A stretch of DNA of 64,000 bases, taken from NCBI GenBank assembly GCA_903910555.1, contig CAIVZZ010000015.1:186001-250000 (forward strand), given 5' to 3'. The notes under the pieces were generated by a model. That model saw nothing but the letters and a program-made list of their open reading frames with translations, did not search any database and had not been told where the DNA came from. This stretch comes from an uncultured Gemmatimonadota bacterium. Its GTDB lineage: Bacteria; Gemmatimonadota; Gemmatimonadetes; Gemmatimonadales; Gemmatimonadaceae. How positions within the stretch are numbered: the stretch's first letter is position 1; each line of letters begins with the position of its first letter. Position numbers and translations under genes: made by a program. Positions 1 to 64,000 of the stretch are shown in pieces.

Positions 1-58
1 CATGTGTTAAGCACGCCGCCAGCGTTCGTCCTGAGCCAGAATCAAACTCTCCAATGGT
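1..58 (-). rRNA. rrs: 16S ribosomal RNA, 5' end (partial)
   Basis: Read on the minus strand, bases 50-31 match the universal 5' 16S segment AGAGTTTGATTCTGGCTCAG, followed by GACGAACGCTGGCGGCGTGC. This is the start of a small-subunit rRNA gene whose remainder lies before the window. The mature 5' end is placed near 58 by comparison with other bacterial 16S genes; the exact base cannot be set from sequence alone. An rRNA-type promoter lies upstream at 268-297. Confidence 0.97.
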
Positions 59-534
59 TGCAAGATTCTTGATTAGCTCTCCAAACAAACACTGTCACGC
101 TGTCGCGTGACAGCGCTATTCGGAATCACATAAAAATGTTCAGGTCTAACCTCTCGCCGTGCGCCTGAATGCACACGGGTCAAAAAGGTCGCCTCACACA
201 CCCTTATGATCTCACGTTCAATTATCAAATAGCTCGTTCAACTGACCGCTTTTAGCGGTAGCCTCCCAACATACTTAGCGTGTCTATTTCTCGTCAAGTG
301 GCTCGCGCAACTTTTTCGAGATTTTTTTGCCCAGAGACACGAAGCGGGCCTCGCGGCCCACTGGGCACTTCCTGACCCCGTTGCGTCACCTATTTCCAAA
401 CAGGCTTCACTTCTGGGACAGGAAGGGAAACGTAGCGATGATGTTACGATTGTGCAAGCCCTCACGCAGAGCGAAAATCAGCACGTCCATCACCGCGCGC
501 GCCATCTCTCACACAGAGCTCCCACAACAGAAAA
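59..534. other. rrn leader and mscL upstream region (no protein gene)
   Basis: This gap separates the 16S start (minus) from mscL (plus). It holds the rrn promoter (268-297), a short hairpin ACCGCT-TTT-AGCGGT at 244-258, and a 9-bp hairpin at 92-113 with a 4-nt loop. The last lies about 35 nt ahead of mature 16S and may take part in leader processing. A GC-rich fold at 328-368 has A residues, not T, after it on the minus strand, so it is not an intrinsic terminator. No convincing ribosome binding site or conserved reading frame was seen. Confidence 0.6.
268..297 (-). promoter_or_regulatory. Probable rrn operon promoter
   Basis: On the minus strand TTGACG (297-292) and TATGTT (273-268) are separated by 18 nt. 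They match sigma-70 -35 and -10 boxes and are oriented toward the 16S gene about 210 nt downstream. An rRNA gene with a long leader is expected to have such a promoter. This is the best pair in the gap; a start-site map would confirm it. Confidence 0.6.
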
Positions 535-987
535 ATGATCAAAGATTTCAAAGCATTCATCCTCCGCGGCAGCGTCGTCGATCTCGCCGTCGGCGTCATC
601 ATCGGCGCAGCATTCGGATCGATCGTGAAGTCGCTCGTCGACGATATCCTCATGCCGCCAATCGGACTCATCACCGGCGGCATCAACTTCGCCGATAAAT
701 TCGCCGTCCTAAAAGAAGGCTCGAGAGCCGCCGGTCCCTACGCATCGATCGCCGCCGCGAAAGCCGCCGGCGCCGTCACCCTCAATTACGGCCTCTTCGT
801 CAACACAATCGTCACGTTCATCATCGTCGCGGCGTGCGTATTCCTCGTGATTCGCATGGTCGCGAGACTCGAAGCGCCGGCACTCACCGCAATCGTCGCG
901 CCTCCCGCGACAAAAGACTGCGCGTTCTGCGCGATGGGAATTCCGCTCGCAGCCACACGCTGTCCACACTGCACGTCGCAGCTCTAG
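535..987 (+). CDS. mscL: Large-conductance mechanosensitive channel MscL with C-terminal zinc ribbon
   Basis: 150 aa. The protein forms the inner-membrane tension valve that releases solutes on hypo-osmotic shock. The N-terminus (residues 1-50) has the family signature: amphipathic start MIKDFKAFILRG, then TM1 with VDLAVGVIIGAAFG and the DDILMPP turn. TM2 spans about 86-108. The periplasmic loop (51-83) is Ala/Gly-rich. Past the usual cytoplasmic helix the chain ends in two CxxC pairs (C129/C132 and C143/C146), which look like a small zinc ribbon that E. coli MscL lacks. No good Shine-Dalgarno precedes the ATG. A bidirectional terminator follows at 995-1026. Confidence 0.96.
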   Translation: MIKDFKAFILRGSVVDLAVGVIIGAAFGSIVKSLVDDILMPPIGLITGGINFADKFAVLKEGSRAAGPYASIAAAKAAGAVTLNYGLFVNTIVTFIIVAACVFLVIRMVARLEAPALTAIVAPPATKDCAFCAMGIPLAATRCPHCTSQL

Positions 988-994
988 CAAATGA

Positions 995-1026
995 AAAGCC
1001 CCGGAGCATGTCAGCTCCGGGGCTTT
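995..1026. terminator. Bidirectional intrinsic terminator between mscL and the tRNA cluster
   Basis: A perfect 13-bp stem (995-1007 with 1014-1026) closes a 6-nt loop. The stem is GC-rich and ends in AAA/TTT, so T residues follow it on both strands. It can end mscL (plus) and the convergent tRNA-Pro-Arg-Lys transcript (minus). Confidence 0.85.
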
Positions 1027-1073
1027 CAACGGCACACTGCGAAATGAAAGGCAGGCAAATCACGACCGAAAAA

Positions 1074-1146
1074 TGCGCCCTGAAGGAATCGAACCTTCAA
1101 CCTAGTGATTAAGAGTCACTTGCTCTGCCAATTGAGCTAAGGGCGC
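1074..1146 (-). tRNA. tRNA-Lys (CUU anticodon)
   Basis: Minus-strand cloverleaf of 73 nt: 7-bp acceptor GCGCCCT/AGGGCGC, T-arm with GGTTCGATTCC, and anticodon stem AGTGA/TCACT around the loop CTCTTAA, giving anticodon CTT. The discriminator base is A. CCA is not encoded. It is the last tRNA of a three-gene minus-strand cluster. Confidence 0.95.
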
Positions 1147-1195
1147 TCGCCTTTTACTAACGCACACCAACGCCTTTCCGTACAACTTCGCAAGG

Positions 1196-1269
1196 CGCGC
1201 CAGGAGGGAATCGAACCCCCGACCTGGAGCTTAGAAGGCTCCCGCTCTATCCAACTGAGCTACTGGCGC
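1196..1269 (-). tRNA. tRNA-Arg (UCU anticodon)
   Basis: Minus-strand cloverleaf of 74 nt. The acceptor GCGCCAG pairs with CTGGCGC, T8-A9 and D-stem GCTC follow, and the anticodon stem GGAGC/GCTCC holds loop CTTCTAA with anticodon TCT. The discriminator is G. It is the middle gene of the Pro-Arg-Lys cluster. Confidence 0.95.
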
Positions 1270-1324
1270 CTGATCAGACGAGATCTTCTTCGCTCTTTCG
1301 CTTCTTGCTTTCGATCGCTCCCGA

Positions 1325-1398
1325 TCGGGGCGACTGGATTCGAACCAGCGACCTCCTGCTCCCAAAGCAGGCGCGATACCGGGCTACGCTACGCCCCG
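1325..1398 (-). tRNA. tRNA-Pro (UGG anticodon)
   Basis: Minus-strand cloverleaf of 74 nt with acceptor CGGGGCG/CGCCCCG, T-loop TTCGAAT and anticodon stem CCTGC/GCAGG around TTTGGGA, giving anticodon TGG. The discriminator is A. It is the first gene of the tRNA cluster and lies downstream of rdgB and its palindrome. Confidence 0.95.
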
Positions 1399-1481
1399 CG
1401 AACCGAAGAGGGAATGTTAGTCGGACGCACAGATCAGGTCAACAACGAGTGGCGAGATCAGTGATGAGAGGGGAGAAACAT

Positions 1482-1639
1482 ACGGCGAGTGAACTGTTAA
1501 CCACTAACCGTTGGTCGGTTAACCACAGTATGAAAATTAGTCCGGGCCACGAACCGTTTCGAAGCGGTTCGTGGCCCGGACGAATTCTTTCACCTTGGTT
1601 AACCGACCAACAGTTAGTCGTTAACAGTGCACTCGTCGT
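1482..1639. repeat. 158-bp composite palindrome abutting the rdgB stop codon (element P1)
   Basis: Bases 1482-1560 pair with 1561-1639 without a gap; by hand count 67 of 79 positions match. The innermost 21 bp on each side (1540-1560, 1561-1581) have one mismatch. The outer arms carry degenerate 7-nt words (ACTGTTA, ACCACTA; on the other arm ACGACTA), and GGTTAACC occurs in both. The right end touches the rdgB stop codon (1640-1642). No reading frame of note fills it. It could act as a giant transcript-end hairpin or be a mobile-element relic; it has no transposase and no obvious target duplication. Confidence 0.9.
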
Positions 1640-2266
1640 TCACTTTTCAGAGCGAAAACGCTCGAGCACCGCACCAACCGCGCGCGCCCGATGACTCACA
1701 AACTCCTTCTCCTCGCGCGTCGCCTCACCAAACGTTTTTCCCAATTCCTCACTGTAGAAAAACGGATCGTACCCAAATCCATCATCCCCTCTCGGCGATT
1801 CCAAAATCGCGCCGCCGCACGCGCCGCGTGCGTGCCATTCGCCGCCGGCGGTCTTGATCGCTGCGACGCACACGTAACCTGCGCGGCGATCCGTCACGCC
1901 GCGAAGCGCGTCCATCAACTTCGAATTGTTTGCGTCGTCGAGTGGCTGTCCTTCGAGTGTGCTTCCCGAATAGCGCTTGCTCTTCACGCCGGGAGCTCCA
2001 CCGAGCGCGCGCACTTCGAGGCCAGAGTCGTCCGCTAAAACGAGCGGCGGCGCGTCCGCACCGAGCGACGCGGCTCGCGCGAAATAATAGCGCGCCTTCG
2101 CCATCGCATTTTCCTCGAACGTCTCGAATGACTCAACTGAATCCTCCTCCGGATCCAGCGCGATTCCAAGATCGTCGAGCGTCAGCGGATCGAACCCCGC
2201 GGCCCGCAGCATCGGCCCGAGTTCGCGCAACTTTCCCGCGTTGCGCGTCGCCAGAAGTAGCCTCAC
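1640..2266 (-). CDS. rdgB: XTP/dITP diphosphatase (non-canonical purine NTP pyrophosphatase)
   Basis: 208 aa, full length for the RdgB/HAM1 family. It hydrolyses dITP, XTP and dXTP to monophosphates plus PPi, clearing deaminated purines from the nucleotide pool. Seen: N-terminal LLATRNAGKLREL (substrate loop), FEENAMAKA at 50-58, the catalytic LADDSGLEV at 77-85, GDDGFGYDPFF near 160, and SHRARA close to the end. It is the last gene of a minus-strand run after rph (39 nt between them). A large palindrome starts directly after its stop codon. Confidence 0.96.
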   Translation of the reverse strand: MRLLLATRNAGKLRELGPMLRAAGFDPLTLDDLGIALDPEEDSVESFETFEENAMAKARYYFARAASLGADAPPLVLADDSGLEVRALGGAPGVKSKRYSGSTLEGQPLDDANNSKLMDALRGVTDRRAGYVCVAAIKTAGGEWHARGACGGAILESPRGDDGFGYDPFFYSEELGKTFGEATREEKEFVSHRARAVGAVLERFRSEK

Positions 2267-2305
2267 AACAGTCGCCGCGTGCTCACGCCAGAATTCAGAG
2301 CGCGC

Positions 2306-3055
2306 TCACGGGCCAGCGGGCGCGCTCAAAACCGCCTGCTGCGCCGCATCCAGCTCGCCGATCGACTTCACCGCAGCGCCAATCAGACTATCGAGCTGCG
2401 CGCGATCGAACGTGCCGTGCTCACCGGTGCCCTGCACTTCCACGAATCCGCCGGTGCTGCTCATCACAACATTCATATCCACCTCGGCGCGCACATCCTC
2501 GACGTACTCGAGATCACTGCGCACCTCGCCATCGATCACGCCAACACTCACCGCCGCGACACGCCGCTTCACTGGAGAAACCTTGATCCGCTTGGTCTTC
2601 ACCATCCAGTCGAATGCGTCAACCACCGCAACACACGCGCCGGTGATCGCCGCCGTACGCGTACCGCCGTCGGCTTGGAGCACATCACAATCCACCTTCA
2701 GTGTGAACTCACCCCATTTGAAATCATCGATCATCGCGCGAACACTGCGGCCGATTAGTCGCTGAATCTCCTGCGTGCGCCCACCCACCTGCTGACGCTC
2801 GCGCGGCGTGCGCGTCTGCGTCGCGCGCGGCAGCATCGAATACTCGGCGGTGAGCCATCCCTCGCCCTTCCCTTTCTTCCAGCCGGGAACGCCGTCTTCC
2901 ACGCTCACCACGCAAAGCACACGCGTGTTCCCGAAGGCGATCAGACACGATCCCTCGGCGTACGGTGCCGCGCCGCGCTGCATCGTCACCGGGCGCATCG
3001 AACCCGCCGCGCGCGTGCCACGGCCAGCGCTGCCAGCCTTGATTGAATCAGCCAC
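2306..3055 (-). CDS. rph: Ribonuclease PH
   Basis: 249 aa. A phosphorolytic 3'-5' exoribonuclease that trims tRNA 3' ends as a ring-shaped hexamer. Family motifs are clear: SMRPVT near residue 20, [48 protein letters not shown], and [17 protein letters not shown] with the phosphate-site region. The start overlaps the 3' end of hldC by 8 nt, so the two are probably translated together. The rph-rdgB order is common in bacteria. Confidence 0.96.
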
Positions 3056-3497
3056 GAAGTTTCTCTATCGTCGAAGTTGTCGAATGACCCGGCGTGACCG
3101 GAATGATCACCACACGGCCGCCGCGAGCGGTGACGTCGGCAGCGCCGACGACGTTGTCCGGAGTATAGTCGCCGCCCTTGACGATCACATCGGGCTCGAG
3201 CGCACGCACGAGCTCCAACGGCGTGTCCTGATCGAAGACGACAACGGCATCGACCATCTCGAGCGCCGCAAGCACATAAGCACGATCGCCTTCAGAGCGC
3301 ACGGGACGCTCCGGTCCTTTGCCGAGGCGTCGCACCGATGCATCGCTGTTCAACGCGACGACGAGATGCCTCCCTTCCGCGCGCGCGCCGAGGAGCACGT
3401 CAATGTGCCCGGGGTGCAGAAGGTCGAACACGCCGTTCGTAAATACAACCGGACCGCGCACTGCGCGCCGCCATTCGCGCGCCGATTCCCACGACAT
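3048..3497 (-). CDS. hldC: D-glycero-beta-D-manno-heptose 1-phosphate adenylyltransferase (RfaE2/HldC type)
   Basis: 149 aa, the size of a stand-alone RfaE2 domain. It joins AMP to heptose-1-phosphate, making ADP-heptose for LPS core. The nucleotidyltransferase signature [13 protein letters not shown] lies at about 19-31. [37 protein letters not shown] and the C-terminal [11 protein letters not shown] follow, as in RfaE2 proteins. The kinase half found in the E. coli HldE fusion is absent and not seen nearby. It points to an outer membrane with heptose-containing LPS, in line with lptE next door. Confidence 0.92.
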
Positions 3498-3541
3498 GAT
3501 TTTCCGGCGCGGATCCAGGCTCGCGCCCGGGTCATCGTGGG

Positions 3542-3904
3542 TCAGAAGGTCCCCGTCGCATTCGGGTTGAATTTGAATTCTCTCACCTGACCCGGCAGCT
3601 CGATGTGCACGCTGTAGTTCGCGTAGATGAAAATGTCGTGCTTTCCGCGGCGAACGATGACGTTGTTCGCCGGCTCGGGGAGGCCGAGCGAATCCGCGTA
3701 TTCGGCGATGCGTATTTTGATGTCGGAGTCGGTGCTATGCACGGCGAATTTCGCCTCGCTCTTCATCCGATCCTGATAGCGATAAAAATTCAGGTACGCT
3801 TCACCGATATTAAATCCGAAATAGCCGATCGCGGTGACGATCAGCAACATCAAGAGACAGCCTATGCGGCCTGCGCCGCGGCGTGCTCTGACCTGTCTCA
3901 CCAA
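3542..3904 (-). CDS. Small single-pass membrane protein of unknown function
   Basis: 120 aa. The basic N-terminus (VRQVRARRGAGR) is followed by one hydrophobic segment, about residues 13-35, then about 85 polar residues. The tail has a beta-rich look (NNVIVRRGKHDIFIYANYSV) ending in FKFNPNATGTF. No family was recognised with confidence. The start overlaps the end of lptE by 7 nt, so the two are probably co-translated. The topology suggests a short cytoplasmic tip and an exported domain. Confidence 0.75.
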   Translation of the reverse strand: MVRQVRARRGAGRIGCLLMLLIVTAIGYFGFNIGEAYLNFYRYQDRMKSEAKFAVHSTDSDIKIRIAEYADSLGLPEPANNVIVRRGKHDIFIYANYSVHIELPGQVREFKFNPNATGTF

Positions 3905-4401
3905 TTTGATTGCGCTCCTTGGATGATTCCGGTGACAATCTTGTCGATGGCCTGCTTTCGACCGGACGCTTCACCGCCCTCGGGGTAGTCGCCTGTCTCC
4001 GTGATATCCATCGGCCTGCCAAGCACTCTATTGTGAATCTGGTCGAAGATTTCCACGTGAACAACGATCTTCAATTGCCGCCGCGACGACGTTGCCTGCG
4101 CGGGATTCGCGCTGAACCCCGTCGCCGCGTCCAGATCATAACTGACGATCTTCCCCCTCACGACGGCACTGGCCTTGTCCTCACCGGCCTCTTTCAGGCC
4201 GAGTTTTGAACCGAACGAACTCCGCAGCGCCTCGTTCAGCTCGTGCTGCAGCTCCGGAGACGCGGTCTCATTATCGAACGGGATGATCGCGACGCTCTTG
4301 ATGTCCGTCGGCAGGCCGCCTCCGCTCAGGCTGTACGGGAAACGGCAGCCCGCGACCAACAATGCCCCCAGCACCAGAGCGATCACTCCGGGCCGGCGCA
4401 T
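3898..4401 (-). CDS. lptE: LptE-like outer-membrane LPS-assembly lipoprotein
   Basis: 167 aa. The hydrophobic leader ends in the lipobox LLVAGC, so Cys19 should be lipidated. The mature part starts with the LptE/RlpB-like pattern YSLSGGGLPTDIKSVAIIPF. LptE plugs the LptD beta-barrel and helps insert LPS in the outer leaflet. The stop overlaps the small membrane-protein gene and the start abuts the thioesterase gene (both at 4401). LptE families are divergent, so the call rests on the N-terminal pattern, length, lipobox and LPS gene context. Confidence 0.85.
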   Translation of the reverse strand: MRRPGVIALVLGALLVAGCRFPYSLSGGGLPTDIKSVAIIPFDNETASPELQHELNEALRSSFGSKLGLKEAGEDKASAVVRGKIVSYDLDAATGFSANPAQATSSRRQLKIVVHVEIFDQIHNRVLGRPMDITETGDYPEGGEASGRKQAIDKIVTGIIQGAQSNW

Positions 4402-4808
4402 CAGCCGCTGACCGCCTGCAAGCGTGAACGAATATCAACGGGCATGGAGATCGGCCGGCCTTCGGTTGAGATGGAAATCAGCGACGTGCGCGCCGTGGCG
4501 AGACGATGCCCGCTCGCCGCATTCGTGAGCAAATACTCGAACGTCACCTGACGCGAGCGCACATCCGTCAGCGTAGTCGCGATGCGCACGACGTCGTCAT
4601 AGCGCGCGCTCGCATGCAGCCGCACACTGTAGTCGATCACGGTCAGCGCGATACCGCCCTTTTCCATGTCCGAGTAGCTCATGCCGTGCTGGCGCATGAA
4701 ATCCGTGCGCCCAACTTCACACCAGATCAGGTAGTTGGTGTGATACACCACCTGCATCTGGTCGGTTTCCGCGTAGCGCACGCGAATTTCAGTCGTGGTC
4801 GTAGGCAC
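4401..4808 (-). CDS. YbgC/4-hydroxybenzoyl-CoA-type acyl-CoA thioesterase
   Basis: About 135 aa from a GTG at 4808. Longer in-frame starts would run through the divergent LpxH-like gene and are rejected. A hot-dog-fold thioesterase that hydrolyses an acyl-CoA or acyl-ACP thioester. The signature RVRYAETDQMQVVYHTNYLIW carries the catalytic Asp (ETDQMQVVYH), followed by EVGRTDFMRQ and GIALTVIDYSV. In proteobacteria YbgC sits with the Tol-Pal genes; here the neighbours are lptE and lpxH-like. The true substrate is unknown. The GTG lacks a strong ribosome binding site, so the start is tentative. Confidence 0.88.
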   Translation of the reverse strand: MPTTTTEIRVRYAETDQMQVVYHTNYLIWCEVGRTDFMRQHGMSYSDMEKGGIALTVIDYSVRLHASARYDDVVRIATTLTDVRSRQVTFEYLLTNAASGHRLATARTSLISISTEGRPISMPVDIRSRLQAVSG

Positions 4809-4871
4809 GAGAGCAAGTAATTCCGTCGCGGCTGCTTTGTAAAGGATCGCGCGGGCTGATAGGTTCTCCCG

Positions 4872-5651
4872 ATGCTTCACGGTCCCTGCTTCGTACTCTC
4901 CGACGCGCACCTCGGCCCGGCTCCGGCCGAGGCCGAAACGTCGTTGCTGGCGCTCTTGGAGCGTGCGAAGACCGAGGCGAAGACCGTCATCCTCAACGGC
5001 GACATGTTCGACTTCTGGTTCGAATGGAAGCACGTGATGCCGCGCGTGGGGTTTCGCGCACTCGCAGCAATCGCGGCGCTCCGTGAATCGGGTGTCGAAG
5101 TGCTGTGGATCGCCGGCAACCACGACTGCTGGGGCGGAGAGATTCTCACACGTGACGTCGGCGTTACGTACCACGTGGGCCCGTGGGCCGGGACGATTGC
5201 CGGGTGGAAGGTGCTGATCGAACATGGCGACGGGCTTCGCGACAAAGAGGACGCGCCGTACCGCCGCCTTCGCGCGGTGCTGCGCAACCCGTTCGCGATC
5301 TGGCTGTTTCGCTGGCTCCACCCGGACGTCGCGACCTGGATTGCATTGCGCACGTCGCACACGAGCCGGAACATGCGGCCGCGCGATCGTGGAGAAGGGC
5401 TCGCGCGCGTCGCGATGGAGCGGCTTGCCGCTGATAAATCGCTGCAGCTATTTCTGTACGGGCATTCGCACGAGGCGGTGATCGGAGAGCATGCGACGGG
5501 CGGCCTCTTCGCGAACCCGGGCGCGTGGATGGACGCGCCGACGTTTCTGCGGATCACCGATGAGAAGCTTGAGCTCGTGGACCTTCACGCTGGCACGCCG
5601 GGCGGCGTGCGCGTGATCACGGACCGTCAAAAGAGCGCTATCGGACGCTGA
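4872..5651 (+). CDS. LpxH-like metallophosphoesterase (probable UDP-2,3-diacylglucosamine diphosphatase)
   Basis: 259 aa calcineurin-like phosphoesterase. Metal-binding motifs in order: SDAHLG (D11, H13), NGDMFDFW (D44, D47), GNHD (82-85), EHGD (117-120) and GHSH (197-200). The DMFDFW segment and the Arg-rich middle (YRRLRAVLRN) resemble LpxH, which cleaves UDP-2,3-diacyl-GlcN to lipid X in lipid A synthesis. The divergent neighbour and lptE/hldC beyond it support an envelope role. LpxG or another phosphoesterase cannot be ruled out. The stop overlaps the convergent membrane-protein gene by 14 nt. Confidence 0.85.
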   Translation: MLHGPCFVLSDAHLGPAPAEAETSLLALLERAKTEAKTVILNGDMFDFWFEWKHVMPRVGFRALAAIAALRESGVEVLWIAGNHDCWGGEILTRDVGVTYHVGPWAGTIAGWKVLIEHGDGLRDKEDAPYRRLRAVLRNPFAIWLFRWLHPDVATWIALRTSHTSRNMRPRDRGEGLARVAMERLAADKSLQLFLYGHSHEAVIGEHATGGLFANPGAWMDAPTFLRITDEKLELVDLHAGTPGGVRVITDRQKSAIGR

Positions 5652-6255
5652 TCGAAAAACTCAGCGCCGCGCCACCGCCTTTCAACGGCGTCGCACGCAT
5701 GCCGAGGTGCTGCGGGAGGTCCCAGAGATTCGCCGCGACGAATGCGTCAGCACCCGAGAACAGGTGATTGAACAGAATCACCGCCACCCAGTCTTCCACG
5801 TGCAGCGCGCGTGCGCGCACGAGTTGCGGGGTGTATGTGGTCTGCGCCCACGTCGAAACGACCGGCTTGCCCGTAGCGGGGTCACGCGACGCCAGTCCGG
5901 TGGCTGGATCGATCGCGTAGGTCTGCGGAACCGAATCGCCGACAAACGCTTTTGCGATGCGCTCGTCATCCGCCGAGCGACGGAGGAGTGCCCATGACAT
6001 CGCTTCGATCATAAAGAAAACGGCGCCCGTGTACTTTCGATCGAGCGCGGCCTGCCCCATTCCCGGCACGAGTGCGGAATAGATGAACGCGCGCCGCGGC
6101 GTGATTGGCGGCGCGATGAATGACTTGAGCTCCCGCTTCGGCGCGGCAACGGTGTCGGACGCTGTCGCCTTAAATGCGGGGGTGCTGTCGGGTTTGGTTG
6201 GCAGCTGCGCCGCTGCGGTGGACGCAGCGCACAGGGTTACCGAAAGCGCGCGCAA
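5638..6255 (-). CDS. DUF5683-like exported/membrane protein
   Basis: About 205 aa if it starts at the TTG at 6255; the frame stays open to 6369, but that stretch is tRNA-Sec. From 6255 the chain begins with a signal-like run (ALSVTLCAASTAAA-Q). A membrane part follows: PRRAFIYSALVPGMGQAALDRK, a hydrophobic TGAVFFMIEAMSWALL, then EDWVAVILFNHLFSGADAFVAANLWD. This arrangement resembles DUF5683 proteins of Bacteroidetes-like bacteria. Function unknown. A GTGGGG run 8-13 nt upstream may be the ribosome binding site. Confidence 0.7.
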   Translation of the reverse strand: MRALSVTLCAASTAAAQLPTKPDSTPAFKATASDTVAAPKRELKSFIAPPITPRRAFIYSALVPGMGQAALDRKYTGAVFFMIEAMSWALLRRSADDERIAKAFVGDSVPQTYAIDPATGLASRDPATGKPVVSTWAQTTYTPQLVRARALHVEDWVAVILFNHLFSGADAFVAANLWDLPQHLGMRATPLKGGGAALSFSISVR

Positions 6256-6294
6256 CAGTGCACCCCACGGCGTGCTCCGCCGCGCAGCGCCGGC

Positions 6295-6391
6295 TGGCGG
6301 GAGCGTATGGGAATCGAACCCACCCAACCCGACGTCGTCAGGTCGCATCAGTTTTGAAGACTGAGCCATTCACCAGAATGAGAACGCTCCC
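6295..6391 (-). tRNA. selC: tRNA-Sec (selenocysteine, UCA anticodon), CCA encoded
   Basis: Minus strand, 94 nt plus an encoded CCA. The bacterial 8+5 form is seen: 8-bp acceptor GGGAGCGT/ACGCTCCC, 5-bp T-stem around TTCGATT, 6-bp D-stem TCATTC/GAATGG with a 4-nt loop, a long variable arm, and anticodon stem TCAGT/ACTGA around CTTCAAA. Anticodon TCA is at 6357-6355. It reads UGA as selenocysteine when SelB and a SECIS are present. Its 5' 44 nt are also the 3' end of selD. Confidence 0.96.
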
Positions 6392-7427
6392 GCACGTCGC
6401 CGATCTGCACGGCTCCGTCGACGCGACCGAGATATTCGGCGAGTTTATCCAGCGGGACAGCAACCAAGAGTCCGCCCGATGTCTGGGGATCGACGAGGAA
6501 TGCGCGTTCTTCCTTCGTGGTACGTCCCCAGTCAACGAGCGGTTCCAGATAGAGATCGTTGCGTGCGGCGCCACCGGTGAGTGCGCCGGCCTCGAGTGCC
6601 GCGCGGACGCCGGGCAACAGCGGCACTTTCGACATTTCGATATGCAGCGTCGCGTTGCTCGCGCGCGCGACGTGCGAGGCGTGGCCGAGCAGGCCAAAGC
6701 CGGTGACATCGGTTGCGCAGTGCAGATCCATGACCACGGCTGCCCGGCTCGCGACGGCATTGAGCGTCGTCATAGACTTCACGAGCGCGGCCTGTTCTGC
6801 GGCGCCAAGTACGCCACGCTTTGCGGCGGTCGACAGGATTCCGGTGCCGATGCCTTTCGTGAGGACGAGCGCGTCGCCGGGCTTCGCGGCGGCATTGGTG
6901 AGAATGCGCTGCGGATGAATCGTGCCCGTTACCGAGAGACCGTATTTCAATTCTTCATCGGTGATCGTGTGACCGCCGATGATATGCGCACCTGCATCGT
7001 GCACGGCGTCTTGTCCGCCACGGAGCATGTCGGTGAGGACGCTGAGGGCGAGCTGGCCGACCGGGAAGCCGACGATGTTCATCGCCGTGATCGGCTCGCC
7101 GCCCATCGCGAAGACGTCGGACAGCGCGTTGGTCGCGGCGACTCGGCCGAAATCGTACGGATCATCGACGATCGGCGCGAAGAAATCGAGCGTCTGCACG
7201 AGCGCGAGTTCGGGCGTCAGCTGATAGACGCCGGCGTCATCGAACGTTTCGCGCCCGACGAGGATGCGCGGATCCGAGCGACGCTCGAGCGGCGCGAGCG
7301 CCGCGGAAAGATCACCGGGGCCCATCTTCGCCGCGCAGCCCGCGCAGCGCGCGAACTGCGTGAGGCGAACGACGTCTTCTCGTGTAGCGGTCGTCACGAC
7401 GTAGCTCAGCCGACCTTTGCCACGCAC
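6348..7427 (-). CDS. selD: Selenide, water dikinase (selenophosphate synthetase)
   Basis: 359 aa from a GTG at 7427; a second GTG at 7397 gives 349 aa and avoids the 22-nt overlap with ridA. It makes selenophosphate from selenide and ATP for Sec-tRNA synthesis. The active-site segment reads ARCAGCAAKMGPGDL: Cys31 and Lys34 match the catalytic Cys and Lys, so this is the Cys form, with no in-frame TGA. Further motifs are TLDFFAPIVDDPYDFG, ATNALSDVFAMGG, GGHTI and DVTGFGLLGHA. The last 44 nt, including the TGA stop, lie inside selC. Confidence 0.96.
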   Translation of the reverse strand: MRGKGRLSYVVTTATREDVVRLTQFARCAGCAAKMGPGDLSAALAPLERRSDPRILVGRETFDDAGVYQLTPELALVQTLDFFAPIVDDPYDFGRVAATNALSDVFAMGGEPITAMNIVGFPVGQLALSVLTDMLRGGQDAVHDAGAHIIGGHTITDEELKYGLSVTGTIHPQRILTNAAAKPGDALVLTKGIGTGILSTAAKRGVLGAAEQAALVKSMTTLNAVASRAAVVMDLHCATDVTGFGLLGHASHVARASNATLHIEMSKVPLLPGVRAALEAGALTGGAARNDLYLEPLVDWGRTTKEERAFLVDPQTSGGLLVAVPLDKLAEYLGRVDGAVQIGDVRERSHSGEWLSLQN

Positions 7428-7789
7428 TCGATCTCGACGCGCACACCGCGCGGCAGCCCCGCGACGGCAACGGTGGAGCGCGCAGGGCGCGAGCCGCCGA
7501 TGTGCTTTGCGTACACCTCATTCACCTTGGCGAAGTCGGCCATGTCGACGAGAAAAATCGTCGTCTTGGTGACTTCCGCCCAGCTGCAGCCGGCATTGCT
7601 CAGCACGGCGGTGAGATTTTTCATCACCTGTTCCGTTTGCGCTGCAACATCGCCTTCGACGACCTGCATGGTTTTCGGATCGAACGCGATCTGGCCTGCA
7701 GTGAAGAGAAATCCGCCCGCAACGGTCGCCTGTGAATAGGGACCAATGGCTTCGGGTGCATCGGCGGTGGTGAGATAGCGTACGCTCAT
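7406..7789 (-). CDS. ridA: RidA family reactive enamine/imine deaminase
   Basis: 127 aa, typical for the family. RidA trimers hydrolyse 2-aminoacrylate and related enamines released by PLP enzymes. Seen: PEAIGPYSQATVAGGFLFTAGQ near the N-terminus, MKNLTAVLSNAG mid-chain, and the C-terminal RPARSTVAVAGLP followed by VEIECVA, which hold the Arg and Glu of the active site. It ends just inside the possible selD start, so the two may be transcribed together. Confidence 0.95.
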   Translation of the reverse strand: MSVRYLTTADAPEAIGPYSQATVAGGFLFTAGQIAFDPKTMQVVEGDVAAQTEQVMKNLTAVLSNAGCSWAEVTKTTIFLVDMADFAKVNEVYAKHIGGSRPARSTVAVAGLPRGVRVEIECVAKVG

Positions 7790-7811
7790 GTTGGAACCTC
7801 GCTGAGGTAAT

Positions 7812-8588
7812 TCAGGCTGCGCTGAGACCGAAAAAACGAGTGGAATTCACAACGGAGAGCTCACCGATCACTTCTGCTGTCGCGCCGCGCGCCGTCGCGA
7901 TGCGCTCGACCGTTCGGGCGACCCATGCCGGCTCGTTTCGTTTTCCCCGATCCGGAACCGGCGCGAGATACGGCGAATCAGATTCGACGAGCAATCGATC
8001 GTCCGGAACAAGCCGGAGCAGTTCGTCATCCGCGAATTTCTTGAAGGTGACGATGCCGCTGAAAGAAATGTACCATCCAGCTTCGAGCGCCGCGTATGCG
8101 AGCGCGTGCGACCCGGTGAAGCAGTGGAGTACGCCGCTGATGCCGGCGGCTCCCGCTTCGCGAACCATTGCGACAGTGTCGTCTTCGGCCTCACGCGTAT
8201 GCATCACGACGGGGCGGAGCATCTCGCCCGCAATCGCGAGCTGTGCAGCGAATGCACGACGCTGGAGCTGCCGAGGCGAGTGATCGTAGTGGTAATCGAG
8301 CCCGCACTCGCCTATGGCGACCGCCCCCTGCTCTACGGCCAGCCGAATCGACACAGGATCGCTCACCGGGTCGAACGACGCGGCGTCGTGGGGATGCACG
8401 CCGGCGGTGAAATAGACGAAGCCCGGATGCGCTGCAGCGACTTCACGCGCGCGGGCCGCAGCAGCGATCGATTCACCAATCGCGACGATCGCGACGGCGC
8501 CCGCGGTGCGGGCGCGCCCGATCACATCAGTGCGATCGGGGTCAAACGCGGGATCGGCAACGTGCGCATGCGAATCGACAAAGCGCAT
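7812..8588 (-). CDS. tatD: TatD family metal-dependent DNase/hydrolase
   Basis: 258 aa TIM-barrel hydrolase with Mg-dependent 3'-5' exonuclease activity in studied members. Motifs: FVDSHAHVAD (metal His pair, residues 3-12), VGECGLDYH-like IGECGLDYHYD, PVVMHTREAEDD, LHCFTGS and the final VESDSPYLAP. Length is standard. It lies 22 nt upstream of ridA on the same strand, and secF follows on its other side. Confidence 0.95.
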   Translation of the reverse strand: MRFVDSHAHVADPAFDPDRTDVIGRARTAGAVAIVAIGESIAAAARAREVAAAHPGFVYFTAGVHPHDAASFDPVSDPVSIRLAVEQGAVAIGECGLDYHYDHSPRQLQRRAFAAQLAIAGEMLRPVVMHTREAEDDTVAMVREAGAAGISGVLHCFTGSHALAYAALEAGWYISFSGIVTFKKFADDELLRLVPDDRLLVESDSPYLAPVPDRGKRNEPAWVARTVERIATARGATAEVIGELSVVNSTRFFGLSAA

Positions 8589-8625
8589 TTCACCGATCCC
8601 GGTAAGTTCAAATCGAACAGCCGGC

Positions 8626-9570
8626 TTACGCCTGCGCCGGCTTTGGCTTCCTCGACTTCACTTCGCTCTCGCGCGGATACTTCGTCTCGATCCAGAGCAG
8701 GATCGGCGACGCCACGTAGATGGAGCTGAACGTTCCCGTCACGATACCGAACGCCATGACCCACGCGAACGGACGAATGACTTCGCCGGCGAAAAAGAGC
8801 AGCGCGAGCGTTGCTGCGAGCGCTGTTGCGTGCGTGAGGATGGAGCGCGGCAGCGTCTCGTTCACCGAGCGATTGAGCGTGTTGTACAGCGGCTCGCGGC
8901 GGTTCTTGCGAAGATTCTCGCGCACGCGATCGAAAATGATGATCGTGTCGTTCAGCGAATATCCGATCACGGTCAGCAGTGCGGCGATGACCGTGAGTGA
9001 AAGTTCGAGATGAATAATCTTCATGAACGCCACGGTCGTCAGGATGTCGTGCATCGTTGCGATCGTCGCGGCGACGCCGAAGCGCCAGTCGAAGCGGATC
9101 GCGAGGTACACGAGCGTGACGAAGAACGAGACGATGATCGCGATTGCCGCGCCGCGCCTGAGTTCACTGCCGACTGTCGGCCCGACGAGCTCCGTGCGGA
9201 CGACCTTGAATGCGTCCTTGCCGAAGCCGGTCTCCAGCAGGGTGCTGATTTTACGCGACGTCGAATCTGCGCCCGCGCTGCCGGAATCGGAGCGCGCGCG
9301 AATCGTGTAGTCATTCGGCGTGCCGAACGTCTGGATCTCTGCGTCGTGCACGCCGCCCGCGTCGAGCGCCGAGCGAATCTTCGCCTGATCAGGCGCGCCC
9401 GTGAAATGCAGCTGCATCAGCGTGCCGCCGGTGAACTCGACGCTCTCGTCGAAGCCACCCTTGATGGCGAGCGAACCGAGTCCGATCACGATAAACGCGA
9501 TGGTCAGACCGGCCGCCGTACGCCACCAGCGGATGAAATCGTAGTTCGTATCGTGCAGGATTCGCAGCAT
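8626..9570 (-). CDS. secF: Protein translocase subunit SecF
   Basis: 314 aa. It works with SecD as the proton-driven part of the Sec translocon. Six membrane segments are expected: TM1 near residues 15-37, a periplasmic domain (FTGGTLMQLHF at about 44-54), then a five-helix block with GYSLNDTIIIFDRVRENLRK, the SecF signature. The C-terminal tail is Arg/Lys-rich. Its ATG shares one base with the secD TGA (9570), indicating coupled translation. Confidence 0.96.
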   Translation of the reverse strand: MLRILHDTNYDFIRWWRTAAGLTIAFIVIGLGSLAIKGGFDESVEFTGGTLMQLHFTGAPDQAKIRSALDAGGVHDAEIQTFGTPNDYTIRARSDSGSAGADSTSRKISTLLETGFGKDAFKVVRTELVGPTVGSELRRGAAIAIIVSFFVTLVYLAIRFDWRFGVAATIATMHDILTTVAFMKIIHLELSLTVIAALLTVIGYSLNDTIIIFDRVRENLRKNRREPLYNTLNRSVNETLPRSILTHATALAATLALLFFAGEVIRPFAWVMAFGIVTGTFSSIYVASPILLWIETKYPRESEVKSRKPKPAQA

Positions 9571-11219
9571 CAGATGCTCAGCGTCTCAGCGGTTTTGTTG
9601 CGGTTCAGCCAGATCAGGAAGAAGGTCTTCACGACGAAGATCGACGAGATCATCGACGCCGCGATACCGGCGATGAGCGTGACAGCGAAGCCCTTCACGG
9701 GTCCCGTGCCGTACTGATAGAGCACCGCGGCGGTGAGCGCCGTGGAAACGTTCGAGTCGATAATCGCGCTCATCGCGTGCTTGAAGCCTTCGTCGATGGA
9801 GGTGCGAATCGCCTTGCCGTGCACCATCTCTTCACGAATACGCTCGAAGATCAGCACGTTCGCGTCGACGGCAATACCAATCGAGAGCACGAAGCCCGCG
9901 AGCCCCGGCAGCGTCAGCACCGCGCTGAACCCGGCGAGCGCCGCGAGCGTGAACAGCATGTACAGCGTCAGGCCGAACACCGCGAGCAGCCCGGCGAAGC
10001 GATAATAGCCGAGCATAATGATCACGACGAGCGCGACGGCAATGACACCGGCTGTAATGGCGTTGCGCACCGAGTCAGCGCCGAGGCTCGCGCCGATCGC
10101 GCGAACTTCCTCGACTTTGAGCGGCACCGGCAGTGCGCCGGCGCGGAGCACGATCGCGAGATCCTGCGCGGCGGCGAGATCCTTGCCGCCCATCGTGATC
10201 TGTCCGTGCGTGCCGATCGCGCTCTGAATGACCGGCGCGCTCATGACGCGATCGTCGAGGACGATCGCCATGTAATCCTTCACGTGCTTGCCGGTTTCCG
10301 TCTTGAACTTACGGCCGCCTTCGTTGCTGAGCGTGAAGGTGACGACGGTGCCCTCGATCGGCTCCATCGTCGGCTGCGCATCGGTGAGCGCGTCGCCAGT
10401 GATGATCGGACGCGCATCGAGCACGTAGAGCGGAATCAGCGCCTTGCCGTTGGCGACCATCGAATCCGCGCCCCAGCGCATGACTTTGCCCGGCGGCAGT
10501 GCCGCCTGGATGTCCGCATTCTGGAGATAGGCGTCGATCTCAGGCTGATCGGTCGCCGCGACAAAGAACAGTCCCGGCACGGTGCTGCCGAGTGCTGATG
10601 CGGGAATAATGAGCTTGGAGAACGGGCCGTTGCTCGTGGCAGAATCGGCCGCTGCGTTCTTCTTTGCGGAGTCTGCTTTGGGCGTGAACAGCGACTTGAT
10701 CGCGGGTGACTTCGCAGAATCGCCGCGCACGTCGGGCGCCGCCGAACCCGTCAGCTTCTTGTCTTTCACTATGGCATCGAGACGCGGAACTACGCGCTCA
10801 AACGCACTCGTTTTGTCTGTGATTTGGAACTGGAGAAACGCGGCTTTCTGAACGACGTCAGTCGCGCGACGCTCGTCATCGATGCCCGGGAGCTCGACGA
10901 TAATGCGGTCCGCGCCGGCCTTCTGCACGACGGGCTCGGACACGCCGAACTGGTCGATACGCGTGCGAACGACTTTCAGCGCGCGCTCGATTTTGTCGCT
11001 TTTATCGGAGACCGACTGCTTGGATTCATCGATCGCGAGCGTCAGGTGCATACCGCCCTGCAAATCGAGTCCCTTCTTGAGCGGCACCCGCCGGACGGTG
11101 TCGGTCACGAACACGCCGTTGCGGCGGTTGCGCTCGATTACGGTCCGCGGGAAAAGTGCCCAGCCCGACGCGAGAATCAACGCGACGATGGCGGACACGC
11201 GATACTGCAGGTTCGACAT
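9570..11219 (-). CDS. secD: Protein translocase subunit SecD
   Basis: 549 aa. N-terminal TM (residues 5-25), then [12 protein letters not shown] with the conserved D(L)QGG motif at about 50-61, and the P1 periplasmic domain. An insert of about 90 residues rich in Ala/Lys/Ser ([14 protein letters not shown] and later) is not seen in short SecDs. The C-terminal five-helix block has [20 protein letters not shown], the proton-path Asp motif. It precedes secF. The 159 nt upstream (11220-11378) hold no gene and probably contain the promoter. YajC is not in the window. Confidence 0.96.
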
Positions 11220-11378
11220 TCCGAAGCCGGTGAAGAAGTAGGTGTTATGACGTTTCTACAGAAGCCTTGAAGATTACCCAGCGGGCACTGGCTGGTCAAG
11301 CGATCTTTCGATGTGACAAGGGGTTGGCTCTGCTCTCAAAAACCGGCCGCAAACCGGGGAAACGTCACCGAGAACGGC

Positions 11379-12320
11379 CTACAGTCCCGCTCGGGCGCGG
11401 GCAATCGTTACCCGCGCCATTTGTTCGTCACGAGCGAGCTGCTTCACCAATTCTTCAGGCCCCGAAAACTTCTTCGTGTCCCGGAGACGCGCGATAAAAT
11501 CGACCCGGACGCGCGTGCCGTACCAATCCGCGTCCGCATCGAACAGGTGGGCTTCGAGCGCAACGGCCGTCTCGCCGAATGTTGGCCGCGGTCCAAGGTT
11601 CATCATGCCGCCGAACGAGCCGCTCGTCGTCTGAGCCCGCACCGCATACACACCCTCCGGCGGGAGCAGCTTTCGCGGCGACGGAACGCCGATGTTGATC
11701 GTTCGAAATCCCAGCGATCGTCCCCGCCCCGCGCCATGCTCGACGATTCCGCTCACCGAATAGGGGCGACCGAGTCCGTCAGCCGCACGCGCGAGATCGC
11801 CGCCGGCGATGCTGCGGCGAATCGCCGTGCTCGATATCGGACGGCCATCTCGGCCCGGCACAGGAGGCACGACATCGACATGAAATCCGCGCGCGGCGCC
11901 GAGCGACCGGAGGACCTCGACATCACCCTCGCGCCCGCGGCCGAACCCGTGATCGTGGCCGACGAGCAGTTCCGTCATGCCAAACCGGCCGAGGAGAATT
12001 TCGTCCACGAACTGCTCTGCGTTGTACGCGGCGAGTTCCGGCGTGAATGGCAAGACAACTACGCGATCGATTGTGCTGGCCGCGAGTTCCTCGGTTTTCT
12101 CGTCGCCGGCGGTCAGGAGCATCGGAGCCGCCGCAGGATTGACGATCTCCAGCGGATGCGGCGCGAACGTGACCAGAACGCTCTCCAGTCCCCGTTCGAT
12201 TGAACGCGCCGCGAGCCGCGCGAGCACCAGGCGGTGCCCGCGGTGCACACCGTCGAATGTACCGACGGTGAGCACCGCGCCACCGCGCGTCGTCTGTCGC
12301 CGGTCGCCGTCGTTACGCAT
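11379..12320 (-). CDS. ribF: Bifunctional riboflavin kinase/FAD synthetase
   Basis: About 313 aa from the ATG at 12320, which overlaps the truB stop by 8 nt. The N-terminal adenylyltransferase half starts with LTVGTFDGVHRGHR and has LLVGHDHGFGRGREGD and STAIRRSIAGGD. The C-terminal kinase half has RSLGFRTINIG and GVYAVRA, with the substrate-binding NLGPRPTFGE. It turns riboflavin into FMN and FAD. It is the last gene of the rimP-nusA-infB-rbfA-truB-ribF run, a widespread arrangement. Confidence 0.96.
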   Translation of the reverse strand: MRNDGDRRQTTRGGAVLTVGTFDGVHRGHRLVLARLAARSIERGLESVLVTFAPHPLEIVNPAAAPMLLTAGDEKTEELAASTIDRVVVLPFTPELAAYNAEQFVDEILLGRFGMTELLVGHDHGFGRGREGDVEVLRSLGAARGFHVDVVPPVPGRDGRPISSTAIRRSIAGGDLARAADGLGRPYSVSGIVEHGAGRGRSLGFRTINIGVPSPRKLLPPEGVYAVRAQTTSGSFGGMMNLGPRPTFGETAVALEAHLFDADADWYGTRVRVDFIARLRDTKKFSGPEELVKQLARDEQMARVTIARARAGL

Positions 12321-13209
12321 CACGCATGACAACACGCGGCTGCCAGCGATCGCCGGATTCGGTCTTCACGCGTTCGGCAAACGCAACGAGACGGCGCGGT
12401 GCGCGCGCTGATTCATCGATGAGCGAAGCGAACTGACCCTCGACGCGCGTCTCGATGGCCATCCCGCGTCCGACGCTGACGATTTCATCGGGCATGATGC
12501 TCTGCGACGGATATCCGTCGAGTGCCGCAATCGGCGGCTCGACGCTCACCGAACCGGACTGCAACGAAGCGAGCGAGAACGCGCGCTCGGCGAAGAATCC
12601 ACCGGCACTCACTCTGCGCAGTTCCGTCAGATGCGCTGCGCTGTCCACCGCGCGCGCGAGATCGCGCGCAATCGAGCGCACGTACGTTCCGCCGGCGCAC
12701 GACACGTGAAGCGCGCACTGCGCGACGCCGGCCGCGGTTTCTTCAAACGCGCTCAGTGTGCACTCGTGAATGGTGACCGATACAGGCGCGAGCGGAACGG
12801 CCTTCCCTGCTCGCGCGAGATCGTACGAGCGTTCGCCGTCGATTTGTTTCGCGGAAAATGCGGGCGGGATTTGTTCGATGGTGCCGACGAACTTGAGCGC
12901 GGCACGTTCCAGCACTTCACGCGATGGCAGTGGGGCTTCGCGTACCACAGCACCGTGCGGATCCTCCGTATCTGTCTCGACACCGAAGTTGACGATGGCG
13001 TCGTACACCTTCGGCTCATCGTGCACGTAGCGCATGAGGCGCGTTGCGCGGCCGAGGAGGAGAATCAGGAGGCCGGTTGCGAAGGGATCGAGCGTGCCGG
13101 CATGCCCGATGCGCTTTTCATGCAGCGCGCGCCTCGCGATGGCGACGACGTCGTGCGAAGAGACGCCGGCGGGTTTATCGACGAGCAGCAGCCCTTCAGA
13201 GGGCGTCGT
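12313..13209 (-). CDS. truB: tRNA pseudouridine(55) synthase TruB (start codon unclear)
   Basis: About 298 aa. It makes pseudouridine 55 in the tRNA T-loop. Motifs: [18 protein letters not shown] at the N-terminus, [19 protein letters not shown] with the catalytic Asp, and [14 protein letters not shown]-like [14 protein letters not shown]. No ATG, GTG or TTG lies in frame between the conserved N-terminus and a GTG at 13380, which would overlap rbfA by 185 nt. An AAGGA seven nt before the ACG at 13206, next to the rbfA stop, suggests a rare ACG (13209 or 13206) or CTG start. The given 5' end is therefore tentative. Confidence 0.93.
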
Positions 13210-13627
13210 CGGATCCTTCGGGCGTTTTGTCGCCCGTCTGGTCGTTTTGTTTTGGCGCAGCGTCGGCGTCGAGCGGCGACGGCTTGAGACTCGCGAGCAG
13301 CGTCTCGATGCGGGACGCGCGTGCGATGCTTTCGTCCTGGCGGAAGGTGATGTGCGGAGCGATGCGCAGGTGCAGCGCACGCCCCACGCGGCCGCGCAGT
13401 CCGGTCGCGACGCTCTCGAGTCCTTCCATCGTCGTCACGCGCTCGGCATCGGTGCCGTAGATGCTCACAAACACATTCGCCTGGGCGAGATCGCGCGACA
13501 TTTCGACTGCCGTCACGGTGACGAGCCCGACGACGCGAGGATCCTTCACACCGCCCGCGAGGAAGGCCGCGATCTCCTCACGCACGGCCTCCCCAACACG
13601 ATCCGGACGGCGGGTATCACGCGGCAC
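13196..13627 (-). CDS. rbfA: 30S ribosome-binding factor A
   Basis: 143 aa KH-fold factor that matures the 5' end of 16S rRNA and binds free 30S subunits. The N-terminus [17 protein letters not shown] and the [20 protein letters not shown] segment are typical, as is [20 protein letters not shown]. The last 30 residues are polar and low in complexity ([17 protein letters not shown]). It lies 3 nt after infB. Confidence 0.95.
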
Positions 13628-13630
13628 GGA

Positions 13631-16450
13631 TCAGGCCGTGTTCGATGCGAGCGTCCGCGCGACCGTTTCCTTGCGGTAGCACTCGAGCAGGTCGCCGACC
13701 TTGATGTCGTTGAAGTTCTCGACACCGATACCGCACTCGAATCCGTCCTTCACTTCCTTCACATCGTCCTTGAAGCGGCGCAGCGAGCCGATGATGCCGT
13801 CGTACACTTCGACACCATCGCGAATGACGCGCACGCGGCCCTGACGGTTGATCACGCCGCTGCGCACGTGGCAGCCGGCGATCGTGCCGATCTTCGAGAC
13901 TTTGAAGATGTCGCGTACTTCGGCCTCGCCAAAGACGACTTCCTTTTCGTCCGGGCGCAGCATGCCTTCGAGTGCCGCGCGCACATCCGCCACGGCCTCA
14001 TAAATGATCTTGTAGAGCTTGATCTCGACGCCTTCACGCTCGGCGGCCGAACGCGCTTTGTTGTCCGGGCGCACGTGGAAGCCGATGATGATCGCGCCCG
14101 CGGCCTTGGCGAGCAGGATGTCGCCCTCGGTCACCGCGCCGACCGCGCGCTGAATAACTTCGACCTGCACTTCTGCGTTCGAGAGCTGCGACAGCGCGTC
14201 GGCGAGCGCTTCCGCCGGGCCGCCCTGGTCCGCCTTGATGAGCAGCTTGAGCGTGCGCTTCTCGCCTTCTGCCGCGTGAGCGATGAAATCTTCCAGCGAA
14301 ACCGCGCCCTTGCTGGTGCGGCGGCTCTTGGCTTCGCGATCGAGACGCTCACGACGCTGTGCAATTTCACGAGCTTCGGTGGAGTCTTCGACGACGAGGA
14401 ACTGATCGCCGGCCATCGGGACGCCGACCATGCCGAGCACCTGCACCGGAATCGCAGGACCCGCTTCTTTTACCGGCTTGCCGCGCTCGTCGAACATCGC
14501 GCGGACGCGGCCGGAGAAGAGACCGCAGATGAAGTCGTCGCCGACATGCAGCGTGCCGTTCTGGACGAGCACCGTTGCCACGGGACCCTTGCCTGCGTCG
14601 AGCTGCGCTTCGACGACGGATCCGGTCGCCTGACGCGACGGGTTCGCCTTGAGATCGAGGATTTCCGCCTGAAGCAGAATCTGGTCGATCAGCGTCTGCA
14701 CGTTGGTGCCCTTCTTTGCCGAAATTTCCGAGTGCAGGACCTGACCGCCGAACTCTTCGAGCACGACGCCGTGCTGGAGGAGCTCCTGCTTGACCTTCAT
14801 CACGTTCGCGGTGGGGAGATCCACCTTGTTGATCGCGATGATGATCGGCACGCCTGCATTTTTTGCGTGCGAAATCGCTTCGATCGTCTGCGGCATCACC
14901 GAGTCGTCGGCTGCGACGACGATCACGACGATATCCGTGACCTGCGCGCCGCGCGCGCGCATGGCCGTGAACGCTTCATGGCCCGGCGTGTCGAGGAAGG
15001 TGACCTGTTTGCCGCTTGCGGTCGTGACGTGATAGGCGCCGATATGCTGCGTGATTCCGCCCGCTTCGCCCGCGACGACATTCGCTTTGCGGATGAAGTC
15101 GAGCAGCGAGGTCTTACCGTGGTCGACGTGACCCATGATCGTGACGACGGGCGGACGCGAGCGAAGTGTTTCCGGCGCGTCGGCGACGGTCTCGACCGCA
15201 GATGCCGCGTACTCTTCTTCTTTCTGCGCGTTGAATCCGAACTCGCTGGCGATCAACTCGATCTGATCGAAGTCGAGGCGCTGATTGATGGTGACCATCA
15301 GGCCAAGATTCTTGAACGCGAACGAGACGATTTGTGTCGCGGGCACTTTGAGAATGTCCGCGAGTTCGCTCACCGTGATGAACTCGTTGACGCGGACGAG
15401 TTTCTTCTCGACCTCGGCCGCTGCTGCACGCATTGCTTCGACTTCTTCACGCGATCCGTCGTCGCGCGATCCGCGACGCTTGGGGCCGGGTCCGCCCATC
15501 TGGCGCATCGTGCGCGAGATGTTCGCCGACACCGCCTCTTGATCGACCTGACCGCGCTTCCCCTTTTTGCGACGGCCCGCCGAAGGAGCAGGCGCGCCCA
15601 TTCCACTCTGACTCGACCCACCACCGCCACCGCTGCTCGGACGGCGATCGTCGCGACGTGAAACGCCGCCACCGCTGCCGGTGCCCGGCGTGGCCGACGC
15701 AACGGGACGCGGCGGGAACGACATCCCGCTCGTGACCGGACGCGGGCGCGGCGCGCCCGGAACGACAGAGCGCGGACGCGGACGGTCTGGTGTTGAATAC
15801 GGCCCCTGCGGTGCCGGATGCGGCGTGCTGGGTGCAACCGGAGCCGCTGGCGGCGCGTGCACCACCGGCGGTGCCGGCGGAGCTGCGTGCGCGCTGCCGG
15901 ACGAATCAGCCGTCGGCGCAGCGGGCGCAGGCTTCTCGACCGGCGCTGCTACGACGGGCGCAGGCTTTTCAACGACAACTTCTTTCTTCGGCGGTTCCGG
16001 CGCGACGATCTCTTCGACCGGCTCGGCGGCTTCCGCAATTTCTTCGGCGGTCGGTACGGGCGCGGCACGACGACGGCGCGTGCCCTGCTTCGCCTCCGGC
16101 TCGGGCTCGGGCTCGGGAGCCGGTGCGGCCTTCGCCTTGCTCTTGGGCGCGGCTTTGGCTTTTGGTTTCGCCGGCTTTTCATCGTCGTCGCCGGCCACGG
16201 CGGGCGCAACCGCATCAGCGGCGGCGCTCGTACGACGACGGCGTGCCGGCGCAGCAGACGGCGCAGCAGCCTTCGCCGCGCGGGCGCGCTTCTCGCGCTC
16301 CCAGCGTGCACGAGCGCGCGCCACCTGTTCGTCGGTGAGCTGCGTCAGGTGGCTGCGGACGACGACATCGAGCGACCGAAGCATGGTGATGACTTCGTCG
16401 CTCGGAATGCCGAACTCTGCCGCCAGATCATGAACCCGAAGCTTGTTCAA
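13631..16450 (-). CDS. infB: Translation initiation factor IF-2
   Basis: 939 aa. A GTPase that brings fMet-tRNA to the 30S P site. An N-terminal winged-helix piece ([21 protein letters not shown]) is followed by about 300 residues of Ala/Pro/Glu/Gly-rich linker. The IF2_N segment [19 protein letters not shown] follows at about 357-375. The G domain begins near residue 437 with [12 protein letters not shown], then [16 protein letters not shown] and INKVDLP. Domains II-IV complete the C-terminus ([15 protein letters not shown]). The linker explains the length relative to about 890 aa in E. coli. Confidence 0.97.
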
Positions 16451-16477
16451 ACAATCCTCCCTGAAACGCTCACGAAA

Positions 16478-16822
16478 TCAAACACCCCGAGCGGAATCGA
16501 CGATTCCGCGAATCCCTTTTGCCAGCTGCACGTCGACGATGCCAACCACCGCCGTCGAGTCCCTGCCCACTGCCGCGCCAAGCACAGCCGCGCTGATTCC
16601 ATCAACGATGAACACTCTCTTTGCCGTGAGCAGCGGGACGATTTTATCGAGACTGTTTTTCGACGCGTCGTTCGCGACGATCGCCAGTTTCAGCTTTCCC
16701 TTCGCCGCCGCTTCACGCGCCCGCTCAACGCCAATCACCGCCAGCCGTCCACGTACACCCAGCCCGGCCAGTCCCAGCACCTTTTTCCAAACGGCGGCGT
16801 CCTCCGCCTTCACCGATGCCAT
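16478..16822 (-). CDS. L7Ae/L30e family RNA-binding protein (YlxQ-like)
   Basis: 114 aa. The ribosomal L7Ae/L30e/S12e/Gadd45 fold is suggested by KVLGLAGLGVRGRLAVIG, LAIVANDASKNSLDKIVPLL and AAVLGAAVGRDSTAVVGIVD. It sits between nusA and infB, exactly where YlxQ is found in Firmicutes and other phyla. YlxR, usually next to it, is missing. Members bind kink-turn RNA; the target here is unknown. The start codon shares its first base with the nusA stop. Confidence 0.88.
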   Translation of the reverse strand: MASVKAEDAAVWKKVLGLAGLGVRGRLAVIGVERAREAAAKGKLKLAIVANDASKNSLDKIVPLLTAKRVFIVDGISAAVLGAAVGRDSTAVVGIVDVQLAKGIRGIVDSARGV

Positions 16823-18171
16823 CAGGCGGCCGCGCCGCCCTCCGGAGCTGCGCCTTCTGCCGCCTCATCGCCACCGCCATCCGCCGTGACTTCGTTGATG
16901 AACGCCATGAGACGATCGGCCTCTTCCGGCGCGATGCCGGCGAGCTTGAGGAAATCCTCGCGCTCGAGATCGATGATGTCGTTGAGCGTCCTGTAGCCGC
17001 CCGCTTCGAGCACAGCCACAGTTGCCGGCGGAAGTCCCTCGATATCGGAGAGCTTCACGTCTGCTGCTTCTTCAGTCTCTTCCTCGGGCAGCGGCGCGAA
17101 CAGCGGCACATCGCCGCCACGCTCCAGCCACTCGCGGCTCGAGTACAAATCAATTTTCCACTCGGTGAGTTCCGACGCGAGACGGACGTTCTGTCCGTTG
17201 CGGCCGATCGCAAGTGAAAGCTGGTCTTCGTCGACAACGGCCTGAATCGTCTTCGTTGCGGCATCGCTGAACACGCGGGCCACCTTTGCCGGCGCCAGCG
17301 CGAGCTTCGCGAAACGCTCCGGATCCGAAGACCAGGGCACGATGTCGATACGCTCACCGCCGAGTTCCTGCACGACGGCCTGCACGCGCGAGCCCTTGAG
17401 CCCGACGCACGCACCCACCGGATCGATCGAGTCATCCTTCGAGAACACCGCGATTTTCGTGCGGCTGCCGACTTCGCGCGACGACGCGCGGATCTCCACG
17501 ATGCCCTGCTGGATCTCCGGCACTTCGAGCTTGAAGAGCGCCTTCACGAACATCGCATCACCGCGCGAGAGCACGAGGCGCGGGCCTTTCGGCGTCTCCT
17601 CGATCTTCTTCAGCACTGCGCGAATCGGCTCACCCTGCTTGTAATCCTCGCGATGATTCTGCTCGCGATACGGGATGATCGCTTCGGCTTCGCGGAACTT
17701 GTTGAGCATGACGACGATTTTGCCGCGCTCGATCTGCTGGATTTCTCCGGAGAGCAGGTCGCCGACACGGTCGTTGAACTCGTCGCGAATTTTCGTGCGC
17801 TCGCCTTCGCGAACGCGCTGGATAATGCGCTGCTTGGCCGCCTGCACCGCGGAGCGACCGAACTCGGCGAAGTCGACCGGAATTTCCATGAGGTCGCCGA
17901 CCTGATATTCGGGATCCTCAAAGCGCGCCTCTTCGAGCGTGATTTCGCGGGCAGGATCAGCAACGAGTTCGACGACGGTCTTGAGCAGGACGATGCGGAT
18001 CTCGCCCTTGTCGTCGTCGATGTCGACTTCAGCCTGCACGGTCGGGCCGTGCTTCTTCGCGAGGGCGGCGTGAATGCCGTCCTGGAGCAGCTCGTGCAGC
18101 TCGGACCGCTCGATCTGTTTCAGATGCGAGAGGTCGCGAATTGCCGTGATAATTTCCGCCGAACCGGCCAT
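16822..18171 (-). CDS. nusA: Transcription termination/antitermination factor NusA
   Basis: 449 aa. It binds RNA polymerase and nascent RNA and affects pausing, termination and rrn antitermination. In order: N-terminal polymerase-binding domain (1-120), S1 domain (about 130-200, GEIQQIERGKIVVML), KH1/KH2 (about 225-350, including SIDPVGACVGLKGSRVQAVV and LAIGRNGQNVRLA), and a short C-terminal helix-hairpin-helix (about 375-435, LEREDFLKLAGIAPEEAD). The tail is Gly/Ala-rich. It lies 9 nt after rimP. Confidence 0.97.
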   Translation of the reverse strand: MAGSAEIITAIRDLSHLKQIERSELHELLQDGIHAALAKKHGPTVQAEVDIDDDKGEIRIVLLKTVVELVADPAREITLEEARFEDPEYQVGDLMEIPVDFAEFGRSAVQAAKQRIIQRVREGERTKIRDEFNDRVGDLLSGEIQQIERGKIVVMLNKFREAEAIIPYREQNHREDYKQGEPIRAVLKKIEETPKGPRLVLSRGDAMFVKALFKLEVPEIQQGIVEIRASSREVGSRTKIAVFSKDDSIDPVGACVGLKGSRVQAVVQELGGERIDIVPWSSDPERFAKLALAPAKVARVFSDAATKTIQAVVDEDQLSLAIGRNGQNVRLASELTEWKIDLYSSREWLERGGDVPLFAPLPEEETEEAADVKLSDIEGLPPATVAVLEAGGYRTLNDIIDLEREDFLKLAGIAPEEADRLMAFINEVTADGGGDEAAEGAAPEGGAAA

Positions 18172-18180
18172 CCTGGACTC

Positions 18181-18657
18181 CTACGGTTTCCAGTGGAACG
18201 CGAGGCGGGCTTCTTGAACGTCCGCCGGCGCCAACGTGATCTCATTTCCCTTGAGGTCGCGCACGAGATACTGCTCGTGCCCCACCTCACCCTGCACTTC
18301 AACAAGCTCGACTTCTACATACCCGCCAATCGCGGCGAACCGCGAACTCTTCACATTCGCACGGCGTCCGATGAACCGGCGCCAATCGGCGACGTTGTTC
18401 AACGGCCGTTCCATTCCCGGCGACGAAACTTCGAGCACGTACCGCCCGGCAATCGCATCGGGCATCGCGTCCAATCGCGCTTCGATTGCGCGCGATGCTT
18501 TCTCACAATCGCCGACGGTCACCTTTTCGAGGTCCCTGCGGTCGATACGAACATCCAAAACAGGCCGGCTCTTGCTCCCTCCGACCTTCATTTCAACAAG
18601 GTCAAATCCGAGCGAGTCAAGTTCAGCAACCACAATAGGTTCCAGTGTTTGCTTCAC
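18181..18657 (-). CDS. rimP: Ribosome maturation factor RimP
   Basis: 158 aa, required for 30S maturation. The N-terminal domain has LGFDLVEMKVGG, CEKASRAIEARLD and YVLEVSSPGMERPL (the family signature), and the SH3-like C-terminal part follows. It begins at a GTG (18657) with GGA 8 nt upstream. It is the first gene of the nusA-infB operon, and a terminator-like hairpin lies 33 nt upstream of its start. Confidence 0.95.
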   Translation of the reverse strand: MKQTLEPIVVAELDSLGFDLVEMKVGGSKSRPVLDVRIDRRDLEKVTVGDCEKASRAIEARLDAMPDAIAGRYVLEVSSPGMERPLNNVADWRRFIGRRANVKSSRFAAIGGYVEVELVEVQGEVGHEQYLVRDLKGNEITLAPADVQEARLAFHWKP

Positions 18658-18683
18658 GTTGATTCCACGTTACTTGCGAGGAC

Positions 18684-18712
18684 AAAAAAATGTGGGGAGA
18701 ACTTCCCCCACA
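18684..18712 (-). terminator. Terminator-like leader hairpin ahead of rimP-nusA (candidate attenuator)
   Basis: On the minus strand a 9-bp stem (18712-18704 with 18698-18690) closes a 5-nt loop and runs straight into seven T residues (18690-18684). This is a textbook intrinsic terminator, but it points at rimP and ends only 27 nt before the start codon. There is no room for a promoter after it, so rimP transcripts must pass through it. On the plus strand it has no T tract. Confidence 0.75.
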
Positions 18713-18796
18713 TCTCGCCGGCGACCCCATTCATCGTTCAGCTACAACAATCATAGTTGTGAAGGGCGATACAGTCAAGGCGAGTGGGTGCTGTTG

Positions 18797-18907
18797 AGTC
18801 TGTGTCTAAGGTCTCTATGTCTAGCGTCTGAAAACACGCAGTTCGCAGTTCTCAACTGCAAACGGCGTGTTTTCAGACTCTAGACAGAAGACCTTAGACT
18901 GAAGACT
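18797..18907. repeat. 111-bp composite palindrome abutting the pgeF stop codon (element P2)
   Basis: Arms 18797-18850 and 18854-18907 pair around a 3-nt centre, with two compensating one-base slips in the outer part. The core GTCT recurs five times at 7-nt spacing when read from the pgeF side (AGTCTTC, AGTCTAA and variants). The inner hairpin is GCAGTT-CTC-AACTGC. The right end touches the pgeF stop (18908-18910). Same architecture as P1, P3 and P4 with different words. Confidence 0.9.
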
Positions 18908-19633
18908 TCAACCGACCGCTGACACGATCACCGCGACCTGTCGCCCGGCATCACCCGCACGATGGGAGAAAAACCGATCGTTGTCGCATTTGGTGCAGTG
19001 CGGACTCGCCGATAGCTGCCGCACGCCAACCTCTTTGGCCTGCTCGGCGAGGAGCGCACGGAGTTCGACGTTCCGATTACGGACGGTCTGCCAGCCGGTG
19101 AGCTGCTCGAATACATCAGGGCCGACCTGATAGCAGCGGCCGCAGATCGCGGGTCCAAGATGGACCCTGAGATCGGCCGCGTTGAGCCCTTGATCGACCA
19201 TGCGCGCGATTCCCTTCTGCACGATCTTCGCAGCGGTGCCGCGCCAGCCCGCGTGCAGCAGCGCAACGGCACCGGACGGATGTGCGATGAACACGGGAAC
19301 GCAGTCGGCGATCGTCACGACGCATGCCACTCCACCGGCCAGCGCCACGTGGCCATCTGCGCCGTCGTGGCGCGTCCAGCCTGGTTCGCCGGCGCCATGC
19401 TCCAACACGCGATCGCCGTGAATCTGACGTGCGCTCACCAGCCGGGGCGCAATCGCCGCGAACTCGGCGTGCAGCGCGTTCCAGCGTGCGACGGCATCCG
19501 CCGGCGGTTCGCCCTCGCCGAGTCCGTAGTCGCCGGCTGCGCGAGTCGTGATGAACGCCTCTACGCCGATCGACGCGAACGATTCGACCTTTTCGCGGAG
19601 AGGAATCGGCGCTGGCGACGACGCTGCGGTCAC
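18908..19633 (-). CDS. pgeF: PgeF/YfiH family peptidoglycan-editing factor (laccase domain)
   Basis: 241 aa multicopper-oxidase-like domain protein. Homologues in E. coli keep L-Ser out of peptidoglycan stems. Zinc-site motifs: [10 protein letters not shown] near residue 75, [26 protein letters not shown] and the C-terminal [20 protein letters not shown]. Its start overlaps the murA stop by 4 nt, so the two cell-wall genes are coupled. A palindrome starts right after its stop codon. Confidence 0.93.
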
Positions 19634-20925
19634 GCCTTCCCTGCCTCGACTCTGCGGATCTTTGCGCCGAGTGCACCGAGCCGCTCGTCGATCCGCTCGT
19701 ACCCGCGCTCAATCTGCCCGACATTGTTGATCGTGCTCGTGCCTTTTGCACAGAGGGCCGCGATCAGCATCGCCATTCCGGCGCGAATATCCGGCGACTC
19801 GACGGTCGCGCCGTGCAGTTCGCTCGGGCCTGCGACCAGCGCGCGATGCGGATCGCACAACACAATGCGAGCGCCCATGCCGACGAGTTTATCGACGAAG
19901 AAGAGGCGCGACTCGAACATCTTTTCATGCATCAGGATCAACCCCGAGCACTGCGTCGCCGTGACGATCGCGATCGACATGACATCCGCGGGAAAGGCGG
20001 GCCACGGCTGATCTTCGAGCTTCGGAACGTGGCCGCCGAGATCGCTCTGAATTTCCATCGACTGCCCAGTGGGCACGATCAGATCGTCGCCTTCGATTTT
20101 CGTCACGATGCCGAGGCGCTCGAACCCCATGCGAACGGAGCGGAGGTGCTCGACGCCGGCGCGCTCGATGCGAAGCGCCGATCGTGTGACGGCGGCCAGT
20201 CCGACGAACGAACCAACTTCAATGTGGTCGGGGCCGATCTCGTGCGTCGCACCGCCGAGTGTCTTTCCACCCTGCACGCGAATGAGGTTCGTACCGATGC
20301 CGTCAATCTTCGCGCCGAGCGCGACGAGAAAGTGGCAGAGATCCTGCACGTGCGGTTCGCAAGCGGCGTTGCGCAGAATGGTCTCACCCTTCGCGGCGAC
20401 CGCGGCCATGAGCGCGTTTTCGGTGCCGGTGACGCTCGGTTCATCGAGGAATACGTCGGCGCCAACGAGGCCCTTCGTGGTGAACGCGATGCGATCGTCG
20501 AATTCGTGCGTGGCGCCGAGGCGCTCGAGTGCCAGGAAGTGTGTGTCGAGGCGGCGACGGCCGATCACGTCGCCGCCCGGCGGTGAGAGTTCCACATGGC
20601 CGCAGCGCGCGAGCAACGGCGCGGCGAGCAGAATCGACGCGCGAATCCGCGCGCACATCGCCGCGTCGAGCGACGATGCGTTCACCGTTTTCGCGTGGAT
20701 ATGCAGCGTGTTGCGCGCGGTCCAGTCGGCGCGCGCGCCCGTGGTGCGCACGAGGTCCACCAGCGTCTCGAGATCGCGAATACGCGGCACGTTCTCGAGC
20801 GTGACCGGCTGATCGGTGAGCAGAGCCGCCGCGACGATCGGAAGCGCGGCGTTCTTGTTGCCGCTGGGCCGAATCGTGCCGGAAAGCCGGTGACCGCCTT
20901 CGACGATGAATTGCACTGCGGACAT
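19630..20925 (-). CDS. murA: UDP-N-acetylglucosamine 1-carboxyvinyltransferase MurA, Asp variant
   Basis: 431 aa, first committed step of peptidoglycan synthesis: PEP plus UDP-GlcNAc. Motifs: [12 protein letters not shown] (19-30), [49 protein letters not shown] and PDRIETGT-like [11 protein letters not shown]. At the usual catalytic position (Cys115 in E. coli, in GGCAIG) this protein has Asp119 in GGDVIG. The same Cys-to-Asp swap in Mycobacterium and Chlamydia MurA keeps activity and blocks fosfomycin. It is transcribed ahead of pgeF. Confidence 0.97.
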
Positions 20926-21036
20926 ATTTTTGTGATCGGGAAGGAGTGCTGAAAGCTACGCGATTGGTCAGACTGACGCCGACATAGCACGTTCGTGTTG
21001 CTTGCCACGCGCACGGCACCGGCCTACCATGCAGAT

Positions 21037-21501
21037 ATGACGATTTTCGCGAGTTCGGCGGCACGGTTCCTGATTGGTGCGCTTCAGGCCGCCGCCGCCC
21101 ATGACACGGTCATCATGCGTCAGGTGCCGCCCGTGCGCACCTGGTTCGAGCAGGTCGTGTTTGTTGCGTCAGGAATCTCGACGCTGCTCGTCCTGGTGCT
21201 GATCACAGGGCTCGTGGCTGCGATGTTCGCCATCCGGCGCAGCGTGCAGCGCGCACACGAGGCGCTCGACCGCCGCGTCGCGGAGTTCGGCGAGCGTGTG
21301 GACGCGTTCAATGACCTGCTCGGGAAAGTGCACCACAAGGCGGACGCGATCGTCGAAGTCGCCGGCATGGCCGCTGACGGCATGAAGTGGGGCGCACAGA
21401 AAATTCGCGATCGCCATGCGGCAAAGGCGAAGGACACCGCGGACGAAGATGACGATGTCGTCGAATCGCCGTATCGCGAGACGTCCGGGCCCGGCAAGTA
21501 G
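21037..21501 (+). CDS. DUF948-like single-pass membrane protein
   Basis: About 154 aa from the ATG at 21037. One strong TM (about residues 36-60, FVASGISTLLVLVLITGL) is followed by a helical, charged segment (RRSVQRAHEALDRRVAEFGERVDAFNDLLG) and an acidic tail. This matches the layout of DUF948 proteins, of unknown function and often near envelope genes. The next gene begins 10 nt later, so they are likely co-transcribed. The region 20926-21036 upstream is a divergent promoter area with murA. Confidence 0.7.
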   Translation: MTIFASSAARFLIGALQAAAAHDTVIMRQVPPVRTWFEQVVFVASGISTLLVLVLITGLVAAMFAIRRSVQRAHEALDRRVAEFGERVDAFNDLLGKVHHKADAIVEVAGMAADGMKWGAQKIRDRHAAKAKDTADEDDDVVESPYRETSGPGK

Positions 21502-21511
21502 CGGCCGTCGT

Positions 21512-22432
21512 ATGCGAGTGGTGAATCTGGCGATCGGCGCCATTGTCCTGCTCGTACTCTACCCGACAGTCGCGTGGGCGTGGACGCCGGGTACGCATAT
21601 CCTGCTCGGTGAGGCGGTGCTGCGCAGCGCGTCATTGCTGCCGCCGGCCATCGCGGCGCTCCTGCGCTCGCATCCGCACGATTTTCTCTACGGCTCGATT
21701 GCGGCCGACACGAGCATAGCGAAGAAATACGCAAAGTTCGGACGGCATTGTCATTCGTGGGTGGTCGGCCTTGAGATTCTCGATCAAGCGCGCGACGATC
21801 ACGTGCGTGCGTTCGCCTACGGGTACCTCGCGCATCTCGCCGCAGACGCGGTCGCGCACAATTATTTCGTGCCGCATCAGCTGGCGGTGACATCGAGCAC
21901 GAGCGCGCTCGGTCACAGCTACTGGGAGAGCCGCTTCGAAACGCACATCGGCGAGACATTTCCGCGGCGCGCGCACGAGATCATCCTGCTCGACCATACG
22001 CGCAGTGACGAGCATCTCGATCGTATTTTGAGCCCGACAATTTTCAGTACACCCACGAACCGGCGGATTTTTCGCGGGATGGTGTACGTCACCGACACCG
22101 AGAGCTGGCAGCGAATATTCCTGCTGATGGCGGAGAACAGCCGGTGGGATCTCGAAGAGCGTGAAGTTGGCCGCTACCTCACGCGCTCGTACGATTTCAT
22201 CATGGACTTTCTCATGCGCGACGCATCGTCGGAGCCGTACGCGCTCGACCCATCGGGTGATCGCGCGCTGCGCGCCGCGAAACTCGTGCGGCGCGCGGCG
22301 CTGAAGCGCGGCGGCGACGATGCGGCACGATCCGACGCCGAGCGCGAGTTCGGGCTGCCGGAAAGCGGGCTCGCGTTTGCACGCGCGCTTTCCGGCCCGC
22401 TCTACGTTCCGGCTCTGGCCCCGAGGAGCTGA
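21512..22432 (+). CDS. Exported zinc-dependent phospholipase C family protein
   Basis: About 306 aa from the ATG at 21512. A signal peptide (VVNLAIGAIVLLVLYPTVAWA) is followed by a mature start WTPGTHI, like the Trp that begins mature bacterial zinc PLCs. His and Asp ligand candidates are in PHDFLYGSIAADTSI, FGRHCHSW and GYLAHLAADAVAHNYFVP. The family cleaves phospholipid head groups or acts on other phosphoesters; substrate unknown. The last 31 nt overlap the convergent gatB. Confidence 0.82.
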   Translation: MRVVNLAIGAIVLLVLYPTVAWAWTPGTHILLGEAVLRSASLLPPAIAALLRSHPHDFLYGSIAADTSIAKKYAKFGRHCHSWVVGLEILDQARDDHVRAFAYGYLAHLAADAVAHNYFVPHQLAVTSSTSALGHSYWESRFETHIGETFPRRAHEIILLDHTRSDEHLDRILSPTIFSTPTNRRIFRGMVYVTDTESWQRIFLLMAENSRWDLEEREVGRYLTRSYDFIMDFLMRDASSEPYALDPSGDRALRAAKLVRRAALKRGGDDAARSDAEREFGLPESGLAFARALSGPLYVPALAPRS

Positions 22433-23829
22433 TTCACTTTTTTCGGGTCCGCGCGTCCCTTCGATTTTTTCATCACGAAGCCGACGAGCACGCCCTGAAG
22501 TTTGCGTTCGCCGCCGGCGAAACGCGCGGCTTCGTCGGGATGTTCGGCCCACACTTCGTCGATCCAGCCGACGAGCGCTGAGTCGTCGCCGACTTGCAGA
22601 AGACCGTCGCGCTCCGCGATCGCCGCCGCCGAGCCACCTTCGCTTAGCATCGTTGCGAACACCGTCTTCGCGGCGGTGTTGCTCAGTCCGCCGGACTTCA
22701 CGAGGCCGACGAGTTCGCCGAGCGACGCCGCGCTGACCGGGAAATCGCCGATCTCACCGCCCGATTGATTCAGCGACGCGAGCACTTCTCCCATCACCCA
22801 GTTCGCCGCACTCTTCGCGTCGCCTGCCGCCGATACGACCTTCTCGAAGTAGTCGCCGACGGCACGGCTCGCCGTGAGCACTTCGGAGTCGGTCGGGTTG
22901 AGCGAATAGCTCGAGACATAGCGCGCGCGGCGCGCCGCGGGAAACTCGGGGAGCCCGTACCGCACACCCTGAATCCACGCTGGATCAAGCACGAGCGGTG
23001 GAAGATCCGGCTCCGGGAAATAGCGGTAGTCGTGACTTCCCTCTTTTGATCTCGCGCCGCGCACTTCGTTCTTGTGCGCGTCGAACAGCATGGTCTGCTG
23101 CACGATCGTGCCGCCGGATTCGTGCACGGAGACATGCCGCGCGTACTCGAGCTCGAGCGCCCGCTCGACATTCGAAAACGAATTCAGGTTTTTGATCTCG
23201 GTCCGGGTGCGAAACGCCGTCTCGCCAACGGGACGCGCGCTCACGTTCGCGTCAACGCGCAGGCTCCCCTCTTCCATCGAGCAATCCGAAATCTCCGCGT
23301 ACAGCAGAATCTCCCGCAGCGCGCGCAGGTACGCGCCGGCTTCGGCGCTGCTGCGAATCTCTGGCTCGCTCACGATTTCAATGAGCGGCACACCTGCACG
23401 ATTGAGATCGATCGCCGTAAATCCCGGGAACCGATCGTGCACGGATTTGCCCGCATCCTCTTCCATGTGGATGCGGGTGATGCCGATCGAGCGGCCGCCG
23501 CCAATCGCGAGCGTACCGCGCTCGGCGAGCGGTTTGTCGAACTGCGAAATCTGATATCCCTTGGGAAGATCGGGATAGAAATAATTCTTGCGCGCGAAGA
23601 TCGAGCGCTCGTGCACTTCGAGGCCGAGCGCGAGCGCCGCACGAGTGGCGAGTTCAACCGCGCGCCCGTTCAGCACAGGAAGCGCACCCGGCAGCGCGAG
23701 GCACACCGGGCAGCTGTTGGTGTTCGGCGGATCGCCGAACGACGTGGAGCAGCGGCAGAATGCCTTCGTGCGCGTCTTGAGCTGGACGTGCACTTCGAGT
23801 CCAACGACCATCTCGTATTGCGTCGTCAT
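22402..23829 (-). CDS. gatB: Asp-tRNA(Asn)/Glu-tRNA(Gln) amidotransferase subunit B
   Basis: 475 aa. It activates and holds the misacylated tRNA while ammonia from GatA amidates it. Motifs: VVGLEVHVQLKT at the N-terminus, CPVCLALPGALPVLN, YFYPDLPKGYQISQ, RIHMEEDAGKSVHD and DFNRAGVPLIEIVSEPE-like DLNRAGVPLIEIVSEPE. The C-terminal YqeY-type tail ends in KGRADPKKVNQLLG. The start overlaps the gatA stop by 4 nt. Confidence 0.97.
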   Translation of the reverse strand: MTTQYEMVVGLEVHVQLKTRTKAFCRCSTSFGDPPNTNSCPVCLALPGALPVLNGRAVELATRAALALGLEVHERSIFARKNYFYPDLPKGYQISQFDKPLAERGTLAIGGGRSIGITRIHMEEDAGKSVHDRFPGFTAIDLNRAGVPLIEIVSEPEIRSSAEAGAYLRALREILLYAEISDCSMEEGSLRVDANVSARPVGETAFRTRTEIKNLNSFSNVERALELEYARHVSVHESGGTIVQQTMLFDAHKNEVRGARSKEGSHDYRYFPEPDLPPLVLDPAWIQGVRYGLPEFPAARRARYVSSYSLNPTDSEVLTASRAVGDYFEKVVSAAGDAKSAANWVMGEVLASLNQSGGEIGDFPVSAASLGELVGLVKSGGLSNTAAKTVFATMLSEGGSAAAIAERDGLLQVGDDSALVGWIDEVWAEHPDEAARFAGGERKLQGVLVGFVMKKSKGRADPKKVNQLLGARAGT

Positions 23830-25274
23830 ACGTGCGCCGCCCCGCCGAGTTCCGACTCGAGCGCGTAGGAAATCTTGAACATTGCCTGCTCACCGAAGCG
23901 CGGCGCGATGACCTGGCCGCCCACCGGCAGCCCGCCGATTCTTCCAATCGGGATCGACATGGCGGGCACTTCCGCGAGATTCGCCGAGACGGTGAAGAGA
24001 TCGCAGAGATACATCTCATAGGGATCGGAGATCGCGCCGATTGTAAATGCGGGCGCGGCGGTGGTCGGCGTGAAGAGTGCGTGCACACCGGATGCCCACA
24101 CGTTCGTAAAATCGCGTGAGATGAGCGCGCGAACATCCTGCGCTTTCTTGTAATACGCGTCGTAGTATCCGGCCGAAAGCACATAGGTGCCGAGCAGAAT
24201 GCGGCGCGTGACCTCGGCGCCAAATCCTTTGGAGCGCGTGGCTTCATACATGCCGCGCAGCCCGTCACCCTCAACGCGCATCCCGTATCGCACGCCGTCG
24301 AAGCGCGCGAGGTTCGCGGAACACTCGGCGGGCGCAATGATGTAATAGACCGGGAGGGCGAGGTCGGTATGCGGCAATGAGACGTCGCGAATCTCGGCGC
24401 CCCGCGCGCGCAATGCGTCCATCGCGCGATCGCAGTGCGCACGCATCGCCGCGGGAAGCGACGCCGGGAAATATTCTTTCGGCTTGCCGATCACGACGCC
24501 CGTGAGATCGCGCGAGTCGGTGCGCAGCTCGGGTGCCGGGAGCGGCGCGGAGGTTGCATCGTATCGCGTGTCGTCGCCGGAGACGACTTCCATCGCGCGC
24601 GCGGCATCGTCAACCGTGCGGCCAAACACGCCGATGTTGTCGAGCGAAGAAGCGAACGCGACGAGTCCGAAACGACTAATCCGCCCGTACGTCGGCTTCA
24701 CGCCAACGATCCCGCAGAACGCCGCCGGCTGGCGGACGGAGCCTCCAGTTTCAGAACCAAATGCGATCGGCACGATACCTGCCGCGACGGCTGCAGCGGA
24801 TCCGCCGGAAGAGCCGCCGGGGACTCTCGATCGGTCGACTGGATTGCGCGCGGGTCCGTATGCAGAAAACTCAGTGGACGAACCCATTGCGAACTCGTCC
24901 ATGTTTCCTTTGCCGACGAGAATCGCGCCCGCGTCGTGCAGTCTGTTCGCGACGGTCGAGTTGTACGGGCTGACGTAGCCTTCGAGAATCTTCGAACCGC
25001 ACGAGGTGTTGAGAACGGTCGTCGCGATGTTGTCCTTCAATACGACGGGCACGCCGGCGAGCGCGCCACCCACCGGCGCGCGTTCGACGGCGTGCAGCGA
25101 TGTATTCAGATCCGAAGATAGAATGCAGTTGAGGCCCGAAGGTCCGGCGTCGACTTCTGCGGCGCGCGCAAAGCTCGCCTCAACAACTGAGCGCGGACGC
25201 ATTTTCCCTTCGCGCACCGCGGCGGCTATCGCACCGGCACCAGCCGCGAGCAGCGATTCCGGAGTCGCGGTCAC
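23826..25274 (-). CDS. gatA: Asp-tRNA(Asn)/Glu-tRNA(Gln) amidotransferase subunit A
   Basis: 482 aa amidase. The Ser-cisSer-Lys triad is visible: Lys in VPVVLKDNI, the paired Ser in PGGSSGGSAAAVAAG, and SETGGSVRQPAAFCG holding the nucleophile. It releases ammonia from Gln for GatB. The start overlaps the gatC stop by 4 nt, giving a compact gatC-gatA-gatB unit. Confidence 0.97.
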   Translation of the reverse strand: MTATPESLLAAGAGAIAAAVREGKMRPRSVVEASFARAAEVDAGPSGLNCILSSDLNTSLHAVERAPVGGALAGVPVVLKDNIATTVLNTSCGSKILEGYVSPYNSTVANRLHDAGAILVGKGNMDEFAMGSSTEFSAYGPARNPVDRSRVPGGSSGGSAAAVAAGIVPIAFGSETGGSVRQPAAFCGIVGVKPTYGRISRFGLVAFASSLDNIGVFGRTVDDAARAMEVVSGDDTRYDATSAPLPAPELRTDSRDLTGVVIGKPKEYFPASLPAAMRAHCDRAMDALRARGAEIRDVSLPHTDLALPVYYIIAPAECSANLARFDGVRYGMRVEGDGLRGMYEATRSKGFGAEVTRRILLGTYVLSAGYYDAYYKKAQDVRALISRDFTNVWASGVHALFTPTTAAPAFTIGAISDPYEMYLCDLFTVSANLAEVPAMSIPIGRIGGLPVGGQVIAPRFGEQAMFKISYALESELGGAAHV

Positions 25275-25615
25275 GATTCATCTCCCGCGTCTTCGTGCGT
25301 CGCGAGGCGCGGCACAAGGTAAAATCCGTCAATCACGGATGGCATCGCAGCCCCGTCGAGCGCGCGCGTCGCGGGCGCGATCTTTGCGATCGGCCGCTCG
25401 AGCGTCACGCTCGGCCCTTCGTCGGCGCGCAGCGGCATGCCTATACGAAGCGCCTCGGCCTCCGCCGAGGCTCCCGAACTGTGCACGCGCTGGAGCACTT
25501 CCATGTTCGCGAGGATGCCGTTGAGCTCACCGACGAGCGCGTCGAGCCGCTCCTCCGGCACGCCGATCCGTGCGAGCCCGGCAATGTGTCGCACATCATC
25601 TCTCGATACGGCCAT
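25271..25615 (-). CDS. gatC: Asp-tRNA(Asn)/Glu-tRNA(Gln) amidotransferase subunit C
   Basis: 114 aa. The N-terminal helix pair VRHIAGLARIGVPEERLDAL and the ILANMEVLQRV segment match GatC, which clamps GatA to GatB. The C-terminal DGFYLVPRL is typical. Its ATG shares a base with the pcrA stop (25615), so the gat genes follow the helicase in one run. Confidence 0.93.
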   Translation of the reverse strand: MAVSRDDVRHIAGLARIGVPEERLDALVGELNGILANMEVLQRVHSSGASAEAEALRIGMPLRADEGPSVTLERPIAKIAPATRALDGAAMPSVIDGFYLVPRLATHEDAGDES

Positions 25616-27927
25616 CAGTCAAACCCTCGTTCAAGTCCGGCGAACGCGACGACGAGCCGCTTCCGCCCCACACTTTCGTCATCGAAGTCGACGGTCACTT
25701 TCGCATCGCGCCCCGCACCGGCCATCGCGGAGATCGTACCTGACCCAAATGTTTTGTGCTTCACGCGCTCGCCCTGCACGAAGTCTGGCACATCCTGCGA
25801 CATCTCGTCCATGTGCACGGCGCGCTCGCGCGACGCGTCGCGGCGCCAGGTACGCGGCGAATCATCATCCCAGTCGCGCGGCGCTGACTCGGCGCGAATT
25901 CCAACACCGCCCGAACGTCCGCTCGCGCGGAGGCGGATCGTCGCCTGCGGTTCAATCAGCTTTTCCACTGCGGGAGTCAGAAACATCGACGCCGACGATG
26001 AAATCAGCTCGCCATTCCGGCGCCGGCTGCGTGCCCATGTGAGATACAACTTCTTCTCGGCGCGCGTGATCCCAACGTAGAACAGCCGGCGTTCTTCTTC
26101 GAGCAACGCGGGATCGTCCACGCTTCTGCTCAGCGGGAAGAGGCCGTTCTCGAGGCCTGCGATGAACACGACGGGATATTCCAGTCCCTTTGCCGTGTGG
26201 AGCGTCATCATCGTGACGGCGTCGGCATCGGGCCCAAGGACGTCCAGTCCGGCGACGAGCGTTGCGCGCTGCAGAAAATGGTCGAGCGGGCGAAGTCCAA
26301 CCTCACCGCCGTCGTCGATCACAAGCTCCGCAGCGCCGCGCGCAAGCTCGGCGACGTTGTCGAGGCGCTCGAGCCCTTCCGGCCCTTCGGCACGAAGTGC
26401 ATCCGCAAAACCGATTTCGTCCACGAGCGAGAGAATCAGCCGGTCAACGCTCGAGTCTTCCGCTTTTACGCGGAAGCGTTCTACGAGGTCCGCAAAATCC
26501 CTGAGCGCGTTGCGCGTCGCGATGCGCGCGCCTGTGACGAGATCTTCTCGCGCAGCGGCCGCAAGGAGCGGCACTCCCGCGTCCGACGCGGCGAGTGCGA
26601 GCATCTCAACGGTGGTGTCACCAATGCCGCGTCGCGGCGTGGTGATCGCGCGCCGGAACGCCTCGTCGTCCGCCGGATTCGCAATGAGCCGCAGCCATGC
26701 GATGAGATCTTTGATCTCGCGACGGTCGTAAAAGCGCACCGCACCTACGAGCCGGTACGGAATCGCCCTGCGGCGCATGGATTCTTCGAGCACCCGGCTC
26801 TGCGCATTCGTGCGATACAGAATCGCGTTCGATCCGAGCGGCTCATTATTGCGCGTGCGGCGCAGTTCGATCTCGGCGGCGATGTAATCCGCTTCGTCGC
26901 GGTCGTCGAGCGCGGCGACGAGCGCGACAGCGTCGCCGTCGGGGCGCGTGGCGCGCAAAACCTTTCCGCGCCGCTCCGAGTTTTCGCTGATCACCGCGTT
27001 GGCCAACGCCAGAACTTGTGGTGTGGAGCGGTAGTTCTCCTCGAGCCGGACGACTTTCGCCGACGGATAATCGCGCTCGAAATCGAGGATGTTGCGGACG
27101 TCCGCGCCGCGCCAGCCGTAGATCGACTGATCGTCGTCGCCGACGACGACGACATTGCCGTGGCGCGCGCCGAGCAGGCGGACGAACTCATACTGGGCGC
27201 GATTCGTATCCTGATATTCATCGACGAGAATCACGCGGAAACGCTTCTCGTAGCGCTCGCGCACCTCCTCGTGCTCCGTGAGCAGCTGAACCGGCAGTCC
27301 GAGCAGATCGTCGAAGCTCACCGCGTTCGCACTGCGAAACGCGGCCGCGAGATCGCTGTAGATCGGCGCGACGGCTTTCGCGAGCGGCATCTGTGCAAGC
27401 GTCGCGTACTCGGCCGGCGACACGAGCGCATTCCGCGCGTCGGATATCGCCGACGAAATCGCCCGCGGCGTCCAGATCTTTGGCGATACGCGATGGCGCT
27501 CCATCAATCGCTTGATGACCGAGAGCGTGTCGTCTTCATCGTAAATCGTGAACGCGCTCGTGCGGCCGACGAGCTCCGCGTTCGCGCGCAGCATGCGCGC
27601 GCCTATCGCGTGGAACGTGCCGACCCACATCCCGGCGGGTGCGGTGCCGAGCAGACGGCCGATGCGCTCGCGCATTTCGCCGGCGGCTTTATTCGTGAAC
27701 GTCACCGCGAGGATTTGATCTGCGCGAACGACCCCGTCGCTGATGAGCCGCGCAATCCGCGCCGTGAGCACCCGCGTCTTTCCCGATCCCGCCCCGGCGA
27801 GCACCAACAGCGGTCCGTCGGTGTGCTCCACCGCTTCCCGCTGGGCGCTATTGAGGGCGGGCCCGCTCGCGGCTGCCACTTTCTCGTCTTCCGGTGCCGC
27901 TGAATCCAAACGTGGTGACGCAATCAT
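25615..27927 (-). CDS. pcrA: UvrD/PcrA-type superfamily 1 DNA helicase
   Basis: 770 aa. Helicase motifs in order: LNSAQREAV (Q), VLAGAGSGKTRVLTARIA (Walker A), AVTFTNKAAGEMRERI, VDEYQDTNRAQYEF (Walker B), VVGDDDQSIYGWRGAD, LEENYRS, and VTMMTLHTAKGLEYPVVFIAGLE, ending with VGITRAEKKLYL. The C-terminal tail has DFVQGERVKHKTFGSGTI, the PcrA/UvrD polymerase-interacting Tudor-like segment. It takes part in excision repair and removal of obstacles to replication. Confidence 0.95.
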   Translation of the reverse strand: MIASPRLDSAAPEDEKVAAASGPALNSAQREAVEHTDGPLLVLAGAGSGKTRVLTARIARLISDGVVRADQILAVTFTNKAAGEMRERIGRLLGTAPAGMWVGTFHAIGARMLRANAELVGRTSAFTIYDEDDTLSVIKRLMERHRVSPKIWTPRAISSAISDARNALVSPAEYATLAQMPLAKAVAPIYSDLAAAFRSANAVSFDDLLGLPVQLLTEHEEVRERYEKRFRVILVDEYQDTNRAQYEFVRLLGARHGNVVVVGDDDQSIYGWRGADVRNILDFERDYPSAKVVRLEENYRSTPQVLALANAVISENSERRGKVLRATRPDGDAVALVAALDDRDEADYIAAEIELRRTRNNEPLGSNAILYRTNAQSRVLEESMRRRAIPYRLVGAVRFYDRREIKDLIAWLRLIANPADDEAFRRAITTPRRGIGDTTVEMLALAASDAGVPLLAAAAREDLVTGARIATRNALRDFADLVERFRVKAEDSSVDRLILSLVDEIGFADALRAEGPEGLERLDNVAELARGAAELVIDDGGEVGLRPLDHFLQRATLVAGLDVLGPDADAVTMMTLHTAKGLEYPVVFIAGLENGLFPLSRSVDDPALLEEERRLFYVGITRAEKKLYLTWARSRRRNGELISSSASMFLTPAVEKLIEPQATIRLRASGRSGGVGIRAESAPRDWDDDSPRTWRRDASRERAVHMDEMSQDVPDFVQGERVKHKTFGSGTISAMAGAGRDAKVTVDFDDESVGRKRLVVAFAGLERGFD

Positions 27928-27983
27928 GAGTGAAAGCTAGCACCCGCGATTGCATTTGCGGAGGCGGACTTCGTGCGGCGAGA

Positions 27984-29132
27984 TCAACCCGGGAGAATGA
28001 TCTCGAACACCGCGCCGGCGGTGGACGGCGCCAGCACGAGGCGGCCGCGGTGACTCTCTTCGACAATGCGCCGCGTGAGCGCCAGGCCGATCCCCCACCC
28101 CGATTCTTTCGTCGAGAAGCCGGCCGAAAAAATCTTGCGACGCAGTTCGCGCGGCACACCCGGCCCGTTGTCCGCGACGCGCACGCGCACGCCGCCGCCA
28201 AGCACGGTTTCAATGCTCACGACGATGCTCCCCCCGCGCCCCGCGAGTGCGTCGATCGCATTTTTCACCAGCGATTCAATCGCCCACTCGAGCAGCACGC
28301 GATCGCCGACCACCGGAACGTCCGAGCCGGGCGCGTCGAGCCGGATGATGATCGGGTGCGCCAGTGTCGGGACGCGCGCGGAGAAGTACGACACGACATG
28401 ACGCGCGACTTCGACGACATCGACCTGCTCGCGCCGCGACGGCCGTCCGATCCGCTCGAAGCGATGCGCGACGCGTTCGAGCCGCACGATGTCGCTCTCC
28501 ATGTGCGGCAGCGCCTGCACGATCATGGGGTCATCGCGCTCGCGCAGCAGCTCGATCCAGCCGTGCATGCTCGAGAGCGGCGTGCCGAGCTGGTGCGCAG
28601 ACTCGCGCGCCATGCCGGCGAAGATGCGCTCACGATCGGCGTGACTCTCCGAGCGAAGCATCACGACGCCCGACAGAATCAGCACGCCCAGCACCGCGAC
28701 CATCAGGAGCGGAATCACTTCCATGCCGCGGATCAGCGGGGTGTTGCCGATGTGAATGACGACGAACCCGCTCGTGATCGGCGCATTCTGCGCGTCGAGC
28801 GTATCGGCGTACGCGCGAACGTGCGGTGAGTTGAGCGAGTCGATGTTGAACGGCAGGTTGGAGGTCACCTGCGGCATCCCGTGCGCGCCTGTGAGGATCA
28901 CCGGCACGCGAAGTCTTTTTAGCGATTCGACGAGATCGACATACACCGCCGTACTCGAGCCGGGATCGCTCGACGTGTCCGACATCGCCCCGTACACTTT
29001 GGCGTAAATGCTCGCGGTCTGCTGCGCTTCAGAGCGCAGATTCGAGAGCACGTTTTGCGAATACCAGATGAACGCCACCAAGAGCGTCACCATGCCGACC
29101 GCGACGATGACGACCGGGGCGTTGCGTCGCAT
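27984..29132 (-). CDS. Orphan membrane sensor histidine kinase
   Basis: 382 aa. TM1 spans about residues 5-25 and TM2 about 138-158, with a sensor loop of some 110 residues between them. The phospho-acceptor helix has RESAHQLGTPLSSMHGW with His180, an HQLGTP form in place of the common HELRTP. N-box SLVKNAIDAL, G1 ADNGPGVP and G2 WGIGLALTRRIV complete the ATPase domain. No response regulator adjoins it; the neighbours are serS and pcrA. The stimulus is unknown. Confidence 0.92.
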   Translation of the reverse strand: MRRNAPVVIVAVGMVTLLVAFIWYSQNVLSNLRSEAQQTASIYAKVYGAMSDTSSDPGSSTAVYVDLVESLKRLRVPVILTGAHGMPQVTSNLPFNIDSLNSPHVRAYADTLDAQNAPITSGFVVIHIGNTPLIRGMEVIPLLMVAVLGVLILSGVVMLRSESHADRERIFAGMARESAHQLGTPLSSMHGWIELLRERDDPMIVQALPHMESDIVRLERVAHRFERIGRPSRREQVDVVEVARHVVSYFSARVPTLAHPIIIRLDAPGSDVPVVGDRVLLEWAIESLVKNAIDALAGRGGSIVVSIETVLGGGVRVRVADNGPGVPRELRRKIFSAGFSTKESGWGIGLALTRRIVEESHRGRLVLAPSTAGAVFEIILPG

Positions 29133-29135
29133 CGG

Positions 29136-30410
29136 TTACCGGATCACGTCGGCGCCGAAATACGGTCGCAATACTTCGGGCACGGTCACGCTGCTGTCGG
29201 CGTTCTGGTAATGCTCGAGGATCGAGGCGACGACGCGCGGAAAGCCGAGGCCGGATCCGTTCAGCGTGTGCACGTGGCGCGGCTTTTCACCCGGCGCCGG
29301 CCGGTAGCGAATGTTCGCACGGCGCGCCTGGAAATCGGTGTAGCTCGAGCATGAAGACACTTCGAGCCACGTTCCAACACCAGGAGCGAACACTTCAAGA
29401 TCGAACGTCTTCGCGTTGGAGAATCCTGTATCACCCGCCGCGAGAAGGAGCCGGCGGTGCGGAAGGCCAAGACGCACGAGCGCCTGCTCGGCGTGCGAGG
29501 TGAGCAACTCCAGCTGCGCGGGGGAATCCTCGGGAGTCGTGAAGCGCACGAGCTCAACCTTTTCAAACTGATGCAGCCGCAGCAGCCCGCGCGTGTCCTT
29601 GCCCGCGGCGCCAGCCTCGCGCCGGAAGCACTGACTGAATGCCGTGAGGGCGATCGGGAGCGTCGCGCCGTCGAGAATCTCGTCGCGAAAAAGATTCGTG
29701 ACCGGCACTTCCGACGTCGGGATCGCGAAGAACGCGTCGTCGCGCAGCGCGTACATGTCCTCTTCGAACTTCGGCAGCTGACCCGTGCCGGTCATCGAGT
29801 CGCGATTTACAAAGAGCGGGACCTGCGTCTCTTCATAGCCGAACTCGCGCGTGTGCAGGTCGAGCAGGAAGTTCATCAGCGCGCGCTGCAGGTGCGCTCC
29901 GCGATTGCGGTAGACGATGAAACCCGAGCCCGAGATCTTCGCGCCGCGCGGCAGATCGAGCAACCCAAGCGCCTCGGCGACTTCCCAGTGCGGCTTCACG
30001 CTGCCGGCTGCGCGCGGTTCGCCCCATGTGCTGACGACGGTGTTGTGCGATGCATCGCCTTCGGGCACTTCGGAGAGCGTGACGTTTGGAAGCTCGTAGA
30101 GGATCGAATCGAACTCGCCCTGCGACGCGGCCAGTTCGGTTTCAAGCCTGGCAATGTCAGCGCCGAGTTCACGCGCGCTCGCCATGAGCTCGTCAGCGTT
30201 CTCACCAGCTTTCTTTTTGCGGGCGACTTCCTGACTCGCCGTATTGCGCGCGGCTTTGCGCTCCTCGACTTTCTGGATCGTCGCGCGGCGCTCGCGGTCG
30301 AGCTGCTCGGCGCGGTCTATCAGAGAACCAAACTTGTCGAGAGAACCCCGCCGCCGGACGCCCTCGCGCAGCAAATCAGCCTGCTCGCGGACCATCCGGC
30401 CGTCAATCAC
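29136..30410 (-). CDS. serS: Serine-tRNA ligase
   Basis: 424 aa class II synthetase that also charges tRNA-Sec, relevant to the selC/selD pair in this window. An N-terminal coiled-coil arm (about 30-105, rich in Arg/Glu/Ala) binds the long variable arm. Motif 2 reads QCFRREAGAAGKDTRGLLRLHQFEKVELV, and the end has SSCSSYTDFQARRANIRYR with the motif 3 region HTLNGSGLGFPRVVASILE. It begins at a GTG. The 3-nt gap to the kinase gene suggests one transcript. Confidence 0.97.
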   Translation of the reverse strand: MIDGRMVREQADLLREGVRRRGSLDKFGSLIDRAEQLDRERRATIQKVEERKAARNTASQEVARKKKAGENADELMASARELGADIARLETELAASQGEFDSILYELPNVTLSEVPEGDASHNTVVSTWGEPRAAGSVKPHWEVAEALGLLDLPRGAKISGSGFIVYRNRGAHLQRALMNFLLDLHTREFGYEETQVPLFVNRDSMTGTGQLPKFEEDMYALRDDAFFAIPTSEVPVTNLFRDEILDGATLPIALTAFSQCFRREAGAAGKDTRGLLRLHQFEKVELVRFTTPEDSPAQLELLTSHAEQALVRLGLPHRRLLLAAGDTGFSNAKTFDLEVFAPGVGTWLEVSSCSSYTDFQARRANIRYRPAPGEKPRHVHTLNGSGLGFPRVVASILEHYQNADSSVTVPEVLRPYFGADVIR

Positions 30411-30413
30411 TGC

Positions 30414-31019
30414 TCAGAACGCCGGGAAGCCCGCGATGAGTTGACGATAGCCGCAGTCGCCGCCGATCATCGTGCGCCCGTAGATGCCGCGCGCGACGAG
30501 GTCGACGGAGTCAATGACAATCTTGGCGTACAGATACGGCGCCGCGGGATTGCCCGTCGTGCAGAGCGGTTCCTGCGCCTGCACGGCGACAGCCTGCCCG
30601 CGGCGGACGACGGTGACGGAGTCGACCGTATATCCGCTGAGCGGAGCTTCGGTAATCGCGTCGTACGACCCGATGCCGGTAATTATGCCCACCAAGCGGT
30701 TTCCCCCGGGGTTCTGCCCAACCATTTGCGGCGGAAGCAGAATCACATTGCCCGAGGCATCGATATCAAAAGCGACATCAAACGCGAAGGTGCCGTCGAT
30801 GCGCGTGACGGAGCGGGCGGGAAAGGTGAGTGCGGTAGCGGCGATACTCGATGAGCCCGACAATGCGTGCAGGAAGAACGGCTGCGTCGCAACCTCGGTC
30901 GTCGCGGCCGGCAGGTTGTTGTAATCGCACGCGCCAACGGCCACGGCCCCCACCACGAGAGCGATGGGAACAAGGCGGGCGAAAATTCCTGCGCGAATGT
31001 GCACGATGTTTGAGATCAT
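30414..31019 (-). CDS. Predicted lipoprotein of unknown function
   Basis: About 201 aa from the ATG at 31019; the longer frame to 31133 would run over the opposite promoter and start. The leader ends in AVAVGAC with the lipobox Cys followed by DYNN, so lipidation is likely. The mature part is beta-rich: FDVAFDIDASGNVILLPP, VDSVTVVRRGQAVAVQ, YAKIVIDSVDL. No family was recognised. It lies divergent to the Roadblock gene and 3 nt upstream of serS. Confidence 0.78.
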   Translation of the reverse strand: MISNIVHIRAGIFARLVPIALVVGAVAVGACDYNNLPAATTEVATQPFFLHALSGSSSIAATALTFPARSVTRIDGTFAFDVAFDIDASGNVILLPPQMVGQNPGGNRLVGIITGIGSYDAITEAPLSGYTVDSVTVVRRGQAVAVQAQEPLCTTGNPAAPYLYAKIVIDSVDLVARGIYGRTMIGGDCGYRQLIAGFPAF

Positions 31020-31074
31020 CTTCGAGAGGCGTAGTGTACCGAGAAGGAGACGCAACTTCAAGCGAATCAGGCGC

Positions 31075-31102
31075 TTGACTTCACTTGGTGGGCGGGTATG
31101 CT
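31075..31102 (+). promoter_or_regulatory. Probable sigma-70-type promoter for the Roadblock-receiver-manC unit
   Basis: TTGACT (31075-31080) and TATGCT (31097-31102) are separated by 16 nt. They are followed by GGAG (31118-31121) and the ATG at 31127. This is the best-formed promoter in the middle of the window and is placed for a short leader of about 18 nt. Confidence 0.6.
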
Positions 31103-31126
31103 TCAACAACCTTTTGCGGAGCGGCC

Positions 31127-31480
31127 ATGCCAACCATTCGCGACCTCGTCGCCGCCATCCGGCAGCGCGAAGGCGTTGAGGCGGCGGTAGTCCTCGGCCG
31201 CGACGGCCTGCTGATCGACAGCCAGGCCATCGCCACTTTCGATTCCGAACATGTCGCGGCGCACGTCCCGTCGATCATTCAGTTCGCCGATGAATTCGGT
31301 GCGGCCGCCGCGCGCGGTGCGCTTCAGACTGCTGTGATGGAGCATGAACATGGCCTTGCTGTGATCTCGTGTCTCTCGCCGGACGCCGTACTCCTCGTCC
31401 TCGTGCAGCCCACGGCGAATCTCGGACAGTTGCTGTACGAACTGCGCCGCAACCGCGCGAACATCGCCGCACTCGTCTAA
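31127..31480 (+). CDS. Roadblock/LC7 domain protein
   Basis: 117 aa from an ATG with GGAG 5 nt upstream. The Roadblock/LC7 fold is suggested by TIRDLVAAIRQREGVEAAVVLGRDGLLIDS and the closing VLLVLVQPTANLGQLLYELRRNRANIAALV. Bacterial members such as MglB regulate small Ras-like GTPases, but no GTPase is nearby. It lies 64 nt before a receiver-domain gene on the same strand. Role unknown. Confidence 0.85.
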   Translation: MPTIRDLVAAIRQREGVEAAVVLGRDGLLIDSQAIATFDSEHVAAHVPSIIQFADEFGAAAARGALQTAVMEHEHGLAVISCLSPDAVLLVLVQPTANLGQLLYELRRNRANIAALV

Positions 31481-31544
31481 CGGCGCAGCCCTGACGGCTT
31501 CCCTACCGCCGGACCCGGCAACGCCTTTAGCAACTCCGCCGGCA

Positions 31545-31925
31545 GTGCGTCCGCGGCACGTGCTGGTGGCCGATGACGAACCGCACATCGGCCGCATTAT
31601 CCAAACGAAACTCGAGCTCGGCCCGTTTCGCGTCACGCTTGTTTACGACGGCGCCGAGGCAGTTCGAGCCCTGCAACAGTACCCCGATGTCGCGCTGGTG
31701 CTCCTCGACCTCATGATGCCGAACCGTTCCGGACTAGAAGTGCTGGCCGAGATGCGTGCCGATACCCGCTGGAAGAACGTCCCCTGCATCATCATGACGG
31801 CAGCCGGCCAGGACGAGCGCTACGATGAAGCCATGAAGCTCGGCGCGAATGCATTCATCACGAAGCCGTTCAGCCCGAAGCGCCTGTATGCGCGCGTGCT
31901 CGAGCTGACGGGAGTCGAGGCATGA
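31545..31925 (+). CDS. Single-domain response regulator (receiver only)
   Basis: 126 aa, CheY-like. Acidic pocket D10/D11 in VADDEPHIG, phospho-acceptor D55 in VLLDLMMPN, T85 in IIMTAAG and K107 in FITKPFSP are all present, so it should be active. There is no output domain. It starts at a GTG, and its stop overlaps the manC start by 4 nt. The partner kinase is not evident; the orphan kinase 2.4 kb away is on the other strand. Confidence 0.93.
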   Translation: MRPRHVLVADDEPHIGRIIQTKLELGPFRVTLVYDGAEAVRALQQYPDVALVLLDLMMPNRSGLEVLAEMRADTRWKNVPCIIMTAAGQDERYDEAMKLGANAFITKPFSPKRLYARVLELTGVEA

Positions 31926-32968
31926 GTACGGACGGGGCGACGTGGGTGGTCGTGCTCGCCGGCGGAGTCGGATCGCGATTCTGGCCGATCAGCACGCCCG
32001 AACGTCCGAAGCAGCTGCTCCCGCTCGTGTCGAGCGAGCCGATGTTGCGCGATATGATCGATCGTGTCGCCACGCTCGCACCCGCGGCGCGCACGCTGAT
32101 TCTGACGAATGCTTCGCTGGTTGAAGCGGTGCGCCGTGTCGTGCCCGAGCTTCCGGCGGAGAATGTGATCGCGGAGCCGCGCCCGGCTGGAACTGCGGCT
32201 GCGCTCGCGTGGGCGGCGCATGAAGTCGTACGGCGCGGCGGCCCGGATCACGTGATGATCTCGGTTCACGCTGACGCTGCGATTGGAGATGTGGGTGCAT
32301 TCCGCGCGGCGCTCGCGGCGGCCGCCGATGCTGCGCGGACCGAACACGCGCTCGTGACGGTTGGCATCGTCCCGCGATTTGCCGATACCGGCCTGGGATA
32401 CATCGAGCCCGGCGAGATCGTGCGTGGAGCGCTGCGCCGCGTAGCGCGGTTCGTCGAGAAGCCCGATCGCGCGCGCGCTGAAGCGATGGTCGCCGCTGGA
32501 TGCCTGTGGAACTCGGGAATTTTTGCGTGGCGCGCCGGGGATTTGCTCGAAGAGCTTCGCGCGCACTGCGCAGAGGTGGCACACCCGCTGGCAGCGAACC
32601 CGACCGACATGGCCGCGTTTTTCGGAGCGATCGCGAAACCAATTGCGATCGATGTCGGCGTGCTCGAGCGAAGCGGCAAGGTGATGGTGGTGCCGGGTGA
32701 TTTTGACTGGAGTGATGTCGGTACGTGGGCGGCGCTTCGCGTGGTGCGCAAAGCCGACGCGAGCGGCAACGTGCCGTCCGGCTCTGTTTTCCTGCGCGAT
32801 GCGAAGCGGAATGTCGTGCACGCCGAAGGTCCGACGGTCGTGCTGTATGGCGTGGAAGATCTCGTCGTGGTGACAACGAACGGCGTGACGCTCGTGACGA
32901 CCGTTGAACGTGCAGCCGACCTCAAGACGCTGCTCGATTCACTTCCGGCTGAGGTACGCTCGCTATGA
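31922..32968 (+). CDS. manC: Mannose-1-phosphate guanylyltransferase
   Basis: 348 aa, the size of the single-domain enzyme without the isomerase half. It makes GDP-mannose from Man-1-P and GTP. Motifs: VVLAGGVGSRFWPISTPERPKQLL (nucleotide binding), GTAAALAWAAHEV, ADTGLGYIEPG, RFVEKPDRARAEAM, GCLWNSGIFAWRA and GDFDWSDVGTWAAL. Overlaps of 4 nt on both sides place it in a tight unit with the receiver and the GlmU-like gene. Confidence 0.93.
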   Translation: MSTDGATWVVVLAGGVGSRFWPISTPERPKQLLPLVSSEPMLRDMIDRVATLAPAARTLILTNASLVEAVRRVVPELPAENVIAEPRPAGTAAALAWAAHEVVRRGGPDHVMISVHADAAIGDVGAFRAALAAAADAARTEHALVTVGIVPRFADTGLGYIEPGEIVRGALRRVARFVEKPDRARAEAMVAAGCLWNSGIFAWRAGDLLEELRAHCAEVAHPLAANPTDMAAFFGAIAKPIAIDVGVLERSGKVMVVPGDFDWSDVGTWAALRVVRKADASGNVPSGSVFLRDAKRNVVHAEGPTVVLYGVEDLVVVTTNGVTLVTTVERAADLKTLLDSLPAEVRSL

Positions 32969-34173
32969 CGACGCCGCTCGTACTGTATGACGATGCGCGC
33001 GCGCGGCAGTTCGAGCCGTTCGCGCTCACGCGTCCGGCGGGCGAGCTGCGCGCAGGCGCCGAGCTGATTCGCCGGAGATGGGAGCGCGCCGTGCGCGGGC
33101 GTGCGGCCGGATTTGCGGGCGCTCCGCACCTTGCAGCGTTCGAGGAGTTCGATGCACCGCCATCTGCCAGCGGGACTCTCGCCGCGGGAACGATCGTTGC
33201 GAACGCGCGCTGTGCGATTGCGCTCGACGCGTCGCTCGGCGACGCGAGTGTCTGGAATTGCGACGGGCGCGTTGCGGCGGTCCGGCTCGCCGCGCCCATG
33301 GATGTTGCGCGCCTGAGCGACGGCACGCTGCGACTTGACGCGCTTGCGCCAGGCACCGGTGGCGCGGTCGCCGAGATTCGCGGGTGGTGGATGGAGGAGA
33401 TCTGGGATCTCTCGGCGCGGCTGAGCAACATGCTCGTCGCTGACATCACGGCGCTTGCGCCCGGAGCCGAGGACGTGCCCTCCCATGTTTCGGTGCTCGG
33501 CGAACATCGCGCGTACGCCGAGCGCGGTGCGTATTTCGAGCCGTACGTGATCGTCGATACGAGCGATGGACCGGTGCTCGTGCGGCGCGGTGCCCGTATC
33601 GCGGCGTTCACGCGGCTGGTTGGTCCCTGTGTGATCGGCGAGGACGTGCAGGTCGGCGGCGGCAAAATAAAAAATTGCTCCATCGGCGAACACTCACGCG
33701 TGCATGGCGAGCTCAGCGGGACGATTTTTATCGGCCACTCGAACAAAGTGCACGACGGATTTATCGGCGACTCCGTGCTCGGCCGGTGGGCGAACGTTGG
33801 CGCCGGCACAATCACGAGCAACTTGAAGAACAGCTACGGTGAAGTGTCGCTCTGGACGCCGGCAGGACTGCGCAGAACGCATCAGACATTCCTTGGCTCG
33901 TTCATCGGCGATCACGCCAAGCTTGGCATCGGCACGCGCCTCACGACGGGCTGCGTGATCGGCGCGGGTGCGAACGTGTTCGGCAGCGAGATGCCACCCA
34001 AGTTCGTGCCGCCATTCGCGTGGGGCGACCGGCCGCCATTTGGAGAGTTCGAAGCTGCGAAGTTTCTGGAAGTTGCGTCGCGTGTGATGGCACGGCGCGG
34101 CGTCACGCTGGGCGAGAACGGCCGGAGCGCGCTCGCGGCGGCCTGGGCGCGGCGCGGAGAATTCGGCGCATGA
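32965..34173 (+). CDS. GlmU-like putative sugar nucleotidyltransferase with left-handed beta-helix
   Basis: 402 aa. The start VLYDDARARQFEPFALTRPAGELR matches the alternative GlmU-like family of Bacteroidetes. The C-terminal half has hexapeptide repeats (VGPCVIGEDVQVGGGKIKNCSIG, WANVGAGTITSNLKNSYGEV, KLGIGTRLTTGCVIGAG) forming a beta-helix acetyltransferase-like domain. It may make UDP-GlcNAc or another activated sugar from a sugar phosphate. Standard GlmU was not seen in the window. It overlaps manC by 4 nt. Confidence 0.85.
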   Translation: MTTPLVLYDDARARQFEPFALTRPAGELRAGAELIRRRWERAVRGRAAGFAGAPHLAAFEEFDAPPSASGTLAAGTIVANARCAIALDASLGDASVWNCDGRVAAVRLAAPMDVARLSDGTLRLDALAPGTGGAVAEIRGWWMEEIWDLSARLSNMLVADITALAPGAEDVPSHVSVLGEHRAYAERGAYFEPYVIVDTSDGPVLVRRGARIAAFTRLVGPCVIGEDVQVGGGKIKNCSIGEHSRVHGELSGTIFIGHSNKVHDGFIGDSVLGRWANVGAGTITSNLKNSYGEVSLWTPAGLRRTHQTFLGSFIGDHAKLGIGTRLTTGCVIGAGANVFGSEMPPKFVPPFAWGDRPPFGEFEAAKFLEVASRVMARRGVTLGENGRSALAAAWARRGEFGA

Positions 34174-34177
34174 GCCT

Positions 34178-34984
34178 ATGAAAGCCTGGACACTCGGCAG
34201 CGGGAGCAAGGGAAACTCGATCCTGCTCGAGAGTGACGGAACACGCGTGCTGATCGACGCCGGCTTTTCGCCGCGCGCGCTCGCGCAGCGGCTCGCGACT
34301 GCCGGCGTGCAGCCCGAGTCGATCAGCGCGGTGATCGTCACGCACGAGCACATCGATCACATGAAGGGGATCAGCGCGGCGCAGCGGAAATGGAAATGGC
34401 AGCTCTTTGGATCCGCCGGCACGATCGCGGCTATTGCCGATCTTGATGAAGCGCGCTGCACCGCGATTCGATCAACCGCGTCGTTTAACATCGGCGCGCT
34501 GCAATTCGAACTCATCCGTGTGCCGCACGACGCCGCCGCACCTACGGCGGTTGTCGCAACGGCTACGCGCACCGGATTCAGGACGGGCGTTGCACACGAT
34601 CTCGGCGCCGTCCCGGACACTCTGCGCGCCGCATTCGCGCGGCTCGATCTGCTGCTGCTCGAATCGAATCACGACGAAGAGATGCTGCGGAACGGACCGT
34701 ATCCGGCATTTCTGCAATCGCGCATCACGGGTGGATCGGGCCACTTGAGCAACCGGAAGTCGGCGGCGCTCACGAGAGAACTCGCGTGCGAACAGCTGCG
34801 GCACCTGGTACTGCTGCATCTCAGCGAAGTGAACAACACGCCGCAGCACGCGGTGAGCGCGGCGGAGACGGCGTTGCGGGGCGCGAAGTCGAAGTGCCGT
34901 GTGACTGCGGCGCCGCAGGATCGCGCGGCGGGTCCCTTTGGCGATGTGACCGGCGGAGTCAGGCAGCTCGCATTGGCGTTGTAG
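34178..34984 (+). CDS. MBL-fold hydrolase (WalJ/YycJ-like)
   Basis: 268 aa metallo-beta-lactamase fold. The metal motif THEHIDHMKG (HxHxDH) is at about 55-64, and VLIDAGFSPRAL precedes it. The length, the SGSKGNSILLES opening and NRKSAALTRELA resemble YycJ/WalJ, a 5'-3' exonuclease-like protein linked to cell-wall signalling in Firmicutes. Three near-identical 11-bp units (TTGTAGCTTTG) span its stop codon. A terminator follows at 35041-35072. Confidence 0.85.
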   Translation: MKAWTLGSGSKGNSILLESDGTRVLIDAGFSPRALAQRLATAGVQPESISAVIVTHEHIDHMKGISAAQRKWKWQLFGSAGTIAAIADLDEARCTAIRSTASFNIGALQFELIRVPHDAAAPTAVVATATRTGFRTGVAHDLGAVPDTLRAAFARLDLLLLESNHDEEMLRNGPYPAFLQSRITGGSGHLSNRKSAALTRELACEQLRHLVLLHLSEVNNTPQHAVSAAETALRGAKSKCRVTAAPQDRAAGPFGDVTGGVRQLALAL

Positions 34985-35010
34985 CTTTGTTGTAGCTTTG
35001 TTGTAGCTTT
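34979..35010. repeat. Three 11-bp tandem units across the walJ-like stop codon
   Basis: TTGTAGCTTTG occurs twice in full, followed by a third copy ending TTGTAGCTTTT. The first unit contains the TAG stop codon of the hydrolase (34982-34984). Copies are exact apart from the last base. It lies directly ahead of a bidirectional terminator. Cause unknown; slippage is the simplest explanation. Confidence 0.85.
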
Positions 35011-35040
35011 TTCGAGCTCACGACTGCAGGCCAAAATACA

Positions 35041-35072
35041 AAACGCCTCCCGACCGAAGCCGGGAGGCGTTT
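35041..35072. terminator. Bidirectional intrinsic terminator
   Basis: A 12-bp stem (35041-35052 with 35061-35072), GC-rich with flanking AAA/TTT, closes an 8-nt loop and is followed by more T on the plus strand. It lies between the convergent MBL hydrolase and the Lys/Ala-rich gene and can end both. Confidence 0.88.
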
Positions 35073-35091
35073 TTCGTTCGAAGAACTGAGA

Positions 35092-35454
35092 CTACGGCTT
35101 CTTTGCGGCCGTCGAATCCTTCTTCATTTCCTTCGTGGCCTTTGCCTTCATCGCCGTACCCTTCGCGGCGGTGGCGGCACCCTTCGACTCCATCTTCTGG
35201 CCGGCCTTCTCAACCGTCGCGCCAGACTTGGCGGTGGCTGCACCAGCCTTCTTGGTGGAATCACCCTTCGCCTTCATCGCGGCGCCCTTTGCTGCAACGG
35301 CGGCGCCCGTCTTCACTTCCTTCGTGCCAGCCTTCTCCATCTTCGTGCCTTTCTTCATCGTCGAATCGGCCTTCGTCGTGCCCTGAGCGAACGAGGCACT
35401 GGCGGCGACGAGCGACAGGAGCGCGGCAACAGCGAACGTGGTCTTACGGGACAT
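35092..35454 (-). CDS. Lys/Ala-rich exported protein with internal repeats
   Basis: About 120 aa from the ATG at 35454, with GGAG 6 nt upstream; an in-frame ATG at 35487 lacks such a site. A signal peptide ends in SASFAQG. The mature chain is almost only Lys, Ala, Gly, Thr, Ser, Glu and Met. Two similar blocks, AAVAAKGAAMKAKGDS and AATAAKGTAMKAKATK, point to internal duplication. No Cys, Trp or Tyr. Function unknown; it may be an exported cationic or histone-like protein. Confidence 0.75.
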   Translation of the reverse strand: MSRKTTFAVAALLSLVAASASFAQGTTKADSTMKKGTKMEKAGTKEVKTGAAVAAKGAAMKAKGDSTKKAGAATAKSGATVEKAGQKMESKGAATAAKGTAMKAKATKEMKKDSTAAKKP

Positions 35455-35509
35455 AGTTTCTCCGACGAGGTGGGAGCGGGGGTTCATGACGGTGACTGAA
35501 ACGGGAAAA

Positions 35510-35525
35510 CCGCCGACGTCGGCGG
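35510..35525 (-). terminator. Perfect 16-bp palindrome with T tract in the region ahead of the Lys/Ala-rich gene
   Basis: CCGCCGACGTCGGCGG is self-complementary. On the minus strand it is followed by TTTTCCCG. It could end readthrough from groEL, or serve as a leader element or operator for the Lys/Ala-rich gene, 55 nt downstream. The four-T run is weak. The remaining gap (35455-35646) shows no gene. Confidence 0.4.
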
Positions 35526-35646
35526 GTTAACCTGGTCCAGCGTAACGACCCAACTTGCGGTATTTGGAGCTAAGACGCAATAGGGACGTACTTTGTAACG
35601 CTCAGCGGCTTCACGCCGGCGCCCGAACAAATGCCGACTCTCTAGG

Positions 35647-35767
35647 GCGACTGGCGACTCGTAAATGGCGATCTGGTGCATAGCGAATGGCGAGTAGCGC
35701 GGAGATGTTCTCCGGGCTACTCGCCATTCGCCACGCACCCAATTGCTATTTACTAGTCGCTAGTCGC
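35647..35767. repeat. 121-bp composite palindrome 7 nt after the groEL stop codon (element P3)
   Basis: Arms 35647-35698 and 35716-35767 match at 44 of 52 positions with no gap. A separate inner hairpin CGGAGA-TGT-TCTCCG (35700-35714) sits in the centre. Read from groEL, the arm starts as 7-nt words AGCGACT, AGCGACT, then diverged copies. Three mismatches would be G-U on the plus RNA and three on the minus RNA, so no strand preference shows. The groEL stop codon is 35775-35777. Confidence 0.9.
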
Positions 35768-35774
35768 TGTAGTT

Positions 35775-37415
<1,641 letters not shown>

Positions 37416-37438
37416 TTATTCCTTCGAGAAAATGTGGG

Positions 37439-37747
37439 TTAGCTGATGACGGCGAGGATGTCCGATTCACGCAGAATCAGCACCGGCTCGTTGTCGATCG
37501 TGACTTCGGTACCGCTGTACTTCCCGTAGAGGATCTTGTCGCCGACTTTCACTTCCATCGGGACGCGCTTGCCCTCGTCGTAGCGGCCCGGTCCGACGGA
37601 AACGACTTCACCCTGCTGCGGCTTTTCTTTTGCTGTGTCGGGGATGTACAGGCCACCGCGCATCTGCTCGGTTTCCTCCAACGGCCTGACGACGACACGG
37701 TCGGCCAGTGGCGCGACTTTCGACGCGGTAGCGGCTTTTGCTGCCAT
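37439..37747 (-). CDS. groES: Co-chaperonin GroES (Cpn10)
   Basis: 102 aa. The lid of the GroEL chamber. Seen: [34 protein letters not shown], with the mobile loop, and [14 protein letters not shown] near the end. The N-terminus has a short Ala/Lys extension. AAAGGAG lies 10 nt before the ATG. It is the first gene of the groESL operon. Confidence 0.98.
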
Positions 37748-37795
37748 GATGAACTGTTCTCCTTTCTAGGTTCAAAAAAGACGTTATAAACTGAG

Positions 37796-37822
37796 TTAGC
37801 ACTCGTTGACCGTGAGTGCTAA
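37796..37822 (-). promoter_or_regulatory. CIRCE operator (HrcA binding site)
   Basis: TTAGCACTC-N9-GAGTGCTAA is a perfect 9-9-9 CIRCE element, placed 49 nt before the groES ATG. HrcA represses groE transcription at such sites until heat shock. A TATATT box (37837-37832 on the minus strand) just upstream is a possible -10. hrcA itself is not in the window. Confidence 0.95.
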
Positions 37823-37922
37823 CAGACCTTGAATATAACTGATTACGGGTCGACAAGTTGCCTACGGCGATCAGTGTTGACCAACCGTTACAACACCATG
37901 CAGCGACGCGCTTTACAGCCTG

Positions 37923-38717
37923 CTATGTGAGCAGGTCGTACGCCATCGCCGTGCCGACCAGCGTCAAATCAGGGTCGACTTTGTCGAACTCTTTGCAGAT
38001 CGACGCGAACGTCGCCGCAAGACCTCCGGTAGCGACAACGAGGGGCTTCGCGCGGCGGGGCCAGTCAGCCTTGATGCGCCGGACGAGGCCGTCAATCGAT
38101 TCCGCGGCGCCGAGGACGACGCCTGAACGAATGCACTCATCCGTGCGCCGCCCGATGACATTTTTCGGCGCGACGATTTCGGTCGCCGGGAGCTTGGAGG
38201 TTTTGCGAAAGAGCGACTCGGCGGACATGAGGACACCGGGCGCGATCACCCCGCCGAAGAAGACGCCGTCAGCGCTGATGCAGTCGAAGGTCGTCGCGGT
38301 GCCGATATCGACCACAATGCAGTCGCGCTTGTAAATGCGGCTCGCGGCGAGCGTGTTGATGATACGGTCCGCGCCGACCGTAGCCGGCTCGTCGACATCC
38401 AGCATGATCGGAAGTTTCGAGCGGCCATCGACGATGACCGCCGGCATCGACGTCAGACGCTTGCATGCTTCGGCGAGCGGAGCGGTCACCGCAGGGACAA
38501 CCGAGCCGATCGCGCTTCCCTTCACCGCCGAGCGTTTGATGCCCGCGGAATCAAGCAGTGCGAGCAGGAGCAGGAAGACTTCGTCAGGAGTCCGGCTGGC
38601 GTCGGTCGTGACGCGCCAGCGCGCCTTCACGCGCAGGCCGGTGCACAGACCGATCGTCGTCTCGGAGTTTCCGACGTCAAACGCAAGTATCGTGTCGCCC
38701 TTGCTGCTCTTGCTCAT
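37923..38717 (-). CDS. coaX: Type III pantothenate kinase CoaX
   Basis: About 264 aa from the ATG at 38717, with AGGAG 7 nt upstream; an earlier ATG is less well supported. It phosphorylates pantothenate, the first step of CoA synthesis. ASKHA-fold motifs: LAFDVGNSETTIGL, EPATVGADRIINTLAA, VVDIGTATTFDCISADG (catalytic Asp), FGGVIAPGVLMSAESLF and VVATGGLA. It follows birA in a cofactor pair. The 3' end contains a small hairpin (CCTGCT-ATGTG-AGCAGG) across the stop, without a T tract. Confidence 0.95.
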   Translation of the reverse strand: MSKSSKGDTILAFDVGNSETTIGLCTGLRVKARWRVTTDASRTPDEVFLLLLALLDSAGIKRSAVKGSAIGSVVPAVTAPLAEACKRLTSMPAVIVDGRSKLPIMLDVDEPATVGADRIINTLAASRIYKRDCIVVDIGTATTFDCISADGVFFGGVIAPGVLMSAESLFRKTSKLPATEIVAPKNVIGRRTDECIRSGVVLGAAESIDGLVRRIKADWPRRAKPLVVATGGLAATFASICKEFDKVDPDLTLVGTAMAYDLLT

Positions 38718-38739
38718 GATTGCTCCTCTGTTTCCACGC

Positions 38740-39480
38740 TCATGTCGCAAACTCGAGGGAGCCGGCGCGGTAGTGTGTGACGCCATGCTCGCCGGTGATG
38801 ATCAACGCGCCATCGTTCGTGATGCCGTTGGCGATTCCCACGGCAGGCTTGAGGCAGTGCCGGTCGCGCGCATAATCCCGCCTGTCGAACTCCGCGAGTT
38901 CGGCGACCGTGAGCGGGCCGCGCGCGTGCGCCGCGGCGCGCACTGCGGGCACGAGCGCGAGTGCGAGCACCGAGCGCCTCGTACCCGGGAGCAGTCCGAC
39001 CGCGGTCTCCACTTCTGCGGGTGAAATAATATTCACACCTAATCCGATCGCGACCCACTCGGCCTTCTGTTCGCGCCAGCGCGCCTCGACCAGCACACCG
39101 GCAACTTTTCGCGATCCGATGTAAAGATCATTCGGCCATTTAATCTGTACGGGCGCGCCGCTGAAGAGCTCGAGTACCGGCGCGAGATGCAAACCGATGC
39201 GGAGTGAGAGCACGTCGAGACCGGACGGTGTGGACGGCCGCTCGAGCAGCGTCATCCAGAGGCCGAGCCGCTCTTCTGATGTCCAGCGCTTGCCGCCACG
39301 GCCGCGGCCGGCGGTTTGCTCGTCAGCGATGATCAGTGTGCCGCCCGGCGCGCCTTCTCCTCCGAGACGGTGCGCCTCGTCCATCGTCGACGTGACGGTC
39401 GGCAACACGACGACGCGCGGCACCGACATCGCAGCCGCGAGGGCATCAGCGTCCATGTTGTCGATCGTATGATTCGCCAC
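38740..39480 (-). CDS. birA: Biotin-[acetyl-CoA-carboxylase] ligase (BirA catalytic type)
   Basis: 246 aa, no N-terminal DNA-binding domain, so a monofunctional ligase. It joins biotin to the carboxyl carrier protein. Motifs: ADEQTAGRGRGGKRWTSEE (biotinoyl-AMP loop), LGLWMTLL, IKWPNDLYIGSRKVAGVLVE and VAIGLGVNI. It lies 2 nt after uppP and before coaX. Confidence 0.95.
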   Translation of the reverse strand: MANHTIDNMDADALAAAMSVPRVVVLPTVTSTMDEAHRLGGEGAPGGTLIIADEQTAGRGRGGKRWTSEERLGLWMTLLERPSTPSGLDVLSLRIGLHLAPVLELFSGAPVQIKWPNDLYIGSRKVAGVLVEARWREQKAEWVAIGLGVNIISPAEVETAVGLLPGTRRSVLALALVPAVRAAAHARGPLTVAELAEFDRRDYARDRHCLKPAVGIANGITNDGALIITGEHGVTHYRAGSLEFAT

Positions 39481-39482
39481 GT

Positions 39483-40301
39483 CTAATGCCGTGCGCGGTA
39501 CGCGACGAGCGCGAGCACCGCGGCTCCGAGGGCGAAGCGGTACAGCGCGAACACGCCGAGCCCGCGATTTTTCACGAAGCGCAGCAGGATATTGATCGCG
39601 ACCGCGCTGCTCACTGCCGCAGTGATCACAGCAACGGCGAGCGGCAGTGTCACGCCGCCCTGGGCGAGCGCCTTCGGCACCTTGAGCACGGCGGCAGCGG
39701 CAATAATGGGCATCGACATGAGAAAGCTGAACGTCGCCGCACTCTCGCGATCGAATCCCAGCGCGCGGCCGGCGGTGATCGTTGCGCCGGAACGCGAAAC
39801 GCCGGGGATCAGCGCGATGGCCTGCGCACAGCCGACGAGCACCGCGTCGAAATTCGTGTACTCATCGATTTTCCTGGCACGAGACGCGCGTGCGTCGACG
39901 ATCCAGAGAACGGCGCCCATCACGATCAGCGCTATTGCCGTAAGCTCCGGCGCGCGAAACGCGGTCTCCGCTTTTTTCTCGAGCAACAGACCGGCGATGC
40001 CGCCGGGAATTGTCGCGATGACGAGCAGCACCACACGCTTTTGCTCGACGGTCTCGATACGACGTGTCGCTGCGATAGAAAGCGCGGCGCGAACCAGCGC
40101 GATCCATTCCGTGCGAAAATACCAGAGCAGCGCGGCGAGCGATCCCACGTGCAGCGCGACATCGAACGCGAGTCCGGGCTCCGGCCAGCCGAACGCCCAC
40201 GGCGCGAGCGCGAGATGCGCGGAGCTCGACACGGGAAGAAACTCGGCGAGCCCCTGAAGCGCGCCGAGAACGAAAGCCTGAAAAACCGAGAGATCGTTCA
40301 T
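39483..40301 (-). CDS. uppP: Undecaprenyl-diphosphatase UppP (BacA)
   Basis: 272 aa with about eight membrane helices. It recycles undecaprenyl-PP to undecaprenyl-P for cell-wall synthesis. Family motifs: GALQGLAEFLPVSSSAHL with the catalytic (E/Q)xxxE region, and PGVSRSGATITAGRALGFDRESAATFSFLMSMP. It follows bshA by 7 nt and precedes birA. Confidence 0.96.
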   Translation of the reverse strand: MNDLSVFQAFVLGALQGLAEFLPVSSSAHLALAPWAFGWPEPGLAFDVALHVGSLAALLWYFRTEWIALVRAALSIAATRRIETVEQKRVVLLVIATIPGGIAGLLLEKKAETAFRAPELTAIALIVMGAVLWIVDARASRARKIDEYTNFDAVLVGCAQAIALIPGVSRSGATITAGRALGFDRESAATFSFLMSMPIIAAAAVLKVPKALAQGGVTLPLAVAVITAAVSSAVAINILLRFVKNRGLGVFALYRFALGAAVLALVAYRARH

Positions 40302-40308
40302 CAGACGC

Positions 40309-41445
40309 TTACGGCTTCATCGACTGCGAGCGGAGGTACAGCGCTTCGTAGCGCTCGACGATCTGCGCGCTCGAGAAACGTTTGCGTGCGTCAGCTGCGG
40401 CGGCGGCGCTCATCGTACTCCAACGCGCCGAGTCACGAAGCAGTGCGATGCCAAAATCGGCGAGACCGTCGACATCGCCGACGTTTCGCAGCGCGCCGGT
40501 GATGCCGTCCTGAACGACCTCGCAGATGCCGCCAACGTTGTAGCCGAGCGCCGGGACTCCGCAGGCGATCGCTTCAAGCGCGCTGAGGCCGAACGATTCT
40601 CTGTCGGACGGGAGCAGGAACAGGTCGGCTGACGCGAGCAGCGGTGCAACGGCGTCGATGCGGCCGAGGAAATGAACGTCGTGCTCGACGCCAAGGGCGC
40701 GCGCCTCTTCTTCGGCGGAAATACGATCGGGGCCGTCGCCGACCATCACGAGCACACTCGGAACGTCCTTGTGCACTTTCGCAAAAATGCGCACGACGTC
40801 CAGCACGCGCTTCACCGGACGAAAGTTCGAGATATGCATCAGAATCTTCTTGTCTTCACCCATCTGACGGCGCAGCAACGGCTCGTGTGCGGTGCGATCG
40901 TAGACGGCCGGATCGACGAAGTTCGGAATCACCTCGACATCGCACGCGGTGCAGCCGAACGCGCGCACGGTCTCCTCTTTCAGAAACTGCGAGACCGCGG
41001 TGATGCGGTCTGATTTCTCGATCGAGAACTTCGTAATGGCGTGAAACGAGTGATCCTGTCCGACGATCGTGATATCGGTGCCGTGCAGCGTGGTGATCAC
41101 GGTGATGTCGCGGCCTTCCTTGCGCAGCATCTCCTTCGCGATCCATGCGCTGGTCGCGTGCGGGATGGCGTAGTGCACGTGCAACAAGTCGAGCCCTTCG
41201 TTGATCACGACTTCGTGCATGCGAACGGCGAGCGCGAGATCGTACGGCGGATACTGGAACAGCGGATAGCGGCCGACGTCGACTTCGTGGAAATAGACGC
41301 GCGGCAGAAATACCGGGAGCCTGAACGGCAACTGGTACGTAATGAAGTGCACTTCGTGGCCGCGCTCGGCGAGCGCGATGCCGAGCTCCGTCGCGACCGC
41401 GCCGGAGCCGCCGTATGTCGGGTAACAGGTGATGCCGATCTTCAC
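40309..41445 (-). CDS. bshA: BshA-like glycosyltransferase (N-acetyl-alpha-D-glucosaminyl L-malate synthase)
   Basis: About 378 aa from the GTG at 41445, with GGAGG about 10 nt upstream. GT4 glycosyltransferase. The opening [22 protein letters not shown] and [38 protein letters not shown] and [19 protein letters not shown] all match BshA, which starts bacillithiol synthesis by joining GlcNAc to L-malate. BshB and BshC are not in the window. It overlaps the miaA stop by 4 nt. Another GT4 role is possible but less likely. Confidence 0.9.
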
Positions 41446-42386
41446 TCGGTCTTTCCTCCACGCCACCACTGTTCGACGATCCCTTCGCACGATGGGTCGT
41501 GCGGATTGACGCGGGTCACCTGCTCATCGTTGATCTGATGGCGGAACCAGGTGCGCTGCCGCTTTGCATACTGTCGCGTCGCGATAAGTATAGCTTCGCG
41601 GGCGGCGGGGAGATCGAGGTCACCGTGTATCAGCCGGCGCACGGTATCGTAGCCGCAGCCCTGCCACGCAGGGGCATCTGCAGCGACGGTGCGCTCGAGC
41701 GCGGCGACTTCGTCCGGCCAGCTCCCGGAACCGCCTGAACCATTCAGCATCGCGTCGAGACGGGCTGCGATCTGTTCGTGGAGCATCGGGCCGGGGTCGA
41801 CGACGAGCCAGCGCGCGCGGATCGTGCGCCCTGACGGACTGTCGCGGTGGAAATCGCTGAGGCGGCGGCCGGTGAGCAGCGAAACTTCGGCGGCGCGCAG
41901 GAGCTGCGTGCGGCCGAGCTCGGCGCGATGAGGATCGAGCGTGCGCACCCAGCGGCGAAGCTCTTCTGTTTCTATCGACGCGAGTTCGAGTGCGAGCGCG
42001 GCGCGACGATCCGCGTCGAGATCGGGCGCGGCATCGAGCGGGGTGACGAGCGCGCGCAAGTAAAACCCGGTGCCGCCGACAACGACCGTGCTCGCGAGGC
42101 CGGTGTTCGCGATCCACGCGTTTGCGTCGGCTGCGAATCGCGCCGCGGACCATCGCTCGGATGGGTCGGCGACGTCGATGCCGAGGTGCGGCACGCGTGC
42201 GCGGTCGTCCGCCGGAGGCTTCGCCGTTCCGATATCGAAGCCGCGGTAAATCTGCCGCGAATCCGCGCTGAGAATCGTGAGTCCGTGCCGCGTCGCGAGT
42301 GACATCGCGAGCGCGGATTTCCCCGCGGCCGTCGGGCCGCAGATGATGCGCAGCTCAGCGCCGTCCGAATCGACGCTCGAGCTCAT
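41442..42386 (-). CDS. miaA: tRNA dimethylallyltransferase MiaA
   Basis: About 314 aa from an ATG at 42386, overlapping the mutL end by 32 nt. It adds a dimethylallyl group to A37 of UNN-decoding tRNAs. P-loop RIICGPTAAGKSALAMSLA, LSADSRQIYRGFDIGTAKP, VGGTGFYLRALV and the C-terminal ATRQYAKRQRTWFRHQ are typical. The mutL-miaA order is also known from E. coli. Confidence 0.95.
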   Translation of the reverse strand: MSSSVDSDGAELRIICGPTAAGKSALAMSLATRHGLTILSADSRQIYRGFDIGTAKPPADDRARVPHLGIDVADPSERWSAARFAADANAWIANTGLASTVVVGGTGFYLRALVTPLDAAPDLDADRRAALALELASIETEELRRWVRTLDPHRAELGRTQLLRAAEVSLLTGRRLSDFHRDSPSGRTIRARWLVVDPGPMLHEQIAARLDAMLNGSGGSGSWPDEVAALERTVAADAPAWQGCGYDTVRRLIHGDLDLPAAREAILIATRQYAKRQRTWFRHQINDEQVTRVNPHDPSCEGIVEQWWRGGKTE

Positions 42387-44103
42387 CCCAGCTGACCTGA
42401 ACGATCGTACTCCGCCCGTGCACGTCGTGTGCGGGAAGAGTCGTGCGGGCGAGCGCGATGTAGAGCGCACGCATTTCCGCCGGCGCCAGCGAATCTCCGG
42501 CTTTCACCGCCGCCTTGCACGCGACGGTCGCGGCGAGTCGCTCGTGTTTCGCGAGGCCGCTCCCGAAGCGGTCGCCGGAAAGTGTCGCGAGCGTATCGCG
42601 CAGGCAGCGCTCGGCGTCGAAGCGCGGATGCGGCATCGGCACGCTGTTCACGAGGAGCGTGTGACCGCCGAATCCCTCAACCTCGAATCCGAGCCGGACG
42701 AATAGCTCTCGATTGTCTTCGAATGCTTCCGCCTCTGCGGGTGCGAGATGCAGCGTCATCGGAAAGAGCAGTCGCTGCGAGGGCGCTTCACCGCGATCGA
42801 GCGTGCGCATGAACTGCTCGTAGAGAATGCGTTCGTGCGCAGAATGCTGATCGATGAGAACCAGAGCATCATCTCGCTCGAAGAGGAGCCAGGTATTCCG
42901 CAGCTGCATGAGCGGCGGCACCTGGATCTCTGCGGCCGCCGGCGGCGCGGCGACATCGGGTTCGCTGTCCCGTTCGTCCGTTTCGAACAGCGGCGTTTCA
43001 GGAATCGGCGCAGAACTCAGCGCGGCGACGTCCATCGTCGCGCCCGATTCGAAGGTCGGCGGCATGAACGTGCGATGGGCAAAGCCGAATGCGGCGGCGC
43101 TCTCCTCCGTTCCAAGTGAACGCCTGACCGCGCGCTCCACTGCGCGCTCGGTATTCCAGCGATCGCGAAAACGCACTTCGGCTTTAGCCGGATGCACATT
43201 CACATCGACATCGCCAGCGGGAAGCGTCACCGCGAGAAAGAGCGACGGGCGGATGCCGGCGGGAATCGTCGACCGATACGCGGCTTCGGCAGCGCGCACG
43301 ATGCCGGTGTCGCGAATCGCACGACCGTTCACCGTGAGCAACACACGCCTGCTCGACAATCCAACGTCTGCGGGCCTCTGCACCAGGCCACACACGCGCA
43401 CCGGGCCACTGACATCGTCGACGGCCACGAGCGCGTCCGCGGTATCGACGCCCCACAGCGCGGCGACGCGTTCACGCAGCGACGCAGCGGGCGGAAGCGC
43501 AAACGCTTCGCGGCCATCGTGCGAAACGGTGATGCGCACATCGGGCCGCGCGAGCGCCATCGCGGTGATGACGTCAGCGATCACCCGCCACTCGCTGCGC
43601 GTGCCGCGCAAAAATTTTTGGCGCGCGGGCGTATTGTAGAAAAGGGCGTCGACGGTGACGGTCGTGCCGCGGCGGCGGGCCGCATCCGCGACGCTCTCGA
43701 GCGTGCCGCCTGCAACACGGACGCGCGTACCCGAGCCGTCGACAGTTGCCGTTTCAATCTCCAAACGCGATACGGAGCCGATCGCCGGAAGCGCTTCGCC
43801 GCGAAATCCAAAACTCGCGACGCCGACGAGATCGCTCGCGAGACGGATCTTCGATGTCGCATGCCGTTCGACGGCGAGCGTCGCGTCAGCGCGCGCCATG
43901 CCGATGCCATCATCGCTCACCCGAATCGTCGCGCGGCCGCCTTCGGTGATCGTGACATCGACCCCGGTGGCACCGGCATCAAATGCATTCTCGACGAGTT
44001 CTTTCACGACGGACGCCGGGCGCTCGACCACTTCGCCGGCGGCGATCTGGTCGGCGACGGCGGGCGGCAGGATCGCAACGGTGCGCAGCTCGGTGTTCAC
44101 CAC
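42355..44103 (-). CDS. mutL: DNA mismatch repair protein MutL, endonuclease type
   Basis: 582 aa from a GTG at 44103, with GGGAG 6 nt upstream. GHKL ATPase: ILPPAVADQIAAGEVVERPASVVKELVENAFDAGAT, SDDGIGM, HATSKI, GFRGEALPAIGSV. The linker is Pro/Ala-rich. The C-terminal domain has DQHSAHERILYE, a DQHA(x)2E(x)4E metal-binding nuclease motif with Ser for Ala, plus CKAAVKAG. It should therefore nick DNA itself, as in species without MutH. MutS is not in the window. Confidence 0.96.
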   Translation of the reverse strand: MVNTELRTVAILPPAVADQIAAGEVVERPASVVKELVENAFDAGATGVDVTITEGGRATIRVSDDGIGMARADATLAVERHATSKIRLASDLVGVASFGFRGEALPAIGSVSRLEIETATVDGSGTRVRVAGGTLESVADAARRRGTTVTVDALFYNTPARQKFLRGTRSEWRVIADVITAMALARPDVRITVSHDGREAFALPPAASLRERVAALWGVDTADALVAVDDVSGPVRVCGLVQRPADVGLSSRRVLLTVNGRAIRDTGIVRAAEAAYRSTIPAGIRPSLFLAVTLPAGDVDVNVHPAKAEVRFRDRWNTERAVERAVRRSLGTEESAAAFGFAHRTFMPPTFESGATMDVAALSSAPIPETPLFETDERDSEPDVAAPPAAAEIQVPPLMQLRNTWLLFERDDALVLIDQHSAHERILYEQFMRTLDRGEAPSQRLLFPMTLHLAPAEAEAFEDNRELFVRLGFEVEGFGGHTLLVNSVPMPHPRFDAERCLRDTLATLSGDRFGSGLAKHERLAATVACKAAVKAGDSLAPAEMRALYIALARTTLPAHDVHGRSTIVQVSWDELERRFGRR

Positions 44104-44131
44104 GGAAATCTCCCGGCGGGGCGGACGTGGG

Positions 44132-46246
44132 TCAATCGTGTCCGTTGCCGAGCAGTGCGAGCCGTTCCGACGCGATCCATCCTTCGCGATCGCCATCGAG
44201 CGCCACACGCGTCCACACGCCCTGGCGCTCCACAACGCGCGCAACTTCGCCGACCATCGGGACAGCGCCGCCCTCCGAGCCGAGCGCGGGGAGCGTGCGC
44301 AGCGGGCCGGGATCGATGACGACAGCGAGATCTCTGCCTTCGACGCGTTCTTCGAACATGCGCGCGCCGGTCGCGGCCGATCCAGCGATGACAAGCGTCG
44401 CGATGGTGAGACGCAGCGCGGGACGGCGCTGCCAGCAGCGCCGTGCGACCGCGAGCCAGCCGGCGATCCAGAGCAGGAGCGCGAGCGCTGACGGCGCGCG
44501 CGCTGGAACCGCCGGCACGAACGCGACGCCGACATCCTGCGGCGCGCGAACGCGGACGAGACGGTCGCGCAGGTCGTCGGCGAGCGGGTCGAGACGAAGC
44601 GCATGCTGCCAGCCTACGACCGCACCGGCGGTATCGGCGGCGGCCCATGCAGCGGTGCCGGCGTTCGCCCACGTCGCCGCAACGCGTGGTGCGGCGCGCG
44701 TTGCATCTTCGAACAACCGTGCAGCGCGCGTGTAGTCGGCGCCGGCGTATGCGGCGATGCCAGCGGCGAATGGTTCGCGCGCGCGTTCTATATCACGGGC
44801 GAGCAGCGCCCCCGTGATTCCGAGCGCAGCAACAGCGAAGACAACCGCACCAATCGCCGCGGGTTGACGCGGGCGCGGTGGCCGCGTGCGCCTCGCTTCT
44901 GTATCGACACGTCCGAAGAGCGCGGCCGCGCGCGACGCGAGTGCGGCGCCCGTTACGGTCGCACCGCCGAACGCGGCGCCATCGAGCTCGGCAATCAGCG
45001 CTTCGGCATCGTGCGCGACTTCTTCCGTGACTCCTTCGAGACGCAGCGATCGGGACCAAGCGCCGGGCTGCGTGAGCGAGGCGGCATCGAGGCCCGTGCG
45101 ACGGCGCAGCGCGTCGAGCAGTGTCGTGCGAACGTCGACGGCGATTACCGCACCGTACTTCGGAGCCGCCATCGCGCGCAGACGCTCCGCGGACGTTTTG
45201 GGAACGCGCTTGCGGCGCGGCTTGCGCACGATCCACGCACCGAACGCTATGAACGGCGCGATCAACAACAGGCCGCGCACGAGCGCGAGATCGCCGAGCG
45301 GCGGCGGCGCGTCGTCACCCATCGCGCTGCGCAGCGGAAACGGACGGTCGGGCGGCGGCGGCGGCGGTTCTGCCGCAGAATCTGCGGCGACTACCGCACC
45401 CTGTGCGACCTGCACGGAGAAGGGCTCGGTGGCGCTCTCTTCGTAGCGCTTGCTGAACGGATTGAAGTACGAGAATCGAAACGCAGGAACACGCTGCGCA
45501 CCGCTCGCGCGCGGCGTGACGAGCCAGTCGAACTCCTTGCTCCCGCGCATTGCAGAGGGCGCGGAGTCGAGCCTGACCCGTTCGTTTGCAGCCACCACGT
45601 TCGCCCACGGAATATCTATATGAGGGCGCGGCAACAGCGTGACATTGCCCGTCCCTTCAACGCGAATCGTGAGCACAAGCGGATCACCCGCGCGGTCGCG
45701 CGCGCTATCGACATGCGCGCTCGCCCTCCACACACCAACGGCGCCCGCCCACTCGGCCGGGCGCCCGGCGGTTGGCGGATCGATGGCCACGAGGGTCACC
45801 GATTCCGAACGCAGGGAGAACGATTCTTCCCTGCTGAAAAAACTCTGGCCCTGCGGGACGGTGTACGCGAGCCGCGCGGGCGCGATCGTGTAACGGCCCG
45901 GCGTGAGCGGAAAGAGCGCGCGACGGAACACGTGCACTTCGTACGCACGCCCATCCCGGTTCACCGAGATCGATCCCGCGGGATCGGGAAGATCGTACGC
46001 GAGCATCGCGCGGGATTCCGGTGGGATGAATTCCGGATTCCGGCGAAGGCGGCTGCGGGTTTCCTGGTCGATGAACACGCCGAGCTGATACGTGGCCTGC
46101 TGTCCGACGTAGACCGTCTCCGGCGCGACGAGCGCATGAAAATCGACGCCACCACTTCGCTCGAGCCGCGGGCGCGTGACAACCTCAGGCAGCGGCCCCT
46201 GGGCCGCGGCCGCCTGAAAGAACATCAGCGCCGGCAGAAGGATCAC
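44132..46246 (-). CDS. BatD-type exported protein with TPR and SH3-like parts
   Basis: 704 aa. A signal peptide ends at AAAAQG. An Ig-like BatD domain (about 20-290) contains LVAPETVYVGQQATYQL. TM at about 330-347, then a cytoplasmic stretch, TM near 475, a TPR-like part (YAGADYTRAARLFEDATRAAP, about 505-570) and a TM near 600. The C-terminal SH3-like piece (VGEVARVVERQGVWTRVALDGDREGWIASERL) recalls bacterial SH3b. It appears to fuse BatD with a BatE-like tail. The stop is 29 nt before mutL. Confidence 0.82.
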   Translation of the reverse strand: MILLPALMFFQAAAAQGPLPEVVTRPRLERSGGVDFHALVAPETVYVGQQATYQLGVFIDQETRSRLRRNPEFIPPESRAMLAYDLPDPAGSISVNRDGRAYEVHVFRRALFPLTPGRYTIAPARLAYTVPQGQSFFSREESFSLRSESVTLVAIDPPTAGRPAEWAGAVGVWRASAHVDSARDRAGDPLVLTIRVEGTGNVTLLPRPHIDIPWANVVAANERVRLDSAPSAMRGSKEFDWLVTPRASGAQRVPAFRFSYFNPFSKRYEESATEPFSVQVAQGAVVAADSAAEPPPPPPDRPFPLRSAMGDDAPPPLGDLALVRGLLLIAPFIAFGAWIVRKPRRKRVPKTSAERLRAMAAPKYGAVIAVDVRTTLLDALRRRTGLDAASLTQPGAWSRSLRLEGVTEEVAHDAEALIAELDGAAFGGATVTGAALASRAAALFGRVDTEARRTRPPRPRQPAAIGAVVFAVAALGITGALLARDIERAREPFAAGIAAYAGADYTRAARLFEDATRAAPRVAATWANAGTAAWAAADTAGAVVGWQHALRLDPLADDLRDRLVRVRAPQDVGVAFVPAVPARAPSALALLLWIAGWLAVARRCWQRRPALRLTIATLVIAGSAATGARMFEERVEGRDLAVVIDPGPLRTLPALGSEGGAVPMVGEVARVVERQGVWTRVALDGDREGWIASERLALLGNGHD

Positions 46247-47910
46247 CAGTCTTTCCCGCCGGGCGGACGTTCTTGTTTTCCGCCGCGCTGCTTTCGCGCC
46301 TGCGTTTCTTTTTCGTCGCGCGAGGCGGCGGCAAGCAACTGTTCCGCCTGCTGCCGCGACATGGATTTATCCTCGTCGCTCTGACTGCGGCGCTGCTGTT
46401 GCGGCTGGCTGTTGTTGTCGTTGTTCGAGCCGCCCCCGCCCTGCTGCTGTTTCTGCAAACGAAGCGCGAGTTCGTAATTCCATTTCGCATCGGCATCGTT
46501 CGGCGCCTGACGCAACAGCGAGCGATACGCGCCCGCGGCCGATCCGAACGCGCGCGGGTCGGGCGCTTCCTTGCGCATGCCGCGCTTCAACTGGGTGAGC
46601 CCGAGGTTGTACAGCGCGCGCTGGCGGATGTCGGCGTCCGGTGCCGTGGCGGCGCGCTCGAGAACCTCGGCGGCCAGATCCAGCGAATCTGCCGCGAGCA
46701 TCGCCGTGCCGAGGTTATAGAGGGTCGATGGATGCTTATCCCCCGTTGCGATCTGCTCTTTCCAGCGCTGCGCGGCGCGCGCGAACTGTCCGGCCTTGAA
46801 CAAATCGAGCGGGTCCGGCGTGTTTTGCGCGCGCGCGGTACCGCCGAGTACGGCGATCAGGAACAGTGGCGCCGCGAAGCGCAGCACGCGACGGACGCGC
46901 GAAAAGTTTCCACCGTCGGCGAACCACGAATCGAGCAGCAGCAGCAGAATCGCCGGCAGCAGGAACCATGTCGTGCGTAACGGACGCGAGAGCCCTTCGG
47001 CAACATCCCGCTGTTTCGCATCGAGACGGGCGAGCGCCTGATGAATGCGTGCGCCTTTGTCGGTTTCAGAAGCCGCGATGAACTCGCCTCCTGCAACCGT
47101 GGCAACGTCGCGCAGCAACGCCGGATCGTATTTCGTAATCACCGTCGCACCGCTCTCGTCGCGCTTCGTGGTGATCGTATTGCCGGATCGCACGGGAATC
47201 GTCGCGCCGCCCTCGGTGCCAAAGCCTACCGTGACCACATCAATCTCGGCCGCACGGGCGGCGCGCGCGGCAGCGAGCGTCTCTGAACGATCGTCGAACG
47301 CCTCACCGTCACTCAAGATCACCAGTGCGCGGCCCGCCGCGCCACGCGCCGCGCGCAGGAGATCGACGCCTTGCGTGATCGTCGGCGCCATCGCGGTGCC
47401 CGCTTGTCCGACAATCGAGGGATCGAGATTGTCGAGGAATAAATCAATCGCGCCATCGTCCGAGGTGAGCGGCGACAGGATATAGCTGCGCCCCGCAAAC
47501 GCGAGGAGCGCAACGCGGTCCCCCGGGGACGACGCGCGGAATCGGCGCACGTCCTGCTTCATGCGTTCGAGGCGGCTCGGATGTTCGTCCTGCGCGAGCA
47601 TCGAGAGCGATGCATCCATCGCGAGGACGACATCGATCCCTTCCGTGCGCGTGACGCTCGTACCCGTGCCCCAGCGCGGGCCGGCGTAGGCGAGCGCGGC
47701 CAGGCCGATTGCCGCCGAGACGCGGGTCGCGCGGCCGACCGGCGCGCGCCGCACACCGAGTGGAGCGAGACGCTCCACCGCAGCTTCAACGCCGAGGTTG
47801 GAGAGGCGCGCCACGCGGCGACGGTGCCAGAACCAGAACGCGTACGCCGACAGCAGCGGCAGGATCGCCGCCGCGACTGCGGCCCACGGGAGATCGAAGC
47901 GGAAGTTCAT
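46243..47910 (-). CDS. BatB/BatC fusion: VWA-domain membrane protein with TPR and Gln-rich tail
   Basis: 555 aa from an ATG at 47910 with GGAG 7 nt upstream. Two N-terminal TMs (8-26 and 62-80), then a VWA domain with MIDAS start DVVLAMDASLSM and TAMAPTITQG. A TM lies at about 313-331, then the second hydrophobic part ends in AVLGGTARAQ. TPR-like repeats span about 390-500 (STLYNLGTAMLAADSLDLAA), and the tail is Gln/Asn-rich. In Bacteroides-like operons BatB and BatC are separate, so this is a fusion. It overlaps batD by 4 nt. Confidence 0.85.
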   Translation of the reverse strand: MNFRFDLPWAAVAAAILPLLSAYAFWFWHRRRVARLSNLGVEAAVERLAPLGVRRAPVGRATRVSAAIGLAALAYAGPRWGTGTSVTRTEGIDVVLAMDASLSMLAQDEHPSRLERMKQDVRRFRASSPGDRVALLAFAGRSYILSPLTSDDGAIDLFLDNLDPSIVGQAGTAMAPTITQGVDLLRAARGAAGRALVILSDGEAFDDRSETLAAARAARAAEIDVVTVGFGTEGGATIPVRSGNTITTKRDESGATVITKYDPALLRDVATVAGGEFIAASETDKGARIHQALARLDAKQRDVAEGLSRPLRTTWFLLPAILLLLLDSWFADGGNFSRVRRVLRFAAPLFLIAVLGGTARAQNTPDPLDLFKAGQFARAAQRWKEQIATGDKHPSTLYNLGTAMLAADSLDLAAEVLERAATAPDADIRQRALYNLGLTQLKRGMRKEAPDPRAFGSAAGAYRSLLRQAPNDADAKWNYELALRLQKQQQGGGGSNNDNNSQPQQQRRSQSDEDKSMSRQQAEQLLAAASRDEKETQARKQRGGKQERPPGGKDW

Positions 47911-47929
47911 CGCCACTCCTCTGGACGGC

Positions 47930-48922
47930 TCATGGCAGCGGACCCCGCAGTGCGAGCAGCGATAGCTCCAGCAATAGTGCTGCGAGCGCGACACCGAGCG
48001 GCCAGCGGTAGAGCTCGTGGTAGCGCACGTAACGCTTCGCGTGGATCGGCGACCGTTCCAACGCATCAATCTGCGTATAGATGTTCTGCAGCGCCTGACC
48101 GTCCTTCGCGCGGAAGTAGCGGCCACCAGTTGTCGAGGCGATGAACTCGAGGAGTGGTTCGTCGAGTTCAACTGCCCGCGTTTCGTAGCGGAGACCGAAC
48201 ACACCGCGGCCGACTGGAACGGGCGCCATTCCTTCCGTGCCAATACCGATTGTATAAACACGAACACCGAGCGCGGCCGCGGCCTTGGCCGCGGTGCGCG
48301 GGTCAATCGTCCCACGATTGTTCACGCCGTCAGTGAGCAGGATGATCACTTTCGACCGGCCCTTTGCATCTTGAAGCCTGTTCACCGATGTCGCGATCGC
48401 GGTTCCGATCGCCGTGCCATCCTCGAGCTGCCCGGGCTGAAGGTTGTCTACGGCGGCGAGGAGCACCGGGTAGTCCATCGTCAGCGGCACCTGTGTCAGC
48501 GCTTCGCCTGAAAACGACACAAGGCCGATCTGATCCTGTGTGCGCCCAACGATGAACTGCTTCATTTTGTCTTTCGCGACTTCAACACGATTCTGCGGCT
48601 GAAAATCTTCCGCGAGCATCGAGCTGGAGAGATCGATGGTCATGATGATGCTGATGCCGTCGCCGCTCACCTGTTCGACGCGCGCGCCGGTGCGCGGCCG
48701 CGCGAGCGCGACGCAGCCGAAGACCATTGCCGTGATGCGCGACGCGAGCAGAATACGCGCGGTCCAGCGGCCGAGCGCCGGCCCGCGTTCGAGCACATCG
48801 ACGCGCGAGAAGACGATTGCATCCGGCTTCCTGCGCCGGCGCCACCAGAGCCAGAGCGCGGGAAGCAGCAGGAGAGCCAGCCACATCGGCTCGCCAAAAC
48901 CAAACGCGAGAAAGCGGCTCAT
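47930..48922 (-). CDS. BatA-type VWA-domain membrane protein
   Basis: 330 aa. Two N-terminal TMs (about 11-27 and 60-76) flank a short loop. The VWA domain starts with IIMTIDLSSSMLAEDF (MIDAS DxSxS) and has GLVSFSGEALTQVPLT, EDGTAIGTAIATS and ILLTDGVNNRG. A C-terminal TM anchors it. Bat proteins, first named for aerotolerance in Bacteroides, work with MoxR ATPases. It lies 19 nt upstream of the BatB/C gene. Confidence 0.88.
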   Translation of the reverse strand: MSRFLAFGFGEPMWLALLLLPALWLWWRRRRKPDAIVFSRVDVLERGPALGRWTARILLASRITAMVFGCVALARPRTGARVEQVSGDGISIIMTIDLSSSMLAEDFQPQNRVEVAKDKMKQFIVGRTQDQIGLVSFSGEALTQVPLTMDYPVLLAAVDNLQPGQLEDGTAIGTAIATSVNRLQDAKGRSKVIILLTDGVNNRGTIDPRTAAKAAAALGVRVYTIGIGTEGMAPVPVGRGVFGLRYETRAVELDEPLLEFIASTTGGRYFRAKDGQALQNIYTQIDALERSPIHAKRYVRYHELYRWPLGVALAALLLELSLLALRGPLP

Positions 48923-49878
48923 CGCCTGCGCCCCCGCTGCGGGCCGCGTTCCATCGCGCGGATGCGCGCTTCGTGCGCCGATTGTATATCGCGGACGATC
49001 GCGCGCGCTTCTTTCCCGAGCGCGACGGCCTCATCGGGGGATACCGTTGCGTGCGCGAATCGCAGCGGTGTCTCGCGGCCGAGGAGCTGCGAGAGCCGGT
49101 CGGGCAACACCGGCAAATCAGAGGCCGGCAGCGCTCGGGCGATTTCTTCGGCCGTGAGCGAATCGCGCATGTCGGGAAAGCGTCGCGCGAGATACGCACG
49201 GAGCACATCGATGCTCGCAATGACATGACGTCCCGGTTCGCCGACCGCGGGAAGATCGAGTGCGTCGAGCGCATCGAACGACGTGATCGCGGCGACGAAC
49301 GGCTCCGGCTCACGCGGCACTTCTGCCACGCGCCGTTTGCGCCGCCGCCATACGAGCCAGATCAGTCCGGCAAAGACCGCGCCGAGCAAGAGCCATTTCC
49401 AGAGCGAACTTGGCGGTGAGACTGGATCGCGCGCTTCTTTGGGAAGACGCTGCGCGCTGTCCGCCGGAAGGAGCGATTTGACAGTCACCGGAGCGATCAC
49501 GACAGGATACAGCTGATCGGATCCGCTCGTCGTCACAATGACATTCGCAAAGTGCGGCGTGCGCTTTCCCACATCCCAGGCCACGAGCCGGTAGACCGCA
49601 GTGCGATCGATCAGCTCGACATCCCCAGCGTCTTCCATTGCCCGCGGATCAACTGCCTCGATCGCATCTGCCGTATCGGGAACAGCAGGAAAGTGAACCA
49701 CCGCGAACTTCGGCGCGCGCACACGGATGCGCACTGAGAACGGCTGACCCACGGTCACGCTCTCCGGCACGACGCTCACACTCACGAGCGCGCCGGCGCG
49801 CGTGGCATCCTGCGCGCGCGCACCGCACGGCGCACCGCACAGTGCGGCAACACACCCAAGCGCGACGAGCAGTCTCAC
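48919..49878 (-). CDS. Exported membrane-anchored Bat-cluster protein (DUF4381/BatD-like)
   Basis: 319 aa. A signal peptide ends in CGARAQD. An Ig-like part (about 30-150, VSVVPESVTVGQPFSVRIRV) is followed by one TM (about 167-185, WKWLLLGAVFAGLIWLVW) and a basic, helical cytoplasmic tail. This resembles the short membrane proteins (DUF4381-like) that sit between DUF58 and VWA genes in MoxR operons. The start overlaps the DUF58 stop by 4 nt. Confidence 0.75.
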   Translation of the reverse strand: MRLLVALGCVAALCGAPCGARAQDATRAGALVSVSVVPESVTVGQPFSVRIRVRAPKFAVVHFPAVPDTADAIEAVDPRAMEDAGDVELIDRTAVYRLVAWDVGKRTPHFANVIVTTSGSDQLYPVVIAPVTVKSLLPADSAQRLPKEARDPVSPPSSLWKWLLLGAVFAGLIWLVWRRRKRRVAEVPREPEPFVAAITSFDALDALDLPAVGEPGRHVIASIDVLRAYLARRFPDMRDSLTAEEIARALPASDLPVLPDRLSQLLGRETPLRFAHATVSPDEAVALGKEARAIVRDIQSAHEARIRAMERGPQRGRRR

Positions 49879-50783
49879 CGCCGCCTCGTCTTTCGCCCGC
49901 GCGTCTCCCGGCTGTTGAAGAACCGGAGCAGCGGCTCGGCGAACCCCGTCTCGGTCCGGACGAGCACTTCGTCAATCGCGAGACGGCGGAGGAGCTGCTG
50001 GCGCGAACTTCGCTCGTCACTGATCTCACGAGCGTAGCGCGCCCGCACCGACGCCGAGCTCGTGTCTATTTCGAGGAAGCCACCCGTTTCCGGATCGACC
50101 AGGCGCGCGACGCCAAGATCGGGGAGCGCGCGCTCGCCGGGATCGTCGAGCACGACGGCAACGAGATCGTGGCGCTGCGACAGCATCTTGAGCGGCTTGT
50201 CGATCGGCGCGGTGACAAAATCGGAAATCACGAACACAAGCGCGTGATGCGTGAGCACACGCGAGGCGTAGTCGAGCGCGAGGGCGAGGTTCGTTCCGCG
50301 CGAAGTCGTCGGCCACGCGAGGACGTCGCGCACGAGACGCAGTGCATGGCGGCGCCCTTTGCGCGGCGGCACGACATGTTCGATTTGATCGGAACAGAGA
50401 ATGAGTCCGACGCGATCGTTGTTGCGCGTGGCGGTCAGCGCGAGAACCGCGGCGAGCTCCGCCGCCATCGATTGCTTGTCTTTCTCGCCGGTGCCGAACC
50501 GGCTCGAGCCCGAGCAGTCGACGATGAGCAGGACGGTGAGCTCGCGCTCTTCCACATAGCGCTTTACAAACAGACGCCGCATGCGGGCGCTCACATTCCA
50601 GTCGATCGTACGCACTTCGTCGCCGATCTGGTACTCGCGCACCTCGGAGAACTCCATGCCCTGCCCTTTGAACACGGAGTGGTATTCACCGACAAAGCGC
50701 GAGTTGACCAAGCCGCGCGTGCGGAGTTCGATGCGCTTTACCTGCCGGAGGATCTCCGGCGAGATGGACTGTACTTCGGTCAC
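49875..50783 (-). CDS. DUF58 domain protein of the MoxR/Bat cluster
   Basis: 302 aa. The DUF58 core is seen in VNSRFVGEYHSVFKGQGMEFSEVREY, VRTIDWNVSARM and FVKRYVEERELTVLLIVDCSGSS, the last being a degenerate VWA-type site. No TM. It overlaps moxR by 4 nt and the exported protein by 4 nt. In MoxR systems it is thought to act as a cytoplasmic partner; its exact job is unknown. Confidence 0.88.
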   Translation of the reverse strand: MTEVQSISPEILRQVKRIELRTRGLVNSRFVGEYHSVFKGQGMEFSEVREYQIGDEVRTIDWNVSARMRRLFVKRYVEERELTVLLIVDCSGSSRFGTGEKDKQSMAAELAAVLALTATRNNDRVGLILCSDQIEHVVPPRKGRRHALRLVRDVLAWPTTSRGTNLALALDYASRVLTHHALVFVISDFVTAPIDKPLKMLSQRHDLVAVVLDDPGERALPDLGVARLVDPETGGFLEIDTSSASVRARYAREISDERSSRQQLLRRLAIDEVLVRTETGFAEPLLRFFNSRETRGRKTRRR

Positions 50784-51754
50784 GGAGACGGTACGGCGTC
50801 GAGCACGCGCGCGATTACCTGCTCGCTCGTCACGCTCTCGGCCTCGGCCTCATACGTCAGCAGGACGCGATGACGGAGCACATCCGGCGCCATCGCCTTC
50901 ACGTCGTCGGGCGAGACGAACTCGCGGCCGCGCAGGAATGCATGTGCGCGCGCAGACTGTGCGAGCGCGATGGTCGCGCGAGGACTCGCACCGAATTCGA
51001 TCAGCGATGTGAGATCGCCGAGCTTGAAATCCGCGGGAGCACGCGTGGCGTGCACGAGATCGACGATATAGTCGACAATGCGCGCGTCGAGAAAAAGTTC
51101 CGAAATTCGTTTGCGCGCGGCCATGATTGCACCCGGCGTCGCGACGGTCTCGACCGCGATCGCGGCGCCGCCGGCCATGCGGCGCATAATCTCTTTCTCT
51201 TCGTCGCGCGTCGGGTAGCCAACGCGCAGCTTCAGCATGAAGCGGTCGACCTGCGCTTCAGGAAGCGGATAGGTGCCTTCCTGTTCGATCGGGTTCTGCG
51301 TCGCGAGCACGAGAAACGGCTCATCGAGTTTGAAGGTCGTGCCGCCGATCGTCACCTGCTTTTCCTGCATCGCCTCGAGCAGCGCGGCCTGAACTTTCGC
51401 GGGCGCGCGGTTGATTTCGTCGGCGAGTACAATGTTCGCGAAAATCGGTCCTTTCTTCACCGAGAACTTGCCGGTCGACTGATCGTAGATCTGCGTGCCG
51501 ACGACATCTGCCGGGAGCAAGTCGGGCGTAAACTGAATCCGGCTGAACGACGTCGCGACCGTTTCGGCGAGCGTGCGCACGGTCAGCGTCTTGGCGAGAC
51601 CGGGGACGCCCTCGAGCAGCACGTGGCCGCCGGTGAGGAGCGAAATGATCAGACGCTCAACCATGACGTCCTGACCAACGACGCGCTTGGCGACTTGGTC
51701 GAGGACACCTTGAATCAGCGTATGATCGAGTGCTGCCTGAGTCTCAGATTCCAT
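50780..51754 (-). CDS. MoxR family AAA+ ATPase
   Basis: About 324 aa from an ATG at 51754. Walker A GVPGLAKTLTVRTLAE, Walker B NIVLADEINRAPAKVQAALLEAMQE, sensor 1 FLVLATQNPIEQEGTYPLPEAQVDRF and LGASPRATIALAQSARA-like GASPRATIALAQSARAHAF fit MoxR. These act as chaperones that install metal cofactors or remodel VWA proteins. It heads the DUF58-Bat run. The longer frame to 51805 would overlap rluB by 44 nt and is less likely. Confidence 0.93.
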   Translation of the reverse strand: MESETQAALDHTLIQGVLDQVAKRVVGQDVMVERLIISLLTGGHVLLEGVPGLAKTLTVRTLAETVATSFSRIQFTPDLLPADVVGTQIYDQSTGKFSVKKGPIFANIVLADEINRAPAKVQAALLEAMQEKQVTIGGTTFKLDEPFLVLATQNPIEQEGTYPLPEAQVDRFMLKLRVGYPTRDEEKEIMRRMAGGAAIAVETVATPGAIMAARKRISELFLDARIVDYIVDLVHATRAPADFKLGDLTSLIEFGASPRATIALAQSARAHAFLRGREFVSPDDVKAMAPDVLRHRVLLTYEAEAESVTSEQVIARVLDAVPSP

Positions 51755-51761
51755 TCGTGTA

Positions 51762-52475
51762 TTACCCCACTCCTTTGGCAACGGCTTCAAGCAGTTTTCG
51801 TTCACGACTGTTCAACAGGCGCGCGGAACTCGACGGCAGCGAGCCGAGTTCCAGCGGGCCGAACTTGGTACGGACGAGCCGCAGGACTTCGAGACCGAGC
51901 GCCTCGCACAGACGACGGACTTCTCGATTTTTCCCTTCGCTGATCGAGATCGAGAACTCCCAGAGTCTGTCGCCAACCGGCACGGCTTCGACGTGATCGG
52001 GTTTCACAAAACCGTCTTCCAGCTCAACGCCCTTCTTCGCGGCGACGACCGCGCTCGGCGCATTGCCGCGAACCGTCGCGACGTATGTGCGCTCGACGCC
52101 GGTCTTCGGATGCGTCAGTGCGTGCGCCGCGTCACCATCGGTGGTGAGCAACAGCAGCCCTTCGGTCATGTAGTCGAGGCGGCCGACGTAGGTGAGGCCC
52201 GGCGTTGGCGGGACGAGCTCGAATACCGTGCTGCGGCCGCCCGGATCGCTCTTGGTGGTGAGCACGCCGGTCGGCTTGTTGAGAATCATCCAGACCGCTT
52301 TTGCGGGCGCAGAAACCTTCTGGCCGTCCACCGTGATCTTGTCGGACGCGGGATTCACAGTCTGCCCCGTGCGCGCGACAACGCCGTTCACTTTCACGCG
52401 GCCGGCCGCGACGAGCTCTTCGGCTTTGCGCCGTGACGCTACGCCCGAGCGCGCGAGCGCGCGATGAATGCGCAT
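51762..52475 (-). CDS. RluB/RsuA-family rRNA pseudouridine synthase
   Basis: About 237 aa from an ATG at 52475 with GAGG 5 nt upstream; an in-frame TTG at 52529 is an alternative. An S4 RNA-binding domain (MRIHRALARSGVASRRKAEELVAAGRVKVNG) is followed by the synthase with LNKPTGVLTT and the catalytic Asp in VGRLDYMTEGLLLLTTDG, then SEGKNREVRRLCEALG. It sits beside scpB as in many Gram-positive and other bacteria, which favours RluB (23S) over RsuA. Confidence 0.93.
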   Translation of the reverse strand: MRIHRALARSGVASRRKAEELVAAGRVKVNGVVARTGQTVNPASDKITVDGQKVSAPAKAVWMILNKPTGVLTTKSDPGGRSTVFELVPPTPGLTYVGRLDYMTEGLLLLTTDGDAAHALTHPKTGVERTYVATVRGNAPSAVVAAKKGVELEDGFVKPDHVEAVPVGDRLWEFSISISEGKNREVRRLCEALGLEVLRLVRTKFGPLELGSLPSSSARLLNSRERKLLEAVAKGVG

Positions 52476-52533
52476 GCCCGCCTCGGTTGTTTCGGAGGAA
52501 CCGCCGGGCTCTTTGGCGTCTTTTGTCAACGGC

Positions 52534-53076
52534 TCACAGCGGCTGCGGTTCGCGGCGCAGCGCGATCGCGAGCTCGTCGACGCGCGGCAGCTCTTCGAGA
52601 TGGCGCAATGCGAAATGCTCGAGGAACAACGGTGTCGTGCCGTAGAGGAGCGGACGGCCGAGTCCTTCGCCGCGCGCGACGACGTCAACGAGCCCGCGCT
52701 CGAGCAGCGATTTCAGAATCGCACCGGCATCGACTCCGCGAATGTCTGCGACTTCCGCGCGGCCGATGGGCTGGCGGTACGCAATGATCGCAAGCGTTTC
52801 GAGTGCCGCGCCAGAGAGACGCTGTGGACGGACCGCCATCCGCGCGCGCTCGATCGCCTCGGTGTACTCGGGCCGGGTGAGGATCTGCCACCCTCCGCCC
52901 TGCTCCAGGAGCTCCACACCGTGACCGCCTTCTTCGAACATCACGCGGAGTTCTTCGAGCGCCTCGCGCACCTCTTTCACCGACACATCGGAATCGAGCG
53001 CCACGAGTTCCTCGGCCGGAATCGGCCGGGGACTCGCGAAGAGCGCGGCTTCAAGCAGCTTCGCCAGCGAGTTCAC
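52534..53076 (-). CDS. scpB: Segregation and condensation protein B
   Basis: About 180 aa from a GTG at 53076, preceded by GGAG at 7 nt; this start reduces the overlap with scpA to 26 nt. ScpB pairs with the ScpA-Smc condensin. Motifs: LAKLLEAALFASPRPI, LETLAIIAYRQPIGRAEVADIRGV and GLVDVVARGEGLGRPLLYGTT (winged helices). Smc is not in the window. Confidence 0.94.
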   Translation of the reverse strand: MNSLAKLLEAALFASPRPIPAEELVALDSDVSVKEVREALEELRVMFEEGGHGVELLEQGGGWQILTRPEYTEAIERARMAVRPQRLSGAALETLAIIAYRQPIGRAEVADIRGVDAGAILKSLLERGLVDVVARGEGLGRPLLYGTTPLFLEHFALRHLEELPRVDELAIALRREPQPL

Positions 53077-53815
53077 GCTTAATCTCCACATCGGCAAAAG
53101 GTTTTATCTGCGCGAGCGACAGTTCGTTGCGGCGCGCGAGTTCGAGCAAGGCGAGCAATGCAGAGAGCACTTCCCACGGTTCCGCGTTGATGCGTACGAC
53201 ATCGCGCCAGCGCGCGCGCTGACTGAGCGCGAGCACCGCGCGAATCGTGAGAATCGCACCGTCGACGTCCAGCGCACGCGGCACGACTTCGTGCAGCGTC
53301 GGTTTTCGCGCCGCGCGCAGCACGCGATCGACCGCGACGAGCAGCTCGGCGAGCGACAGCGCCAGCGGCGCTTGCGGTGGTGCGGTCAGCTCCTGCGAGT
53401 ACGTGCGCGCAAACCGATTGCGGCGCTCCTCGCCGAGTTTTTCGAGCACATAGACCACTTCACGCATCTGCTGATACTCGAGCAGACGGCGCACGAGTTC
53501 GGCGCGCGGATCTTCCCATGCGTCTTCATCGCCGTGGCGCGGGAGGAGCATGTGCGCTTTGATGCGGAGCAAGCGCGCCGCCATCTCCAGATATTCCGCG
53601 GCGTCGTTCAGCGCGAGATTCTTCATGCGAACGAGGAACTGCTCGCAGACGCGCGCTATTGGGATGTCGTAGATATCAATTTTCTCATCGCGAATCAGCG
53701 AGAGAAGGAGATCCAGCGGCCCGTTGAAATGGGCAAGCTCGACAACAAAGCTTCCCTCGTACACGCCGGCGTCGGGGGACCCTGGCGCTGCGGTTCCGCT
53801 GGTCACGTCGTCCAT
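53051..53815 (-). CDS. scpA: Segregation and condensation protein A
   Basis: 254 aa kleisin. The N-terminal FNGPLDLLLSLIRDEKIDIYDIPIARV is the Smc-binding family signature, followed by NDAAEYLEMAARLLRIKAHMLLP. The C-terminus holds a winged-helix end. The chain is linked by overlaps to the M50 protease upstream (13 nt) and to scpB downstream (26 nt). Confidence 0.94.
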   Translation of the reverse strand: MDDVTSGTAAPGSPDAGVYEGSFVVELAHFNGPLDLLLSLIRDEKIDIYDIPIARVCEQFLVRMKNLALNDAAEYLEMAARLLRIKAHMLLPRHGDEDAWEDPRAELVRRLLEYQQMREVVYVLEKLGEERRNRFARTYSQELTAPPQAPLALSLAELLVAVDRVLRAARKPTLHEVVPRALDVDGAILTIRAVLALSQRARWRDVVRINAEPWEVLSALLALLELARRNELSLAQIKPFADVEIKRELAGEAA

Positions 53816-54483
53816 GGACTCGGCAGGACGAAGGGTGCGACGATCTGCATCGCGCGCTCACTCACAAACCAGACCGGCTTCATCCACGCGGTGATCGGCG
53901 TGCCGAGCCAGAGGAGCGCGACGAGCACGATGATTCCGTACTGGCCAAACTTTTGGTAGTTGTAGGCCCAGCCCGGCGGCAACAGATGTTTGAAAACGTG
54001 TGAGCCGTCCAAGGGGGGAATCGGAATCAGGTTGAATGCGGCGAGAGCGAGATTGATCGTGATGCCGTAGAGAAACCCGAGCTGTACGAGCGCGAGCGCC
54101 GATGAAAATACGGGAACTGCGCGCCCCACGAGGCCGACGAGCACGACGAGAACCGGGAGCAGGATTGCGATCGTGATATTCGTCGCGATCCCGGCGAGCG
54201 AAACGATGATGTCGCCGCGGCGATAGTTGCGATAGTTATTTGGATTCACCGGCACCGGCTTCGCACCGCCGAACGCGATCCCCATCGAGAGGAACGTGAT
54301 CAGCGGCATGATCAGCGTCATGACGGGGTCGATGTGCTTGAGCGGATTCCAGGAGAGCCTGCCGAGCATCAGCGCGGTATTGTCGCCCTGGCGGAGAGCC
54401 GCGTACCCGTGGGCGTACTCGTGCGCCACCATCGAATAAAGCAGAACCGGGGCAACGAGAACGAACAGCTCGAACTTGTTCAA
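53803..54483 (-). CDS. M50-family site-2-type membrane metalloprotease
   Basis: About 226 aa from a TTG at 54483; the frame is open to another TTG at 54564 (253 aa), so the start is uncertain. The zinc motif VAHEYAHGYAALRQGD (HExxH) is in TM1, and the third ligand region FNLIPIPPLDGSHV is in the last part. Four to six TMs. It resembles the short peptidases next to scpA in many bacteria. The cleaved substrate is unknown. Confidence 0.9.
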   Translation of the reverse strand: MNKFELFVLVAPVLLYSMVAHEYAHGYAALRQGDNTALMLGRLSWNPLKHIDPVMTLIMPLITFLSMGIAFGGAKPVPVNPNNYRNYRRGDIIVSLAGIATNITIAILLPVLVVLVGLVGRAVPVFSSALALVQLGFLYGITINLALAAFNLIPIPPLDGSHVFKHLLPPGWAYNYQKFGQYGIIVLVALLWLGTPITAWMKPVWFVSERAMQIVAPFVLPSPWTT

Positions 54484-54579
54484 TGACGGTCGGGTTCGGC
54501 GTCTGAAGTGAGGCCCTCTCGGGCAGTCGGAGCGTAAGTTAGGGGTGGTCGGCGCGAGAGTCAAAAGTGCTGTCGCGCC

Positions 54580-54608
54580 TTGACTTTAGCATCTCAGACG
54601 CCTACTCT
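54580..54608 (+). promoter_or_regulatory. Probable rpsT promoter
   Basis: TTGACT (54580-54585) and TACTCT (54603-54608) are spaced by 17 nt. A GC-rich hairpin (54618-54623 with 54633-54638) and TGTTTTC follow within the leader, about 65 nt before the rpsT GTG. The leader hairpin could tune expression. Confidence 0.55.
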
Positions 54609-54705
54609 CCACGCTCTCGCCCGTGCATCGCGCGGGCGTGTTTTCGTTGAGGACGTTCGAGCTCCATAAACAGCAGAACCACCACACTACTCCAGAGATT
54701 ACTTC

Positions 54706-54939
54706 GTGCCGAGCATTGCATCAGCCAAGAAGAACATGCGCAAGTCGCGCGCAGCAGCCGTGCGCAATCGCGCGCAGCGCGCCGCACTTCGTACTGCCGT
54801 GAAGAATGCGAAGGCCGAGGGTTCGTCGCCGGCTGCCAAGAAGGCCGCGACACAGCTGCTCGATCGTGCCGCACGCAAAGGACTGATCCATCCGAACAAC
54901 GCCGCGCGGCACAAGTCGAAGGTCGCGAAGACGAAGTAA
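54706..54939 (+). CDS. rpsT: 30S ribosomal protein S20
   Basis: 77 aa from a GTG. Lys/Arg/Ala-rich helical protein: PSIASAKKNMRKSRAAAVRN at the N-terminus, TAVKNAKAEGSS, QLLDRAARKGLIHPNNAARHKSKVAK, the family end. It binds 16S rRNA early in assembly. It stands alone, with a promoter upstream and a palindromic terminator directly after the stop. Confidence 0.97.
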   Translation: MPSIASAKKNMRKSRAAAVRNRAQRAALRTAVKNAKAEGSSPAAKKAATQLLDRAARKGLIHPNNAARHKSKVAKTK

Positions 54940-55024
54940 GCCGGAAGCACGGAAGCCGGATAATCAAGAAGGGCCGCGCATCGAGCGCGGCCCTTCGTTT
55001 TTCTTCCGACTTCCGGCTTCCGGC
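54940..55024. repeat. 85-bp composite palindrome directly after the rpsT stop (element P4), with a terminator core
   Basis: Outer arms 54940-54960 and 55004-55024 enclose a 12-bp GC-rich hairpin (54968-54979 with 54985-54996, loop ATCGA). A T tract follows on the plus strand (54998-55002). Read on the minus strand the outer arm is three 7-nt words (GCCGGAA, GCCGGAA, GTCGGAA). The left end touches the rpsT TAA and the right end is 6 nt from the stop of the convergent gene (55031). It is at least a terminator for rpsT. Confidence 0.9.
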
Positions 55025-55030
55025 CTCAGT

Positions 55031-56185
55031 TCAGAACGCCGCCAGTTCCCCGCCGCACCGCTCGCAATACCACTCTGTCGGGTAGTTGAGCGTGCCGCAC
55101 TCCTGGCACTTGAGCGACTTGACGGCTTCCGACGTCCGAGGCGTGGCCTGACCGAACGTTCCGGACGGACGCGACGCTTTGTGGTCGTTGCTGCCGCGCG
55201 GGCCTGACGGATCTTCTGGAACTTCCGGCGTCGCGAACAGCTCGGGCACGGACAACCGGGGCTGCACAGCGGACGATCCCGTCGACGGGCGCGCGATCGA
55301 GCCCGATCCGCGGCCTGTCGTCGACGCGCGCGGCGCCTCCGGCATGGCTGGCTCGTACGCCGGCAGCACTTCGATGGCGGGGAGCTCGACGATGGGTTCA
55401 GGCGGCAAAGCCGGCGCGGCCACAGGAACCGAGGCGCGCACTGGAGCCGGCTTCGTTTCGGTATCGGCAATCGGACCAGCCGTTGGAATCGACGGGCGCT
55501 TTTCCACAGGCGCGCTCACACGCCCCGAGACGCGCCCCGCTGTCGGCGGCTCGCTCTGTGCCGGAGCAGGCACGGCTGCAGGCGCCGGCGCAGGCGTGCT
55601 CGAATACGGAGTGTTGCGGCCGAGCACCGAACGCAAGAACGCGATGTCGTCGACGTCGCCTTTCGGTTCGTCTTTTACTTCGGCAGCTGCCGGCGCAACG
55701 GGCTGAGGCTTCGACGCGGCCGCCGGTGCAACCGGCTCCGCCGCCTCAACCGGTACCGTCTCAGTCAGCAGCGCGCGCAGCGTATCGAGCTCAGCCTGAA
55801 TCCCATCGCGTTCTGTTGAGAGATCGGCAATCGCGCTGTCGAGCTTCGCGCGAAGCTTGTCCCACTCCTTTGCGCCAAACTCACCAACGGACGCGCGGAG
55901 TTCAGCCTCCGCACGCTCATCGTTGCGATCAGAAATCTGCCGCTCCTGCTTCGCGAGCGACGCTTCCATCTGCGAGGCCATCGCACTGACGGCGGCAGAC
56001 TCCGCCGACAGCTTCGCCTGTGCTTCGGCGAGCCGCGCGGTGTAGTCGCCATGCACTTTTACGAATACATGAGCGGGCGTGCTGTCTTTGCGCGCGTCCA
56101 ACTGCGCGAGCCACTGCTCGTATTTTCGCCGCTCTGCGAGCAGCGCTTCGATCTCGGGAACTTGTTTCGTGCGTGTGTCGTTCAT
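55031..56185 (-). CDS. Coiled-coil protein with Pro/Ala linker and C-terminal zinc ribbon
   Basis: 384 aa. An N-terminal coiled coil (about 5-145, rich in Glu/Ala/Lys with RRKYEQWLAQLDARK) is followed by a low-complexity Pro/Ala/Ser linker of about 200 residues. The final 30 residues hold CQECG and CERCG, a double CxxC zinc ribbon. No known family recognised. It overlaps the aldolase gene at 56185 by one base. It could be a scaffold or nucleic-acid-binding adaptor; not proven. Confidence 0.8.
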   Translation of the reverse strand: MNDTRTKQVPEIEALLAERRKYEQWLAQLDARKDSTPAHVFVKVHGDYTARLAEAQAKLSAESAAVSAMASQMEASLAKQERQISDRNDERAEAELRASVGEFGAKEWDKLRAKLDSAIADLSTERDGIQAELDTLRALLTETVPVEAAEPVAPAAASKPQPVAPAAAEVKDEPKGDVDDIAFLRSVLGRNTPYSSTPAPAPAAVPAPAQSEPPTAGRVSGRVSAPVEKRPSIPTAGPIADTETKPAPVRASVPVAAPALPPEPIVELPAIEVLPAYEPAMPEAPRASTTGRGSGSIARPSTGSSAVQPRLSVPELFATPEVPEDPSGPRGSNDHKASRPSGTFGQATPRTSEAVKSLKCQECGTLNYPTEWYCERCGGELAAF

Positions 56186-56796
56186 CAGTTCGCTCTCCCC
56201 TTCACCTGGCGCGCCACGAGCAGAATGCGCGCGGCGTGCTCCAGACTTTCCATGCGTTGATGAGCCACCAGCAGCGTCGGCGCCACCGCCACCGCACCGT
56301 GGTGCTCGAGCAGTACCACATCGTACGACCTCAAAAACTCTGCCGCTATATCCGCCAGCGCGCGAGTCCCGGGCGGCTCGTACGGAACCAGCGGCACCGT
56401 GCCCACGCCGTACTTCAACTCTGCAAGGAGCGGATGCTCGACCGTCTCACCCGCCACTGAAAATCCAATCGCTGTCGGTGGATGCGCGTGGATCACCGCG
56501 TGCACATCCGGCCGCACTCCATATGCCGCGAGATGCACTTCTACTTCGCTCGACTCCTCGCGGCTTCCCTTCGATTCCACTTCACGATCAGCGAGCAGTT
56601 TGAGCTCGACAATATCCGACGTGCGCACATCGACTTTGGACATCCCCGCCGGTGTCACCAGCACGCGATCTTCTGCGATGCGAACGGAAACGTTTCCATC
56701 CTGGCCCGCGATCAATCCACGCTCATACAACCTGCGGCACACTTCGACGATCTCCCGCCGAACGTGTGATACCCCGCGAATCACCCGCGCGGGCAC
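56185..56796 (-). CDS. Class II aldolase/adducin family protein (FucA-like)
   Basis: 203 aa. Zinc-dependent aldolase fold. Seen: LYERGLIAGQDGNVSVRIAEDRVLVTPAGMSK at the N-terminus, Glu in SSEVEVHLAAY, and ligand His in HAVIHAHPPTAIG and LLEHHGAVAVA. Family members cleave L-fuculose-1-P, L-ribulose-5-P or act in methionine salvage; the substrate here is unclear. It lies 1 nt after pyrC on the same strand. Confidence 0.9.
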   Translation of the reverse strand: MPARVIRGVSHVRREIVEVCRRLYERGLIAGQDGNVSVRIAEDRVLVTPAGMSKVDVRTSDIVELKLLADREVESKGSREESSEVEVHLAAYGVRPDVHAVIHAHPPTAIGFSVAGETVEHPLLAELKYGVGTVPLVPYEPPGTRALADIAAEFLRSYDVVLLEHHGAVAVAPTLLVAHQRMESLEHAARILLVARQVKGRAN

Positions 56797-56797
56797 C

Positions 56798-58093
56798 TTA
56801 CCCCTTCACGGTATGGACGATTCGCCCGTCCACGACGGTACAGGCGACAAGACCGGTCAGAGTGCGCCCCGTATAGGGAGTATTGCGCCCTTTTGTAAAG
56901 AAACGCGACGGCTCGACCTTCCACTCGCGCGTAGGATCGAACACGGTGATATCGGCCGCGCCGCCGCGCCGCAATGACCCGCCCGGAAGGTGAAAGAGCT
57001 TCGCCGGCGCACACGACATTTTGTCGATCAGCGTTGCCACGGAAATAATCCCCGGCTTCACGAGCCATGTGATATTCACGGCGAGCGCGGTTTCAAATCC
57101 AACGATGCCGTTCGGCGCGTCGGCGAACTCGCGCTCTTTTTCGTCGTAGTGGTGCGGCGCGTGATCGGTCGCGATCACGTCGATCGTGCCGTCCTTCACG
57201 GCCTGCTGTAGCGCCTCGACATCATCCTGCGACCGCAGCGGTGGATTCATTTTCGCGTGCGTGTTGTAACCCTCGACCTCATCTTCGGTCAGCGAGAGGT
57301 GATGCGGGCACACCTCGGCCGTCACGCGGATATTGCGATCCTTCCCCCAGCGAATCAGCTCGACGGATCCGCGCGTGCTCATATGACAGAGATGCACGTG
57401 ACCGCCGGTGCGCCGCGCGAGGAGAATGTCGCGAATGGCCATGATCTCTTCGGCTTCGCTCGGGATTCCCTTGAGGCCGAGGCGCGCGGAAACCAGGCCC
57501 TCATTCATCGCGCCGCCTTCGGCGAGCGTCGGATCTTCACAATGATCCGCAACCGGAATGCCGAAGGTGCGTGCGTATTCAAGTGCGGTGCGCATGAGTT
57601 GCGCGCTGACGACCGGCTTCCCGTCGTCGCTGACGGCGATCGCACCGGCGCCGACCATCTCACCGAATTCGGCGAGGCGTTCGCCCTTTTCTCCAATGGA
57701 AATCGCGCCGATCGGATAGACGCGCGCCGCGTTCGCGGCCTTCCCTTGTTTCAATACAAATCCAACGGCCGCCTGATTGTCGGTGACGGGATCGGTGTTC
57801 GGCATTGCGCAGACAGCGGTGAAACCGCCGGCCGCAGCAGAGCGCGCGCCAGTTGCAATCGTCTCGACATCTTCGCGGCCGGGCTCGCGGAGGTGCGCGT
57901 GTACGTCGATGAATCCCGGTGAGACCACCTGCCCCGCGCAGTCGATCACCGTTGCGTCAGCGGGCGCAGCGATGGCGCCACCGACGCTTTCTATTTTGCC
58001 ATCTCGCACCAGGAGATCGCCAATACCATCGAGTCCAGACGATGGATCGATGAGACGGCCGCCTTTGAACAGCAGATCGCGGGCGGCGCTCAT
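56798..58093 (-). CDS. pyrC: Dihydroorotase
   Basis: 431 aa, the type I form (about 430 aa) found beside pyrB in many bacteria. It closes carbamoyl-aspartate to dihydroorotate. Metal ligands: [18 protein letters not shown] (HxH), [38 protein letters not shown] and [16 protein letters not shown]. It overlaps pyrB by 4 nt. Confidence 0.97.
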
Positions 58094-59046
58094 GCGGACC
58101 CCTTTGCAGCTTCGGCGAGCTGGGGAGTGTTGCCGGACAGGAGATAAAGCACGGCCATGCGGATGGCGACTCCGTTCGTAACTTGGTTGAGGATCACGCT
58201 GTGCGGACCGTCGGCGACGTCGGAGTCTATTTCCACACCCCGGTTCATTGGCCCGGGGTGCAAGATCAGAACGTCACGCGGCGCGCGCTCCAAACGCTCG
58301 CGCGTGACACCGAATACGCGATTGTATTCGCGCAGCGACGGGATGTACCCGGCCTGCATGCGTTCGAGCTGGAGGCGCAGGACGTTTAATGCGTCGGCCC
58401 ATTCGATGGCGGCTTCGATGCGATCGAAAACTTTCACGCCCATGTCTTCGATCGCGTTGGGCAGCAGCGAACGCGGGCCGCACACGGCGACTTCGACGCC
58501 GAGCTTGGTCAGGCCCCAGATATTCGAGCGCGCGACGCGCGAGTGGAGAACGTCGCCGCAGAGACAGACTCTTTTTCCGGCGAGTGCCCCGAAATGATCC
58601 CGCAGCGTGAGCAGGTCGAGCAAACCCTGCGTCGGATGCTCGTGTGTGCCGTCGCCGGCGTTGATCACGTTCGACTCGATGCGCTCCGCGAGAAACTGCG
58701 CGGCGCCTGATGCCGGATGGCGGATGACGACCATGTCGATGCGCATTGCTTCGAGATTGCGCGCGGTATCGACGAGCGTCTCGCCTTTCGACACGCTCGA
58801 TCCCGCCGAGGCGACATTCACCGTGTCCGCCGACATGCGCTTTTCAGCGAACTCGAACGAGATGCGCGTGCGCGTGGACGCTTCGAAGAAGAGATTGACG
58901 ATTGTTGCGCCGCGGAGCGTCGGGACTTTTTTGATCGTGCGCTCGGAGATTTCCTTGAGCGGCACCGCGGTATCGAGAATGAGATTAATCTGCCCGGCGG
59001 TGAGCTGCTCCAGTCCGAGCAGGTCCTTGCCGAGCGGCGCCGTCAC
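58090..59046 (-). CDS. pyrB: Aspartate carbamoyltransferase catalytic subunit
   Basis: 318 aa. It condenses carbamoyl phosphate and Asp. Carbamoyl-P site [19 protein letters not shown], then [32 protein letters not shown] and the Asp loop region with [14 protein letters not shown]. It overlaps pyrR and pyrC by 4 nt each. The regulatory PyrI is absent, so feedback may rest on PyrR. Confidence 0.97.
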
Positions 59047-59603
59047 GATGCGGCTCCGGCATGGTTGCCGTTCGTCAGGACCACTTCATCTTTGCCGTCG
59101 AGTTCTTTCACGAAGACGTCAACGCGCGCACCTGCCGGCGCTTCGACATGTGTGCCGACGACATCGGGCTGGATGGGGAGTTCGCGTCCGCCCCTGTCTA
59201 CGAGAACGGCCAGCCCTACCCGGGCCGGCCGGCCAAAGTCGGCCAGTTCGTCCAGGGCCGCGCGGATGGTGCGCCCCGTGAACAAAACGTCGTCGACGAT
59301 GACGACGCGCAGTCCGTCGAGGGCAATTGGAAGCGTCGTTTTTCCGACGACAGGGCGTGGACCGACGGTTTGGAGATCGTCGCGATACAGCGTGATGTCG
59401 AGCGCCCCAAGAGGGACGCGAACACCTTCGGAGGCTTCAATGCGGGCCGCGATCCGTTCCGCGATCTGCACGCCACGGCGCTGGATGCCGACGAGCACGA
59501 GTCCTTCCGTGCCGTCGTTGCGTTCGACAATCTCGTCCGCCATGCGATTCACCGTGCGCTCGAGGGCACGGGTGCTCAGGACAATCGACGATGAGTTGGG
59601 CAT
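59043..59603 (-). CDS. pyrR: PyrR bifunctional pyr regulator/uracil phosphoribosyltransferase
   Basis: About 186 aa from the ATG at 59603. PRTase-fold protein: [47 protein letters not shown], and the PRPP loop [21 protein letters not shown] match PyrR, which binds pyr mRNA in response to UMP. The leader (59604-59755) has two hairpins but no visible PyrR RNA-binding loop motif and no clear terminator. A longer frame to 59732 is not supported. Confidence 0.93.
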
Positions 59604-59670
59604 GTCGAGCGGGAAATATGACGAAGGGACACAGCAAAATGAAGCTGTGAAGGCGATATCTGACAGCCAA

Positions 59671-59690
59671 TGGCGAACAGCTGTTTGCCA
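59671..59690. repeat. 20-bp near-perfect palindrome between pyrR and the GT2 gene
   Basis: TGGCGAACAGCTGTTTGCCA has one mismatched pair in ten. It sits between the divergent starts of pyrR and the GT2 gene, so it may be an operator. The flanking AATGGCGAACAGC resembles AATGGCGAGTAGC in element P3 (11 of 13 bases). A second small hairpin, CACAGC with GCTGTG, lies at 59630-59648. Confidence 0.6.
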
Positions 59691-59755
59691 ACAGCGCTTA
59701 GAGCGATTCGAGTCCGGGTTGCCAGCAACCACGCCGTCCCGCGACTTTTACTGAG

Positions 59756-60514
59756 ATGATCCCGACCTCCGCCGCTCCATACCTCACCCTGGTAGTGCCG
59801 TGTTACAACGGCGAGGACCGGTTGCCGGCGGCCCTGTCGCAGCTTTCGGCGTTTCTGGCGCAGCAGCCATACACGTCCGAGCTGGTGCTCGTCGATGATT
59901 GCAGCGCGGAACCCGCAGCGAAGATCCTTCGCGAATATGCCGCGTCGCGCCCGGGAATCACGCTGATCCGAAACGAGAAGAACCTCGGCAAGGGAAAGAG
60001 CGTCGGCCGGGGAATGCTCGCCGGCCGCGGCAAGTTCCGGATTTTCACGGACGCCGATCTCGCGTATCCGCCCTCGGAAGTGAACAAGATTTTGCACGAT
60101 CTTGAAATGGGCGCCGATGTCGCGATCGCGTGCCGGGTGCTGCAGGAGTCGCGCTACGAGATGAGCCCGAGTTTCTTTCATTACTTGTACACGCGGCATG
60201 TCATGAGCCGTGGCTTCAATCTCCTCGCGCGCGCGGTGCTGCTGCGCGACGTGCTCGACTCGCAGGCAGGCCTCAAGGGATTCACCGCGGCGGCCACCGA
60301 AGCGGTCTTTCCCAGAATCACGATTCCGCGTTTCGGGTTCGACGTTGAAGCGCTGTTCATCGCGCAGAAGCACGGACTGCTCGTGAAACAGACGGCGGTC
60401 TTTTTTCGCTACGACGAAGAACCGACCACGGTGAAGTTCGCGCAGTCGGCATTCACGATGGCAGCCGAACTCATTCAGGTGCGGATCAACGACTGGCGCG
60501 GAAAGTACGACTGA
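59756..60514 (+). CDS. GT2 glycosyltransferase (dolichyl-phosphate glucosyltransferase-like)
   Basis: 252 aa. GT-A fold: LTLVVPCYNGEDRLPAAL, VLVDDCSAEPAAKIL, RNEKNLGKGKSVGRGMLAGRG, and the metal site FRIFTDADLAYPPSE. SQAGLKGFTAAATEAVFPR and GFDVEALFIAQKHG match polyprenyl-phosphate hexose synthases. It should place a sugar on a lipid carrier. It has no C-terminal TM. The ChbG-like gene follows 1 nt later. Confidence 0.88.
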   Translation: MIPTSAAPYLTLVVPCYNGEDRLPAALSQLSAFLAQQPYTSELVLVDDCSAEPAAKILREYAASRPGITLIRNEKNLGKGKSVGRGMLAGRGKFRIFTDADLAYPPSEVNKILHDLEMGADVAIACRVLQESRYEMSPSFFHYLYTRHVMSRGFNLLARAVLLRDVLDSQAGLKGFTAAATEAVFPRITIPRFGFDVEALFIAQKHGLLVKQTAVFFRYDEEPTTVKFAQSAFTMAAELIQVRINDWRGKYD

Positions 60515-60515
60515 T

Positions 60516-61361
60516 ATGACGGCCACACCGCCACGAGCGCCGCGGCGGTTGATTGTCAACGCCGACGATTTCGGCTTCACGAACGGCGTGACTGCCGGAA
60601 TAGTCGAAGCGCACGCCGCCGGCACCGTTGGCTCGACTTCGATGATGGTGCACTGTCCCGGGTGGGATGATGGTGTGCGGCAGGCGCGCGCGAATTCCAC
60701 ACTCGACATCGGACTCCATCTCAACCTCCTCGTCGGACGGCCGATCGTCGCCGCACGCTCGCTGACCGACGCGCGTACGGGATCGTATCTCCCGCTCCGC
60801 ACAATCGTGCGCCGCTCGCTGCTCGGAATGATCGATTCCGGCGAGGTAGAAGCGGAGGTCACGGCGCAGCTCGCGGCGCTCGCCGACGCAGGAATCCGCT
60901 GCACGCATATCGACTCCCACCGCCACACACACGCGCTGCCGGTGATTCGCGGCGCGGTGGCACGCGTCGCCGCGAGACTCAACCTGCCGCTGCGGCGACC
61001 GGTGGAATCACACATGCGCACGGCGGGCGGATTGGCATCGCAGCTGCATCGCGGCGTGATCGGCGCGGCGTGGCGCGTGACGAGCGTTGGTGCACCGCGC
61101 ACGCGATCGCCAGATCATTTCAACGGCGTGGCGATGCAGGGTTCCGGCGATTTCGCGCGTGACTTTATGAACGAGATCGATTCACTTGCCGCCGGCACCA
61201 CGGAAGTGATGGTTCATCCCGGCCGCGTGGACGATGCGCTCGTCGCGATCGACAGCTACACGCAGCCGCGCGAGCGCGAACTCGCCGCGCTCACCTCAGC
61301 CGCTGTGCGCGAGCGCCTTCGCCGGGATGATCTCTCGCTCATTGGCTTCAGCGCGCTCTGA
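60516..61361 (+). CDS. ChbG/YdjC-like carbohydrate deacetylase (HpnK-like)
   Basis: 281 aa. The opening RRLIVNADDFGFTNGVTAGIVEAH carries the Asp pair, and GLHLNLLVGRP and CTHIDSHRHTHALPVI the metal His. EVMVHPGRVDD lies near the end. Family members deacetylate chitooligosaccharides, and HpnK-like ones act near hopanoid genes. Together with the GT2 it suggests glycolipid or envelope glycan work. Its 3' end overlaps the convergent membrane gene by 66 nt. Confidence 0.87.
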   Translation: MTATPPRAPRRLIVNADDFGFTNGVTAGIVEAHAAGTVGSTSMMVHCPGWDDGVRQARANSTLDIGLHLNLLVGRPIVAARSLTDARTGSYLPLRTIVRRSLLGMIDSGEVEAEVTAQLAALADAGIRCTHIDSHRHTHALPVIRGAVARVAARLNLPLRRPVESHMRTAGGLASQLHRGVIGAAWRVTSVGAPRTRSPDHFNGVAMQGSGDFARDFMNEIDSLAAGTTEVMVHPGRVDDALVAIDSYTQPRERELAALTSAAVRERLRRDDLSLIGFSAL

Positions 61362-62552
61362 GGGATCGCGGTTCGGAATGAAGCCGAGGAGCTCGCCCTG
61401 CATCGCGAGCCAGACGGGAATGAGCGGAATCGTTTTCACGAGGTACGGCACGTACCACGCGTGATACCAGGCGCGCGGCATCAAATCCGTCGACGCGAGA
61501 TTGACGATGATCAGTGATGCGGCCATCAAGAATGTGCGCCACGCGGCGCGTTCCGATACTGCGAACCAAATCGAGGTTCCGATCATCGCGATGCTGTATG
61601 ACGGCGACTCGGCCTGATGATTAAACAGCACGCAGAAGACGAGAATCGACGAGAGAAAGAGCACGCGAAACTGCTTGCTCTCGAAACGGCGGCGCTGAAA
61701 CGCGAGCGGCGCGAGCAGAATCAGCACGCCGACGAGCTGCGTCGGCCAATGCGGCCATTCGACGCCCCACCACACCCGGAACTGTCCCATGATTCCCGCA
61801 TAGAGATCGGCGCCGCCCGTGCCGTAGCGCGCGAGTGCCGCCGCATCGTGCGTCTCGATCGCATACCATGATTTGTATTGCGCGGCGAGGGTCGCGGGCG
61901 ACGTGACGAGCAGCGGAAGCGCGACGCCGATCGCGAACACGCCGGCGAGAATCGCGCCGAACCTCAGTATTCGTTTGTGGAAGAGCGCGACAACGGCCGC
62001 GGCGAGCGGAAAGAGTTTTACGAACGTCGCCGCCGCGATGGCCACCGCCCCGCTCCACTGCCGGTCACGCTCGAACGCGACCCAGGCCAGCACGATCAGT
62101 CCGGCGCACAGCGCATTGCTCTGCGAGCGCTGAAGATCGCCGAACACGGCGAGCCACGAGAGCGCGAGCGCGACGGTCGCCTGTTCGGGACGCAGTGCGC
62201 GCGTGATCCCCGCGTAGAGCGCCGACACACAAGCAATGGCCCAGAGCATGTAGCCCGGCACGGGCGGCAGCAGTGCGAACGGCGCCCAGAGAAACGCGAA
62301 CGTCGGACTATACTTGAAAAAATCGGCGTGGATAGCGGGGTACGCCGCGTATAAATCCTGCCCGCTGATCAGATGCGCCGACGCCGTGCGCAGAATGAGA
62401 AAGTTGTTTTCGGGTGAAAACATCGTGCGCTGCACCGCGACCGCCAGCGCGCTGGCCGCGTACACGACAAGCCACCACACGAGCGCGCGCGAGCGCGGCG
62501 GAGGCGACTCCGTCTGGTCAACGGCGGCGGAAGTGAGATTGGTCCCCGGCAT
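61296..62552 (-). CDS. GT87/DUF2029-like polytopic membrane glycosyltransferase
   Basis: About 418 aa from an ATG at 62552. About ten TMs; the N-terminal loop has FLILRTASAHLISGQDLYAAYPAIHADFFKYSPTFAFLWAPF, the pattern of GT87 mannosyltransferases that use polyprenyl-P-sugar donors. GDLQRSQSNALCAGLIVLAWVAFERD and FVKLFPLAAAVVALFHKR are also typical. It could use the lipid-linked sugar made by the adjacent GT2. The longer frame to 62750 overlaps the divergent sensor gene. Confidence 0.85.
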   Translation of the reverse strand: MPGTNLTSAAVDQTESPPPRSRALVWWLVVYAASALAVAVQRTMFSPENNFLILRTASAHLISGQDLYAAYPAIHADFFKYSPTFAFLWAPFALLPPVPGYMLWAIACVSALYAGITRALRPEQATVALALSWLAVFGDLQRSQSNALCAGLIVLAWVAFERDRQWSGAVAIAAATFVKLFPLAAAVVALFHKRILRFGAILAGVFAIGVALPLLVTSPATLAAQYKSWYAIETHDAAALARYGTGGADLYAGIMGQFRVWWGVEWPHWPTQLVGVLILLAPLAFQRRRFESKQFRVLFLSSILVFCVLFNHQAESPSYSIAMIGTSIWFAVSERAAWRTFLMAASLIIVNLASTDLMPRAWYHAWYVPYLVKTIPLIPVWLAMQGELLGFIPNRDPSERAEANEREIIPAKALAHSG

Positions 62553-62686
62553 CGGTACAACATCACGACCAGCGCGGAGTTTTGAAAGCGCCGAATAACC
62601 GCCTCCAGTACACAACCATTGCGGCAGAGAGCCCGCATGTCGACTATACGAGATCAGTTCCGGCCGACGCCGGTCGCTCCTATTCC

Positions 62687-64000
62687 ATGTCGACCACTTC
62701 CTCGTTGGCCACAACTCAGCAGCTGTCGCGAGACGCCGAACGCGCGCCATCTGCGCGTTCGATCCTCACCCGATTTGCGGTTGTCGCGTTTCTTGTCGTC
62801 GGCGTCACGCTGGCGGCGGGCAAGCTTGCCGTCGACGCTGTTATTCGCGGAGTCGATCTCGCAGACCAGCGTGATGATCTGACGCGCGCCAAATTCGCCT
62901 TCACCCGTCTCGCAAGCCGCGCGCGCCATCAAGTTGAAGACTACGCGTTTTGGGACGAGACGGTGCGTCTCGCGCAGAATCCCGCCGCGCCGGGCGCGAC
63001 CGGTTTTTTCCGCCACAACTTCGTCGAGTGGCTGCCGCGCAACGACTACGAGTTCATCGATCTGCTCGACAGCAAGCGCGGCAGTGCGTTCGAGTGGTCG
63101 GCATCGCCAAGCGTGCGGCGTCCCGCGCAGATCACGGGATCGTCGTTCCTGAATCACCTCGCTCGCGACACGAGCATGGGCGGGTATGTGCGCGACGGGC
63201 GCGAGCTGTTCCTCGTGGCTGGCTCCGCTGTGAAGCCGAGCGTTCGCGCCGGCGATGCGTCGCCGGGCGCGGTGCGCGGGTATCTCGTTGTCGGCGGTAC
63301 GCTCCATGGCGACCTGCTCCGCGGCCTCGAACGCGACCTGCAGCTCGTGATTCGCGTGATGCCGTCGGACACGCCGCTCCCGGAAACGCCGCTGCACGCG
63401 GAAACGTTCGCCAACGACGACAGCGTGCGCATTCTGTTCCGGCTCACCGGCGTTGCGGGCGAGCCCGCCGCGGTGATCGCGGTGATGGATACGCGGGTGC
63501 AGCAGCACCGGTTTTCCGAGTGGACGCTCTACGGCGCGCTGCTCGGGATTTTCATGTGCGCGATCGCCTTTTTCCTCGTGTGGCTGTACGGACGCCGGCT
63601 GCTGATCACGCCGTTGAGTGCGATCGCACTGGAGATCGTCGCGATGCAGGGACGCGGCGAGCTCTCGCCGATCGCCAGTCCGGCACCGTCCGAAGAATGG
63701 GCGCTTTTTCTCTCGACATTCAACGATACCGTTCGATCGCTGCGCGACTCCGAGCAACGCTACGGCGCGATCTTCGACCGTGCGGTCGATCCGTACTTCC
63801 TGCTCGATGCGCCTTCGGGCCGTGTCGTGGATGCAAACCCGGCCGCGGCGTCACTCGTCGGCGAGCCGCGTGACAAGCTGGTTGGTGCTCCACTGCCGGA
63901 AATGCTGCGTGCACAGCCATCGAACGACACGATCCGCGTGCGGCGTCCGGACGGCACGGTGCAGACATGGGGCGTGGCCGAGACGGATGTGACTATCGGC
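62687..64000 (+). CDS. Membrane sensor with CHASE4, HAMP-like and PAS parts (partial, 3' cut)
   Basis: At least 438 aa; the frame stays open to the window end. TM1 at about residues 33-53 (FAVVAFLVVGVTLAAGKLAV), then an extracytoplasmic CHASE4 domain marked by VEDYAFWDETVRLAQNP and GFFRHNFVEWLPRNDYEFIDLLD. TM2 at about 283-304 (YGALLGIFMCAIAFFLVWLYG) leads to a HAMP-like linker. A PAS domain starts near 361 (YGAIFDRAVDPYFLLDAPSGRVVDANPAAASL). A kinase or GGDEF output should follow but lies outside. Stimulus unknown. Confidence 0.88.
   Translation, partial: MSTTSSLATTQQLSRDAERAPSARSILTRFAVVAFLVVGVTLAAGKLAVDAVIRGVDLADQRDDLTRAKFAFTRLASRARHQVEDYAFWDETVRLAQNPAAPGATGFFRHNFVEWLPRNDYEFIDLLDSKRGSAFEWSASPSVRRPAQITGSSFLNHLARDTSMGGYVRDGRELFLVAGSAVKPSVRAGDASPGAVRGYLVVGGTLHGDLLRGLERDLQLVIRVMPSDTPLPETPLHAETFANDDSVRILFRLTGVAGEPAAVIAVMDTRVQQHRFSEWTLYGALLGIFMCAIAFFLVWLYGRRLLITPLSAIALEIVAMQGRGELSPIASPAPSEEWALFLSTFNDTVRSLRDSEQRYGAIFDRAVDPYFLLDAPSGRVVDANPAAASLVGEPRDKLVGAPLPEMLRAQPSNDTIRVRRPDGTVQTWGVAETDVTIG

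Follow-up and report, generated by a model that had tools for sequence, protein, structure and literature searches.

Whether an operon that makes core transcription and translation factors is held back by a terminator in its own leader is the question raised by the region ahead of rimP in the 64-kb stretch of DNA analysed here (the window). Between pgeF and rimP, the minus strand at 18713-18684 reads GATGTGGGGGAAGTTCTCCCCACATTTTTTTGTCC, that is, a hairpin followed by U7 (Table 1). The stem pairs A18713-G18705 with U18698-U18690 and consists of 9 bp, eight of them Watson-Crick and one an inner G-U pair; its predicted stability is strong (about −15 kcal/mol) and the U7 runs without interruption. 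A sequence-only reading had placed an intrinsic terminator with a 9-bp stem and T7 ahead of rimP, and the element was indeed seen on the minus strand; its start, given earlier as 18712, was off by one base (18713), and the gap from the last T to the rimP GTG (18657) is 26 nt.

Table 1. Features of the rimP leader, its operon and the upstream gene, in window coordinates.
Feature	Position	Strand	Remarks
pgeF	19633-18908	-	upstream of rimP
sigma70-type promoter (predicted)	18750..18778	-	-35 TTGACT (18778-18773), 17-nt spacer, -10 TATGAT (18755-18750); 10/12 matches
5′ segment of leader RNA (predicted), about 29 nt	18715..18743	-	start estimated 7 nt past -10
Terminator hairpin AUGUGGGGG-AAGUUC-UCCCCACAU	18690..18713	-	paired in all relatives; compensatory changes in 3/8 pairs
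U7 tract	18684..18690	-	next base not U (G or A) in nearly all relatives
rimP, GTG start	18181..18657	-	PF02576
nusA	16822..18171	-	NusA_N, S1, NusA-like KH
L7Ae/YlxQ-like gene	16478..16822	-	PF01248
infB	13631..16450	-	IF-2 domains

A loose terminator match by itself means little, since a simple scan for such sites in 10 kb returned 10, against 8.4 in shuffled sequences. Under a strict definition (a stem of at least 7 bp with at least 5 G-C pairs, a loop of 3-8 nt, and T6), the rimP-leader hairpin is the sole canonical intrinsic terminator in the window and belongs to 6 strand-hits in a 464-kb sample of its own genome, for which 400 kb of stretches were used. The other strict hits examined in this genome are canonical terminators of the same build located at gene ends, which is what working terminators are expected to show. 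Such terminators are rare in this genome, hinting at heavy use of other modes of termination.

The window derives from a genome of Gemmatimonadaceae type. Comparison with related loci revealed the hairpin and its U tract in every one of 54 distinct rimP leaders sampled from Gemmatimonadaceae and close relatives, always with a G-rich 5′ arm, a C-rich 3′ arm and then a T stretch. The stem is paired in 100% of the cells counted, with three of eight pairs altered on both sides and four invariant. The observed pairing or covariation score was reached by none of 500 shuffles, and sliding the partner strand abolished the signal. Furthermore, the strict scan of 30 related loci (196 kb) returned 30 hits, all of them in rimP leaders, and none on the opposite strand. 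A covariance model built from the leaders found matches in 153 of 395 genomes from the phylum (E <=0.01), nearly always one per genome; among the matches listed, all 89 for which a rimP gene had been mapped sit 16-98 nt before that gene. In the window's own genome the model, which was built with this sequence included, gave one match (E 3e-8); the hairpin is therein single-copy, and no genome-wide regulon sharing it was found by this model.

The terminator sits in the predicted 5′-UTR of the rimP-nusA-infB operon, the start of which is set by the predicted promoter. A TTGAC-like -35 with a 17-nt spacer, at a near-constant distance from the hairpin, recurs in most of the 54 leaders, the interval from the -10 to the U tract being 52-62 nt in most of them and 76-79 nt in one genus. 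No clear sigma70 promoter was found in the divergent loci L089-L091; these three loci keep the hairpin, and a different conserved upstream block, CTCACAGAGTTGCTTTCTG...ATATG...TAGATTTC, replaces the promoter. It is conceivable that the hairpin merely terminates an upstream pgeF/murA unit and has little effect on rimP, as pgeF precedes rimP in the same orientation in 49 of 60 loci. However, the hairpin follows the conserved promoter and stands only 26 nt from rimP, and it persists beside rimP in 10 sufficiently long loci in which pgeF was not seen upstream, which makes this explanation very improbable. The earlier proposal that operon transcripts must cross the hairpin is therefore upheld: the element is downstream of a conserved promoter, goes with rimP and not with the gene before it, and is kept throughout the phylum.

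The same layout of promoter, hairpin and gene, with variant stems, extends to other families and to another class. Among 30 rimP leaders from other families of the order or class and from family f11 (related to the window genome only at the phylum level), 24 carried a hairpin with a T-run by the criterion applied. Of the remaining six, five have, by eye, a version that is imperfect or lies farther away, and L129 has none; in L128, the script chose a hairpin other than the rimP-proximal one. The variant stems include GCGGGC...GCCCGC in one group and GAGTGGGGC...GCCCCACTC in family f11. In these other families the start, estimated from promoter matches, is often followed by the hairpin within 0-10 nt, and in families f2 and f11 the predicted short RNA is 30-40 nt. 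Across these leaders, a putative terminator brake before rimP turns out to be conserved in the phylum Gemmatimonadota.

The leader in Gemmatimonadaceae has ~25-50 nt before the stem, which could in principle accommodate a classical riboswitch or antiterminator switch acting via alternative pairing, and a conserved alternative pairing upstream had been put forward as a feature to look for. It did not materialize: neither an antiterminator nor a larger conserved element was found in the 54 leaders. The 5′ segments self-fold better than dinucleotide shuffles in 33 of 39 nonredundant leaders (p 1e-7) and pair less with the 5′ arm of the terminator than shuffles in 31 of 39 (p 3e-4), although these shuffle-based p values overstate significance because the leaders are related by descent. 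Moreover, the 5′ segment lacks sequence conservation, several families have an estimated 0-10 nt of it, too little to build an antiterminator, and the leader has no Rfam match; a switch of this type is thus largely excluded. A self-folded 5′ segment, together with families that nearly lack one, speaks against an antiterminator and favours termination as the default. The mechanism of the B. subtilis nusA leader, reportedly described by Mondal in 2016, is likewise said to work without one.

The anatomy resembles a known element. The ‘rimP-leader' (Naville and Gautheret 2010; PMC2965389) features a terminator but no antiterminator, with NusA proposed as its regulator. Shared with it are the short terminator in the rimP-nusA-infB 5′-UTR, the G-rich 5′ and C-rich 3′ arms, the conserved stem sequence, the U tract and the lack of an antiterminator, as well as the distance from the gene (4-130 nt in the published element; 26 nt in the window). 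The cores differ: the published GGGc...gCCC corresponds to GUGGGG...CCCCAC in Gemmatimonadaceae, the core in the window being GGGG(...)CCCC with the inner G-U pair, whereas the exact published GGGC...GCCC motif is present in L125, L131 and several f2 leaders, from other Gemmatimonadota families. Via Rfam, the only rimP-leader model is the gammaproteobacterial RF01770, which concerns the same gene and the same terminator type, but which describes a tandem structure of 102 positions. Neither the window region nor 16 related loci scored above its gathering cut-off (47 bits), and no match appeared there even at a permissive threshold, while the E. coli control matched at 102 bits and contains GGGC-UUUA-GGCCC-U7; nor did any other Rfam family match the rimP leader. 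The main text of Naville and Gautheret 2010 (PMC2965389) does not mention Gemmatimonadota, and no publication on Gemmatimonadota rimP leaders was found in the literature searched. By its predicted anatomy, the element represents in Gemmatimonadota the known ‘rimP-leader' attenuator (Naville and Gautheret 2010). The rimP-leader having already been described in other bacteria, what is added here is the phylum-wide survey, which extends the proposed most widespread bacterial attenuator to a little-studied phylum and to a form that Rfam does not cover.

NusA-stimulated intrinsic termination in the 5′ leader of the nusA operon underlies NusA autoregulation in B. subtilis (reviewed in PMC12288461); the attenuation layout is alike, and by analogy NusA dependence may apply here. 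The leader of ~60 nt compares with the 180 nt that PMC2965389 gives for rimP transcripts of B. subtilis. In S. agalactiae, short and long transcripts of rimP-nusA-infB share a start, with termination 31 nt past it (PMC4448216), whereas the short RNA of the window, at ~60 nt, is predicted from sequence only. For E. coli, feedback of NusA on the operon is reported in work to which PMC2965389 and PMC4448216 refer. The suggestion of a leader attenuator like that of E. coli was borne out with respect to its layout, with a terminator between a conserved promoter and rimP; the B. subtilis leader is of this kind as well.

The leader is best read as a rimP-leader-type attenuator without an antiterminator, most likely fed back by NusA, and this reading is considered probable. 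RNA polymerase would start ~7 nt past the -10, near 18743, and after a leader of ~60 nt would meet the intrinsic terminator before reaching rimP. Formation of the terminator would be the default, with no antiterminator involved; part of the transcripts would end as a short RNA and the remainder would read through into rimP-nusA-ylxQ-infB, implying that termination is partial in the cell. Factors acting on the polymerase when it reaches the hairpin and U tract would set how probable termination is, and the operon-encoded NusA, which in the window retains its NusA_N, S1 and KH domains (Pfam), would most likely stimulate it, so that high NusA would lower its own synthesis. The order of promoter, hairpin and gene, its conservation, the covariation and the absence of a conserved antiterminator are established by comparison of the leaders; NusA as regulator of leader termination is most likely by analogy with B. 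subtilis, E. coli and S. agalactiae, the published work on the rimP-leader, B. subtilis and S. agalactiae making it the leading candidate. That some families place the hairpin right at the beginning of the RNA is an argument that control needs only the hairpin, the U tract and polymerase factors, and no antiterminator.

In B. subtilis, terminators that depend on NusA are usually suboptimal, and it is at such sites that NusA matters most. With a strong hairpin and an uninterrupted U7, NusA may have little left to add here, and the attenuator could be real with another regulator, such as NusG, RimP or another operon product, or have no specific regulator and simply throttle a strong promoter to a fixed degree. 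Two features, A-U pairing at the base of the stem and a base other than U behind U7, are weakly suggestive of stimulation by NusA or NusG, and fit NusG-stimulated terminators as well; the near-invariant stem sequence could be the binding site of another protein, and RimP was mentioned as a possibility by Naville and Gautheret (PMC2965389). Yet there are reports of NusA feedback on the operon for B. subtilis and E. coli, and a proposal of it for S. agalactiae; a regulator other than NusA is accordingly rated as possible but rather unlikely. Rather unlikely, too, is the idea that an operon product, for example NusA or RimP, specifically recognizes the stem, which is near-invariant (AUGUGGGG/CCCCACAU) and carries G on its 5′ arm in every case; if so, the element, with its self-folded or missing 5′ segment, would be a minimal protein-read attenuator kept across the phylum, and not merely a stable hairpin.

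A post-transcriptional role was also considered, in which the operon mRNA would be stabilized at its 5′ end by the hairpin, or else the short leader RNA would act in trans. A strong 5′ hairpin with a U tract is compatible with it, as are four f2 loci (L135, L138, L146 and L150) in which a U8 tract stops 0-2 nt short of the apparent rimP ATG, so that a Shine-Dalgarno sequence would not fit in between. However, an immediate U7 is needed by a terminator and not by a stabilizer, and it is kept in nearly all relatives; such a role is thus highly unlikely.

Several other features were noted in the window. A near-perfect palindrome of ~100 bp at 18793-18911, between pgeF and the rimP promoter, recurs at ~30 places in the genome and is not found at this spot in the closest relatives; it resembles a dispersed repeat of the mobile or REP-like kind. 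The GTTCTC that follows the U tract was tried as a boxA-like site and rejected: its bases are not kept outside the family, and the rimP leader holds no boxA-like site. The 16S rRNA gene begins at the edge of the window (1-57, minus strand), and its leader carries a boxA-like AGCTATTTGATAATTGAAC at about 216-234 on the minus strand, the best boxA-like site of the rrn leader being AGCTATTTGATA. Finally, a tRNA-SeC gene is located at 6295-6391 on the minus strand, suggesting that selenocysteine is used.
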